Source: a virus. From it: a DNA stretch of 37,877 bases. Location: positions 1 to 37,877 of the IMG/VR virus record IMGVR_UViG_3300032093_000370. The stretch is one strand, 5' to 3'. The translations under genes were made by a program, and so were the position numbers. Below the pieces are notes generated by a model, which saw only the letters and a program-made list of their open reading frames with translations, was not told the DNA's origin and did no database searches. This document shows, piece after piece, positions 1-37,877 of this stretch. Position 1 is the stretch's first letter, and every line of letters starts with the position of its first letter.

Positions 1-692
1 CACGCTCCCTGAAAATCATATCTGAACTGAAAGAATGACAAAGGGAAGTTACTTACTGAATATCGGGTAGTCTTAACATCCACGACTGTAGCTTCTCTTG
101 TTTGCTTATGAATCTTGATTGCATCACACAATCCTTTACATTTCACCCCATTAAGCTGAAAATAAAGAGGTACTTGAAAATGTATTTCATATTCTTCGTT
201 TTCTGGATTAATGTGTTTGTAAACGTCAGGGTTATTTTTGATGCTCTCTACTATACGAGTAATTGTCTCATATTTAGAAGGAGTCAATAGTCGTTTACTT
301 GCGTTTCCTACAAGTTCATCATAATACGCTCTTCCTTCTACTTCAAACTTTTCAAGATATGCCTCTACAGTGGCGGGTCTTTTGATTCCTACTTCGTCAT
401 AAGCAAGTTTGTCTGCAGTATCAAAGTCACGATACTTAAACTTTGCCCAGCAAAAATCCCCCATATTTCCTCCCGGTCGCGGCACTTTAGATACAGCAAA
501 AGTTTCGTGGAATTCTCTTTCTGCTCCAGTAAGAAGTAAATCTACTGCGTCTCCAATGTCAAGATGGTCTTTAGGCTCGTCAAATTCTGACTCAAAAGAT
601 TCTTCAATAAATAAACGAGGATGTTCTAATATCCTCTTTAGTTTGCTTTGGTTTAAGCTTTCGTCGTTTTTGTATGTTTTAGGAATTTCCAT
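1..692 (-). CDS. PD-(D/E)XK nuclease, RecB/Cas4-like exonuclease family (3' end outside window)
   Basis: The open frame starts at the ATG at 692 and runs off the window edge, so 230 residues are visible and the C-terminus is missing. Near the visible end, about residues 187-206, GLCDAIKI is followed by VVDVKTT. This D-x(n)-D-x-K arrangement is the metal-binding core of PD-(D/E)XK nucleases of the RecB/exonuclease VIII type. Such phage enzymes resect double-stranded DNA for recombination or processing. The gene ends a replication/recombination operon and overlaps the preceding tiny gene by 14 nt. The fold assignment is good; exact specificity is unknown because the C-terminus cannot be seen. 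Confidence 0.8.
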   Translation of the reverse strand, partial: MEIPKTYKNDESLNQSKLKRILEHPRLFIEESFESEFDEPKDHLDIGDAVDLLLTGAEREFHETFAVSKVPRPGGNMGDFCWAKFKYRDFDTADKLAYDEVGIKRPATVEAYLEKFEVEGRAYYDELVGNASKRLLTPSKYETITRIVESIKNNPDVYKHINPENEEYEIHFQVPLYFQLNGVKCKGLCDAIKIHKQTREATVVDVKTTRYSVSNFPLSFFQFRYDFQGA

Positions 693-774
693 CTTCGTTG
701 TTTTTAGAATCTTTGTAAATATTTATAATCAATACAATAAAGGCAATAATGCCAAGTGCGGATAATATGCTCAT
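679..774 (-). CDS. Micro-protein with one membrane segment (31 aa)
   Basis: ATG at 774 lies inside an ATGA overlap with the stop of the preceding gene, and the stop TAA at 679-681 overlaps the next start region, so it is squeezed between two genes. Residues 2-20 (ILSALGIIAFIVLIINI) are a strongly hydrophobic helix followed by the charged tail YKDSKNNEDGNS. It is probably an N-out single-pass inner-membrane peptide. No family is recognised. Coupled starts on both sides make it more likely real than its size suggests. Confidence 0.55.
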   Translation of the reverse strand: MSILSALGIIAFIVLIINIYKDSKNNEDGNS

Positions 775-1016
775 GTGTATATTGTTACGATTGCAAAAGG
801 TTTTCTGTCTTGTTCAATAAAAAGAGTTCCAGAGTTACTATAAATTCTGCAGTAAACTCTTTTCCATCTTTTGTTGTGTTTTACCATGTATTCAGTAGGA
901 ATACGACTTCCATAGCCGGTAGCACTAAAAGAAAGATTTTTTAATTGCCACCATATGGGTTTTCGTTTTACTTCTACTTCTACGATTTGAGTGCCTATTT
1001 TAAGATTAGCTTTCAT
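771..1016 (-). CDS. Hypothetical protein (81 aa)
   Basis: Small basic protein with no recognised domain. The middle has aromatic and charged residues (KRPIWWQLK is approximate; W-W pair near residue 22), suggesting a compact beta-rich fold. It starts 4 nt inside the upstream gene (ATGA-type overlap) and its stop overlaps the next ATG, so it belongs to the same transcription unit as the nuclease. No function can be assigned. Confidence 0.7.
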   Translation of the reverse strand: MKANLKIGTQIVEVEVKRKPIWWQLKNLSFSATGYGSRIPTEYMVKHNKRWKRVYCRIYSNSGTLFIEQDRKPFAIVTIYT

Positions 1017-1276
1017 TTACGAAGTGCTAACATTTCTCCTTCAGGCTTTCTTTTAGATACAGGCAAAATTTTCCAACGTCGGGCAGTGAACTTGCCGTCG
1101 GTTACAGGCCGGTCAAACTTAGCTATCACGTCTCCGTTATCAAACGGAGTAACAGTGTAGCCTACTTGACACTGAGGACATGCTTTGATGTTAACCCAAC
1201 TGCCCCCTGAGTTTTTAACCTCAGTGGCAAGTTGTTTAACAAATTCAGGAGTGATTACTTGATAGATTTCTACCAT
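1013..1276 (-). CDS. Hypothetical protein with a CxxC motif (87 aa)
   Basis: Contains one CPQC motif near residue 33 followed by a beta-rich stretch (VGYTVTPFDNGDVIAKFDRP). A single CxxC is not enough to claim a zinc ribbon. It starts 3 nt after the upstream stop and overlaps the next gene by 4 nt. Conserved-looking phage hypothetical, no known family recognised. Confidence 0.7.
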   Translation of the reverse strand: MVEIYQVITPEFVKQLATEVKNSGGSWVNIKACPQCQVGYTVTPFDNGDVIAKFDRPVTDGKFTARRWKILPVSKRKPEGEMLALRK

Positions 1277-1279
1277 GAT

Positions 1280-1726
1280 TTACAGTTCGTTTAGGTTTTC
1301 GGGTTCTGGAATTGTTACATTTAGAAAGTCTTCGCCAAATTTGATTACTGCCTCAATAAATTTAGACAGTTCCTCTTTAGAGGCATCAGCTAATGACTTT
1401 TCTATTTCTTGATTTTTGTCAAAAGAAAATTCTGAAAAGAATCTTTCTTTAAGAATAGACATGACTTCAGACTTTTTAAGGGTTATCCCTTCTATGTCTT
1501 CAAGTCCTAACTTAATAATAGGATATACTACGCCAAAAAAGTATCTGAGTTGTGCATTTGTTTTTAAAGTATCTATCTTGGTAATAGAGAGCTGCACATC
1601 TACAATTACGTCATTCTTTAAAATCTCTGAAAGGTATTCTTGAGAAAGTTTAGGGTCTACTTTTATTACGCATTTATCTAAATGATTCTTAGTTATCTGA
1701 GCCGGGATTGATATTTGCTTTGACAT
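1280..1726 (-). CDS. Possible NinB-like recombination protein (148 aa)
   Basis: The central segment TLKTNAQLRYFFGVVYPII, followed by a helical stretch with ITLKKSEVMSILKERFF, resembles the N-x-x-x-x-x-F/W-G pattern of NinB-like proteins (lambda Orf family, recombination mediators that bind SSB-ssDNA). Position fits: it lies downstream of an SF1 helicase and upstream of a RecB-like nuclease in a recombination operon. It overlaps the helicase gene by 38 nt. The assignment rests on one motif and context only; a profile search against PF05772 would settle it. Confidence 0.5.
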   Translation of the reverse strand: MSKQISIPAQITKNHLDKCVIKVDPKLSQEYLSEILKNDVIVDVQLSITKIDTLKTNAQLRYFFGVVYPIIKLGLEDIEGITLKKSEVMSILKERFFSEFSFDKNQEIEKSLADASKEELSKFIEAVIKFGEDFLNVTIPEPENLNEL

Positions 1727-3128
1727 CTTTCTGTTCGTCTATTGTATTACACAGAGCCGTTAAATCCAGCTCTTTAAAGTTTGAAGTTGCTTCGGACTTT
1801 TCGTAAATGATAATAGCAATGTTCCTTGCTCTGGTAAGTGCGGTATAAATAGATTCGCTCTTCTCTTTATTTCCAATCATCTTGACCTGAGTAATATCAT
1901 CTTTAAATACTACTACAATATCGTATGTAGATCCTTGGCTTTTATGGGAAGATATTGCATACCCAAAATCAATATTAGCATACCTTTCTTTGTACTTAGT
2001 AGCTGCTTCTATTGCTGAATAATAATCTGAACTTCCTTGCAACTTTTTTGCTTGAGAAAACAGTCCAGAGACAATACGTTTATGAGTAGCCCTAGATTGA
2101 GGAAGTGCATAATCTACAATTTGTAGGTCTTTGATTCTTGGAATACGAATAGAAAGAGGGACATAATAGACTCCGTAATCATCTTTTGTGATATTACCTA
2201 CGTTAGTTATTTGGCCTTCAGTAGCATTCTCAATATCTCCACATCTTCCATTGAAGATAATTAAGTCTCCGGCACATAGTCCTTCGCTGTTTGGAAATAT
2301 TCTTTTGTGGATAGCTTGATTAAGAGCCTCTCTTACTTCATTCCTATACACAATTATTTTGACATGATTAGGATTAGAGGCTTCAACTGCATTTTGATAT
2401 GCCTTTACGAGGATATCACTAAGCTCTTTAATTGTCTTACTAAAGAGTAATGCGCCTTTGTTTGTAATAATGTTAGTGGCATCAGTACAAGGTTCTAATA
2501 CCGGCATAAACTCTTTAACTGAGTTATTCCAGTAATAATCTGCATAAGGAAGTATTGGAGAGTCTTCTCCTTGACGAATGCGTGTATGCAAAGTTGCTTT
2601 GTTTTTAGTTGCAAACACAGGAGACTTCAGTCCAAACAAATCGCTTTTTTCGTGATAATAGGGAGAGTTTGAATCTCTTATTGGAGGCAACTGCCCAATG
2701 TCTCCTAAGAATAATACTTTAGCGGTTTTTCTCTTTTCATTCATTATCATTTCCAGTGCCTCTTCGTTAATCATAGATGCTTCATCTATAATAATGAGGT
2801 CATAATCTAAGATAGGAATGTATCTGGCTCGTGCGCTGAATGTGCCTGTATCAAAATCATATTTCATCCCTAGCAACCCAGCCAAAGAGAAAAACTCTGC
2901 ATCAATCTGTTGGGCTTGAAATTTATCCATAATGACAAACTTCGCTTTGTGGCTTAATGCGGCCACTGCACATCTTTTGTTTTTGAATTGTTTTACAATT
3001 TCTGATGCAATAGTAGTCTTACCTGTACCGGCTTTTCCATCAATGAGAAAGTACTCATCTGGCTTACCGTTCATTATGAATTCTTTTGCTGCATAAATTG
3101 CTATCTGTTGTTCTTCTGTTAATATCAT
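1689..3128 (-). CDS. SF1 DNA helicase, RecD/Dda-like (479 aa)
   Basis: ATP-driven DNA helicase. Motifs in order: Q-motif region TEEQQIAIYAA; motif I GKAGTGKTT (about residue 33); motif II IIIDEASMI (about 113); motif III LGDIGQLPPI; motif V-like YAISSHKSQGSTYD; motif VI YTALTRAR. This is the full RecD/Dda/Pif1-type set, close in length to T4 Dda (439 aa). The ATG at 3128 overlaps the polymerase stop in ATGA; a TTG 9 nt upstream is less likely. Dda-like helicases clear proteins from DNA and help start replication and recombination. Its position directly after the polymerase supports that role. Confidence 0.92.
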   Translation of the reverse strand: MILTEEQQIAIYAAKEFIMNGKPDEYFLIDGKAGTGKTTIASEIVKQFKNKRCAVAALSHKAKFVIMDKFQAQQIDAEFFSLAGLLGMKYDFDTGTFSARARYIPILDYDLIIIDEASMINEEALEMIMNEKRKTAKVLFLGDIGQLPPIRDSNSPYYHEKSDLFGLKSPVFATKNKATLHTRIRQGEDSPILPYADYYWNNSVKEFMPVLEPCTDATNIITNKGALLFSKTIKELSDILVKAYQNAVEASNPNHVKIIVYRNEVREALNQAIHKRIFPNSEGLCAGDLIIFNGRCGDIENATEGQITNVGNITKDDYGVYYVPLSIRIPRIKDLQIVDYALPQSRATHKRIVSGLFSQAKKLQGSSDYYSAIEAATKYKERYANIDFGYAISSHKSQGSTYDIVVVFKDDITQVKMIGNKEKSESIYTALTRARNIAIIIYEKSEATSNFKELDLTALCNTIDEQKDVKANINPGSDN

Positions 3129-5143
3129 TTTTGCCAATGTGTTGAAATAGTTGGGCTTGCTTTCATACGGACACGTTTACAAAACTTGTCTGCACTATCA
3201 AGCATGGCCTTTTTTAAGTTTTCTGCAAGTTCTTCTTTCATAGTCTCGGGGCCTTCTATTAAGATTTCATCATGAATAAAATTCACAATCTTAACTATGC
3301 CAAAAAGATTGTTAGGGAGTATGTACTTGTCAAAGAAATAAATCCCAGCTAGTTTAGTCATCTCTGCAGACTCTCCTTGGATAGGATAGTTAAGAGATGC
3401 TTTTTCTATGCTAGACATACTTTTAAAGTAGTCTCTTACTTTGTTTTGAAGTTCTCTTGCTGTTGGAGTTTTTTCGTTTTTTAGTTTTTTATACCTTTCC
3501 CAAAATTCAGGGGTCATAGCTTTTTTAGTAGCTACTAGTTTTTCCCAATCAGGGATATAATATTTCAAGCCGGTAATCTCTGATATCAAAATGTAACCTT
3601 TTTCTAGACCTTTCTTTTTGGCATCATCAAAGAATTGCTTCATTTTAGGAAACACATCAAAATAAGAATTGTAAATAGCCACACCTTCTTCTACAGGAAT
3701 ATTTAGCTTACTGGCCATACCTTCCCCTGTGCCACCATAGTTAATAGTAAACCCAGCCATCTTGGCTTTATTCCTTAAATCAGGGAACTTCTTTTTGAAT
3801 TCAGTAAGACTTAAACCTTCAGTTTCTTTTACATATAAGGAAGAATCAGGGTTGCTATACATCTTGCTGCCTACAAAGCTGTGCATATCTCCAATGTCTT
3901 TATCAAAGAACTCAAGCAAGTTTGCATCTAAGCTTTTATTAGCAAGCACTACTTGTTCTTGTTGGCTATAATCACACCCTACAATTACATTCCCTTCTTC
4001 TGCTACAAAACAGCTTCTTGTTTCTTCATCACTAGGTATGTTTTGAAGATTAGGTTTGTTCTTTTCAGACTTGCTGCCAGAAGCCATGCGGCTTGTGTTT
4101 ACCAACTGTTTAAAACTAGTATGTATTCTGCCTGTAGAAGGATTAAGCATAGTTAGCCAGTTGTCTCCGTACGTGCTTATATCTTTCTGAAGTTCTTTAT
4201 AGTGCAAGTATGTTTTTACAAACTTGTCAAACTTGTTATCTTTTGCATACTTTCCTATTACTGTCTCTGCTACGCTTTCTTTTATTTCTCCATCTACTTT
4301 GGTCTTAATATCTAAACCTAAATGATTAAAGATTTGAATAACTTGGTCGGATGAATTCCAATTAATAGTAACCAAGTTAGAATCAAACATAGAAGTCTGG
4401 GGGCTAATGAACTTGTTAATCTTGTTCTCAACAATAAAATTATCAAGTTCTTTTTTGATTTCAGTAAGTTCTTTTTTGTACTTTTCAGTTTTTAGTGTCC
4501 ATTTGTAGGAATCTAGTTTAAGGCCGCACCATTCAGTGTAGGCAAGAACTTTTACAAACCTATTGTTAAGTTCAATAGTTACTTTGCATTTTTTTTCTTC
4601 TGTTCGTTTTTCTTGTTCTGCTTTAATCTCTGACAAATAAAACACATCAGTAGCCGCATACTTCAGAAAAGGGAGAGTAAATGTTTTTTGAATGTTAGAT
4701 TGTTCAGTCTTATCTAGAATTACTCCGCAATATCTTTCTACGCAACTTGCCAGACTTTTTCTTCGAGTATCTTCTCCCAAATAAAGAACTGTTTCTGCTA
4801 CGTAAGTGTCGTAAATCTTAGTAGGTATTACTCCGGCAGAATAAAGAAACTGTAAATCAAACTTGAGGTTATGCCCAATGATAAGCTTTGCTTCTAAAGG
4901 CTCTTTAAATACTCGAGCCGGGTAACTAAAACAATCAATAAGATAACAATCAGTTCCATTTCTGAACTGCAAGGTTTTTATTTCATCTGTGTGAGGATCT
5001 AATCCGGTAGTCTCAATGTCAAAGTCTAGTGATTCTCGAGAATTTAAAAAGTCTAATGTTTCATTAAGAGTAGTTAATAGCAAGTTAGTACCACTTACTA
5101 ACTTGACTACATAGGGGTTACTAGTTAGTAAGTATATGTTCAT
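3125..5143 (-). CDS. polA: DNA polymerase I-type replicative polymerase with 3'-5' exonuclease (672 aa)
   Basis: Family A DNA polymerase, the probable replicase. The N-terminal proofreading domain has ExoI DFDIETTGL, ExoII GHNLKFDLQFL and ExoIII YAATD. The polymerase domain has motif A (VGCDYSQQEQVVLA), motif B (RNKAKMAGFTINYGGTG) and motif C (NFIHDEILIEG), giving both catalytic aspartates. The O-helix keeps Phe at the E. coli F762 position and Tyr at Y766. Motif A reads DYSQQEQ rather than the usual DYSQIELR. There is no 5'-nuclease domain, as in T7-like phage enzymes. The ATG at 5143 overlaps the upstream TAA (TAATG); a TTG two codons earlier is the alternative. Confidence 0.95.
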   Translation of the reverse strand: MNIYLLTSNPYVVKLVSGTNLLLTTLNETLDFLNSRESLDFDIETTGLDPHTDEIKTLQFRNGTDCYLIDCFSYPARVFKEPLEAKLIIGHNLKFDLQFLYSAGVIPTKIYDTYVAETVLYLGEDTRRKSLASCVERYCGVILDKTEQSNIQKTFTLPFLKYAATDVFYLSEIKAEQEKRTEEKKCKVTIELNNRFVKVLAYTEWCGLKLDSYKWTLKTEKYKKELTEIKKELDNFIVENKINKFISPQTSMFDSNLVTINWNSSDQVIQIFNHLGLDIKTKVDGEIKESVAETVIGKYAKDNKFDKFVKTYLHYKELQKDISTYGDNWLTMLNPSTGRIHTSFKQLVNTSRMASGSKSEKNKPNLQNIPSDEETRSCFVAEEGNVIVGCDYSQQEQVVLANKSLDANLLEFFDKDIGDMHSFVGSKMYSNPDSSLYVKETEGLSLTEFKKKFPDLRNKAKMAGFTINYGGTGEGMASKLNIPVEEGVAIYNSYFDVFPKMKQFFDDAKKKGLEKGYILISEITGLKYYIPDWEKLVATKKAMTPEFWERYKKLKNEKTPTARELQNKVRDYFKSMSSIEKASLNYPIQGESAEMTKLAGIYFFDKYILPNNLFGIVKIVNFIHDEILIEGPETMKEELAENLKKAMLDSADKFCKRVRMKASPTISTHWQK

Positions 5144-5709
5144 TACCAAACGTCTTTTTCTGTTTTTACTTGGGCAAGCTTTTTATCAAAGTATTGAATT
5201 AGTTCTAACATTTCTTCAGGAGTAAATTTTTTGACTTCTTGGGCAAGTCTTTCCATAGATTCTGCATGGCCTTCGCCAATCTCTTCATTTAGATTAAGCC
5301 CAAATCTAAACTGTTCTCCAGATTTTCCTACATTACAAGCATAGCATTGTGGCCTACAATTCCCTTCATGAAATCGTGTAGACATATATCGTCTTGACTG
5401 AAAATGCCCACATTGAATCTGTTTGTAAGGAAGACGGTTATCGCAAGTATAGCATTTTACCAATCCGTCTTTTTCAATGTTAGAAATGCGAACATATTGA
5501 CTAAAAATTCTATCTAATTGCGTTACTAACGTTTTATGTGATAGAGCCTTTTTTTGTTTCTTTTCTAATCTTTTTTGTTTGACTTTCTCTTGTTTTGCCT
5601 TGTTGTTGCAAGTAACGCATATCTTCTTAGACTTAACTGCAAAAAGCTTTTCTTTATGGCAAACTGAGCATGCGTTAGGGTTCTGGGTATATTTTTTCTT
5701 TTCAAACAT
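5143..5709 (-). CDS. ninG: NinG/Rap-like recombination endonuclease (188 aa)
   Basis: Two Zn-type CxxC pairs near the N-terminus (CSVCHKEK, CVTCNNK), a lysine-rich linker, then the NinG core: LDRIFSQYVRI, CYTCDNRLPYKQIQCGHFQSRRY, NCRPQCYACN and KSGEQFRFGLNL. The GHF ... R ... CxxCN layout matches lambda NinG (Rap), a structure-specific nuclease that resolves recombination intermediates; this HNH-like layout is well conserved here. ATG at 5709 is preferred; an in-frame TTG at 5718 is possible. It lies just after a transcription terminator and overlaps polA by the TAATG junction. Confidence 0.85.
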   Translation of the reverse strand: MFEKKKYTQNPNACSVCHKEKLFAVKSKKICVTCNNKAKQEKVKQKRLEKKQKKALSHKTLVTQLDRIFSQYVRISNIEKDGLVKCYTCDNRLPYKQIQCGHFQSRRYMSTRFHEGNCRPQCYACNVGKSGEQFRFGLNLNEEIGEGHAESMERLAQEVKKFTPEEMLELIQYFDKKLAQVKTEKDVW

Positions 5710-5724
5710 TAGGGCCAAAAATAA

Positions 5725-5756
5725 AAGAAAAAAAGGGGTAGGACAACCCTACCCCT
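5725..5756 (-). terminator. Rho-independent terminator after the DUF932 gene
   Basis: On the minus strand the stem AGGGGTAGG pairs with CCTACCCCT around a 5-nt loop and is followed by a run of seven T and then CTTTTATTTTT. It lies 18 nt beyond the DUF932 stop and directly before the NinG-like start, so the downstream replication genes need read-through or their own promoter. Confidence 0.85.
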
Positions 5757-5773
5757 GATTTTCTGTGCCAATC

Positions 5774-6709
5774 TTATCCTAAGATAAGTTCTTCAATCCT
5801 TTCAGATTTAGCACCTTCATACAGCCAATCATAAGCTTGGTCTACAATGTTTCGGGAAGCCCCTAACATGATAGCACTTCGCTTAGTATCTATACTCCGG
5901 TACTTTTTAATGTGGTTAGTGTAGCGAGTTACTGCACTAAAGAGAGCATAAGCATTTTCTCCGTGGGTGTTTTGTTCAATTTGAATAGCATCTTTTACTT
6001 GTTCAAAGACATTCTTAGTACGAGTAGAAGCAGTCAAAGGTTCGCCGGTAAGACCAAAGAGCTTCATAATTGCTTCATCGCTGAGTTTAGAAGGGATACT
6101 CATTTTGCTCATTTCAATTAGATTCTCAATCAGTGTATATTCTGACTGCATTGAAATTTGAAGACTAGCAACAATTTGGTTTAGCTTTTCTCGAGAGTTC
6201 ATAGTGTGCTTTACTTTACTTACATCGCTGAGTGCGCGGTAAAATGTGTTCTGACATACTACAGTTACGTTGGTAGTGCCAAAGCCAATACCTACGCTGC
6301 CGTCATGCGAACTCAATCCTGTGAGATAACGCAAATTTTCAGAGTTAGCAATCTTTACAGGCTCGAGCTTAAACTGATAATACACTTTACGTCCTCCGTC
6401 TAAGAGACCCCCACGCTCTGCATTAATTTTTACTTTCTCTCCGGCTTCTAAGAGCAATTCTACTATTTCCCAATTCTGAGTTGGAACGTATTTGCTTTTT
6501 ACTGCGCCAAAACATTCTTTCGTGTCTTGACGGAAAATGCCAAACAAATCAGTAGGTTCTCCATCTGGGCCAAAAAGTTCTTTCTTCTCTACTTGCCAAT
6601 TTGTGTTGCTTTTGTCTAAGAGAGTTTTGATTTTTACTAAGTCAATAGAAGACTCAGGTTGTTCTACCAACAGGGTTTCTTGTGGGTCGAGGAATGATTC
6701 GATGTTCAT
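5774..6709 (-). CDS. DUF932 / phage-plasmid-like protein (TIGR03299 type, 311 aa)
   Basis: Residues 35-95 contain WQVEKKELFGP, GIFRQDTKECFGAVKSKYVPTQN and GGLLDGGRKVYY. Residues 125-160 contain LSSHDGSVGIGFGTTNVTVVCQNT. This is the DUF932 pattern (R-D ... lG-V ... Y-x-x-xQN; SHDGS; CQNT) found in many phages and plasmids. Function is not established; its constant company with replication genes suggests a DNA-metabolism role. It overlaps the preceding stop (TAATG) and is followed by a strong terminator. Confidence 0.85.
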   Translation of the reverse strand: MNIESFLDPQETLLVEQPESSIDLVKIKTLLDKSNTNWQVEKKELFGPDGEPTDLFGIFRQDTKECFGAVKSKYVPTQNWEIVELLLEAGEKVKINAERGGLLDGGRKVYYQFKLEPVKIANSENLRYLTGLSSHDGSVGIGFGTTNVTVVCQNTFYRALSDVSKVKHTMNSREKLNQIVASLQISMQSEYTLIENLIEMSKMSIPSKLSDEAIMKLFGLTGEPLTASTRTKNVFEQVKDAIQIEQNTHGENAYALFSAVTRYTNHIKKYRSIDTKRSAIMLGASRNIVDQAYDWLYEGAKSERIEELILG

Positions 6710-7032
6710 TAGTTTAGTGTTTTAGTTGTTTTAAGGTTGTTAAAAAGTTCGTAGTTTCCTACTGTTTCATCTTGAGTAGACAATTTTACCACATTGAAAT
6801 TTATAAGTTCAATTATAAATTCACAATAGCCTTCACACTTTCCTTTTAAGTATTCATACTCGTATTTAGTGAGGCTTTGCCCTTTAAGTTGTGAGTGAGT
6901 AGCTAAAATAATTGTTTGGTAGTTATTAAGGATTTCAAATTCTTCATTTCCAAAGATTCTTTTGTAGGAATCTATGTATTTAAGAGCAAGAGTTATTAAG
7001 CTCTCGAAGCGGGGTTGGGCTGTTTTAACCAT
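6709..7032 (-). CDS. Hypothetical protein (107 aa)
   Basis: Mostly helical by composition, with two aromatic-rich helices (ITLALKYIDSYKRIF; KYEYEYLKGKCEGYCEFIIELI). No domain recognised. The start at 7032 lies 37 nt inside the end of the uracil-DNA glycosylase gene; the stop overlaps the DUF932 start. Role unknown. Confidence 0.65.
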   Translation of the reverse strand: MVKTAQPRFESLITLALKYIDSYKRIFGNEEFEILNNYQTIILATHSQLKGQSLTKYEYEYLKGKCEGYCEFIIELINFNVVKLSTQDETVGNYELFNNLKTTKTLN

Positions 7033-7712
7033 TCAAATTCAATGTTGTTTACGTCTTTTAGATGTTTTGAGATGTATTCAAAGTGATTACACTCCCAAGA
7101 TTTACCTGAATAAGAAGCAGATACCGGATGTGGGGCTTTTAGAATGATGTTGTGGGATTCAATAAAGGTTTCTAATTTTTGTGCTTCTTTGCCCCATAAA
7201 CAAAATACTACTCCAGTACTAAGTTCGTTTATTTTTTGAATAACTTCAGTAGTAAACCATTGCCAATAGCTAAGATGCGACCCAGCCTGCCCTTCTCTTA
7301 CAGTAAGTGCAGTGTTCAATAAAAGTATTCCTTGTTCTGCCCAATAAGATAAATCAAGTTGCCGGTAGTCAGTTTCTTGGTCAGAATAAAAACTTCTGAC
7401 AATCTGATTGTAAATCTGTTTTAGACTTGGAGGGAGATATTCGTTGTTTCGTGGGGCAAAAGCTAGTCCGCAAGCTACTGGAAGTCCTTTATACCTGTTA
7501 GGATAAGGATCCATCCCGATAAGAACAGCCTTGATATTATCAAAATCTGTTAGCTTAAAGGCTTGAAAGATTTCTGATTTATCCGGAAATACCGGATAGT
7601 TCAATCTCTCTTTGGCTATTGCCAATCCTGTTTCTTGGAATTTCGGGGACTTCAATAGGTCGGATAACACTTGATCCCATCTGGGCGTAATATAACAATG
7701 TGTATTCGTCAT
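6996..7712 (-). CDS. ung: Family 1 uracil-DNA glycosylase (238 aa)
   Basis: Removes uracil from DNA. The order of elements matches E. coli Ung: WDQVLSDLLKSPKF at the N-terminus, PDKSEIFQAFKLTDFDNIK, the water-activating motif as GMDPYPNRYKGLP (normally GQDPYH), GLAF, LLLNTALTVREGQAGSH, CLWGKEAQ and the DNA-intercalation loop as HPVSASY (normally HPSPLSA). The catalytic Asp and His are kept, but Gln and His of GQDPYH are replaced by Met and Pro. The N-terminal homology supports the start at 7712, giving a 134-nt out-of-frame overlap with the upstream gene. Uracil-DNA glycosylases are a known component of crAss-like replication modules. Confidence 0.88.
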   Translation of the reverse strand: MTNTHCYITPRWDQVLSDLLKSPKFQETGLAIAKERLNYPVFPDKSEIFQAFKLTDFDNIKAVLIGMDPYPNRYKGLPVACGLAFAPRNNEYLPPSLKQIYNQIVRSFYSDQETDYRQLDLSYWAEQGILLLNTALTVREGQAGSHLSYWQWFTTEVIQKINELSTGVVFCLWGKEAQKLETFIESHNIILKAPHPVSASYSGKSWECNHFEYISKHLKDVNNIEFEWLKQPNPASRA

Positions 7713-8187
7713 GATTGTAAATATTCTTTTCTGTATTTGGAGTATAAAACCTGTATACGTTATTAAGATAAATAGTAGTATTAAGAAGGTGTGGGATTTT
7801 TCCTACTAGCTTTTCAAGTATTCTTCTATGGGTTTCTCTATAGGATTTACTTATTGAAAGCTGGTCTTCAAAAGAAGTCAATAAGTTAATTATTGAGCTA
7901 TGGTCTTTTTTATTAGTGGCCAAAGCTAACTTCATGTACGTAATATTTGGAGAAAAAACGTAGAGAATCCGAGCAATGTGCGTTTTAGGAGTCACTTGTA
8001 TTTGACATCTTCGAGGAATTAAAGGTAGCAATACCGGAATATCATACACTTCGCATGTAGCTTCAAGAGTTTCTCTCCACAAATCATTAGAGGCCCAATG
8101 GCTAATAAATGTGTTCTTTGCCAACTCTAATGAAGAGGCATCTTTTATTAGTTCTTTTGTTCTTCCTCGTGTTATTTCTGACAACAT
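7579..8187 (-). CDS. Hypothetical protein overlapping ung (202 aa)
   Basis: The ATG at 8187, one base after the primase stop, is chosen over in-frame starts at 8256 and 8238 that would overlap the primase. The visible sequence is mixed alpha/beta with no known motif (SHWASNDLWRETLEATCEVYD near residue 30). The last 45 codons lie on top of the ung coding region in another frame and end in low-complexity-looking sequence (EVPEIPRNRIGNSQ), so the natural C-terminus may have been lost by a frameshift. Function unknown. Confidence 0.65.
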   Translation of the reverse strand: MLSEITRGRTKELIKDASSLELAKNTFISHWASNDLWRETLEATCEVYDIPVLLPLIPRRCQIQVTPKTHIARILYVFSPNITYMKLALATNKKDHSSIINLLTSFEDQLSISKSYRETHRRILEKLVGKIPHLLNTTIYLNNVYRFYTPNTEKNIYNHDEYTLLYYAQMGSSVIRPIEVPEIPRNRIGNSQREIELSGISG

Positions 8188-8188
8188 A

Positions 8189-9157
8189 TTATTTACTGAG
8201 AATAGCGTTTGCAATTCGTTTAAATTCTGTCTTTCCATGGTTTTTGTAAATGTCACTTAAGTCTTTACCTAGAGCATAGTCATGTTCTAAACCGATAAAG
8301 TCATAAGTAGAAGTAATTTTTTCTGTGCTTTGTTTCCCTGTCCTATCGGCATCTAGCCACACATAAATCCTTTCAAATCTTTGTTTTAGACTTTCTATTT
8401 TGTCTTTAGGCAAATCCCAAGAAGTTTCTGACCTTAGACATATTGCTGTTTTGCCCAGACTATCTAAAGTCATCATGTCTTTTTCTGCTTTAGTTATGAA
8501 TAAACTTTTTCCTTTTTGAGGGAGATACTCGTACCCGGGCAAAATAGTTTCATTGTAATTATTGCGGAACTTCTTCAGTTTGCTGGCAAAAGGCCGATAA
8601 AGTTTTACTTTTCCTTCATTGATGTATTGATAGCAAACATCTATGTTGTTTTTCAAATACCAGTCTCTTCCATTTATCTGAGCCCTGCTTACTTTTTTTA
8701 CTAAGTATTTTTCTAAGGACTCTTTGGTTATTCCGTAAGAATTCCAATAATCAAAATCCTTTTGTGTCATGGGCTCAAATCTGCACCCTATTGCAGTTTC
8801 ATTAATTTCTTTAACTGCTTTTTCAAAGGACATTTGAGGATGAGGACAGGTCAAATCTGTAAACTTAGAAAAGTCTTCTTGGATTTTTACTATAAGGTCT
8901 ACTCCAGATACGCCAGTTCTTTTAGAGGCCACATCTAAACAATCCATAGAGCCATAAGCAAAGTCCTTAAAGATAAGTTTCCCTGTTTTGGTATAATGAA
9001 AATAACAGTCTGGGCTAGTATCTCGTCTAAAGGGATTGCAATGAGGTTTATTTAGAACAATAGATGCACCAAAATAGTATTCCATTATGGATTCTTGTCC
9101 ATAATATTCTACTACTTCGGACAAAGACATAAAAGAGTTTAGTTGGGTAATATCCAT
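8189..9157 (-). CDS. DnaG-like primase with TOPRIM domain (322 aa)
   Basis: Makes RNA primers for replication. The N-terminal part carries the primase substrate-entry pattern CNPFRRDTSPDCYFHY followed by GKLIFKDFAYGSMD, as in DnaG and T7 gp4 (N-P-F-R ... DF). The TOPRIM core has LFITKAEKDMMTLDSLG (catalytic Glu) and YVWLDADRTGKQ (DxD), then GKDLSDIYKNHG, the usual KD-x-SD motif. A canonical four-cysteine zinc finger is not seen. The ATG at 9157 follows the terminator stem directly; an in-frame ATG at 9187 lies inside the hairpin and is rejected. Confidence 0.85.
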   Translation of the reverse strand: MDITQLNSFMSLSEVVEYYGQESIMEYYFGASIVLNKPHCNPFRRDTSPDCYFHYTKTGKLIFKDFAYGSMDCLDVASKRTGVSGVDLIVKIQEDFSKFTDLTCPHPQMSFEKAVKEINETAIGCRFEPMTQKDFDYWNSYGITKESLEKYLVKKVSRAQINGRDWYLKNNIDVCYQYINEGKVKLYRPFASKLKKFRNNYNETILPGYEYLPQKGKSLFITKAEKDMMTLDSLGKTAICLRSETSWDLPKDKIESLKQRFERIYVWLDADRTGKQSTEKITSTYDFIGLEHDYALGKDLSDIYKNHGKTEFKRIANAILSK

Positions 9158-9164
9158 TGCGTAA

Positions 9165-9202
9165 TAAGATACAAAAGGGGAGAACATACGTCCTCCCCTT
9201 TA
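9165..9202 (-). terminator. Rho-independent terminator between ssDNA-binding protein and primase
   Basis: Minus strand AAAGGGGAG, a roughly 10-nt loop, then CTCCCCTTTT followed by GTATC. It starts 14 nt after the ssDNA-binding-protein stop and ends about 15 nt before the primase ATG, matching the hairpin-then-ATG arrangement seen repeatedly at the right end of the window. Confidence 0.75.
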
Positions 9203-9215
9203 TATCTTTTGTTGG

Positions 9216-10070
9216 TTAGAATAAATCTTCTGGGTTTACAGCAGGGGCTGCTGCAGGGACACTTGACGGAGGTGCACCAAAATCAATGTTTACTTTAGAT
9301 GTAGGCGCAGGCTCAAACATTTCTCCTGTGAATTTAGTAAAGCGCAAGCTGTCAGCAAAATAGTCTTTGCATCCATACTGGTCGTTACGCACACTCTTCT
9401 CAAGATACTTGTATTGAGTAGCCTCTAAAGGCAGAAAATCTCTAGTCCATACAGACTGATATTGCCCATCACGAATAGTCAAAAGTACTTTAAGACCACG
9501 ATTCTTTTTGTCGTTAAAGTCTTTAAAGTATTTCTGCAGTTCGTTTGATTTGTTAGTTACTGCTTTGGCAAAATCATCAAGTCGGAACTTTGACTTGCGA
9601 GTATCTACGTTGCCGTATGCCTTCAGTAGTTTGTACAAATCTTCTTCTCCGATTTTAGCTCGACGAAGACTTGCATAATCTGTATAAACTTCAAAAGATT
9701 TAGACTTATCGGCTTCTTTAATTGCGTCAATGTTTTCTCCCCAAACTACATTAGCATGGTCATCAATCCACTGATATTTGCCAGTACTAGAAACATCTCG
9801 GTCATCTAATCCAACAAACAGAGAAAACTTCCCTTTAAGAGGAGTTCCAAAGGTATTGTGGTTTACATACCAAAAGTCCAACCTGTAAGTGTCCGGCTTA
9901 TCATCTTTTGAAATAAGATAATTAGGGTCTTTTACTTTGTCGTCTTCGGTAGCCAAAAAAGCTACAATTTCGTTTTTAGTTGGATTTACCAACTGAATTT
10001 GGATTGTTGCCAATCCCGTGTACAAGTCACGGCTTACGGAGTTTCCTGATTCTAAATTGTCTACGTTCAT
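9216..10070 (-). CDS. Candidate ssDNA-binding protein (284 aa)
   Basis: No exact family match is visible. The long basic/aromatic central region (LKVLLTIRDGQYQSVWTRDF, YKYLEK), a Pro/Ala-rich flexible linker (PPSSVPAAAPAVN) and the short tip PEDLF resemble phage ssDNA-binding proteins, which end in a flexible partner-binding tail. Position between primase and Sak4-like ATPase supports this. It starts 5 nt after the Sak4-like gene and is followed by a terminator, consistent with a need for high expression. Fold unproven. Confidence 0.6.
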   Translation of the reverse strand: MNVDNLESGNSVSRDLYTGLATIQIQLVNPTKNEIVAFLATEDDKVKDPNYLISKDDKPDTYRLDFWYVNHNTFGTPLKGKFSLFVGLDDRDVSSTGKYQWIDDHANVVWGENIDAIKEADKSKSFEVYTDYASLRRAKIGEEDLYKLLKAYGNVDTRKSKFRLDDFAKAVTNKSNELQKYFKDFNDKKNRGLKVLLTIRDGQYQSVWTRDFLPLEATQYKYLEKSVRNDQYGCKDYFADSLRFTKFTGEMFEPAPTSKVNIDFGAPPSSVPAAAPAVNPEDLF

Positions 10071-10075
10071 AGGTT

Positions 10076-10750
10076 TTATATTTCGTTGTAGTATTGGTTT
10101 ACGTTGTTTAATACAATAGATAAATCGTTTGGAATTAACAAGTCTTCAAACATTCCTTCTGGGCTTTTTGCCGGGAACAAGTCTTTTCGATTTGTAAGAA
10201 ACTGATAAGTGCTTTTTCCATCTTTGTCTGTTTCTACACTTGTGTAAAGTACAGTAGAAAATAATCCGTCTAATTTAATCTGAGTGTCAATTGCTTTGCC
10301 ACTTGTTTTCATTTTGTACCCTACGATTTTTTCATCGTCAAATACTGGCTCAGGATGGCACATATAGAAAATCACCAAATCATCTCTGAGTTTTTTGCAC
10401 TTCATTAACATGTTTAACATGTCTTGTGCCATCAAAGAAAACTTAGTAAATCCTACTTCAGTGGCTTTTTTGATAAGAGTAAACCCCATCAAATAGTTGG
10501 CATCGTCAATAACTACTGTTTTGATGTGAGGAGCTTTCTCATTGATTTGGCTAAGAACTTGCTCAATTTGACGAGCATTCTCTATTTCAATGTAGTTTTT
10601 AGAGTCCGTGTTGTAGATTTTAGAAGAGCCTTTAAAAGGCAATTCTTTTGATGCTACGTTAATGTAGAAGTTTGTTTTTGGGTCTAAGGATTTGACTGAG
10701 GTAGATTTTCCGGTTCCGGTATCTCCTACTATCCCGATAAGTTTACTCAT
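10076..10750 (-). CDS. Sak4-like RecA-superfamily ATPase (224 aa)
   Basis: Walker A GDTGTGKST at residues 9-17, Walker B TVVIDDANYL near residue 80, and a sensor-like asparagine in LTNRKDLFPAKSP near the C-terminus. The short RecA core without a lid domain is typical of Sak4/AAA_24 proteins, which help single-strand annealing or recombination together with an ssDNA-binding protein. It lies next to the candidate ssDNA-binding gene, the arrangement expected for Sak4. Confidence 0.82.
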   Translation of the reverse strand: MSKLIGIVGDTGTGKSTSVKSLDPKTNFYINVASKELPFKGSSKIYNTDSKNYIEIENARQIEQVLSQINEKAPHIKTVVIDDANYLMGFTLIKKATEVGFTKFSLMAQDMLNMLMKCKKLRDDLVIFYMCHPEPVFDDEKIVGYKMKTSGKAIDTQIKLDGLFSTVLYTSVETDKDGKSTYQFLTNRKDLFPAKSPEGMFEDLLIPNDLSIVLNNVNQYYNEI

Positions 10751-11072
10751 GTGGTTGTAAGGTTAGTTCTTGGTTTTTATGTTCTTCTATTCGTTGCATC
10801 ATTTCCTCTAAGTCCCATCCATAAAACAAAGTAAATCTTTTTACAAAGGCTTCTTTTGATTCTGCTTGGGCTTCTGGAAAATCTTCAGCTATTTCTTGAT
10901 AACTTCTGTCGTTTTGAATGTACTTATAAAGAAAAGACTGAAACTTCTTTTCTTCGTTTATGCTCCATGTATAAGTAGTGAACCAATTTTTGTTTTCAAA
11001 AATGCTTGCTGAAAGGGAGCAATGTACATAAGAACATAACACTTTTAAAATCTCTACGCTTGATTTGTGCAT
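10743..11072 (-). CDS. Hypothetical protein (109 aa)
   Basis: The ATG at 11072 falls directly after the helicase stop and is preferred to an in-frame start at 11105. It contains helical segments (EEKKFQSFLYKYIQND, EAFVKRFTLFYGWDLEEMMQR) and one Cys pair (CSYVHC). It overlaps the Sak4-like gene by 8 nt. Being between helicase and recombinase, it may be an accessory replication factor, but no family is recognised. Confidence 0.65.
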   Translation of the reverse strand: MHKSSVEILKVLCSYVHCSLSASIFENKNWFTTYTWSINEEKKFQSFLYKYIQNDRSYQEIAEDFPEAQAESKEAFVKRFTLFYGWDLEEMMQRIEEHKNQELTLQPHE

Positions 11073-11073
11073 G

Positions 11074-12210
11074 TTATGATAGATAAGTAAGCCTACTAGA
11101 GGCAAGTTGAGTTTTTCTGTCTAATATTTCTTGGTATTTGTGAGCAGTTGTCATTATTTCTGCTCGAGGAAGTTCTTCAAAGTTACCTACTGCACCGTTC
11201 CAATACAACCCTACACTAGTATTTTCTAACCCATAATGTCTGTCTTTAAGGAATTTTAAAGCACGATAGTTGTTTCCAAGTAAGGAAATATCGTATCCAT
11301 TATGGGTTTCGATGTCGTAACGTGAGGGATTGAATAGCCCTATGACAGTTTCGTAATCTTGTTGTACGCCTTTATTGACGTGAAGTTCTTCCAAGCTAGG
11401 TTCTAGCTTTTCTTCTAGTTTTCCTCCTTTGTGAGTAAACACAACTTTTTCTGATGCTGGAGTTTGTTGATGAACGATTACGTTAATCATCTGATACCTT
11501 TTAGCAAACACAGAAAGAGTACAATCTTTCACAAAGTAATCAAAAGTCTGATATTGGCTCATGCGATTTACTGTACCGGGGATAATGTCGTTAGACATTA
11601 GACTAAGGTGGTCGTAAATTCCCATCACCCAAAGATTATCTGATTTGTACTTATAAGTAGTGGGAATCTTCTTATCTCCTGAGACAGAATAAAATTGAGT
11701 TCCTATTTCTGGTGATGCAAAGTACTTAGAAACATACTCTACAATACGAGTAGGGCTTCGTATGTAGTCTATTACCTCTACGTACTTTTGAAGCTTTTCA
11801 ATAAACTGTTCAGCTTGATGAATCTTACTCATAAGCTCATTGTTTACTGTAAACTTTCCTACTGATAGAAGTTCTTTTACTGATACAGATATTTTGAACT
11901 TCTCATATAAGTACATGGAAACAAAGGAGAGCCAAAAATCTGACTCTGATTCTTCTAAAGCAAAATAAAAAATCTTAGGAGTTAATCCGTTTGCAAGGGC
12001 TGTTTTAAGATAGGAGATTACACAGAGGTACTTTACAAACTTTGTCTTTCCTACCCCTGAGTTTGCAGTTATAGCTGTGATTGAACCTTTTGTAAACCCG
12101 CCATATTCTTCAGCTAATCGAGGAAACGGAGGGAGTATAGAAGTAATCCCTCCGTTTTCTTTGATTGCTTTCTGGCTTTCTATTTTGGAAATTACTTCTT
12201 TAAAGTTCAT
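11074..12210 (-). CDS. DnaB-like (SF4) replicative helicase (378 aa)
   Basis: RecA-type helicase core: GGFTKGSITAITANSGVGKT gives the Walker A loop (about residue 45), followed by FYFALEES (the H1a-like glutamate strand), then WVMGIYDHLSLMS as Walker B region and NVIVHQQ near motif H3/H4. The layout (KG-x-T ... GKT ... ALEES ... D-H ... H-Q-Q) is that of phage DnaB/UvsX-like SF4 proteins. It has almost no N-terminal domain, so hexamer contacts differ from bacterial DnaB. Walker B lacks a clear second acid. It unwinds DNA at the fork with the primase encoded downstream. Confidence 0.82.
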   Translation of the reverse strand: MNFKEVISKIESQKAIKENGGITSILPPFPRLAEEYGGFTKGSITAITANSGVGKTKFVKYLCVISYLKTALANGLTPKIFYFALEESESDFWLSFVSMYLYEKFKISVSVKELLSVGKFTVNNELMSKIHQAEQFIEKLQKYVEVIDYIRSPTRIVEYVSKYFASPEIGTQFYSVSGDKKIPTTYKYKSDNLWVMGIYDHLSLMSNDIIPGTVNRMSQYQTFDYFVKDCTLSVFAKRYQMINVIVHQQTPASEKVVFTHKGGKLEEKLEPSLEELHVNKGVQQDYETVIGLFNPSRYDIETHNGYDISLLGNNYRALKFLKDRHYGLENTSVGLYWNGAVGNFEELPRAEIMTTAHKYQEILDRKTQLASSRLTYLS

Positions 12211-12707
12211 TAAAGGACTCTTTTGCTTGTGTACTTCTGGCCGTTAGTACGCCATTCTTCACACCACATTGCAAGATTGCTGACTTCTACCCCGTCTTGT
12301 ATTTTAGAGATGAAATAGTGTGATTGTTGCACTTTATCAGATCCATAAGTATCACAAGCATACTTAGTGTAGATTTGAGATGCAGCTATGATTTCTTCTG
12401 GAGTATAGTCATATTTAGAGCAAAACTTTTCCATTTTTGCCTTTACTGCAGCAATATCTGACTTCTTACCGGCTATACCAATGTTCTTTTTGTCAAAAGC
12501 TTCATTGTAAGAAGCCACCCATTCAAAATCCATCACTTCTACTTTTTTACCTATGACATCACTTATGCCAAGGATTTCTTTTGCTTTAGGGGTGAAAAAG
12601 AAAGTGTTCTTAGATTTACCAAGAACACCTTCTTCTATCCATTGTTCTACTTGATTGTTTTTGACGCACAGCATCCACAGCACGTCATAGAATGATTTTT
12701 TGCTCAT
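12210..12707 (-). CDS. Hypothetical protein, possible helicase partner (165 aa)
   Basis: Charged alpha/beta protein with no recognised motif. Residues 100-165 (YTPEEIIAASQIYTKYACD ... WRTNGQKYTSKRVL) are helical and end basic, a pattern seen in helicase loaders and in the DnaB-binding parts of phage proteins. Its stop overlaps the helicase ATG (TAATG), so the two are translationally coupled. The loader idea is context only. Confidence 0.65.
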   Translation of the reverse strand: MSKKSFYDVLWMLCVKNNQVEQWIEEGVLGKSKNTFFFTPKAKEILGISDVIGKKVEVMDFEWVASYNEAFDKKNIGIAGKKSDIAAVKAKMEKFCSKYDYTPEEIIAASQIYTKYACDTYGSDKVQQSHYFISKIQDGVEVSNLAMWCEEWRTNGQKYTSKRVL

Positions 12708-12879
12708 GTATCTTTACTTCTTGTATAGTGGAAGGCTCGAAATTATCTTTGACTAGAATACTTTCCAAATCTTTTTGGAGCATCTCAGTCTTCCATTCCC
12801 AGTACAGTTGGTTAAACTCTAAAAGGTGTTCAGTATTTTCTCCAAAGTTTTCAAACTCTAAATTCTTTGAGTTTTGCAT
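12685..12879 (-). CDS. Small acidic hypothetical protein (64 aa)
   Basis: Reads MQNSKNLEFENFG ... LVKDNFEPSTIQEVKIHEQ; strongly helical and acidic. An in-frame ATG at 12903 is an alternative start but would overlap the upstream gene by 53 nt instead of 29. It overlaps the next gene by 23 nt. No family recognised. Confidence 0.5.
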   Translation of the reverse strand: MQNSKNLEFENFGENTEHLLEFNQLYWEWKTEMLQKDLESILVKDNFEPSTIQEVKIHEQKIIL

Positions 12880-13111
12880 CAATGTGTTCAATAACTTTAT
12901 CAAAGAAGTCTTTTACTAGATTCACAGCAGGGTCGTTTACGCCTTTAAGAATCGTATTTAACGACTCATTGTATTGGCTTCGCTGAATAATGTAGTGGGC
13001 TTTTAACCCTTGATAGGCAGCACGAGGCTCTACAAGTTCTTCAAGAAACACTTGGTAATGAGGCGCAATTCCCTCTTCAATCTTTTCTGGGGTCAGTTCT
13101 ATTTGATTCAT
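12851..13111 (-). CDS. Hypothetical protein (86 aa)
   Basis: Helical, with LTPEKIEEGIAPHYQVFLEE and a C-terminal KDFFDKVIEHIDAKLKEF that could form a coiled coil. It overlaps both neighbours, as is usual in this operon. Function unknown. Confidence 0.6.
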   Translation of the reverse strand: MNQIELTPEKIEEGIAPHYQVFLEELVEPRAAYQGLKAHYIIQRSQYNESLNTILKGVNDPAVNLVKDFFDKVIEHIDAKLKEFRV

Positions 13112-13214
13112 TTTCTAGTTTTTTTCTTTCTTTTATTATGTGAAGTCTCCACTGATACCATTCTACCAAAGAATAGTTTTTCTCATTGCAGTAATCAATA
13201 AAATCACTGCTCAT
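13077..13214 (-). CDS. Small basic hypothetical protein (45 aa, start uncertain)
   Basis: The frame is open back to 13340, but the upstream part overlaps the preceding gene by 100 nt. The ATG at 13214 follows GGAG closely and avoids the overlap, giving MSSDFIDYCNEKNYSLVEWYQ and a basic tail. ATG at 13271 is the alternative. No domain recognised. Confidence 0.45.
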   Translation of the reverse strand: MSSDFIDYCNEKNYSLVEWYQWRLHIIKERKKLENESNRTDPRKD

Positions 13215-13239
13215 TTCTCCAATTAAAGATTTTTGAGGT

Positions 13240-13455
13240 TTACTCACCAAAGAGGTCTGTGAAAATTTCATCTTCTTTTTGGGTAATAACTTCCAAATTT
13301 TCTTCCAAAGGTTCTTCAAAAGTTGGAATCTTTGCTTCATGAATCGAAGATACGTTTAACTGAGACAGTCTTGCAATTTCCTCTTCGATTAACTTGTCTA
13401 AGTCTTCTAAGAGTTCTTTAGATGATTTTACGCTTACTTCTGTATTGTTTTTCAT
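13240..13455 (-). CDS. Acidic helical hypothetical protein (71 aa)
   Basis: Residues 8-30 (VKSSKELLEDLDKLIEEEI) form a likely coiled coil; the C-terminus IFTDLFGE is acidic with a -DLF- motif like other tips in this phage. First gene after a terminator and a CTTTTCTTTCCTGTAAC leader, so probably the first gene of the replication transcription unit. Function unknown. Confidence 0.6.
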   Translation of the reverse strand: MKNNTEVSVKSSKELLEDLDKLIEEEIARLSQLNVSSIHEAKIPTFEEPLEENLEVITQKEDEIFTDLFGE

Positions 13456-13475
13456 AGATAATAATGTTACAGGAA

Positions 13476-13508
13476 AGAAAAGGAAAAAGGCCCTTGTGAG
13501 GCCTTTTT
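13476..13508 (-). terminator. Rho-independent terminator
   Basis: Minus strand AAAAAGGCC, 7-nt loop, GGCCTTTTTCC. Lies about 25 nt after the stop of the 70-aa gene and is followed by the leader CTTTTCTTTCCTGTAAC before the next ATG. The A-rich left arm makes it bidirectional in form. Confidence 0.85.
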
Positions 13509-13532
13509 CTTATTCATAGGAGATTGTAGGGG

Positions 13533-13745
13533 TTAAATGCTTCGGAATCTGCTAATCTTATCGTACATTAATGAGTACGAAAGCTCTTCATCTGCAGACA
13601 TAACGGTGTACTTTTCTTGTTCTTCATTCTCGTTGTTGAAGATTACTTTGATTTTTGTAATTCCTGTAGTGGCGTAATAATTAGAGTAGATTACTCCTTG
13701 GAATTTGTTTACGAGTGCGAAAACTGCTTCTTTTTTATTTCCCAT
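13533..13745 (-). CDS. Hypothetical protein (70 aa)
   Basis: Beta-rich small protein (GVIYSNYYATTGITKIKVIF) with a glutamate-rich middle and a C-terminus ending DKISRFRSI. Starts 3 nt after the upstream stop. No recognised family. It is followed by a strong terminator, ending the ThyX unit. Confidence 0.6.
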   Translation of the reverse strand: MGNKKEAVFALVNKFQGVIYSNYYATTGITKIKVIFNNENEEQEKYTVMSADEELSYSLMYDKISRFRSI

Positions 13746-13748
13746 GGT

Positions 13749-13925
13749 TTAAAAGTTAGTTGCTTGATTTGTTCTTCTTCTTATGTGATTTGCTTTTCTA
13801 AGGCCTACAAACCTACCATATTTTTTGATATGCTCGCAAATTTCAGCCCACTTTCCGGGGTTATTTTTTATCCACGAAGGGTCTGCTGTTTGAAATAGAT
13901 GCCAATATGTTTGTGTTTTGTTCAT
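13749..13925 (-). CDS. Small basic hypothetical protein (58 aa)
   Basis: ATG at 13925 sits in an ATGA overlap with the thyX stop. The product begins MNKTQTYWHLFQTADPSWI and ends with the arginine-rich tail RKANHIRRRTNQ, so it may bind nucleic acid or phosphate-rich partners. The tight coupling on both sides supports it being real. Confidence 0.6.
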   Translation of the reverse strand: MNKTQTYWHLFQTADPSWIKNNPGKWAEICEHIKKYGRFVGLRKANHIRRRTNQATNF

Positions 13926-14578
13926 GTAAAGTTAAATGCCTTTAGTGTATGTTCAAATGGATTACCTTCAATATTTTTTACTAATTCTAACATTTGTTTT
14001 GCTATGTCTTGTATTTCTAATTGAGCATAGTCATCCATACGCTGAGTAATAAAGTTGTGAAATGCCCTCATGTTAAACATCACATCAGCTTGAATTTGCG
14101 AGTTATAATTTTTAAAGTATCTAGCAGATTCTTTAGCTCTTTTTCTACCTAAAATAGGAGTTAAATCTCTTAAAGCTCTGTGATACAATTCATTAGACTC
14201 TTTACTAAACTGTTCTAAAGTAAATATCCAATCTTGTCCTGTAGCATTATCACGGACACCAAGCCAATCATTAGGTAGATAGTACTTATCTTCTTTCAAC
14301 TCTTTATATCTAGCGGATTCAGCATTAATAGATGCGATTCGATGTTTGAGTAAGTGAATATGCGAGGCTATATCGCAGTTTACAAGAAAATGTACTACTC
14401 CCTTTTCAAATGGTGAACCGTGTGGTACAGGTTCAGCACTCCATAATTGTTTTAAAAGAGCTGGAATACGTGCTCTTTTTTCATTTGTAAGGTCTCTCGA
14501 TGTACTCGTCCATGCACTACAGGCAATAGCTTCATCGCCGCCGTAATATCCTAATAGTTCTACTGTGTTGTTATTCAT
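13922..14578 (-). CDS. thyX: Flavin-dependent thymidylate synthase ThyX (218 aa)
   Basis: Makes dTMP from dUMP using FAD, NADPH and methylene-tetrahydrofolate. The signature RHR-x(7)-S appears as LKHRIASINAESARYKEL around residues 78-95, with the nucleophilic Ser in NAES where most enzymes have NEYS; the first Arg of RHR is Lys here. Upstream, SPFEKGVVHFLVNCDIASHIH matches the substrate-binding helix. Length is typical of ThyX. It supports DNA synthesis from degraded host nucleotides. Overlaps both neighbours by 1-4 nt. Confidence 0.9.
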   Translation of the reverse strand: MNNNTVELLGYYGGDEAIACSAWTSTSRDLTNEKRARIPALLKQLWSAEPVPHGSPFEKGVVHFLVNCDIASHIHLLKHRIASINAESARYKELKEDKYYLPNDWLGVRDNATGQDWIFTLEQFSKESNELYHRALRDLTPILGRKRAKESARYFKNYNSQIQADVMFNMRAFHNFITQRMDDYAQLEIQDIAKQMLELVKNIEGNPFEHTLKAFNFT

Positions 14579-14829
14579 TATGTTATGTTATTTTTATGAA
14601 GAAAATCTTTGCCTTTATCGGTAAGCCATGCAGTTCGTAAACTAACTCCATATTCTAAATACCCTTTTCTTTCTTCTCTTTCCATAGCTGCATAAACAAC
14701 TTTCTCAGGTGCTCCAGTTTCTTCCATTATTATTTGCCACGGTGCTCGCCCATCGTTGCCTTCATGAAATTTTTCACAAGCAGCCAATACAGTTTTTGTG
14801 TCAATTAACTTAGTTTCCCAGCGTTTCAT
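14578..14829 (-). CDS. Small winged-helix-like protein (83 aa)
   Basis: Pattern TKTVLAACEKFHEGNDGRAP, IMEETGAPEKVVYAAMEREE and RKGYLEYGVSLRTAWLTDKG resembles a winged helix: helix, helix-turn-helix, then a beta hairpin ending LT-x-K-G. It may be a small transcription regulator. It overlaps a tiny lipoprotein gene upstream by 20 nt and ends at thyX (TAATG). Fold inferred from pattern only. Confidence 0.6.
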   Translation of the reverse strand: MKRWETKLIDTKTVLAACEKFHEGNDGRAPWQIIMEETGAPEKVVYAAMEREERKGYLEYGVSLRTAWLTDKGKDFLHKNNIT

Positions 14830-14896
14830 AATTTAGTCTTTTTTCCATGCTGCATCCGATCAGCAGCAGGGCGAGTAGTAGTGTTATGGTTCGCAT
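14810..14896 (-). CDS. Tiny lipoprotein (28 aa)
   Basis: MRTITLLLALLLIGCSMEK: a basic start, a leucine-rich helix and the lipobox LIGC, so signal peptidase II should cut before Cys15, leaving a 14-residue lipopeptide. The same DNA segment is repeated in the gene at 15313-15555. It resembles the entericidin/lysis-peptide size class, but a lysis role is only a guess. Overlaps the next gene by 20 nt. Confidence 0.6.
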   Translation of the reverse strand: MRTITLLLALLLIGCSMEKRLNYETLGN

Positions 14897-14948
14897 GGTT
14901 GTTGTATTGCAGTACTTAGGTAATGTTAGCGACAAGTTAGGCGTAATT

Positions 14949-15302
14949 CTAATCGAAGTCCACCCAACCTGCATCACTTGGTAAATTTTGTTTCAACTGC
15001 CTATATGCCAATAATTGACAAAACCTAAAATGAAACTTTAATCCAGTTCCTCTTGAAGGGTGATAATATTGTTTTAATAACTTACCACGTTCACGAGTTT
15101 CTTTGTTGTATTCCCAAATAAAAGTTTCATAAGTAGGGTATCTCATACCCTGTATAGAAGTAGCCCACATCGCAGTTGAAACAAAATATTTATCGAATAT
15201 ATTTTGAGCAACATTGATAGAAGAACTACGCCTAACAGCACCTACCAAAAAGGCGTGGCTTTCGGCTTCGTTAGAAGCATTTGTGGTTAAATTATCATTC
15301 AT
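14949..15302 (-). CDS. Hypothetical protein (117 aa)
   Basis: Contains RRSSSINVAQNIFDKYF, WATSIQGMRYPTYETFIWEY and HFRFCQLLAYRQL: alpha-helical with many aromatics. No family recognised. AT-rich like the backbone, lying between the two related lipoprotein-signal segments. Confidence 0.6.
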   Translation of the reverse strand: MNDNLTTNASNEAESHAFLVGAVRRSSSINVAQNIFDKYFVSTAMWATSIQGMRYPTYETFIWEYNKETRERGKLLKQYYHPSRGTGLKFHFRFCQLLAYRQLKQNLPSDAGWVDFD

Positions 15303-15312
15303 ATTTCTAAGT

Positions 15313-15555
15313 TTATTTTGTGGTTAAAATCCCGCCCTTCTGGTAGCTGCATCTGATAAGCAGCAGGGCGAGTAGTAGTGTCAGGAAATAGCGTAGATAT
15401 TTTGGCTGCGTTTTGATGACTTTTTCTTCAATTACATCGTTGGATTGCTCGCAGGTACATTTCGGCAAACAATCCGCTATCTCCCGCTTTTCGGATTCCA
15501 ACAGCAGCAGGCCGTGTTCGTCGGCAAGGTGTTTGAAAAGTTTGTCAAGGTTCAT
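15313..15555 (-). CDS. Membrane-anchored small protein with altered lipobox (80 aa)
   Basis: ATG at 15555 is preferred: it has AGGAGG eight bases upstream and forms ATGA with the preceding stop. The N-terminal 50 residues are soluble with a Cys cluster (CLPKCTCEQ); residues 56-72 (YLRYFLTLLLALLLIRC) are a membrane helix. The helix is nearly the same DNA as the 28-aa lipoprotein signal at 14810-14896, but the lipobox Gly is Arg, so lipid attachment is unlikely and it probably acts as a C-terminal anchor. Confidence 0.6.
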   Translation of the reverse strand: MNLDKLFKHLADEHGLLLLESEKREIADCLPKCTCEQSNDVIEEKVIKTQPKYLRYFLTLLLALLLIRCSYQKGGILTTK

Positions 15556-16169
15556 AGTCCGGCCTCCTCTCTGCTTATGCGCTCGAACTCCACAACCCAC
15601 ACCCACGGGTTTGCTTCCCATGATTCGGGGCCGTTGATAGATTGCCAGAGGCTTTGGAAGGAATCCTTGGCATAAACGAACAATTCTATACGATTTTTAC
15701 CACTATAATCGAATAAATAATCTTCATAACCTTCCCCAGCTTCTGAATAATAAATGCCTTCATTTTTCGCGTCGTCTTCGCTTATCTCCTGCAACCGTTC
15801 AACGCGGACGGCCTTGATGCGCAGGAACAGGCGGGCAGCTTCGCGGGGCATATGGATAGAAGGCTTCCATTTCCAGTCCTCGCTGCTGTCGCTGTAGTCG
15901 GCTTTGAACTGATAGCCGATATCGTTACCGTCACTATCAGAGGGCAATGCCCACGTTTCCTGCACCCACAGCACGTCGCCGGACTGGCCGTAGGGGCAAC
16001 GAACCGTGTGGTTGAGGGTTTTTTCGGTTACAAAAGCAATTGCATTGTCTGCGTTTAAAAAGTCGTCAGACGGCGGCTGCGGTTTCACCACCCTGCGGGT
16101 CTGAGTTTTTCTGCCTTCGCGAATAGCCTGCACCTCCCACGTCTTTAATGGAATCGGCCGCGTTTTCAT
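15552..16169 (-). CDS. ASCH/PUA-like domain phage protein (205 aa)
   Basis: Opens with RPIPLKTWEVQAIREGRKTQTRRVVKPQP, split by the motif EGRKTQTRR typical of phage ASCH-like proteins, then GDVLWVQETWA, MPREAARLFLRIKAVRVERLQEISEDDA and WVWVVEFERI. ASCH domains bind RNA or modified bases, but this phage group is uncharacterised. GC-rich, with an AAGGGGGTGA ribosome site at its start; probably acquired as part of the 15.3-17.9 kb module. Confidence 0.8.
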   Translation of the reverse strand: MKTRPIPLKTWEVQAIREGRKTQTRRVVKPQPPSDDFLNADNAIAFVTEKTLNHTVRCPYGQSGDVLWVQETWALPSDSDGNDIGYQFKADYSDSSEDWKWKPSIHMPREAARLFLRIKAVRVERLQEISEDDAKNEGIYYSEAGEGYEDYLFDYSGKNRIELFVYAKDSFQSLWQSINGPESWEANPWVWVVEFERISREEAGL

Positions 16170-16184
16170 CCTTCACCCCCTTTC
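16165..16184 (-). promoter_or_regulatory. Near-consensus ribosome binding site AAGGGGGTGA
   Basis: AAGGGGGTGA lies 3 nt before the ASCH-gene ATG and matches the classical anti-Shine-Dalgarno complement AAGGAGGTGA in nine of ten bases. Equivalent sites occur before the starts at 16354 and 17596. They also encode the last residues (GGEG or similar) of the upstream proteins. Confidence 0.7.
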
Positions 16185-16354
16185 ATCTCTTCGTGAATTG
16201 CCGTCAATTCGTCGATAAGCTGCTTAACTTCGGCCTTGGATAAATCTGATTCGAAGTAAAAATCGCAACACTCCTGTACAAGCAATTGGCGTTTGTCGCG
16301 TCTTAATTCAAAGCTTACAACACCTTCTTCCTTTAATTTTGCAAGTATGCTCAT
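16166..16354 (-). CDS. Hypothetical protein (62 aa)
   Basis: Small helical protein: MSILAKLKEEGVVSFELRRD ... LSKAEVKQLIDELTAIHEEM. The C-terminal GGEG is encoded by the ribosome-binding site of the next gene. Part of the GC-rich module, overlapping both neighbours by 4 nt. No domain recognised. Confidence 0.65.
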   Translation of the reverse strand: MSILAKLKEEGVVSFELRRDKRQLLVQECCDFYFESDLSKAEVKQLIDELTAIHEEMKGGEG

Positions 16355-17028
16355 CCCTCACCCCCTTCCATCTCCTTAAGCCATGTTTCATACACATGAG
16401 CCTTGCCGAGGTCTTCCATCGGTGACATGGTTTTTTTTCCGGCTCGCATCCGGTACTTGATCAGGTTGCCGAGGCAGTAGCCGCGAAACTCTTCAGGTGT
16501 CAGGACAGCGCGGATCATGTCCACAACCTCCAGACCTTCCGCGACCTTGTAATGTGACGGGCTGGTGATTGCTTCCTCTTCGCGCTCCATGCGGGCGTAA
16601 TCTTCCAGGGTGATGGAGGGCGGCACAAACGTGCCATTAGTCAAAGCATCGTTATGCTTCCGTGCCGCTTGTTTCTCCGCGCATGGTTCGCATTGACCTT
16701 GACAACGACTTACTCCCATGTTTTCATCGCGATGGCAATAGAACGGCGGCGGCGGCGCGGTGTCCACGCGGGCGAAGTCTTTGATAACCGGCTCCGGCTC
16801 CGGCAGCATGCTAGCCTTGCGCAGGTCTTCGATGGATGACGCGGGGATGGGTGGGTGTTGGCCTTGGTGGACGTCTTGCCAAAAAGCCCAATGTTCGGGA
16901 GTATTTAGCCAAGATATTTTTTTCACCCGTCCGTCGGGCTGTCCTTCAATAGTCGCTTGTGAATACCTCAACTCCGCCAAAGCGCGGAGCGGGTAAGTGT
17001 GGCTGTTAGGTAGTTGGCTGATTAGCAT
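16351..17028 (-). CDS. DUF3310 (SaV-like) protein with extra N-terminal region (225 aa)
   Basis: The last 70 residues are DUF3310: SPSHYKVAEGLEVVDMI, then FRGYCLGNLIKYRMRAGKK and DLGKAHVYETWL, matching the P-x-HY ... G-N-x-IKY-x-R-AG-KK pattern common in phages and thought to be a nucleotide-kinase-like accessory. The N-terminal 150 residues are unusual: a proline-rich segment and a CHRDEN ... CQGQCEPC cysteine cluster that may bind zinc. GC-rich module member. Confidence 0.8.
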   Translation of the reverse strand: MLISQLPNSHTYPLRALAELRYSQATIEGQPDGRVKKISWLNTPEHWAFWQDVHQGQHPPIPASSIEDLRKASMLPEPEPVIKDFARVDTAPPPPFYCHRDENMGVSRCQGQCEPCAEKQAARKHNDALTNGTFVPPSITLEDYARMEREEEAITSPSHYKVAEGLEVVDMIRAVLTPEEFRGYCLGNLIKYRMRAGKKTMSPMEDLGKAHVYETWLKEMEGGEG

Positions 17029-17225
17029 GGTTTATTTGTGTTTGGTTGATTAAGTGGAGAGTATATGTAGGCTATAAATGAGGAAAATAAAGCACATATG
17101 CAATACGTTACTCTTCCATCTTTGCCCCAATCGTATGGGTTTAGATGCCATGTGACAAAAGAAAATAAAATATATTGAGTTAATAGACCGGCTAGTAGAC
17201 ATAAGATAAAAATTATGTATTTCAT
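17022..17225 (-). CDS. Small membrane protein, two predicted helices (67 aa)
   Basis: Residues 3-23 (YIIFILCLLAGLLTQYILF) and 42-57 (YCICALFSSFIAYIY) are hydrophobic helices joined by a polar loop. More AT-rich than the genes on each side. Function unknown; holin-like topology is possible but not supported by other evidence. Confidence 0.6.
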   Translation of the reverse strand: MKYIIFILCLLAGLLTQYILFSFVTWHLNPYDWGKDGRVTYCICALFSSFIAYIYSPLNQPNTNKPC

Positions 17226-17596
17226 ACTTCTTCTTTTTTCATTTTGGCAATTACTTCCCTGACTGTTTTTTGTGATACTTCAGGCGCATCGCAAGCGGTC
17301 ATGACAGCCGCTGCCATTTCTAACGCTTCCAGCAGTTCATCGCGCTGGGCTTGTGCCTTCCTCATGTCTGCAACGAGTGTGTAATATGTGCGCCCATCCC
17401 TGCCAAAATACTGGCTAATATCTTTCAGCTCTTCGTTGCTGATTCCCGCGCAGGCGTTCACGCAGGCGACTATGCGGGCGGCGTCTTTTTCGAGAGCACA
17501 TTCAAATAGAAACCAATCACTTGCATTTGACTTGCCGCCATACATTTCTGTGCCGTGCATTTTACGCAGTTCCCACGGCTGCGGTGTGTTTTTCAT
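17222..17596 (-). CDS. Conserved phage protein of the Ea22-like type (124 aa)
   Basis: Starts at the ATG at 17596, directly behind an AAGGGGGTG ribosome site and forming ATGA with the upstream stop; the frame is open further upstream but without a good site. Contains EKDAARIVACVNACAGISNEEL and DMRKAQAQRDELLEALE, the pattern seen in many temperate-phage accessory proteins (ARRIVACVNAC ... coiled coil). Function unknown. Confidence 0.65.
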   Translation of the reverse strand: MKNTPQPWELRKMHGTEMYGGKSNASDWFLFECALEKDAARIVACVNACAGISNEELKDISQYFGRDGRTYYTLVADMRKAQAQRDELLEALEMAAAVMTACDAPEVSQKTVREVIAKMKKEEV

Positions 17597-17826
17597 ATCG
17601 CACCCCCTTCCTGCATCTTGCGGATTACGCGCCATTTGATTTCCGTGAACTGCTCAAGTGTGCAGGGCTGCAAATCTTTCCATGTGCCGAGGATGTTCGT
17701 GGAATAGCAGGTAATTTCCTGTTTTTCCAAGCCGATGTAATCGGCGTAAAGCGTTGCCGTGCCGTCAGGTCGCACGATGTAGGCCATGTTCGGGCCGTGG
17801 GTGAAGTATTGTGTTTGGTTTTCCAT
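17593..17826 (-). CDS. Hypothetical protein (77 aa)
   Basis: Beta-rich N-terminus (MAYIVRPDGTATLYADYIG) and helical C-terminus (LEQFTEIKWRVIRKMQ). The end codons double as the ribosome site of the next gene. First gene of the GC-rich module after a hairpin at 17843-17861. No family recognised. Confidence 0.6.
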   Translation of the reverse strand: MENQTQYFTHGPNMAYIVRPDGTATLYADYIGLEKQEITCYSTNILGTWKDLQPCTLEQFTEIKWRVIRKMQEGGAI

Positions 17827-17837
17827 AGTGGTAAAGG

Positions 17838-17862
17838 TTAAGGGGCGGTTGTCAGCCGCCCG
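17838..17862 (-). terminator. GC-rich hairpin, possible terminator
   Basis: Minus strand GGGCGGC, 4-5 nt loop, GCCGCCC is a perfect stem just after the stop of the 80-aa gene. The downstream tract CTTAACCTTT is weak in T, so termination may be partial. Confidence 0.5.
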
Positions 17863-17870
17863 GAATTAAT

Positions 17871-18113
17871 TTAGTTTTCTCCTTTGTTTCGTGCTATTCG
17901 GTCTGCAAGCTCCATTTCTGCAGCTTCTTCGTAAAAATCTTTGCGGTCTTTAGCCCATTGTTCTAATGCCCATTCTTTTGCATTTTTAAGGTCTTCTTCA
18001 CTATATGCATCTGCCCGTAGTACTTCTCCGTCTTTTACTTGTGCAGTAGCAAGCCCTGACTCTCCTTGATATTTGTACTTAATAAGTTGTTTTTCAAATA
18101 TTCCTGTTTTCAT
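17871..18113 (-). CDS. Hypothetical protein (80 aa)
   Basis: N-terminal beta part (QLIKYKYQGESGLATAQV) then acidic helices (SEEDLKNAKEWALEQWAKD). Separated from the radical-SAM-like gene by 2 nt. Preceded on its 3' side by the GC-rich hairpin. No family recognised. Confidence 0.65.
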   Translation of the reverse strand: MKTGIFEKQLIKYKYQGESGLATAQVKDGEVLRADAYSEEDLKNAKEWALEQWAKDRKDFYEEAAEMELADRIARNKGEN

Positions 18114-18115
18114 AG

Positions 18116-18961
18116 TTAGAAAATGTATCGTATAGACTCTAAAGGGAAATAATCTTGGTAGATTTCTTTGAACTCTTGTATCATCTTTGCCTTTAGCTGA
18201 TGTTTGTATCTAAGCACATCTCCCCCATACTGAGAACTCTTAAGTTCTTGAAAATCCTCACTATAACACAGATTATTTACTTCTTCTGTGTTTTGTTTAT
18301 GTTGGGAATAAGAGTAAGTCAAAAATATACATTCTGACTTAAAAGAAAAATCTGGAATGTCTGCAATCTTTTGAAAGAGCTTGCGATACTCTTGTTTCCA
18401 ATCCCGTTCATAGATAATAGGACTGAAGTTCAAATGGATTTCAAAGTTCTCTTTTAATCTTGGAATTTGGGCAAGTCTTGTTTCAATAGAATCAGTTCCT
18501 TTTTCTAGTATGTCAGAATAAACTTGAGGCATTAAACTGATTCTTACTCTGTGTTTTTCTGGATTTCCTACATTAGGCACTTTAGAAGGATACTTAGTAG
18601 CAAAAGTGCTTTTAAGTTTAGGATGAAGATTAAAATATTCTAGTACTTTTTCCCAAGGATAATGTTTCCAATGTAGTCCTACGTCTGTACTGCAGCCTAT
18701 ATCTACTACGTAGTAAGTATTGTCTATTTGATTGGGATTTTTTGGCCACTGTTTTTTAGCAACCCAATCAGAAAGTCTGTCTAAAATCTTTAAAAGATTC
18801 TTGTTGAGATAAACAGTGTCGTTGTTATATCTTCCTACATAACAATACGACCGCATACAGCCGCCACAGCACCCATAGATAAAATTGGGTGATATGGCGT
18901 CTGCACTACGGTCGTTATCTCTTACTTTTAAAGTTTTAGTTTCTTGCGAAACTATTTGCAT
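18116..18961 (-). CDS. Radical-SAM-like protein related to spore photoproduct lyase, unusual Cys spacing (281 aa)
   Basis: Residues 28-44 read FIYGCCGGCMRSYCYVGRY. Phage and bacterial spore-photoproduct-lyase-like proteins have YGC-x3-C-x2-CY-x-R at this place; here the last cysteine is two residues further on (C-x3-C-x4-C, or C-x2-C-x4-C using the second Cys). The rest fits the family loosely: VVDIGCSTDVGLHW, HRVRISLMPQ, and EIHLNFSPIIY. Such enzymes use a 4Fe-4S cluster and SAM to make a 5'-deoxyadenosyl radical. Start ATG at 18961 overlaps the upstream TGA. A DNA-repair or base-modification role is possible but unproven. Confidence 0.65.
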   Translation of the reverse strand: MQIVSQETKTLKVRDNDRSADAISPNFIYGCCGGCMRSYCYVGRYNNDTVYLNKNLLKILDRLSDWVAKKQWPKNPNQIDNTYYVVDIGCSTDVGLHWKHYPWEKVLEYFNLHPKLKSTFATKYPSKVPNVGNPEKHRVRISLMPQVYSDILEKGTDSIETRLAQIPRLKENFEIHLNFSPIIYERDWKQEYRKLFQKIADIPDFSFKSECIFLTYSYSQHKQNTEEVNNLCYSEDFQELKSSQYGGDVLRYKHQLKAKMIQEFKEIYQDYFPLESIRYIF

Positions 18962-19410
18962 CAAGGATTATTTATGAAATTGTAAGCAGCAGTACTGCCG
19001 GACATATTGAACTCATAGATTCGTGTCCCACAATGTCCATCGTTGTGTCTTACCCGCATTACAGAAGCAGATTTAAAATCATCTACCATAATAGATATGT
19101 CGTAGGTAATAAATACTTTTTTGCGGTCTTCAGATAAAGTTCCAACTGCTTCATATTTTTCCCAGTTTTCGTTTACTAAGAAAGAAATCTCTACTGTAGG
19201 ATCTTCTTCACAATTAAAGCCGGTAAAAAGAAGCATACCTATTGGCTCTCCTGCTCCCCCAAAAAGTTTTACAAAGTTGTCTGTTGCATCTTCTACATAT
19301 GCAATCTTGAATTTTGGGTCAAATCCATTGTCTACTGTTTTGTATTTCCACTGAGCAAATGCAGTAGTAAATGACAGGAGAACGAAGATAAAAGCGATTG
19401 TCTTTTTCAT
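18961..19410 (-). CDS. Secreted/periplasmic protein (149 aa)
   Basis: Clear Sec signal: MKKTIAFIFVLLSFTTAFAQ with an AFA cleavage site after residue 19. The mature part is beta-rich with two cysteines (FNCEEDP, HCGTRIYEF) that could form a disulfide, as in exported Bacteroidota proteins. Coupled to the radical-SAM-like gene (TGATG). It could act at the envelope, for example in exclusion of other phages, but nothing in the sequence proves this. Confidence 0.75.
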   Translation of the reverse strand: MKKTIAFIFVLLSFTTAFAQWKYKTVDNGFDPKFKIAYVEDATDNFVKLFGGAGEPIGMLLFTGFNCEEDPTVEISFLVNENWEKYEAVGTLSEDRKKVFITYDISIMVDDFKSASVMRVRHNDGHCGTRIYEFNMSGSTAAYNFINNP

Positions 19411-19415
19411 GGTTT

Positions 19416-19712
19416 TTAAATTTGGGGTTGAGTGGGTTGATTATTAAAGTATTTGGTTTTTATTGCAGATTTCATTTTTTCAATGATTTCTTCAGACTCT
19501 TTTACGGCCTGAGTGTACTTCTTAGTCAGATTAAAGTTCGACTCTAAGATTAGTTTTTTGTAACCTTGATAAGTCATAAATGTCTCTAGAATAAAGTTAC
19601 CTTGTTTCTTTCGGGTTACTGGAAAAACAGAAGCATAGAATCCTTCTCCTTTACGATGATATATTTCTATGCGTAAATAATCGTCTCCAGATAAATGCTC
19701 GTATTGTTTCAT
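19416..19712 (-). CDS. Hypothetical protein (98 aa)
   Basis: N-terminal beta strands (YLRIEIYHRKGEGFYASVFPV) and C-terminal helix (TKKYTQAVKESEEIIEKMKSA). Its ATG overlaps the stop of the GHKL gene. No family recognised. Confidence 0.65.
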   Translation of the reverse strand: MKQYEHLSGDDYLRIEIYHRKGEGFYASVFPVTRKKQGNFILETFMTYQGYKKLILESNFNLTKKYTQAVKESEEIIEKMKSAIKTKYFNNQPTQPQI

Positions 19713-20983
19713 AGGATGATTTCGTTTTTGACTAGGTTATAAGTGTATAAATTAATGAAATGCTGTTGAAATGCTCGTGTTTCATCAGAGAATCCGGTTC
19801 TTAAATGTTCGTATTCTTCCACTATTGTTGTAAGAAGTTCAAAAAAAGGTTTTTGTTTATGTTCTACACTAAGCATAATTTCTTTAGTGTCCATATTTAC
19901 TTTCCCTAAACATCTTGGGTCTCCAAAAACTCCAACAAGAAACTTTGCTTCTGAAATAAGCATGTAATTACATTTTTCTAAAACAGAAATAGCTTCTTTT
20001 ATTTTGTCTTCTAGTTCTTGGTCATAGACCTCATAGAAAGAATTTACATTGTCAGAAAGTCGGAGTGCCGAAACATGAGGCAAGCTATAACAAAGAACAT
20101 CTGCTATGTTATCTGGTAAAACAACTAATTTGCCATTATCTTCTACTAAGCCTTTACTTTCAAGGTTTTTAAAATCTTTCTTAGCAATAATCTTAGCTTC
20201 TCCAATTGTAGTTTCCCAATTTTTCCCGAATTTGACAGCTTGCCAACGATAGTTTATATCTCCTTCATACATGTTATTCCCTACTAGCTGAATAAAAGTC
20301 TCAATGTTCTTAGGATTAAGATTCGCAATTACGTGGGCTAAATCATACGCTGTGTATCCTGTGTACTCTCTAAGTTCGTTAATGTCACAGTTTTTTAAGT
20401 CGTAACTAAATACACTTTCTTGGTCTGCTTCGTGTACTAATACACCTTGTTTGTAAATTTTGAGGTTGCCTGTAGAAGGATAGATTGCAAAGTTTTTCTC
20501 GTCTTGAATGGCTTCGTCTGGATTAAGAAAATACTTAGTCCAGTTTTTGCGAACATCTGCAAAGTCTGAAGTTTCCTGAATAAAGAAACTAGTATATCCA
20601 TCTTCTCCTAAAGGCGCATCATAAGTTTCGTCAATACTGCCTTCTTCTTCGTCTTTGGCATTACAGTAAAGTTCTCTAAGAATCATCCACGCTTTCCAAT
20701 CTAAGCCCATGTTAGTAGTCAAAGAAGAAGACTCTCCATCTACTGTGATTACGTGAAAAGTTTCTTCTCTTACTTCTATGGGTTTAAGTCCAAAGACAAT
20801 TTCTTTTTCTCCAACAAAAAGCCGGAAATGCACATTTTCTTTCATTAGATAAGATATGGCATACTTTAAACCTGTGCCGAACTTACCTATTTTGCCGTCT
20901 CTTCCACGTTTTGTAGAAGCTCCCATTAACGAAAGAAGGCGAATATCTAATTCGCCTTTGTTCCTAATTTTGATGTATTTCAT
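19709..20983 (-). CDS. GHKL-type ATPase with possible inactive metalloprotease tail (424 aa)
   Basis: ATG at 20983 follows an AATAAAAACT-type leader. Residues 17-45 contain LMGASTKRG and GKIGKFGTGLKYAISYLMKEN, which looks like the ATP-lid G2 box (G-x-F-G-x-GLK) of GHKL ATPases (Hsp90/MutL/MORC type); the N-box is not clear. Near the C-terminus, LLTTIVEEYEHLRTGFSDE and RAFQQHF resemble the HE-x-x-H ... G-x-x-D-x-x-R-x-F pattern of zinc peptidase-like tails found with such phage ATPases, but the first His is Glu. Possibly an ATP-dependent conformational switch protein. Function unknown. Confidence 0.6.
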   Translation of the reverse strand: MKYIKIRNKGELDIRLLSLMGASTKRGRDGKIGKFGTGLKYAISYLMKENVHFRLFVGEKEIVFGLKPIEVREETFHVITVDGESSSLTTNMGLDWKAWMILRELYCNAKDEEEGSIDETYDAPLGEDGYTSFFIQETSDFADVRKNWTKYFLNPDEAIQDEKNFAIYPSTGNLKIYKQGVLVHEADQESVFSYDLKNCDINELREYTGYTAYDLAHVIANLNPKNIETFIQLVGNNMYEGDINYRWQAVKFGKNWETTIGEAKIIAKKDFKNLESKGLVEDNGKLVVLPDNIADVLCYSLPHVSALRLSDNVNSFYEVYDQELEDKIKEAISVLEKCNYMLISEAKFLVGVFGDPRCLGKVNMDTKEIMLSVEHKQKPFFELLTTIVEEYEHLRTGFSDETRAFQQHFINLYTYNLVKNEIIL

Positions 20984-21326
20984 AGTTTTTATGGTCTTTA
21001 TTGAAATTTTGATAGTCATCGAACATATTTTCTTCGATGTCTTTTATTTTGATACTAAATTCATCCCCATATCTAGTAAATAAGGTTTTGCCAGAGCCTT
21101 TCTTTTCCCTCCAATCTATGCTTACCGAAATAGTCCATTTGTACATACCTGTGTGAAATTCAAGAAAACAATGCTTTTCATTCTTTCGAATAAGAATAAT
21201 ATCTAAAACAACATCTTTTACAGGCACATATACTTCAAATCCGTTTTGTTTTAGTTCTTTAATAAATTTAGTTAAGGCAATGTGTGCTTCTGCTCTTTTT
21301 TTAAAGACTGCATCTAAGAAAGTCAT
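20964..21326 (-). CDS. Hypothetical protein (120 aa)
   Basis: Mixed alpha/beta: helix ALTKFIKELKQNGFEVYV, then VVLDIILIRKNEKHCFLEFH and KWTISVSIDWREKK. Looks like a small antiparallel-sheet protein, no known motif. Overlaps the GHKL gene start by 20 nt. Confidence 0.65.
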   Translation of the reverse strand: MTFLDAVFKKRAEAHIALTKFIKELKQNGFEVYVPVKDVVLDIILIRKNEKHCFLEFHTGMYKWTISVSIDWREKKGSGKTLFTRYGDEFSIKIKDIEENMFDDYQNFNKDHKNYEIHQN

Positions 21327-21766
21327 AATTCTTCAGGTTTATTACCGTTGCCTTCTACCTCCCATCGGCTTTTAAACGGTTCGGGGATTTCGCCGTTGAA
21401 CGGGGCGATGTATTGATAAGCATAATCGTTGCTCAAAGTGTATGGAAAGATTCCATCGCTTTTGCTGACAAACTTTGCAACGATAAAACCTTCACCGTTT
21501 CGATTATCCCACGCACACACAACCTCCCCCACCTTCGGCTCCCACTTCGGAAGCCAGTCCGTGCCGATGTCGATACCCTGCGCTTTAAGCTTTTCAATCG
21601 CTTGCAGCGCGGCGGCGGTGAACTCTTCGCGGCTAACTTCTGGGCAATCCCAATCATAACTTACTAAATCAAAGTTTATGTGGCCTTTTTCAGTATTAAT
21701 ACAAACATTAAGGTCTTCTGGTTTGAACCACCGCAGCCATACACCGTCTTTAAAAAACTTATCCAT
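21323..21766 (-). CDS. Hypothetical protein with mosaic composition (147 aa)
   Basis: ATG at 21766 (MDKFFKDGVWLRWFKPED) is preferred over the long upstream extension that overlaps the next gene. The N-terminal third is AT-rich, while 21340-21640 is GC-rich, coding FTAAALQAIEKLKAQGIDI and WEPKVGEVVCAWDN. The second half, with KVGEVVCAWDNRNGEGFIVAKF, looks like a small SH3-like barrel. The composition break inside one gene suggests domain replacement. Confidence 0.6.
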   Translation of the reverse strand: MDKFFKDGVWLRWFKPEDLNVCINTEKGHINFDLVSYDWDCPEVSREEFTAAALQAIEKLKAQGIDIGTDWLPKWEPKVGEVVCAWDNRNGEGFIVAKFVSKSDGIFPYTLSNDYAYQYIAPFNGEIPEPFKSRWEVEGNGNKPEEL

Positions 21767-21788
21767 TGTTGTTTTTTCCTTTCTGTTA

Positions 21789-22424
21789 TTACTTCTTTTT
21801 AACTTGTTCAAACCAATAATCCCTTGCCGCATCTGATTTAACACCTGCTATAAAACCTTCTTGTCTATATATGTTTTTTACTTCCTCTTTATTTGGCATA
21901 AACATACCCCCTGTATTATTTATAGGGTATAAGGTTTCAGCAGCTTCTTCAAGTGTTTCTTGTGTGTCATAAGGGTCAATACCTGATATGTATTTAGACA
22001 TATCAATTTCTTGTTTAGGTTTTATACCTAACAACTCTTTACACCTCTCCTCACCACCTGCAAGGTCAATTATTTGTTGATGTATTGGTTTAGGTTCTTC
22101 TTGTGGAATTGTTATATGGTATGAATAACCACATTCAGCTAAACTTGCCCATTTTTGAACTTCAACAAACTCACAACTTGGATTCTTAACAAACCATTCT
22201 AAGAACTCATCATCAATAGCTTGTACATCATCTTTGATTAGGTCTGGGTCTGTTGTCATTATTACTAATTTACATTCAGATAAATCAGTTAAATAGTCAG
22301 GAAACATATTTAATATATTTTCTTTTTCTAAATGCCACTTCCCTTTGTGTGGTCTTACATCTTTAATTTCTTCAGTAGAAGTGACAAACAATTCTTTTCC
22401 TATTTTATAGATATTTCTTTCCAT
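21789..22424 (-). CDS. Hypothetical phage protein (211 aa)
   Basis: N-terminal beta part with VIMTTDPDLIKDDVQAIDDEFLEWF, then IHQQIIDLAGGEERCKELLGI, and a C-terminal YRQEGFIAGVKSDAARDYWFE segment. This combination is common in Flavobacteriia/Bacteroidota phage and prophage proteins of unknown role. Overlaps the HNH gene by 25 nt. Confidence 0.65.
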   Translation of the reverse strand: MERNIYKIGKELFVTSTEEIKDVRPHKGKWHLEKENILNMFPDYLTDLSECKLVIMTTDPDLIKDDVQAIDDEFLEWFVKNPSCEFVEVQKWASLAECGYSYHITIPQEEPKPIHQQIIDLAGGEERCKELLGIKPKQEIDMSKYISGIDPYDTQETLEEAAETLYPINNTGGMFMPNKEEVKNIYRQEGFIAGVKSDAARDYWFEQVKKK

Positions 22425-23002
22425 GATGTGTTATTTAAAATATGTGTTATACATGATTCACTTACATTATACTCTTTAGCTAATTTTTTAGCTGAATATT
22501 TATAAGGAATATATTTTTGTTTTATTTCTAAAACTTGCTCTTTAGTTAATAATGACCTTCCATTTTTTTCTCCTGAATATGCAACTCTATGTAAATGAAG
22601 TTTGTTTAATCCATTTTTAGAAGCGTGAGTGTGGTTTTGAGAATTAGTACACCATTCAAGATTATCTACTCTGTTATTAGTTTTATCGCAGTCTATATGG
22701 TTAACTTGTGGATAGTCATTTATATTGTCAATAAAAGCTTCTGCAACTAATCTATGAACATATTTACTAACCTTTACATTATTTACAGTAAAGCCTACAG
22801 TCATATATCCAAGATTGCTTTTAGATTGTTTACAAATCTTACCTTTTCTCCAATAAGGAACTCTATTATTTGGAGCAATTTCTCTGTCTAAACTTCTAAC
22901 ATTTCCTAAATTAGAAACTTGATATAATCCTTCATATCCAATTACATCTTTCCAAACATCAATACTTGGTTTTTCAGTTGGTAATAAGTGTATGTTTTTC
23001 AT
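22400..23002 (-). CDS. HNH homing endonuclease with NUMOD4 domain (200 aa)
   Basis: Residues 15-50 (WKDVIGYEGLYQVSNLGNVRS) are NUMOD4; VHRLVAEAFI, QVNHIDCDKTNNRVDNLEW form the HNH active site (H-x ... NH-x-D-x-x-x-x-NN ... N-L-E-W); the C-terminus LAKEYNVSESCITHILNN is a helix-turn-helix for DNA recognition. A free-standing nuclease that spreads itself by cutting gene copies that lack it. Overlaps both neighbours, so it sits between genes rather than inside an intron. Confidence 0.9.
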   Translation of the reverse strand: MKNIHLLPTEKPSIDVWKDVIGYEGLYQVSNLGNVRSLDREIAPNNRVPYWRKGKICKQSKSNLGYMTVGFTVNNVKVSKYVHRLVAEAFIDNINDYPQVNHIDCDKTNNRVDNLEWCTNSQNHTHASKNGLNKLHLHRVAYSGEKNGRSLLTKEQVLEIKQKYIPYKYSAKKLAKEYNVSESCITHILNNTSWKEISIK

Positions 23003-23385
23003 TGTTGCTTTTCTTTTTCGTACTGAATTAATTTTTTTAACAAACCTAATTCACCATCTTCGTATGTTTTATAGATGTAGTGGGATTCGTGTAAAAATTG
23101 TTTTTCAAACCAAATTTCTATGTAATGACTCTCTTCTTCAGCGAGAGGAGAATCAATTATAACACTAAATCTATAACCCTTTTTACGAAACCATTTAAAG
23201 GCTTGTGAGTAGGTTGGTGCAGTCGGGTAAAAACCAAACTCTGAATTAGTATTGCAACTTCTTACATCAGCAAAAAATTGAAACTTGTTGTTAATATAAT
23301 ATCCAAAACAAGGTTCATCAAATCCAAGTTCTTTTAACTCGAATGCTTCTTGGTAGGGTATAAATTCTTTTTCAAGGTTGTTCAT
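22999..23385 (-). CDS. Hypothetical protein (128 aa)
   Basis: Contains EAFELKELGFDEPCFGYY, QAFKWFRKKGYRF and HYIEIWFEKQFL, a pattern common in Bacteroidota phage accessory proteins. Preceded by an AAAAACT leader. No function known. Confidence 0.65.
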   Translation of the reverse strand: MNNLEKEFIPYQEAFELKELGFDEPCFGYYINNKFQFFADVRSCNTNSEFGFYPTAPTYSQAFKWFRKKGYRFSVIIDSPLAEEESHYIEIWFEKQFLHESHYIYKTYEDGELGLLKKLIQYEKEKQQ

Positions 23386-23390
23386 AGTTT

Positions 23391-23945
23391 TTAATCGTTA
23401 AAAATGTACTTGCCTACCCATACAGTTTGACCTACTTTTTCATATGGAGTTTTACCAGATAAATCCATAAACCCAAATTCTGTTTTTACTTCGCACTCAA
23501 AAGCAATAGGCATCTTTGGTTGTTGGAGGGATAGCATAAGATACTCAGCAGTTAATCCTGTTTCTCTACTCTTTTCTACTATTTTAATAATATCCTCATC
23601 TGTGTACTTATACTTCTCTTTGGCTTTGTTGTAACCGTACATAAACATTTTTCTCATTTCATGCTGTGGGGATAATACATTAGTCGAATGTTCCTCAAAC
23701 ATATTATTAGCCAACTCCTCAACTTCATTTTCAATTTTTGGCAATAAATCTACACCTTCAAGAACTGGTGCTCCGTTAAGTGGTAGGTGAGCGATGATTT
23801 TTTTCCAACCTCTTAAACTACCTTTACCAATACATTGTATAACAGATGGTTCTCTTTCTTCGTTATATATCCAATCTCCTACTTTAATCTCTGAATCATC
23901 TACAATAAGTAGATAATTTTCCGTTTGGGTTATGTTGTGCTTCAT
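23391..23945 (-). CDS. Hypothetical protein (184 aa)
   Basis: N-terminal SH3-like region (KVGDWIYNEEREPSVIQCIG), a central helical part (MRKMFMYGYNKAKEKYKY) and a C-terminal beta part. The YGYNKAKE-x-x-KYTDEDI stretch is typical of uncharacterised Bacteroidota phage proteins. Overlaps the next gene by 4 nt. Confidence 0.65.
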   Translation of the reverse strand: MKHNITQTENYLLIVDDSEIKVGDWIYNEEREPSVIQCIGKGSLRGWKKIIAHLPLNGAPVLEGVDLLPKIENEVEELANNMFEEHSTNVLSPQHEMRKMFMYGYNKAKEKYKYTDEDIIKIVEKSRETGLTAEYLMLSLQQPKMPIAFECEVKTEFGFMDLSGKTPYEKVGQTVWVGKYIFND

Positions 23946-24181
23946 TTGTTACCTCCGTAAGTTTGTTCGTAGTATTTCACCTCATCTGCAACTGATTCAA
24001 ATGAACATTCTTCTTGACCTACAGCAATACCATTACCAATACCGTCAGAATAAGACTGCATTATCTGTTCTTTCTCCATTTGTTTGGCTTGTTCTTCTAA
24101 TTCTTGAATAGTTTTGTATGGATATTTTTCAAGATTTTTAAAATAATCTACTAACCATTCTACTGCTGTTTGTTTACTCAT
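23942..24181 (-). CDS. Small coiled-coil hypothetical protein (79 aa)
   Basis: MSKQTAVEWLVDYFKNLEK followed by ELEEQAKQMEKEQIMQSY, a helical pattern common in Bacteroidota phages. ATG at 24181 is used rather than a TTG two codons earlier. The start lies inside the end of the previous gene. Confidence 0.7.
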   Translation of the reverse strand: MSKQTAVEWLVDYFKNLEKYPYKTIQELEEQAKQMEKEQIMQSYSDGIGNGIAVGQEECSFESVADEVKYYEQTYGGNK

Positions 24182-24389
24182 TTTCAAGTTGTTTTAGTTG
24201 TTGTTCGTCAATTTTAGGTAAGTAAAAAGCAATGATTGAATCGTTATTATACGCCCAACCAGTGCCATTAAAAGTTTCCAAGTGTTTTTTACCATCTTTA
24301 CGAACAACTAAATATCGTCCGTATTCAATAGTGTTTTTAAACTCAGGTGTGTTGATGTACCTTACAGGCTTGAGTATAGGAAATTCCAT
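24174..24389 (-). CDS. Hypothetical protein (71 aa)
   Basis: Beta-rich small protein: RYLVVRKDGKKHLETFNGTGWAYN split around the DGK turn, then IIAFYLPKID. Similar small proteins fill accessory regions of Bacteroidota phages. No assigned role. Confidence 0.65.
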   Translation of the reverse strand: MEFPILKPVRYINTPEFKNTIEYGRYLVVRKDGKKHLETFNGTGWAYNNDSIIAFYLPKIDEQQLKQLENE

Positions 24390-24396
24390 AAGAATG

Positions 24397-24807
24397 TTAC
24401 TTTTTAGACTCTTCTTCGTTTCTTCTATTACACTCAGTTTCAGCTTCTTGTAGTGTTTTGAATACGTCTAGTTCATACCAAACAGTACCTGAGCCTATGC
24501 CTGTAGCAGTAACCATGTATCTAACTTCCAGCTTTCTATGTTGAGGATTTTGCTCATAATATTCTTCGGAATATTTTTCGACAGCTATTTTACCTATTTT
24601 GGTGTTTTTATAGGAAACTTTCCATTTATCGGGAAGCCAGTGAGTTTTACCTCCGCTGCCCCTACAATCTGTGCATTGAAAATAATTATCTTCTACGATA
24701 ACTTCACCTTTTCCTTTACAGGATTTACAGGGAACCCATTCTTCTTTGTTATACTTTTGTATGATAAACACTCTATCACCTAGTGAGAATTTTGTTTTTA
24801 TGTTCAT
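24397..24807 (-). CDS. DnaJ-type zinc-finger protein (136 aa)
   Basis: Residues 23-50 hold CKSCKGKGEV and CTDCRGSGGK, two C-x-x-C-x-G-x-G modules of the DnaJ central zinc finger, without a J domain. Isolated modules like this bind zinc and often unfolded or partner proteins. The rest is beta-rich. Leader AATAAAAACT before the ATG. Confidence 0.7.
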   Translation of the reverse strand: MNIKTKFSLGDRVFIIQKYNKEEWVPCKSCKGKGEVIVEDNYFQCTDCRGSGGKTHWLPDKWKVSYKNTKIGKIAVEKYSEEYYEQNPQHRKLEVRYMVTATGIGSGTVWYELDVFKTLQEAETECNRRNEEESKK

Positions 24808-24812
24808 AGTTT

Positions 24813-25016
24813 TTATTTATTAAAAATTCTGAAGTACAACAGCAAGAGAGCAACAAAGGTGAGAAAAGGAGTAATTAGCCACAGTTGAAGAATGTCTCCT
24901 ATTGTTACTAATGTAGCTCCGAAGAAATTCCACTTAAATTGAACTAAGTAGGGTATTCCAAATCCTATCAAAACAAATAAGATTGAAAATAAGATTATTT
25001 TGAGTTTTTCTCTCAT
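24813..25016 (-). CDS. Small membrane protein (67 aa)
   Basis: Two hydrophobic helices: IILFSILFVLIGFGIPYL (about 8-25) and LWLITPFLTFVALLLLYF (about 45-62), basic at both ends. Leader AATAAAAACT before the ATG. No family recognised. Confidence 0.65.
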   Translation of the reverse strand: MREKLKIILFSILFVLIGFGIPYLVQFKWNFFGATLVTIGDILQLWLITPFLTFVALLLLYFRIFNK

Positions 25017-25041
25017 AGTTTTTATTGTTTAGGTTGAATGA

Positions 25042-25560
25042 TTAATCGACATGAATCCATGTTTTTTTATTTATTATTTTTTGTATACAACTAATGTTTA
25101 CACCATATTCACAAGAAAGTTGTTTATATGTATATTTTTTAGATATATATTTTTCACGAATTTGTTTTACTTTTTCTTCTGTCATTTTGGAGTTCCATCT
25201 TTTTTCTCCTAAATGGTTTTCTTGTAATCTGTTTTCATAAGCATGTATTTGATTTTCTGATTTAGTAACCCACTCAAGGTTTTCAACCACGTTATCAGTT
25301 TTTATTCCATTTTTATGATTTACTTGAGGTTTGTTTTCAAAATTTGGAATAAAAGCATCAGCAATTAATCTATGAATAAGATGTGTTTTTGCTTTTTTAT
25401 TTTTGTATAACACAACATGGTTATAACCATTTAATAAAACTTTTTTAAGAAAGTACTCTCCAGATTTGTTATACTTAGATTTGTTTGTAGATTTCACATT
25501 CCCATAATTTGAAATGTAATAAAGATTTTCATAACCTTTAATTTCCTTCCATATTTCCAT
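25042..25560 (-). CDS. HNH homing endonuclease with NUMOD4 domain (172 aa)
   Basis: IWKEIKGYENLYYISNYGN is NUMOD4; HLIHRLIADAFI and QVNHKNGIKTDNVVENLEW form the HNH site; YKQLSCEYGVNISCIQKIIN is the C-terminal helix-turn-helix. Paralogue of the 22400-23002 nuclease but clearly diverged and much more AT-rich, so the two arrived separately or long ago. A 60-nt AT-rich spacer precedes the gene. Confidence 0.9.
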   Translation of the reverse strand: MEIWKEIKGYENLYYISNYGNVKSTNKSKYNKSGEYFLKKVLLNGYNHVVLYKNKKAKTHLIHRLIADAFIPNFENKPQVNHKNGIKTDNVVENLEWVTKSENQIHAYENRLQENHLGEKRWNSKMTEEKVKQIREKYISKKYTYKQLSCEYGVNISCIQKIINKKTWIHVD

Positions 25561-25622
25561 ATTTTTATAATTTTATACAAAGATAAGAAATTATATTTGA
25601 ATAATAATTACTTTGGATAAAT

Positions 25623-25904
25623 TTATTTTTTGCATATGATAACCCCGTTTGGATAATTTTCTTCGTGGAAAGACTTATCTTTTAATTTCCTCGGTAAGAC
25701 AACCGCATTTAAAAGTTTGTCATGAAGTGTATCCCAACTCTCCTCAACAGGAAGTATTGTCGCTGATTCTAAAACTCTTTTATAAAAAGCTTCTTCTGCT
25801 AATAAAACTCCTATTGTAAAAGAGCGGAGTGCTTCCGTGTGTTGAAGCTGTTCTATCTTAGCTTCAATCTCTTGTCTGGTTTCTTCTGTTATGTAGAATT
25901 TCAT
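25623..25904 (-). CDS. Hypothetical protein (93 aa)
   Basis: MKFYITEETRQEIEAKIEQL followed by EALRSFTIGVLLAEEAFYK and VEESWDTLHDKL. Helical N-terminal half; similar proteins occur widely in Bacteroidota phages without known function. Overlaps the upstream gene by 4 nt. Confidence 0.65.
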   Translation of the reverse strand: MKFYITEETRQEIEAKIEQLQHTEALRSFTIGVLLAEEAFYKRVLESATILPVEESWDTLHDKLLNAVVLPRKLKDKSFHEENYPNGVIICKK

Positions 25905-26161
25905 CTTACTTTTATTTTATTTACTCGACATTTCCCTGTTTCCATAATTGCTCTATAACGAATTTCAAAATCAGGGTTATTTAATCTAAGTTCCCAATCT
26001 TTACCCCATCGTAAACTATTATAGTAACCTTTCCATTTATATAACATTGTATTAAATTTTTCTTGATACTTAAGTGCAGTTTCTTCACTTTCAGTTACAA
26101 ATAAATTTATAACATGGTGGTTATCCCAAGCACCTTCTGAATATGATACTAAGTACATCAT
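25901..26161 (-). CDS. Hypothetical protein (86 aa)
   Basis: MMYLVSYSEGAWDNHHVINL and FVTESEETALKYQEKFN: an EAL-like small alpha/beta protein pattern seen in phage accessory regions. No known function. Confidence 0.65.
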   Translation of the reverse strand: MMYLVSYSEGAWDNHHVINLFVTESEETALKYQEKFNTMLYKWKGYYNSLRWGKDWELRLNNPDFEIRYRAIMETGKCRVNKIKVR

Positions 26162-26219
26162 AGTTTTCTTTCGTTGTAAAGTTTGGCAAAATCCGACACT
26201 GCTATAAAGACAGCTTTTA

Positions 26220-26435
26220 TTACGTTAATCTAGTTGTTCTTCTCCAAAACACATTTACTGAGTCAGTGTAAGGAGTACCGCATACTGTACAAGTTACTAC
26301 TCTTGTTGAGTTTGTAGTGTTCTGCAGCACATAAAGAGAATCCTCTTCTGACTTTGCTTTACTTATAGTAGAGTCAATTACCATAAAGGTATAATTGCTG
26401 CATTTTGAGCATCTTATTTGAGGTTCGTTATTCAT
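26220..26435 (-). CDS. Zinc-ribbon protein (71 aa)
   Basis: Two CxxC knuckles, IRCSKCSNY near residue 9 and VTCTVCGTP near residue 50, form a zinc ribbon. Such small ribbons often bind nucleic acid or a polymerase. The ATG lies inside the end of the previous gene. Confidence 0.7.
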   Translation of the reverse strand: MNNEPQIRCSKCSNYTFMVIDSTISKAKSEEDSLYVLQNTTNSTRVVTCTVCGTPYTDSVNVFWRRTTRLT

Positions 26436-26607
26436 CTTCTTTGGATTGAAATTTTATTTTGCCAGTATAGGTATCTACTAGCTTCCATTTGATTTTGTTT
26501 TCTCTACACCAATTGATATACGCATGGTATTCGGGGTCTAGTGTAGAATTAAAAGTGGCGCAGTATTTCTCTGCGCCACTACTAAAGATTTTGTAAAACT
26601 TGAACAT
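26428..26607 (-). CDS. Small protein between SF2 helicase and zinc-ribbon gene (59 aa)
   Basis: MFKFYKIFSSGAEKYCATFN ... YINWCRENKIKWKLVD. Its ATG shares bases with the helicase stop (TAATG) and its stop overlaps the next ATG, so it is probably translated by coupling. A perfect 10-bp inverted repeat lies within its 5' part. No domain recognised. Confidence 0.6.
   Translation of the reverse strand: MFKFYKIFSSGAEKYCATFNSTLDPEYHAYINWCRENKIKWKLVDTYTGKIKFQSKEDE
26554..26580 (-). repeat. 10-bp perfect inverted repeat inside a coding region
   Basis: AGTGGCGCAG, 7-nt spacer, CTGCGCCACT, followed on the minus strand by TTTTAATTC. The RNA would form a terminator-like hairpin 30 nt into the 59-aa gene, where it could attenuate transcription leaving the helicase gene. 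Confidence 0.6.
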
Positions 26608-27728
26608 TAGTTTCGATAAGTTATTCGTGATGAGTCAATTGACTTTAAGCCTTCTTTTACCCATTCTTCATCTATAGTTCCTTTATAGTAAAGAATGTGT
26701 ACTGTGGCTATTTGGTCAGTAGATAAACGCAAAGCTCTGCCTATCTTTTGTAAAGGCTTATGCTCTGAAGCATAACTGTGAGTAATGACTACATTCTTTA
26801 GATTGGGAATGTTAATACCCTCACTAATTTGTTCTATAGCCCCTAAGATGCGAATTTCTCCAGATTTAAATTTGTCCATAATCTGTCTGTTTACACTTGG
26901 GCTATTAAAGCTAGTGTGGAAGTTCCTGAACATTCTACTGCATTGTTCTTGCGTAGAAGTAAACACAAGCACTTTTTCATCTTCTGGAATAGAGTTGATT
27001 ACTTGCCGGAGAAGAATATCTTTTGACTTAAATTGCTTAATCTTAGATAAACGGGTTATTCGTAGTCTTTTAAGATCTTGGTATATCATTCCGATAGTTT
27101 TTGAATCTCCCATTCTTTGATAGGTATCTATTTCATATTCCAAAGAAGATATCTTGTTTGATAAGAAAGAGTACATATTTATTTCGCTTGTTTTCTTTCC
27201 AGACATAGTATCTAAGTTCCGTTCAGAAGACAGCTCAATACCCCACAGATGAATGTTTACTTGGTTTAGAAGTTTATCTTCTATTGCTTTGTTTAAATCG
27301 TACACATAGCGAATAGGATATACTTCATGCATCATTTGGTACTTCTCACCTTTTTTGAACTTAGGAGGAGTGCCTGTAAGCCCTAATACTTTACCGGCTA
27401 TATTGTCAGTAAAGTCTTTATGGCTTAGTTTTAGATTGTGGGCTTCGTCAAAAATGATACAAGAGTATTCTTTGGGGTTATGTCTAAGAACAGACCTATA
27501 AGTAGTAAACTCTATGTCTAAGTCAGAGAACTTATGATTGTTCAGTTCTTCTTGCCAGCTATGTTTTAACGCAGTCTTAGGTACTACTACCAATGCTTTT
27601 CCTTTTACCTTTCTCAGGTATTTAAGTCCAAGCATTGTTTTGCCTGTGCCCATAGTCATGTGCACTCCAGAGCGGTCATGCATCAAAATTGCTTTTAATG
27701 CTTGCTCTTGTATCTCAGATTTGGTCAT
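26607..27728 (-). CDS. SF2 helicase, SNF2/DEAD-like (373 aa)
   Basis: Compact SF2 core: motif I MTMGTGKTMLG, Ia VVVPKTALKHSW, motif II IIFDEAHNLK, motif III GLTGTPPK, motif IV VLVFTSTQEQ, motif V ISEGINIPNLKNV and motif VI QKIGRALRL. Such short SNF2-like helicases are constant members of crAss-like replication gene sets. No extra domains. Overlaps the hydrolase gene by 4 nt at its start. Confidence 0.9.
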   Translation of the reverse strand: MTKSEIQEQALKAILMHDRSGVHMTMGTGKTMLGLKYLRKVKGKALVVVPKTALKHSWQEELNNHKFSDLDIEFTTYRSVLRHNPKEYSCIIFDEAHNLKLSHKDFTDNIAGKVLGLTGTPPKFKKGEKYQMMHEVYPIRYVYDLNKAIEDKLLNQVNIHLWGIELSSERNLDTMSGKKTSEINMYSFLSNKISSLEYEIDTYQRMGDSKTIGMIYQDLKRLRITRLSKIKQFKSKDILLRQVINSIPEDEKVLVFTSTQEQCSRMFRNFHTSFNSPSVNRQIMDKFKSGEIRILGAIEQISEGINIPNLKNVVITHSYASEHKPLQKIGRALRLSTDQIATVHILYYKGTIDEEWVKEGLKSIDSSRITYRN

Positions 27729-28228
27729 TGCATTGTTTTTAGGATAGAGACATATTCTCCAGGAGCAGCATATACTCCGTCAATATTTTTCAAATAGTGA
27801 TTTTGAACGTGAATATAACACAAAATATTATCTCGGTAAGTAGAATAAGAAGCATGGCCTCTGTGTTCTCCTTTTACGTATTTGCATTTATGATACTTTA
27901 TGCCAAACAAGTTTTTGTTTTCTTTGGCTATATCAGACTTGTAATTAGAGGATTCTATTTTGGCTTGAGCTATTGCTACTGCAGGCATTATGCACCCGTA
28001 ATGAGTAAGCGCATGAGACAAAGCAGAGTCAGTTAATTCGACATCTTTTTCTATTACTGAGTCGTTTTGCATCCAAACAATTTTTGGTACTTCAATAACA
28101 GTTTTTGTTACTTTCATAACTGCTGCTGCCAATACAAAGTTAAGAATTAAGCTTAACCCTAACAATACTTTCCATTTTACCGGAGAGTATTTGCGAAAAT
28201 TTAGTTCTGAGTCGAGTTTGTATATCAT
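27725..28228 (-). CDS. Membrane-anchored peptidoglycan hydrolase, glucosaminidase (GH73)-like (167 aa)
   Basis: N-terminal membrane helix (residues 20-40, VLLGLSLILNFVLAAAVM), then AIAQAKIESSNYKSDIAKEN, NLFGIKYHKCKY and YSTYRDNILCYIHVQNHYL, the A-Q-x-x-x-E-S-x-x ... NLFGIK ... pattern of GH73-type beta-N-acetylglucosaminidases. The Glu in AKIES is the expected catalytic acid. It would cleave the cell wall from the membrane, as a signal-anchor endolysin in lysis or a local wall-remodelling enzyme. Confidence 0.8.
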   Translation of the reverse strand: MIYKLDSELNFRKYSPVKWKVLLGLSLILNFVLAAAVMKVTKTVIEVPKIVWMQNDSVIEKDVELTDSALSHALTHYGCIMPAVAIAQAKIESSNYKSDIAKENKNLFGIKYHKCKYVKGEHRGHASYSTYRDNILCYIHVQNHYLKNIDGVYAAPGEYVSILKTMQ

Positions 28229-28236
28229 AGGTTTAG

Positions 28237-28740
28237 TTACATGAATCCTTCTTCTGCCATACTTGTGTATTTTACTGAATCTTCTCGATACAGAATAATA
28301 TGGTCTAGCAATCTTATATCGAACAAATCTAAAGCACTTTTTAGTTTCTTTGTTATGTCTATGTCTTGAGAGGAAGGTTTGGGGTTTCCTGAAGGGTGAT
28401 TATGGGCAAGGATAACTGCAGATGCATTCGTTAAAATAGCTTTTGCGGTTATCTTAGTTATGTCTACTATCGTCCCTGAGTTTGAGCCGGAGCTAACTTG
28501 ATAAATGCCTAATACTTCGTTTCTTTTAGATAAAGTAGCACACAGGCAGATTTCTTTTAAATCTATACAGCTTTCAAAATGAGGACTTAAAATCTCTACT
28601 GCATTTTGAGAAGTTCGTATAAACATAGAAGTTTGATTTCTTGAATATACAAGTGCTAACTCATTAGCCTGTAAAAGAGGTACTATTTGGTCAGATAGTT
28701 TTTTGTATGTTTTATTCTTTGATGGATAGAATGTTCTCAT
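28237..28740 (-). CDS. RadC/JAB-domain (MPN+) protein (167 aa)
   Basis: The metal-binding JAMM motif is clear: NEVLGIYQVSSGSNSGTIVD and ILAHNHPSGNPKPSSQDID, giving E ... H-x-H-P-S-G ... S-x-x-D, followed by LLDHIIL. This is the RadC family found in bacteria, prophages and conjugative elements, a probable metallo-hydrolase of uncertain target. It is not needed for RadA-type repair despite the name. Transcribed alone, between two terminator/leader junctions. Confidence 0.88.
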   Translation of the reverse strand: MRTFYPSKNKTYKKLSDQIVPLLQANELALVYSRNQTSMFIRTSQNAVEILSPHFESCIDLKEICLCATLSKRNEVLGIYQVSSGSNSGTIVDITKITAKAILTNASAVILAHNHPSGNPKPSSQDIDITKKLKSALDLFDIRLLDHIILYREDSVKYTSMAEEGFM

Positions 28741-28764
28741 AGTTCGTTAGCTAATTAATTTCCC

Positions 28765-28804
28765 AATAGAAAAAAAGCCCCAAGTATTTCTACTCAGGGC
28801 TTCT
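28765..28804 (-). terminator. Rho-independent terminator before the RadC-like gene
   Basis: Minus strand AAGCCCTGAGTA, 4-nt loop, TACTTGGGGCTT followed by TTTTTTCTATTGGG. Placed right after the 128-aa gene stop and about 30 nt before the RadC-like ATG. Confidence 0.85.
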
Positions 28805-28809
28805 GTGAC

Positions 28810-29196
28810 CTACCTCCACACAACTTGAGGGTAGGGCTGGTAAGAGACTTGCTTTTCTCGAGCAAACTCTCTTAAATGGGTAATCCAACGAGAACCCCTT
28901 TTTTCAAAGGTTTTCTTTGTTGGGCGAGTAATCCAGCTCGTTACCTTTACTGGCTTCATTTCTGAAGCTCGCTCAGACAAATGTAGTTCAACATTAACCT
29001 GTCCTTTTTCTGTAAGGACATTGTTGATGGTTAAGCTGTCAAACATTTGTTCCACCTCTCTTTGAATCAAGAAGTCAAGCTTCTTTTGTGCAGAAAGCAA
29101 AGGACGTGCTGGAACACTTCTAAAGGCTTTTGTGTGGCTGAAATCTACCTTCTCGTAGATTTTCTGCCCGATTTTGGTGATTTTTCTTGTTCTCAT
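28810..29196 (-). CDS. Basic hypothetical protein (128 aa)
   Basis: Rich in Lys and Arg with no recognised motif (RKITKIGQKIYEKVDFSH; RPTKKTFEKRGSRWITHLRE). Possibly a nucleic-acid-binding protein. It lies between two terminators, so is expressed as a single gene. Confidence 0.6.
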   Translation of the reverse strand: MRTRKITKIGQKIYEKVDFSHTKAFRSVPARPLLSAQKKLDFLIQREVEQMFDSLTINNVLTEKGQVNVELHLSERASEMKPVKVTSWITRPTKKTFEKRGSRWITHLREFAREKQVSYQPYPQVVWR

Positions 29197-29225
29197 CTGT
29201 GTGAAAGATTGGTACAGAAAAGAAA

Positions 29226-29275
29226 AGAAAAAAATCCCCTATAAAAGAGTTTATTGGGTCACTATAACCCAATCA
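29226..29275 (-). terminator. Terminator-like hairpin overlapping a gene end
   Basis: Minus strand ACCCAATAAA pairs with TTTATAGGGG around CTCT, followed by ATTTTTTTCTTTTC. The left arm contains the end of the upstream gene. The leader CTTTTCTTTTCTGTACC follows, as at other hairpin junctions. Confidence 0.6.
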
Positions 29276-29646
29276 TAAAAAATAAACACATACTTACTGT
29301 TTTGGTCTTTACAAAGAATTCCATTGTCTTTTACTACTAATCCAGTAGCATCAATATCTTTTATGTTTGGTACTTTTTTCCCTACTAATGATTTAAGATG
29401 CATCTGTATTTTCTCAATCTTTTCTTTTTGATTATAAAAAGAATGAGATAGAACAATAGAGTTTTTAGTAGGTATGTGAAGGTGTTCTACGCACCTATAC
29501 ACTTTTTTCTTATTGCCTGTATTGGGATAGCTGAGTAAAACACTATACTCAGCTATCCGGCTACAAGTTACAGGTTGGTTGTTTTTATTTACCCTGTCAA
29601 GATAACATTCGCAAAACTTTAGCTTCGGTAATTTTTCACCGTTCAT
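29251..29646 (-). CDS. Hypothetical protein (131 aa)
   Basis: Contains FCECYLDRVNKNNQP and TCSRIAEYSVLLSY, then YRCVEHLH: C-x-C ... C ... C-x-x-H is a possible zinc site. The C-terminal half has a helix (QKEKIEKIQMHLKSL) and beta strands. No family recognised. Confidence 0.6.
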   Translation of the reverse strand: MNGEKLPKLKFCECYLDRVNKNNQPVTCSRIAEYSVLLSYPNTGNKKKVYRCVEHLHIPTKNSIVLSHSFYNQKEKIEKIQMHLKSLVGKKVPNIKDIDATGLVVKDNGILCKDQNSKYVFIFYDWVIVTQ

Positions 29647-29662
29647 GGTTTTGCAAATTAAG

Positions 29663-29851
29663 TTAATCTTCTTCTAAAATTTCTAAATCGTCTTCATCTG
29701 CTTTGTACAAAAGAGTTAAGTCGTCCAAAAGATAAGTCTGTTGACCGGCTCCTTCTACTTTGACAGTAGCTACATTCCTTCTAGGATCTACTTTGAGGAC
29801 TATTCCTTTTTCCCCAAAATTGTCTTGGACTCTATCTCCAGATTCAAACAT
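29663..29851 (-). CDS. Small SH3/KOW-like protein (62 aa)
   Basis: GDRVQDNFGEKGIVLKVDPR and NVATVKVEGAGQQTYLLDDL make the pattern of a KOW/SH3-like barrel (GDRV ... G-x-V-x-x-V-D). Acidic tail DEDDLEILEED. May bind nucleic acid or RNA polymerase like a mini NusG KOW, but this is only pattern-based. Confidence 0.6.
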   Translation of the reverse strand: MFESGDRVQDNFGEKGIVLKVDPRRNVATVKVEGAGQQTYLLDDLTLLYKADEDDLEILEED

Positions 29852-29856
29852 AGTTT

Positions 29857-30177
29857 TTATTCAAGTTCGTAATCGTCTTCTGAATCTTCTGATTCTTCTG
29901 ATTCTTCAGCGATGGCTTCTGCTTCTGCAATATCTAAAGGTTCAATCTCTTGCCAATAGATGAATTTGTTTACGAATAGCTGAGTAAGATTTTCTTGTAT
30001 CTGATATATATCTTCAGTAGAAAGTTCTTCTTTTAAAAAAGATTCCCAAGGATATTTTGCCGCATCAACTTTATCATATAATGCAAGATTTACTACATAT
30101 TTAGCGGCATTTTGCTCTAAAAAGAATAAAGACTGAGATATGATTATCCCACTTATTTCATAAGTAACTAAATGCAT
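29857..30177 (-). CDS. Hypothetical protein with acidic tail (106 aa)
   Basis: The last 25 residues are Glu/Asp/Ser-rich (EESEESEDSEDDYELE), similar to DNA-mimic tails. The rest is helical (DIYQIQENLTQLFVNKF). Overlaps no gene. Function unknown. Confidence 0.6.
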   Translation of the reverse strand: MHLVTYEISGIIISQSLFFLEQNAAKYVVNLALYDKVDAAKYPWESFLKEELSTEDIYQIQENLTQLFVNKFIYWQEIEPLDIAEAEAIAEESEESEDSEDDYELE

Positions 30178-30178
30178 G

Positions 30179-30382
30179 TTAAAATTGAGGGAACTTAAAC
30201 CCTTTTTTAGCAGTAAACTGAGGATGTGTTTTCCTCATTCTGTCTCGCCATTGTGCTTTGGCAATTTTAAGTTCCATCTTTTCTTTTTCTGTCTTTTTGA
30301 ATACTTCAAAAGTAGGAATTTCTTCTTTTTTGAATACTCGGACAAAAACTGGTTTTTCTTTAGTTATTTCTTTTGTGTTCAT
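30179..30382 (-). CDS. Basic hypothetical protein (67 aa)
   Basis: MNTKEITKEKPVFVRVFKKE ... KMELKIAKAQWRDRMRKTHP. The ATG at 30382 follows the upstream gene closely; the longer frame to 30493 overlaps it and is rejected. Highly basic helix may bind RNA or DNA. No family recognised. Confidence 0.6.
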   Translation of the reverse strand: MNTKEITKEKPVFVRVFKKEEIPTFEVFKKTEKEKMELKIAKAQWRDRMRKTHPQFTAKKGFKFPQF

Positions 30383-30384
30383 GT

Positions 30385-30549
30385 TTAGTGAGTTAAATAA
30401 TAGGTAGTTAATGCGGTTACAATTATTGCCAGTACAAAATAGAACGCTTCTACTTTCGTTTGTCTTGTGCTTTTTTTGGGGTCGTAAAGACAAACACCTG
30501 CTAAAAATGCTACTGTAAACAGAGCAAGGAAGGCTAAAAAGATTTTCAT
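30385..30549 (-). CDS. Two-helix membrane protein (54 aa)
   Basis: ATG at 30549 forms ATGA with the pcfJ-like stop. Residues 1-20 (MKIFLAFLALFTVAFLAGVC) and 36-52 (FYFVLAIIVTALTTYYL) are hydrophobic, joined by the basic loop DPKKSTRQTK, so the protein would be a hairpin in the membrane. Short enough to be missed by most callers. No family recognised. Confidence 0.6.
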   Translation of the reverse strand: MKIFLAFLALFTVAFLAGVCLYDPKKSTRQTKVEAFYFVLAIIVTALTTYYLTH

Positions 30550-31781
30550 TGTTTATGTTTTTTTAGTAGTTTAGGTAATTGAGTTTCTACAACTGATACT
30601 ATTGTATCGTGATGTTCTGTTTTTTGATTGCAAGCTCCATAAGCTTGATAAACGCGCTTTGCTTTAAGGTCATAAGCAATAGTCTCTAAAGGCTTGTCAT
30701 CTATAGATGATGTAAGAACTAACAAATCTGATTCTTTGTAATAAGCATTTGTAAACACACAATGATGCATCTTTATTTCTTCATTGAAAAAGTCATCTAC
30801 TGATTTTAAGGGAACAATCTTTATTCCTTCGTGGTCAATAATTAGGTTTTCAAACTTACTGATTCTTTTCAAATACTGTGGATTAAAAGCACGTTCTTCT
30901 TCTAGTTTTTCTTTTAGTTGTGCTTTTCTTTTTCTTTTGAGGTACTTGTCGTGTTCTTTTCGAAGGTTTTTAGGAAAAAGATATTTAGGGCTTCGTATGT
31001 CTTTACCGGCAAACTCAAGCAAATCTATGTAATCTGTCCAAAGAGAATAGCTTTCAATTTCATAATCATGTCTCATAGCTATTCTTATTTGAGGCCAGTA
31101 TCTGTCAAGTTTATAAGCTCGAGATAAAATGTGGCCATATCCATTTTTGAGCAGTATTTCGTACTTAGGATTAACGAATACTTGACTAATAAATTCATCT
31201 AAGTTGTTTCTCCCCCACTCTCCATAAAATCCTCTTTTTTCAAGTTCTGGATGAATGTTTAGATAAGGGTAAACATCTGCTTGCAAGAAAGTACATTGTG
31301 AGCCTTTAAAGAGTTTTATTTCTAAAGGCGAATGCTCATACACATCATAAGAGAAATGCTTTTTCTTTTTTGATACATAGGTAATTTTTCCTTTAGTGCT
31401 AATCCAATTTTGAGCGACTTCAAATACGTGATACTTTACTTTCTTTCCAACTTTGTAAAGTTTTTGAACCCTAAAAGTACGAATAATCTGAAATTCTTCT
31501 TTTGTATCAAATACTCCAAAGTCATAAGTAGGACGATTAACGTAATTAATAACTTGAGTTTCTTTTTTGCATTTTTTACACTTGATTATCCTTTGAGTAT
31601 CTCTAAAATAAGTAGTTACTTTTTGACTATGCCCACATTCTAAACAATAGACAGTCTTATATCTTTGATAAGAATAATTCCGGTTATTTTCTATTCCCCA
31701 CTTTTTCTGTTCAGGGGTTAAAAAAGAAAGAGAGTGCCCTAGTTCGAGCACTCTCTTATGTAGTTGGGTCTTTGGTTTCAT
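30546..31781 (-). CDS. PcfJ-like protein (411 aa)
   Basis: The C-terminal half is the PcfJ domain: EIKMHHCVFTNAYYKESDLLV, then LETIAYDLKAKRVYQAYG and CNQKTEHHDTIVSVV, the M-x-H-C-V ... T-I-x-x-D ... Q-x-x-G-x-x-N pattern. The N-terminal part has a zinc ribbon, YCLECGHSQ and IKCKKCKKE. PcfJ-like proteins are common in Bacteroidota mobile elements and phages and usually follow PcfK; their molecular role is unknown. Confidence 0.85.
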   Translation of the reverse strand: MKPKTQLHKRVLELGHSLSFLTPEQKKWGIENNRNYSYQRYKTVYCLECGHSQKVTTYFRDTQRIIKCKKCKKETQVINYVNRPTYDFGVFDTKEEFQIIRTFRVQKLYKVGKKVKYHVFEVAQNWISTKGKITYVSKKKKHFSYDVYEHSPLEIKLFKGSQCTFLQADVYPYLNIHPELEKRGFYGEWGRNNLDEFISQVFVNPKYEILLKNGYGHILSRAYKLDRYWPQIRIAMRHDYEIESYSLWTDYIDLLEFAGKDIRSPKYLFPKNLRKEHDKYLKRKRKAQLKEKLEEERAFNPQYLKRISKFENLIIDHEGIKIVPLKSVDDFFNEEIKMHHCVFTNAYYKESDLLVLTSSIDDKPLETIAYDLKAKRVYQAYGACNQKTEHHDTIVSVVETQLPKLLKKHKQ

Positions 31782-32186
31782 TTAAAACAGACTTGCTTGC
31801 ACAATTTCTGGTTTTTCTGATTTAGGCTTAGTAACAGTTTTGAGTTTCTTTTTCTCTTCTGCTATTACTTCTTGGACTGCAGCTTTACGAGCTTCTGCTT
31901 TTTCTTCTTCAGTAAGCTCTACATGATGATTTACGACAACTCTACCGTTAGCTTTAGATTCTACTTTAGTTGAATCAGAGCGGTAATATTCAAACGCCAT
32001 GTCGTAGACTTCTTGGTCTGCAAATCCATTTACTCCACTTTCTTGTACTTTGTTTAAGATGTAGGATACACATGAATCTATATCCTTTTGGGGATTGTGA
32101 AACTGTGCATGAAACTCTGAATTCACGCTTGCTTCCAAAGAAAGCTTTTGCTGAATTACTTGTTTAAATTGTTCGCTTCCTTTCAT
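31782..32186 (-). CDS. PcfK-like protein with C-terminal QASLF tip (134 aa)
   Basis: Residues 1-75 match PcfK: QFKQVIQQKL, DIDSCVSYILNKVQESG and FADQEVYDMAFEYYRSD. The C-terminal third is charged and ends VQASLF, close to the QL[SD]LF pentapeptide that binds the bacterial sliding clamp. It overlaps both neighbours and lies in the PcfK-PcfJ order typical of Bacteroidota elements. Function of PcfK is not established. Confidence 0.8.
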   Translation of the reverse strand: MKGSEQFKQVIQQKLSLEASVNSEFHAQFHNPQKDIDSCVSYILNKVQESGVNGFADQEVYDMAFEYYRSDSTKVESKANGRVVVNHHVELTEEEKAEARKAAVQEVIAEEKKKLKTVTKPKSEKPEIVQASLF

Positions 32187-32434
32187 TAGTCTTCAAGTTC
32201 TAGCCAGTCTTCTGCTTCAAGATCTTCCTGAGATGGGCAGTAAGGCTTAAAGATTCCTTCTTCATCTCGGATAACAAGAAATGAAGCTAAAGGAGCTTTA
32301 ATGCCTCTAACGCTGATTTCCTCAATGCCGCTTTCTACCGGGCTAAGACGAGTAACAAAGACATCATTAGGCCATTTCCATCTTGTAATGGTAGTTGTGG
32401 TTTCCAGTAATTTTACTGCTTCGGTGTAGTTCAT
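32186..32434 (-). CDS. tad2: Probable Thoeris anti-defence protein Tad2 (82 aa)
   Basis: The pattern fits the Tad2 (PF11195, formerly DUF2829) family: MNYTEAVKLLE at the start (F-x-E-A-l-x-x-L), ITRWKWPNDVFV (R-x-x-W), a beta section ending LASFLVIRDEEG, and CPSQEDLEAEDWLEL at the end (P-S-Q-x-D-x-x-A-E-D-W). Tad2 proteins form tetramers that sequester cyclic ADP-ribose signals made by Thoeris TIR enzymes, so the defence is silenced. The poly-Thr stretch TTTTIT after residue 11 is unusual. First gene of the PcfK/PcfJ operon. Confidence 0.72.
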   Translation of the reverse strand: MNYTEAVKLLETTTTITRWKWPNDVFVTRLSPVESGIEEISVRGIKAPLASFLVIRDEEGIFKPYCPSQEDLEAEDWLELED

Positions 32435-32500
32435 ATTTTAAAGTTTTTTTTTGGGTTTTTGCATTTTTTGATTTTTGCATTGCTTTCCTGACGTCAGGAA
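32435..32500 (-). promoter_or_regulatory. Candidate operator/promoter of the Tad2-PcfK-PcfJ operon
   Basis: A perfect 16-bp palindrome, TTCCTGACGTCAGGAA (32485-32500), lies about 50 nt before the Tad2 ATG and just after a strong terminator. Between them is an A-rich tract with two TGCAAAAA repeats. This looks like a dimeric repressor site and a promoter for the operon. Confidence 0.5.
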
Positions 32501-32507
32501 GGTGATT

Positions 32508-32540
32508 GAAAAAAAGGGGCGGTTGCAGCCGCCCCCTCGC
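32508..32540 (-). terminator. Strong Rho-independent terminator ending the tRNA-Ser-like transcript
   Basis: Minus strand GGGGCGGCTGCAACCGCCCC with a very stable stem, followed by TTTTTTTC. It separates the RNA cluster from the Tad2 operon. Confidence 0.9.
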
Positions 32541-32628
32541 AAATATTACGCGCCCCGCTCCACCTACATTATCGTGTCTGTTGGCAACAGACCGTTCGGT
32601 GGTTGCAGAGCGGCGTTGTGACCGGGGC

Positions 32629-32724
32629 AGGATTCGAACCTGCATTAAGCTACATATTGAATGGGTGTCAACTTAATGTCTTCCAAACAATCATCACTCT
32701 ACCGATAGCTTTCGCCACCCGGTC
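32629..32724 (-). tRNA. tRNA-Ser(GGA)-like gene with enlarged arms
   Basis: Acceptor GACCGGG pairs perfectly with CCCGGTC; the T-arm GCAGG-TTCGAAT-CCTGC is perfect. The putative anticodon arm ATTGT-TTGGAAG-ACATT has anticodon GGA but a T-T mismatch. The D-arm does not fold normally, and the variable region is about 31 nt (stem ATTAAG/CTTAAT). CCA is not encoded. May be a real serine tRNA with insertions, or a decaying copy. Confidence 0.5.
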
Positions 32725-32729
32725 AAATT

Positions 32730-32815
32730 GCCGGTCTTTCCCGGCTGTCAGTCAATCACACCCCTTTGTTTCATGCGGCAGAACTAAGCAAAGCCGCTCC
32801 CGGAATCTCTCCGGG
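32730..32815 (-). ncRNA. Candidate structured RNA with three stems and a pseudoknot
   Basis: On the minus strand: stem 1 CCCGGA/TCCGGG (32799-32815), stem 2 GCGGC/GCCGC (32775-32797) and stem 3 GCCGG/CCGGC (32730-32745). The loop of stem 2 contains CTTTG, which can pair with CAAAG at 32764-32768 on the same transcript, giving an H-type pseudoknot. GC-rich, directly upstream of the Ser-like tRNA and apparently in the same transcript. Identity unknown. Confidence 0.5.
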
Positions 32816-32840
32816 TAGCATACGGAGATTTTTTTCAAAA

Positions 32841-33050
32841 CTAATTAGATTGTTCTAACTTTTGCAAATTGTAGATAGTAGCCGATAAGTCATAATCAGC
32901 GGTATATCCTAAAAGGTTTAACTTTTTGATGGCTTCAGCACAATCTCCATATGTGTTGTCAAGACCATAATCATTAAGAATTTCTTTTACTTCTTTTGGG
33001 ACACTATCAAAGTGTTTTGGATGGAATAAGTCTTCTTCCCAGATGTACAT
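32841..33050 (-). CDS. Small acidic hypothetical protein (69 aa)
   Basis: ATG at 33050 is the first start after the upstream stop; an in-frame ATG at 33083 would overlap that gene. Sequence MYIWEEDLFHPKHFDSVPKE ... LNLLGYTADYDLSATIYNL has an acidic, aromatic N-terminus. Immediately followed by the RNA cluster. No family recognised. Confidence 0.6.
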   Translation of the reverse strand: MYIWEEDLFHPKHFDSVPKEVKEILNDYGLDNTYGDCAEAIKKLNLLGYTADYDLSATIYNLQKLEQSN

Positions 33051-33054
33051 TATT

Positions 33055-33318
33055 TTAGATTTTTGTTTTTCTTCCGTCTTCAATAAGACATGCCTCTAGA
33101 AAGTGAGCGAAGTTTACACATTGCGCTACATTGTGAAAATACTTTTTAGTTTGTGTCCAATGCCTGTGAATAGGAGTAGTTACTTCGGAATGAGAATACT
33201 TTGCTATAGTATAATCATCTTCGATATCATCCCAAAAGATTGCCCATTCTCCTGTTTGGAACTTAAAGTAAGTTCCGGGCATTTCTCGTATTTCTTCGAT
33301 AGTCATATGTCTTTCCAT
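33055..33318 (-). CDS. Hypothetical protein (87 aa)
   Basis: TYFKFQTGEWAIFWDDIED and HRHWTQTKKYFHNVAQCVNF: aromatic, beta-rich at first and helical later. First gene after the tRNA-like gene at 33387. No recognised family. Confidence 0.65.
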   Translation of the reverse strand: MERHMTIEEIREMPGTYFKFQTGEWAIFWDDIEDDYTIAKYSHSEVTTPIHRHWTQTKKYFHNVAQCVNFAHFLEACLIEDGRKTKI

Positions 33319-33386
33319 TGTGGTACTGTTTTTATTAGTTTTTGTAGTTAGTTTGATTTTCTTTTGAAATCATAATTAAGAATTTG

Positions 33387-33457
33387 GGGGCAGTGTGGGA
33401 GTCGAACCGCACATCTCTGAGATAAACTACAGGCTTTACCATTATAGCTAACTGCCC
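33387..33457 (-). tRNA. tRNA-like gene, anticodon undetermined
   Basis: Acceptor GGGCAGT/ACTGCCC is perfect (7/7), the D-arm GCT...AGC is normal, and the T-arm has GTG-C-GG/CC-CAC with one bulged C. The stretch where the anticodon arm belongs (CTGTAGTTTATCTCAG) has only three closing pairs and a 10-nt loop, so no anticodon can be read. 71 nt, minus strand, no encoded CCA. Confidence 0.5.
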
Positions 33458-33460
33458 TTT

Positions 33461-33560
33461 AGTACGTATGGGAGAGTTTTTGCAGCCTTCCGACGTAGCT
33501 GCTTTCTGTTGGTGGCCAAATCCAACGACTAACCTTCTCAGTGAAAGTACCATACGTATT
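33461..33560 (-). ncRNA. Candidate structured RNA between two tRNA-like genes
   Basis: A 9-bp closing stem TACGTATGG/CCATACGTA (33463-33471 with 33550-33558) encloses two internal hairpins: GTTGG/CCAAC with a 9-nt loop and GCAGC/GCTGC with an 11-nt loop, plus a possible GAGA/TCTC pair. Looks like a three- or four-way junction without TTCRA, so it is not a standard tRNA. Size and position fit a small phage regulatory RNA or ribozyme. Confidence 0.5.
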
Positions 33561-33562
33561 TG

Positions 33563-33642
33563 TGCCCCTGACCGGACTCGAACCGGTAAGCTTTCGCAAC
33601 GCTGTTTAAGAGCGCCATGTTTACCTGTTTCATCACAGAGGC
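33563..33642 (-). tRNA. tRNA-Leu(TAA)
   Basis: Complete cloverleaf: acceptor GCCTCTG/CAGGGGC (one G-T), D-stem ATG/CAT, anticodon stem GCGCT/AGCGT (one G-T) with loop CTTAAAC giving anticodon TAA, variable region GCGAAAGC, T-arm ACCGG-TTCGAGT-CCGGT. It reads TTA, a frequent codon in this AT-rich genome. CCA is not encoded. The only fully normal tRNA of the cluster. Confidence 0.88.
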
Positions 33643-33686
33643 ATTCTTTCATACTACCTTATATTTATACTATGAGGGCAAATATA

Positions 33687-33714
33687 GAAAAAAAAAGAGC
33701 TTATAAAAGCTCTT
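33687..33714 (-). terminator. Rho-independent terminator after the truncated gene at 33701
   Basis: Minus strand AAGAGCTT, ATA loop region, AAGCTCTT then a run of ten T followed by CTATATTTGCCC. The hairpin starts inside the end of the small open frame. Confidence 0.8.
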
Positions 33715-33829
33715 GTGGGATAGCTGGGTACTGATGATGTTGCCACCATTCAGATCCATCGTACTCTCCTCGGGTCATCCAAGTTCCATCTTGGAGCCAA
33801 ATAGTTCCAGCGACAATTCCGCCACCTGA
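33701..33829 (-). pseudogene. 5'-truncated small protein, start replaced by a tRNA fragment
   Basis: The frame gives GGIVAGTIWLQDGTWMTRG then EYDGSEWWQHHQYPAIP, a W-L-x-DG-T-W-x-x-R-x-EYDGSEWW pattern typical of small conserved Bacteroidota phage proteins. But there is no ATG except an internal one at 33778 (25 aa), and the DNA where the normal start should be is a copy of the 5' end of the tRNA at 33949-34038. Probably a damaged gene. Confidence 0.55.
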
Positions 33830-33837
33830 CTATTTGT
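33817..33837 (-). repeat. 21-bp copy of a tRNA 5' end
   Basis: TTCCGCCACCTGACTATTTGT is identical at 34024-34044, where it is the acceptor and D-stem start of a tRNA-like gene. The two copies are direct, 207 bp apart, and flank the small membrane gene and the tRNA itself, like the traces left by tRNA-targeted recombination. Confidence 0.75.
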
Positions 33838-33838
33838 T

Positions 33839-33931
33839 TTATTTCTTTTTAGAATTTTCGTAGATACCACCTAAAATAACAATCATTATTATTTGTAGAA
33901 ATGTCGATACCCAATAATACGCATGTTCCAT
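33839..33931 (-). CDS. Micro-protein with one membrane segment (30 aa)
   Basis: MEHAYYWVSTFLQIIMIVIL then GGIYENSKKK: a single hydrophobic helix with a basic tail. Lies between the two 21-bp repeats. No family recognised. Confidence 0.5.
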   Translation of the reverse strand: MEHAYYWVSTFLQIIMIVILGGIYENSKKK

Positions 33932-33948
33932 ATTTTCTATTTTTTTAG

Positions 33949-34038
33949 TAGTCAGGACAGGATTCGAACCTGTAATTTGAGGGCGCGACCCTCGTGACAT
34001 TAGCCTCGCTTGCGTCTAACCATTTCCGCCACCTGACT
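33949..34038 (-). tRNA. Class II tRNA-like gene (Leu/Ser type), anticodon undetermined
   Basis: Acceptor AGTCAGG/CCTGACT is perfect, D-stem GCG/CGC, long variable arm GAGGG-TCGCG-CCCTC, T-arm ACAGG-TTCGAAT-CCTGT and discriminator A are all normal. The 17 nt where the anticodon arm should be (AGCGAGGCTAATGTCAC) cannot form a stem in any register tried. The 5' end is duplicated at 33817. 90 nt. Confidence 0.5.
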
Positions 34039-34043
34039 ATTTG

Positions 34044-34117
34044 TGCCTCAGAGAGGATTCGAACCACCGACCTACAGCTTAGAAGGCTGCCGCTCTATCC
34101 AACTGAGCTATTGTACA
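34044..34117 (-). tRNA. tRNA-Arg(TCT)-like gene with broken acceptor stem
   Basis: D-arm GCTC/GAGC and anticodon arm GCAGC-CTTCTAA-GCTGT are good and give anticodon TCT; the T-arm has one mismatch. The 3' acceptor CTGAGGC needs a 5' partner GCCTCAG, but the sequence there is TGTACAA (2 of 7 pairs). The 5' end overlaps the last codons of the 39-aa gene upstream. Either degenerate or repaired by editing. Confidence 0.55.
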
Positions 34118-34227
34118 AAGTAATGCGTAAGAGCTTTACAGACTCCTACTGAAGGAAAGGTTTCAACCTTTACACCTACCGGTACATATAAGTCATGTAC
34201 TAACTTGTTCGCTAAAGAGTGATTCAT
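34108..34227 (-). CDS. Micro-protein overlapping a tRNA-like gene (39 aa)
   Basis: ATG at 34227 to TAG at 34108: MNHSLANKLVHDLYVPVGVK with a mixed C-terminus ending KALTHYFVQ. An ATGA overlap with an upstream open frame (ending NRDMDYRP, no clear start) suggests a small operon. Not recognised; could be chance. Confidence 0.4.
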   Translation of the reverse strand: MNHSLANKLVHDLYVPVGVKVETFPSVGVCKALTHYFVQ

Positions 34228-34390
34228 GGCCTGTAGTCCATATCGCGATTACTCGCGGAACTTCCTACAAACGTACACAGATCTCCTGTATCACCACAAC
34301 TCTTCTATATGCGCAAACCCTGAACTAATAATCAGACAAAAAAGAAAAGAAAAAAAGCCCCCATGTAGTCTGCATACTTTCTTTTATGCC

Positions 34391-34440
34391 AGAACCTATA
34401 ACCCTCTATAATCCCCTATAATCTCCTATAAGGGCCTACA
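34391..34440. repeat. Decamer array with exact 10-bp period
   Basis: Four successive decamers end in CTATA (34396, 34406, 34416 and 34426 as first base), with a fifth as CTACA. The variable part is CCC/TC-rich. Exact 10-bp phasing puts every copy on the same DNA face, typical for cooperative protein binding. Confidence 0.7.
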
Positions 34441-34708
34441 CAACCCCACGCTTAATCTTTTGCCTTAAAGGCCATCACCTCTATAGAGAGAAAGAAAGAA
34501 AGATAAACACATAACCCAAATGCCTACTATTCCCCTCCATTACTATACACCCACTTCTAATATCCCACTCTAATAACTCTTCTAATAATCTCTAATACCT
34601 TCAAAATAACTACTATAACCAAAATAACTTTCTTTTTACCTCAACTTAAATCCCTACAATAATCCCTAATCATAATAAACCCGCTCCCACGCAGCTTCAT
34701 GCTCTATC

Positions 34709-34970
34709 TTATTGATTACCAATAAATTAGAAGAACTCAGAATGGCTTTTTAGGGTGTGGTCTGCACACAATTTATTTAACAAAAGTCAATAATCTTGTA
34801 TTATTTTGTAAATAAAGTGAACAAAAACATTAAAATTTCCTTAAAGTTTAAGTTTTATTTAAGGAGATTAATTAAAACAGTAAAGTTTATTTAGGGGAAG
34901 TTTTGTTTTTGGTAAACTTTATTCTGATTGATTATCAATAAGTTAGTTAATCTTGTACTATAGTATTTAA
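34709..34970. repeat. Two diverged 22-bp repeats with inverted symmetry, plus CTTGTAYTA motifs
   Basis: Copies at 34709-34730 and 34925-34946 match at 19 of 22 bases (TTATTGATTACCAATAA inside the first; the central ATTGATTATCAAT of the second is a perfect palindrome). Each is followed or preceded by a CTTGTAYTA element (34795, 34952). They lie in the most AT-rich part of the window. Confidence 0.6.
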
Positions 34971-35040
34971 GTTTGCTCGGGCAAAAGTTTTTCTTACTTA
35001 TTTTTTTAGTCTCTAAAGGCTTTAAGATTCCTTAAAAGAG

Positions 35041-35075
35041 AAAAAAAAGAACCCTGCTGCTTTCGCAGAGGGTTC
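35041..35075 (-). terminator. Rho-independent terminator after the first SSB-like gene
   Basis: Minus strand GAACCCTCTGC, GAAA loop, GCAGCAGGGTTC, then TTTTTTTCTC. Nine nucleotides beyond the stop of the 180-aa gene. Confidence 0.9.
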
Positions 35076-35083
35076 TTCTTTGC

Positions 35084-35626
35084 TTAGAAGAGCTGTGGGG
35101 GCTCGTCTTCGCTCTCTGCTGTGTGCAGATTGTTTACCGGGGCAGGACTAATGTCCATTGCGTCTCGGTCGTCTCCTGTGCCTTTAGGCATAAGCCGTGT
35201 CTTGCGGAACACGGGCTCACCTTTATAGGTCACAGGTTGTTTGGTGGTGCGGTCTTTCTTTTGGTTCTCCGCAATGTAGAGAACCCGACCTTCGGTATTC
35301 CTTTTCAGGATTCCCTTCTTAATAGCACTCTCAATGCCCACAGCCTCAAGGACTTGGACTTCGAGAGCCATGTTAAACACCACCTCTGCATCAATGTTCC
35401 TTTCGGAAACATCAAGCGAGTTCTTACTGTCTGTTCCGGCAAGCTCATCTGAGCTCACCCCCAACATCTGTTCGCACTTCTCCATGGAGAAAGTGTGGAT
35501 GCAAGAGCGGGCAATAGAGCTATTACCGGTAGACATAGCCAGAGGGTTGTTGGCGTGCAGCTGGCAAAGTGCACTAACCGAACCAGACTGGTTCAGCCAC
35601 AGGGCCACAATTTGGATTTTATTCAT
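35084..35626 (-). CDS. Candidate ssDNA-binding protein, copy A (180 aa)
   Basis: Paralogue of the protein at 36089-36637. Shared landmarks in order: W-LN-x-SGS near residue 12 (ALWLNQSGSVSAL), LVAMST-type LAMSTGN, C-x-HTFS-x-EK (CIHTFSMEKC), a V-F-N-M ... ILEAVGI-type helix (VVFNMALEVQVLEAVGI), GxxxR ... VFRKTRL, and an acidic flexible tail ending DEPPQLF. The early beta strands, helical middle and acidic tip ending in hydrophobics fit an OB-fold ssDNA-binding protein, but no profile match is seen. Preceded by a CTTTTCTCTATTG leader. Confidence 0.55.
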   Translation of the reverse strand: MNKIQIVALWLNQSGSVSALCQLHANNPLAMSTGNSSIARSCIHTFSMEKCEQMLGVSSDELAGTDSKNSLDVSERNIDAEVVFNMALEVQVLEAVGIESAIKKGILKRNTEGRVLYIAENQKKDRTTKQPVTYKGEPVFRKTRLMPKGTGDDRDAMDISPAPVNNLHTAESEDEPPQLF

Positions 35627-35660
35627 CTCTTATAAAGATTGGCAATAGAGAAAAGAAAAA

Positions 35661-35692
35661 AAGGGCCTATAACCCCCTTATACGCCCTTATA
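35661..35692 (-). repeat. CCTATA decamer run next to a weak hairpin
   Basis: CCTATA, CCTTATA and CCTTATA start at 35666, 35676 and 35686, in exact 10-bp register, matching the array at 34391-34440 in form. On the minus strand the first part pairs as AAGGG/CCCTT before TTTTTTTC, a weak terminator-like hairpin. Confidence 0.6.
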
Positions 35693-35993
35693 TTATTTTG
35701 TTGAACTTTTACTTTGTCTCCGCCCGGGGATTTTTGAGACCAATCCCTACTTTGTCTAAGTTTTATCCCTATTCTGATGTGCTTATTCTTCTAATACTTA
35801 TACAAAATAAGAGGAACTTTGCTCTTCTTCTGTTCTTATAAGTTCTTGATTATCTTATACTTGTATTATTCTTGTTCTTCTTCTGCTCTTCTTCTTGTAC
35901 TACTACGCCATTTTTTCTCCGGGGTTCTTCTTGTACTATTATGTTCAGGTTCGCCCGGGCCGCGAAGGTGGACGGTCTCACTTACAGGCGACA

Positions 35994-36052
35994 GCTCCAA
36001 AGCTTTCCGCGACTGTCCGAGAATGTCCGAGCAATGCTAGAGCTTTCCGAGA
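35994..36052. repeat. TCCGAG decamer array with exact 10-bp register
   Basis: TCCA at 35996 and TCCG at 36006, 36016, 36026 and 36046 lie in one 10-bp register; the slot at 36036 is degenerate (CTAG). The core is GTCCGAGNA. A different core from the CTATA arrays but the same spacing, so probably a separate protein site. Confidence 0.65.
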
Positions 36053-36057
36053 AAAAA

Positions 36058-36080
36058 GAAAGCCCATTTTCAGGGCTTTC
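36058..36080 (-). terminator. Rho-independent terminator after the second SSB-like gene
   Basis: GAAAGCCC, 7-nt loop, GGGCTTTC with T and A runs on the two sides, so it can act in both directions. Nine nucleotides after the 182-aa gene stop. Confidence 0.9.
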
Positions 36081-36088
36081 TTTTTGGG

Positions 36089-36637
36089 TTAGAACAAGGA
36101 CTCCGCGAACTCCGAGTCGTCCTCTGAGGTACTCTGCGGGTTGTTCGGTTTGTTGGGGGCTACGTTGCTCACGAGCACGTCCTTGTTTTCGGGAGAGTTA
36201 ACCGTCAAGCGGGTCTTTCGGTAGACCTGCTGACCGTTAACTTTGACCAATTCCTTTTCGCGGTTGCGTTTCCGCGAAGCTTCTTCGCCCAAGATTTGGT
36301 TGTCCTTCTTGCGAAGGATACCGAGCTCAAGTGCGTCAGCAATCCCTACGGCCTCTAATATTTGGATTTTGCAATCCATGTTAAAGACCTGTTGGGCGCT
36401 AATAGGCGCAAACTCGAGCGGGTTCTCGTGCGTCCGCCCCTTCATTTCCGCAATCTGTTCGGGGCTTAATCCGAGCAATGGAAGCTTTTCTTCGCTAAAG
36501 GTATGCAGACAAGTGCGCCCTTTAGCGTTCGAGGAAGTGGACATAGCGACCAGAGAGGTGTTAGCCTGCTCCGCGAAGATTGTGAAAGAGCCGCTCTTGT
36601 TGAGCCAGCCTGCCGAAAATTTGATTGTGTTAGACAT
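36089..36637 (-). CDS. Candidate ssDNA-binding protein, copy B (182 aa)
   Basis: Same layout as the protein at 35084-35626: AGWLNKSGSFTIFAEQ, SLVAMSTSSNAKGR, TCLHTFSEEKL, VFNMDCKIQILEAVGI, VYRKTRLTV and an acidic tail ending EFAESLF. Overall identity looks moderate, so an old duplication. The gene is markedly GC-richer than copy A's spacer. It is the first gene right of the phased repeats, and is preceded by the hairpin-leader junction. Confidence 0.55.
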   Translation of the reverse strand: MSNTIKFSAGWLNKSGSFTIFAEQANTSLVAMSTSSNAKGRTCLHTFSEEKLPLLGLSPEQIAEMKGRTHENPLEFAPISAQQVFNMDCKIQILEAVGIADALELGILRKKDNQILGEEASRKRNREKELVKVNGQQVYRKTRLTVNSPENKDVLVSNVAPNKPNNPQSTSEDDSEFAESLF

Positions 36638-36682
36638 ACAATACAGAAAAGAAAAAAAGAGTGCCTTTATTCAAGGCACTCT
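36638..36682 (-). terminator. Hairpin-leader junction 1, stop codon inside the loop
   Basis: Stem AGAGTGCCTT/AAGGCACTCT (36658-36682) with the TAA stop of the upstream gene in the loop; then TTTTTTTCTTTTC and CTGTATTG directly before the ATG at 36637. The pyrimidine leader may be part of the start signal. Confidence 0.8.
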
Positions 36683-36900
36683 ATTCCATCGCATACACAG
36701 ACTCCATCACACGCATTGTGCGATGAGTCTATACAGATGTGAGGTTCGACGAGTGGCTCGTCTTTTACCTCATTAAACATCCATTCCCGAACCCAATTAG
36801 GGTTTTCGGGTTCCCTTTTTTCGCAATGCATGCAAGGGCAAGGAAGCCCTTTGCTGCCTGAACATGAGGCAGCGATTAGAATTATGATTAGATATTTCAT
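36667..36900 (-). CDS. Small lipoprotein with cysteine-rich mature part (77 aa)
   Basis: ATG at 36900; MKYLIIILIAASCSGSKGLP has a lipobox AASC, so Cys13 is lipidated. The mature part has CPCMHCEK, HICIDSSHNACDG and CVCDGIECLE, eight more cysteines in a short length, likely disulfide-bonded or metal-binding outside the inner membrane. Could block receptor or entry of other phages; unproven. Confidence 0.65.
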   Translation of the reverse strand: MKYLIIILIAASCSGSKGLPCPCMHCEKREPENPNWVREWMFNEVKDEPLVEPHICIDSSHNACDGVCVCDGIECLE

Positions 36901-36939
36901 ACAATACAAAAAAGAAAAACCTCTCTGTTAGGAGAGGTT
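36901..36939 (-). terminator. Hairpin-leader junction 2
   Basis: Stem AACCTCTC/GAGAGGTT with loop CTAACA (36918-36939), then TTTCTTTTTTGTATTGT directly before the ATG at 36900. Confidence 0.8.
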
Positions 36940-36950
36940 CTTCGGTAGGG

Positions 36951-37127
36951 CTATGGGATTCTTTGGATGCTCCAAGCCATTAGGCCTGCAGATACCAAGA
37001 ACCCCATAATACTTGCGGCCATAATCTTTGCCCCCATCATGGTAGAGGGCAACATAACCATGGCTACGCCCATGGCTACTACTGAGAGTAGCAGGGCTGC
37101 TTTCGAAATTTGGAACAGGGTCTTCAT
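36951..37127 (-). CDS. Small membrane protein, two helices (58 aa)
   Basis: MKTLFQISKAALLLSVVAMG then MVMLPSTMMGAKIMAASIMG and FLVSAGLMAWSI: two methionine- and alanine-rich hydrophobic segments, with basic ends. ATG at 37127 follows the hairpin leader. Methionine-rich membrane peptides of this size can be holin-like, but no lysis context is seen. Confidence 0.55.
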   Translation of the reverse strand: MKTLFQISKAALLLSVVAMGVAMVMLPSTMMGAKIMAASIMGFLVSAGLMAWSIQRIP

Positions 37128-37164
37128 ACGCTACAGAAAAGAAAAACCCTCCGTTAGGAGGGTT
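37128..37164 (-). terminator. Hairpin-leader junction 3, stop codon inside the loop
   Basis: Stem AACCCTCC/GGAGGGTT (37145-37164) with TAA of the upstream gene in the 4-nt loop, then TTTCTTTTCTGTAGCGT before the ATG at 37127. Confidence 0.8.
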
Positions 37165-37354
37165 GGGTGGTCTTGCGTACCCGCATCACGGAGAGGTAAG
37201 TCTCCGTTGCGTTTACGGGCGTACAAGACAGAATCATGATGGCGTATTCATGACGCCATTGATTGAGGTGCTTTTGTGCCTCGCTGTGAGACACAACCTC
37301 GATTACCGACTCCCACTTCGGAGAGTCGATAACATTTGAAAATACTTTTTCCAT
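37154..37354 (-). CDS. Hypothetical protein (66 aa)
   Basis: MEKVFSNVIDSPKWESVIEV ... LNQWRHEYAIMILSCTPVN: mixed alpha/beta, no known motif. Its last codons form the terminator stem. Transcribed from the same array as its neighbours. Confidence 0.6.
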   Translation of the reverse strand: MEKVFSNVIDSPKWESVIEVVSHSEAQKHLNQWRHEYAIMILSCTPVNATETYLSVMRVRKTTQPS

Positions 37355-37396
37355 AACAATACAGAAAAGAAAAAAAAGCCCACACGAAGTGGGCTT
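37355..37396 (-). terminator. Hairpin-leader junction 4
   Basis: Stem AAGCCCAC/GTGGGCTT with loop TTCGT (37376-37396), then TTTTTTTCTTTTCTGTATTG directly before the ATG at 37354. Best example of the junction. Confidence 0.85.
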
Positions 37397-37402
37397 ATTG
37401 GG

Positions 37403-37630
37403 TCAGAGCTTTACCTCTTCCCCGTCAATGACCAGCCTTTGAGGCCGCTTACTAACAGGGTTAAAGGCGATGAAGCCCGAAACTTCCTTACCCCCTACAT
37501 AGAGGGTAAGGTTAAAGCGATAGCCGCTTCCGTCTTCACGGAGTATCTCCATGACGTTGCGGCTACTGATGAATTCTTCCCCAACAGTCTTGCTGGGGAA
37601 GTGTACGTGGATTTCTGTGATGTTCATCAT
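37403..37630 (-). CDS. Hypothetical protein (75 aa)
   Basis: MMNITEIHVHFPSKTVGEEF ... LYVGGKEVSGFIAFNPVSKR: beta-rich, probably a small barrel. ATG ATG at 37630 follows the TCTATTCTGTATTGTT leader; a longer frame to 37660 is rejected. Right-most gene in the window. Confidence 0.6.
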   Translation of the reverse strand: MMNITEIHVHFPSKTVGEEFISSRNVMEILREDGSGYRFNLTLYVGGKEVSGFIAFNPVSKRPQRLVIDGEEVKL

Positions 37631-37877
37631 AACAATACAGAATAGAAAAAAACTTACCATACCTCTATCCTATCCTTACCTCTATCCTTAAAAATTACTA
37701 TACTATATATATCCTATCTCCCCGCCCATCGTCGACCTTATCCCTACTCGTTGACTAGGGGGGTACCGACACTCGCTTCCATGGCCGGGGGGTCTCTAAT
37801 AGTGGACCCCAACACAGCCATACATATAAAAAAAATTTTCTTTTTGGGTAGGAAAAGAGGGGGGGGGGTAGGAAAAA
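37631..37877. promoter_or_regulatory. Right-end non-coding region, candidate early promoter
   Basis: No gene. Contains CCTCTATCCT twice (37662 and 37679 as first base), an AT-rich TATATATA tract at 37704-37711, a hairpin GGGGTC/GACCCC (minus strand, 37788-37811) and ends in GGGTAGGAAAA repeats around a run of nine G. The G run may be an assembly edge. Confidence 0.4.

Follow-up and report, generated by a model that had tools for sequence, protein, structure and literature searches.

The early promoters of T4-like phages are of host type and give mRNAs with a normal leader. These phages also carry promoter early stem-loops (PeSLs; Arbiol 2010 and Comeau 2014, as relayed by PMC4503421 and PMC3950731); going by those second-hand accounts, the locus we describe resembles them in setting a stem-loop terminator and a candidate promoter element into the narrow spaces that separate small early genes, with many copies per region, but departs from them in that its element is not of host type, shares a T-tract with the terminator and lies directly against the ATG; phage lineage and host are different as well. 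Where a PeSL joins a terminator to a promoter, here a terminator and a repeated element, a putative promoter, stand in tandem. Cluster K mycobacteriophages bear SAS, a conserved 13-bp repeat (GGGATAGGAGCCC) that includes a Shine-Dalgarno-like sequence and in about half of cases follows closely on an inverted repeat; the inverted repeat named ESAS is 17 bp long and conserved (PMC3203893). Our repeat likewise lies at the start codons of certain small genes, but the hairpins here are terminators and have no sequence in common with one another. In the haloarchaeal virus HGTV-1, too, many small ORFs follow a repeated promoter-like box that is paired with an inverted repeat, although the virus is archaeal and its element TATA-like (PMC3950731). 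Lastly, the candidate promoter considered here has several traits in common with the vRNAP early promoters of the jumbo phages phiKZ and AR9 and the pre-early promoters of P23-45: short and AT-rich, highly conserved within a phage yet differing between phages, and restricted to the early genes of phages that have an RNA polymerase of their own (PMC7598289, PMC5312081, PMC10770324). The jumbo-phage promoters are AT-rich and change from phage to phage as a rule (PMC7598289), transcription starting ~6 nt past the element (PMC5312081) and AR9 leaders measuring 26–491 nt (PMC7598289, PMC5312081, PMC10770324), whereas here no more than 2–3 nt are left before the ATG. The layout has close analogues in all four groups, and the remark in the preliminary description that no described phage start signal is like it does not hold, PeSLs, SAS/ESAS and the HGTV-1 motifs being of similar layout. 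Membership of SAS/ESAS itself was considered and rejected: the element is the T-rich CTTTTCTGTATTG rather than GGGATAGGAGCCC, and the hairpin stems differ in sequence.

The window (the whole stretch of DNA analysed; 37,877 nt, IMG/VR record IMGVR_UViG_3300032093_000370) belongs to an environmental crAss-like phage. On its minus strand we see a row of five small genes with starts at 37630, 37354, 37127, 36900 and 36637, separated by stop-to-start gaps of only 26–50 nt (Table 1). The repeat and hairpin layout noted earlier at these start codons is real: at all five, where a copy had been placed within 0–3 nt of the ATG, an element of about 20 nt, made up of a T5-8 run and CTTTTCTGTATTG, ends 1–2 nt 5' of the ATG. 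Stable terminator hairpins (-13.4 to -17.6 kcal/mol, z -2.3 to -4.5), whose stems differ from one another in sequence, directly precede four of the five copies, as also reported; the exception is 37630, where the T7 run and motif are present, the terminator hairpin is absent and the window holds no preceding gene. The start codons of this gene set are supported by N-terminal homology, both between the paralogous genes 5 and 6 and between gene 2 and its counterpart in a syntenic relative, L003. Homologue searches of the collections with the two paralogous early proteins gave no match, and the 66-aa protein of gene 2 found L003, one match, short and weak, to a Persephonella MAG and nothing else.

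Table 1. Genes, terminators, element copies and host-type boxes of the window
Feature	Positions	Strand	Details
Small gene 1	37403–37630	-	75 aa, unknown
Small gene 2	37154–37354	-	66 aa; L003 homologue 62%, backs start codon
Small gene 3	36951–37127	-	58 aa, hydrophobic
Small gene 4	36667–36900	-	77 aa, N-terminus lipoprotein-like
Gene 5	36089–36637	-	182 aa; paralogue of gene 6
Gene 6	35084–35626	-	180 aa; paralogue of gene 5
Terminator hairpin after gene 1	37376–37396	-	8 bp stem; -13.7 kcal/mol, z -4.5
Terminator hairpin, gene 2 end	37145–37164	-	loop contains gene 2 TAA stop
Terminator hairpin after gene 3	36914–36943	-	12 bp stem; -17.6 kcal/mol
Terminator hairpin after gene 4	36658–36682	-	10 bp stem
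Terminator after gene 5	36055–36083	-	no gene close behind; without element, internal control
Unit 1	37633–37652	-	T7 + CTATTCTGTATTG; core 37633–37645, 1 mismatch; 2 nt before ATG 37630
Unit 2	37357–37375	-	T-run + CTTTTCTGTATTG; core 37357–37369, 0 mismatches; 2 nt before ATG 37354
Unit 3	37129–37147	-	T5 + CTTTTCTGTAGCG; core 37129–37141, 2 mismatches; 1 nt before ATG 37127
Unit 4	36902–36920	-	T5 + CTTTTTTGTATTG; core 36902–36914, 1 mismatch; 1 nt before ATG 36900
Unit 5	36639–36657	-	T-run + CTTTTCTGTATTG; core 36639–36651, 0 mismatches; 1 nt before ATG 36637
Unit 6	35643–35661	-	T-run + CTTTTCTCTATTG after hairpin 35659–35679; strong copy, 16 nt before ATG 35626
Additional copy	34336–34355	-	TTTTTTCTTTTCTTTTTTGT; upstream of tRNA genes; good copy, no ORF directly behind
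Variant	29209–29233	-	T-run CTTTTCTTTTCTGTA; before ATG 29196, 16-nt leader; no hairpin directly against T-run
Variant	13464–13483	-	CCTTTTCTTTCCTGTA; after hairpin 13483–13509, before ATG 13455
Host -7 box type	33679–33686	-	TATATTTG; after terminator 33695–33714, 26 nt before ATG 33652
Host -7 box type	5716–5723	-	TATTTTTG; after terminator 5734–5756, 6 nt before ATG 5709

Five element sites lie next to the 69 starts, against a mean of 0.006 and a maximum of 1 in 2000 runs of a first-order Markov null. Unsupervised EM on 14 upstream regions, picked so as to include the reported sites, recovers the element with an LLR of 110 (38–48 in shuffles), and in a leave-one-out scan of 132,267 positions six copies rank at the top, each with 0–2 better positions. 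The same scan finds nothing comparable on the late strand or in the late module; the element is confined to the early/middle-gene strand, ‘early’ being assigned by position, and, being short, AT-rich, conserved across its copies in this phage and on this timing limited to early genes, agrees with what characterises vRNAP promoters.

For this region, which contigs of the same phage do not reach, one distant relative, L003/L145, was found, and it shows the same tandem layout built on a different element, in gene–terminator–TAACCCATTATTA–ATG units (LLR 69 vs 31–41 in shuffles). The preliminary description had looked to conservation of the leader in relatives: the layout is kept in L003, whilst the letters of the element are replaced, and motif discovery in the early regions of phi14:2 and Lbo-JY46 gave no similar motif and nothing clear; we count both of the latter results against the promoter reading. 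In crAss001, motif discovery returned A-rich sequence close to the start codon, which resembles an initiation region. Searching IMG/VR for the exact motif before an ATG gave one match per contig among the matches listed; the longer exact form occurs in seven contigs, none with a tandem set of start-codon copies, and in L040, whose metagenome is that of G003, the sole match falls inside coding sequence.

We think it fairly probable that the feature represents composite terminator–promoter units lying in the early region of this crAss-like phage, with a phage-specific promoter and leaderless early mRNAs. Each small gene would end in its own intrinsic terminator, the U-tract of which would double as the upstream half of the promoter (T5-8 C TTTTCT GTATTG); transcription would then start at the A of the next ATG or 1–2 nt before it, yielding one-gene leaderless (pre-)early mRNAs. 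That the element is a promoter and the mRNAs leaderless we infer from several features of the sequence: gaps of 26–50 nt leave no room for a separate promoter after the hairpin; an element ending 1–2 nt before the ATG implies mRNAs without a leader, as do the same gaps, if the hairpins terminate, together with the absence of the usual initiation context; and a crAss-type RNA polymerase is among the phage's genes. Against this reading, the ~6-nt start offset of known vRNAP promoters would land inside the ORF here, so the spacing must differ. Instead, the T-run and CTTTTCTGTATTG might together form an extended signal at which the phage RNA polymerase terminates transcription of the upstream gene, with promoters elsewhere. 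Most copies do lie directly 3' of a hairpin and T-run, the copy at 34336–34355 has no ORF directly behind it, and in P23-45 seven pre-early termination sites share a conserved 26-nt motif (PMC10770324); but the 37630 copy has neither terminator hairpin nor preceding gene in the window, GTATTG is absent from the terminators with no close start behind them (36055–36083, 35052–35070, 32513–32538), one L003 copy, at 1991, sits apart from its terminator, and, given the gaps, the next genes would be left without a promoter of their own. We give this explanation a small weight.

The five genes behind the start-codon copies also lack the translation context of the rest. The phage's other genes have the A-rich context of Bacteroidetes, with A at -12 to -14 in 61–69% and at -3 in 56%, and in Flavobacterium A at -3, -6, -12 and -13 aids initiation (PMC6847099); the five genes have one A in -12 to -1, where the others average 5.5 (sd 1.8), which argues against an ordinary ribosome site. 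A U-rich site that recruits ribosomes (for example through protein S1) in the UTR of a read-through transcript, standing in for a Shine-Dalgarno sequence, would suit five copies 1–2 nt before an ATG, and a translation role has been proposed for SAS, the start-codon repeat of cluster K mycobacteriophages (PMC3203893). We regard it as unlikely: the distance to the ATG varies, from 1–2 nt at five genes to 16 nt at the paralogous gene 6, so the element is not tied to the ribosome; the strong hairpins would block read-through; and in the syntenic relative, whose host is similar, the element is an unrelated one, a change that one would not expect of a ribosome signal. Among the three options offered in the preliminary description, the leaderless-mRNA promoter fits best, because of the variable ATG distance (1 to 16 nt or more), the one hairpin-less copy, the absence from gene-less terminators and the different element in the relative; a ribosome site unlike Shine-Dalgarno is disfavoured by the missing A-rich context, and an RNA processing signal finds no specific support. 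Counting against the promoter, Bacteroidetes have few leaderless mRNAs (PMC7366714, PMC9723704), with 3.7% of 5' UTRs below 10 nt in B. thetaiotaomicron (PMC7366714) and 5.5% of mRNAs leaderless in F. psychrophilum (PMC9723704). Were the mRNAs leaderless, the phage would bypass the A-rich initiation rule of a phylum in which such mRNAs are rare.

As to the polymerase, the phage carries a crAss-type enzyme, a 1472-aa ORF with SGGDYDIDKL (DxDxD; E=3e-11 to crAss001 gp50), and also encodes a homologue of phi14:2 gp65; a 2207-aa ORF gave no useful match in the PDB. The crAss-like phages inject a giant RNA polymerase, and the presence of this gene suggests that the phage's own crAss-type enzyme probably reads the element. 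The literature searched, in which the phi14:2 vRNAP work is known to us second-hand, describes no promoter for the crAss-like giant polymerase. More tentatively, and with less than even confidence, the units may be the first class of promoters that can be recognised for a crAss-type virion RNAP: a 20-nt sequence, merged with the U-tract, that would end one transcript and start the leaderless next, and that would change along with the polymerase from phage to phage. With clear candidate elements in two phages, this one and L003, direct templates for in vitro transcription are to hand.

Weaker copies of the element mark other transcription-unit starts. Of the related forms in the preliminary description, that at 35626 is strong, though 16 nt from its ATG, and those at 29196 and 13455 are recognisable variants, the former without an adjoining hairpin; the partial copies fared worse, 28740 being weak (302 better places in the leave-one-out scan), 9157 having a hairpin and no real copy, and 5709 being of host-box type. 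Both 5709 and 33652 match the host -7 box TAHHTTTG better than the element; such boxes were found at 33652, 5709 and 25560, and the five start-codon copies do not conform to them. Genome-wide these boxes show no excess (10 vs 12.4 expected, sd 3.2), so that 33652 and 5709 are assigned by position only, and sigma70-type promoter scans did not rise above shuffles. A host promoter, read by the host's own polymerase with either sigma-A or an alternative sigma, would draw on the similarity of TGTATTGY to the flavobacterial SM5 box TAnnTTGY (PMC9723704), from which TGTATTGT is one fixed base away, and on the host-type -7 boxes that also follow terminators at 33652, 5709 and L126:2156. It strikes us as quite unlikely, since a box at -12 to -5 would put the start after the ATG in all five genes, there is no -33 element, the late module is without the element and the syntenic relative has a different one. 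Highly improbable is a primary role as a recombination linker, the repeat being short homology for shuffling small early genes, with regulation secondary, as proposed for the T4-like PeSLs, which, as cited in PMC4503421, mediate shuffling. The genes are indeed small, the collections searched contain no homologues of them, and two paralogues among them have the element in common, but copies of only ~20 nt are short for this, the exact start-codon placement and missing initiation context would be left unexplained, and such a role is compatible with the promoter reading rather than its exclusive alternative. As a minor observation, the copy at 34336–34355 was missing from the list in the preliminary description.

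The genes at the right-hand end of the window run leftward on the minus strand, and here we see five consecutive small genes, each preceded by a run of five to eight T and then CTTTTCTGTATTG (0–2 mismatches), this element ending only 1–2 nt before the ATG. The stop-to-start gaps between them (48, 26, 50 and 29 nt) are occupied by hairpin, T-run and element, to the extent that in one unit the TAA stop lies within the terminator loop. The start codons are backed by the matching N-termini of a paralogue (35626) and of the homologue in a syntenic relative (L003), and a Markov null gives a mean of 0.006 such start-adjacent sites. The preliminary description placed a hairpin and T-run ahead of four of the starts; four hairpins do fold stably (−13.4 to −17.6 kcal/mol; z −2.3 to −4.5), the first gene (37630) having T7 and element with no terminator upstream. 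As the window ends where the contig does, this may not be the first gene of the series; the terminal run of ten G may mark the end of the genome or a point where the assembly broke off.

Applied to 14 upstream regions, picked so as to include the reported sites, unsupervised EM recovered TTTTTTCTTTTCTGTA with a log-likelihood ratio (LLR) of 110, against 38–48 in simulated sets. Scored with a leave-one-out matrix, the five copies and that at 35626 lead a field of 132,267 positions (0–2 better), in keeping with the junctions first described, and further high scorers bear out the related forms proposed at 29196 and 13455. The same scan found nothing comparable on the opposite strand or in the late module of G002, a same-phage contig. 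The suggested partial forms fared less well: that at 28740 is too weak to assign, that at 9157 is not a copy, and the box at 5709 matches the host −7 box TAHHTTTG instead.

Positions of the element, host-type boxes and neighbouring features (window coordinates unless stated)
Feature	Position	Observation
Element, five tandem units	37630, 37354, 37127, 36900, 36637	ATG positions, minus strand
Element, sixth copy	35626	paralogous gene
Further high scorers	34355; 29228/29233; 13483	before tRNA genes; before 29196; before 13455
Host −7 boxes	33652; 5709	TATATTTG; TATTTTTG
Extension contig L126	2107–2168	strong terminator, then TATCTTTG (host −7 box) 5 nt before ATG
Lbo-JY46 boxes	16079, 47186 (PP438436.1)	Bacteroidetes-type TATCTTTG before genes
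Contig terminus	37848–37877	closes with a run of ten G
37-nt direct repeat	34946–34982, 35924–35960	one copy in each of two long non-coding gaps, 76% identity; CTTCTTGTACTA-type repeats nearby
tRNA	33387–34110	minus strand; Rfam four matches, ARAGORN two (one with undetermined anticodon)
PcfJ- and PcfK-like genes	30546–32186	adjoining; families named from plasmid proteins
RadC-like JAB domain protein	28237–28740	early/middle region
36-nt copies	14849–14884, 15346–15381	94% identical; on neighbouring genes
Primase gene start	9157–9201	first ATG (9187) within a stable hairpin

The one relative found, G001 (L003 and L145), shows synteny with the window: the 37354 gene, the 27728 helicase and the genes at 23945 and 23385 all have homologues in it, arranged in the same order. 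Terminators lie between its tandem small genes as well, and after them come TAACCCATTATTA and a short A-rich run ahead of the ATG (LLR 69 against 31–41). On conservation of the leader in relatives, the check originally named, the tandem layout is kept and the letters of the element differ, as would be expected of a promoter changing along with its polymerase; early promoters of jumbo phages change in this way (PMC7598289).

The DNA polymerase, primase, replicative helicase and other replication proteins of this 37.9-kb fragment match those of crAss-like phages, and the same phage is present in two further IMG/VR contigs (>99.9% identity). G002 extends the window leftward by 28 kb, adding a 1472-aa ORF that carries the RNA polymerase signature SGGDYDIDKL and matches crAss001 RNA polymerase gp50 (E = 3e-11), as well as a 2207-aa ORF matching the RNAP-associated protein gp65 of phi14:2 (E = 9e-18). 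In our model a phage RNA polymerase, probably injected, would bind the element, begin transcription on the A of the ATG or immediately upstream of it, copy one small gene and halt at the next hairpin, whose U-tract would form part of the next element. The sequence itself shows the anatomy of the units, their statistics, their restriction by strand and module, and the parallel layout in the relative. From these we infer the promoter activity, start site, polymerase identity and leaderless translation; the position of the five genes suggests early timing.

Because P23-45 combines AT-rich vRNAP promoters with a motif conserved among its pre-early terminators, the idea that the element is part of the terminator keeps some weight; yet copy 1 has no hairpin, GTATTG is absent from three terminators having no gene start close behind, and the element at 1991 in L003 is separated from the preceding terminator. 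A ribosome site, as had been suggested, is argued against by the distance to the ATG, 1–2 nt in the five genes versus 16 nt at the paralogous gene (35% identity), and by the layout of G001, where identical architecture with differing letters is unexpected for a ribosome signal. Among the remaining genes, A stands at −12, −13 and −14 in 69, 66 and 61% of cases and at −3 and −4 in 56 and 58%, a pattern resembling the adenine rule established by measurement in Flavobacterium (PMC6847099). The five small genes, by contrast, have a single A in twelve bases, where the other genes average 5.5. Since a leader would not fit and the initiation context is missing, the simplest reading for these five would be leaderless translation. 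Recognition of the element by a host sigma factor is likewise disfavoured, since host spacing would place the transcription start inside the ORF.

In working, the putative terminator–promoter units would resemble the PeSLs of T4-like phages (promoter and terminator joined between small early genes), the SAS/ESAS repeats at start codons of cluster K mycobacteriophages, about half with inverted repeats, and the comparable layout of HGTV-1; by sequence or lineage they belong to none of these.

Both 33652 and 5709 match the host −7 box and are regarded as putative host-type promoters behind a terminator; genome-wide, such boxes are no commoner than chance. The L126 locus appears to be a host-type version of the fused terminator–element layout. 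Leptolyngbya phage Lbo-JY46, with a cyanobacterial recorded host, is crAss-like and has a polymerase 44–47% identical to that of the window; its actual host may have been an accompanying Bacteroidetes bacterium. The translated part of the 36-nt copies is lipoprotein-signal-like, perhaps a duplicated signal sequence. For the primase, the in-frame ATG at 9157, just past the hairpin, is a likelier start than 9187, because alignments with other primases start close to that codon.
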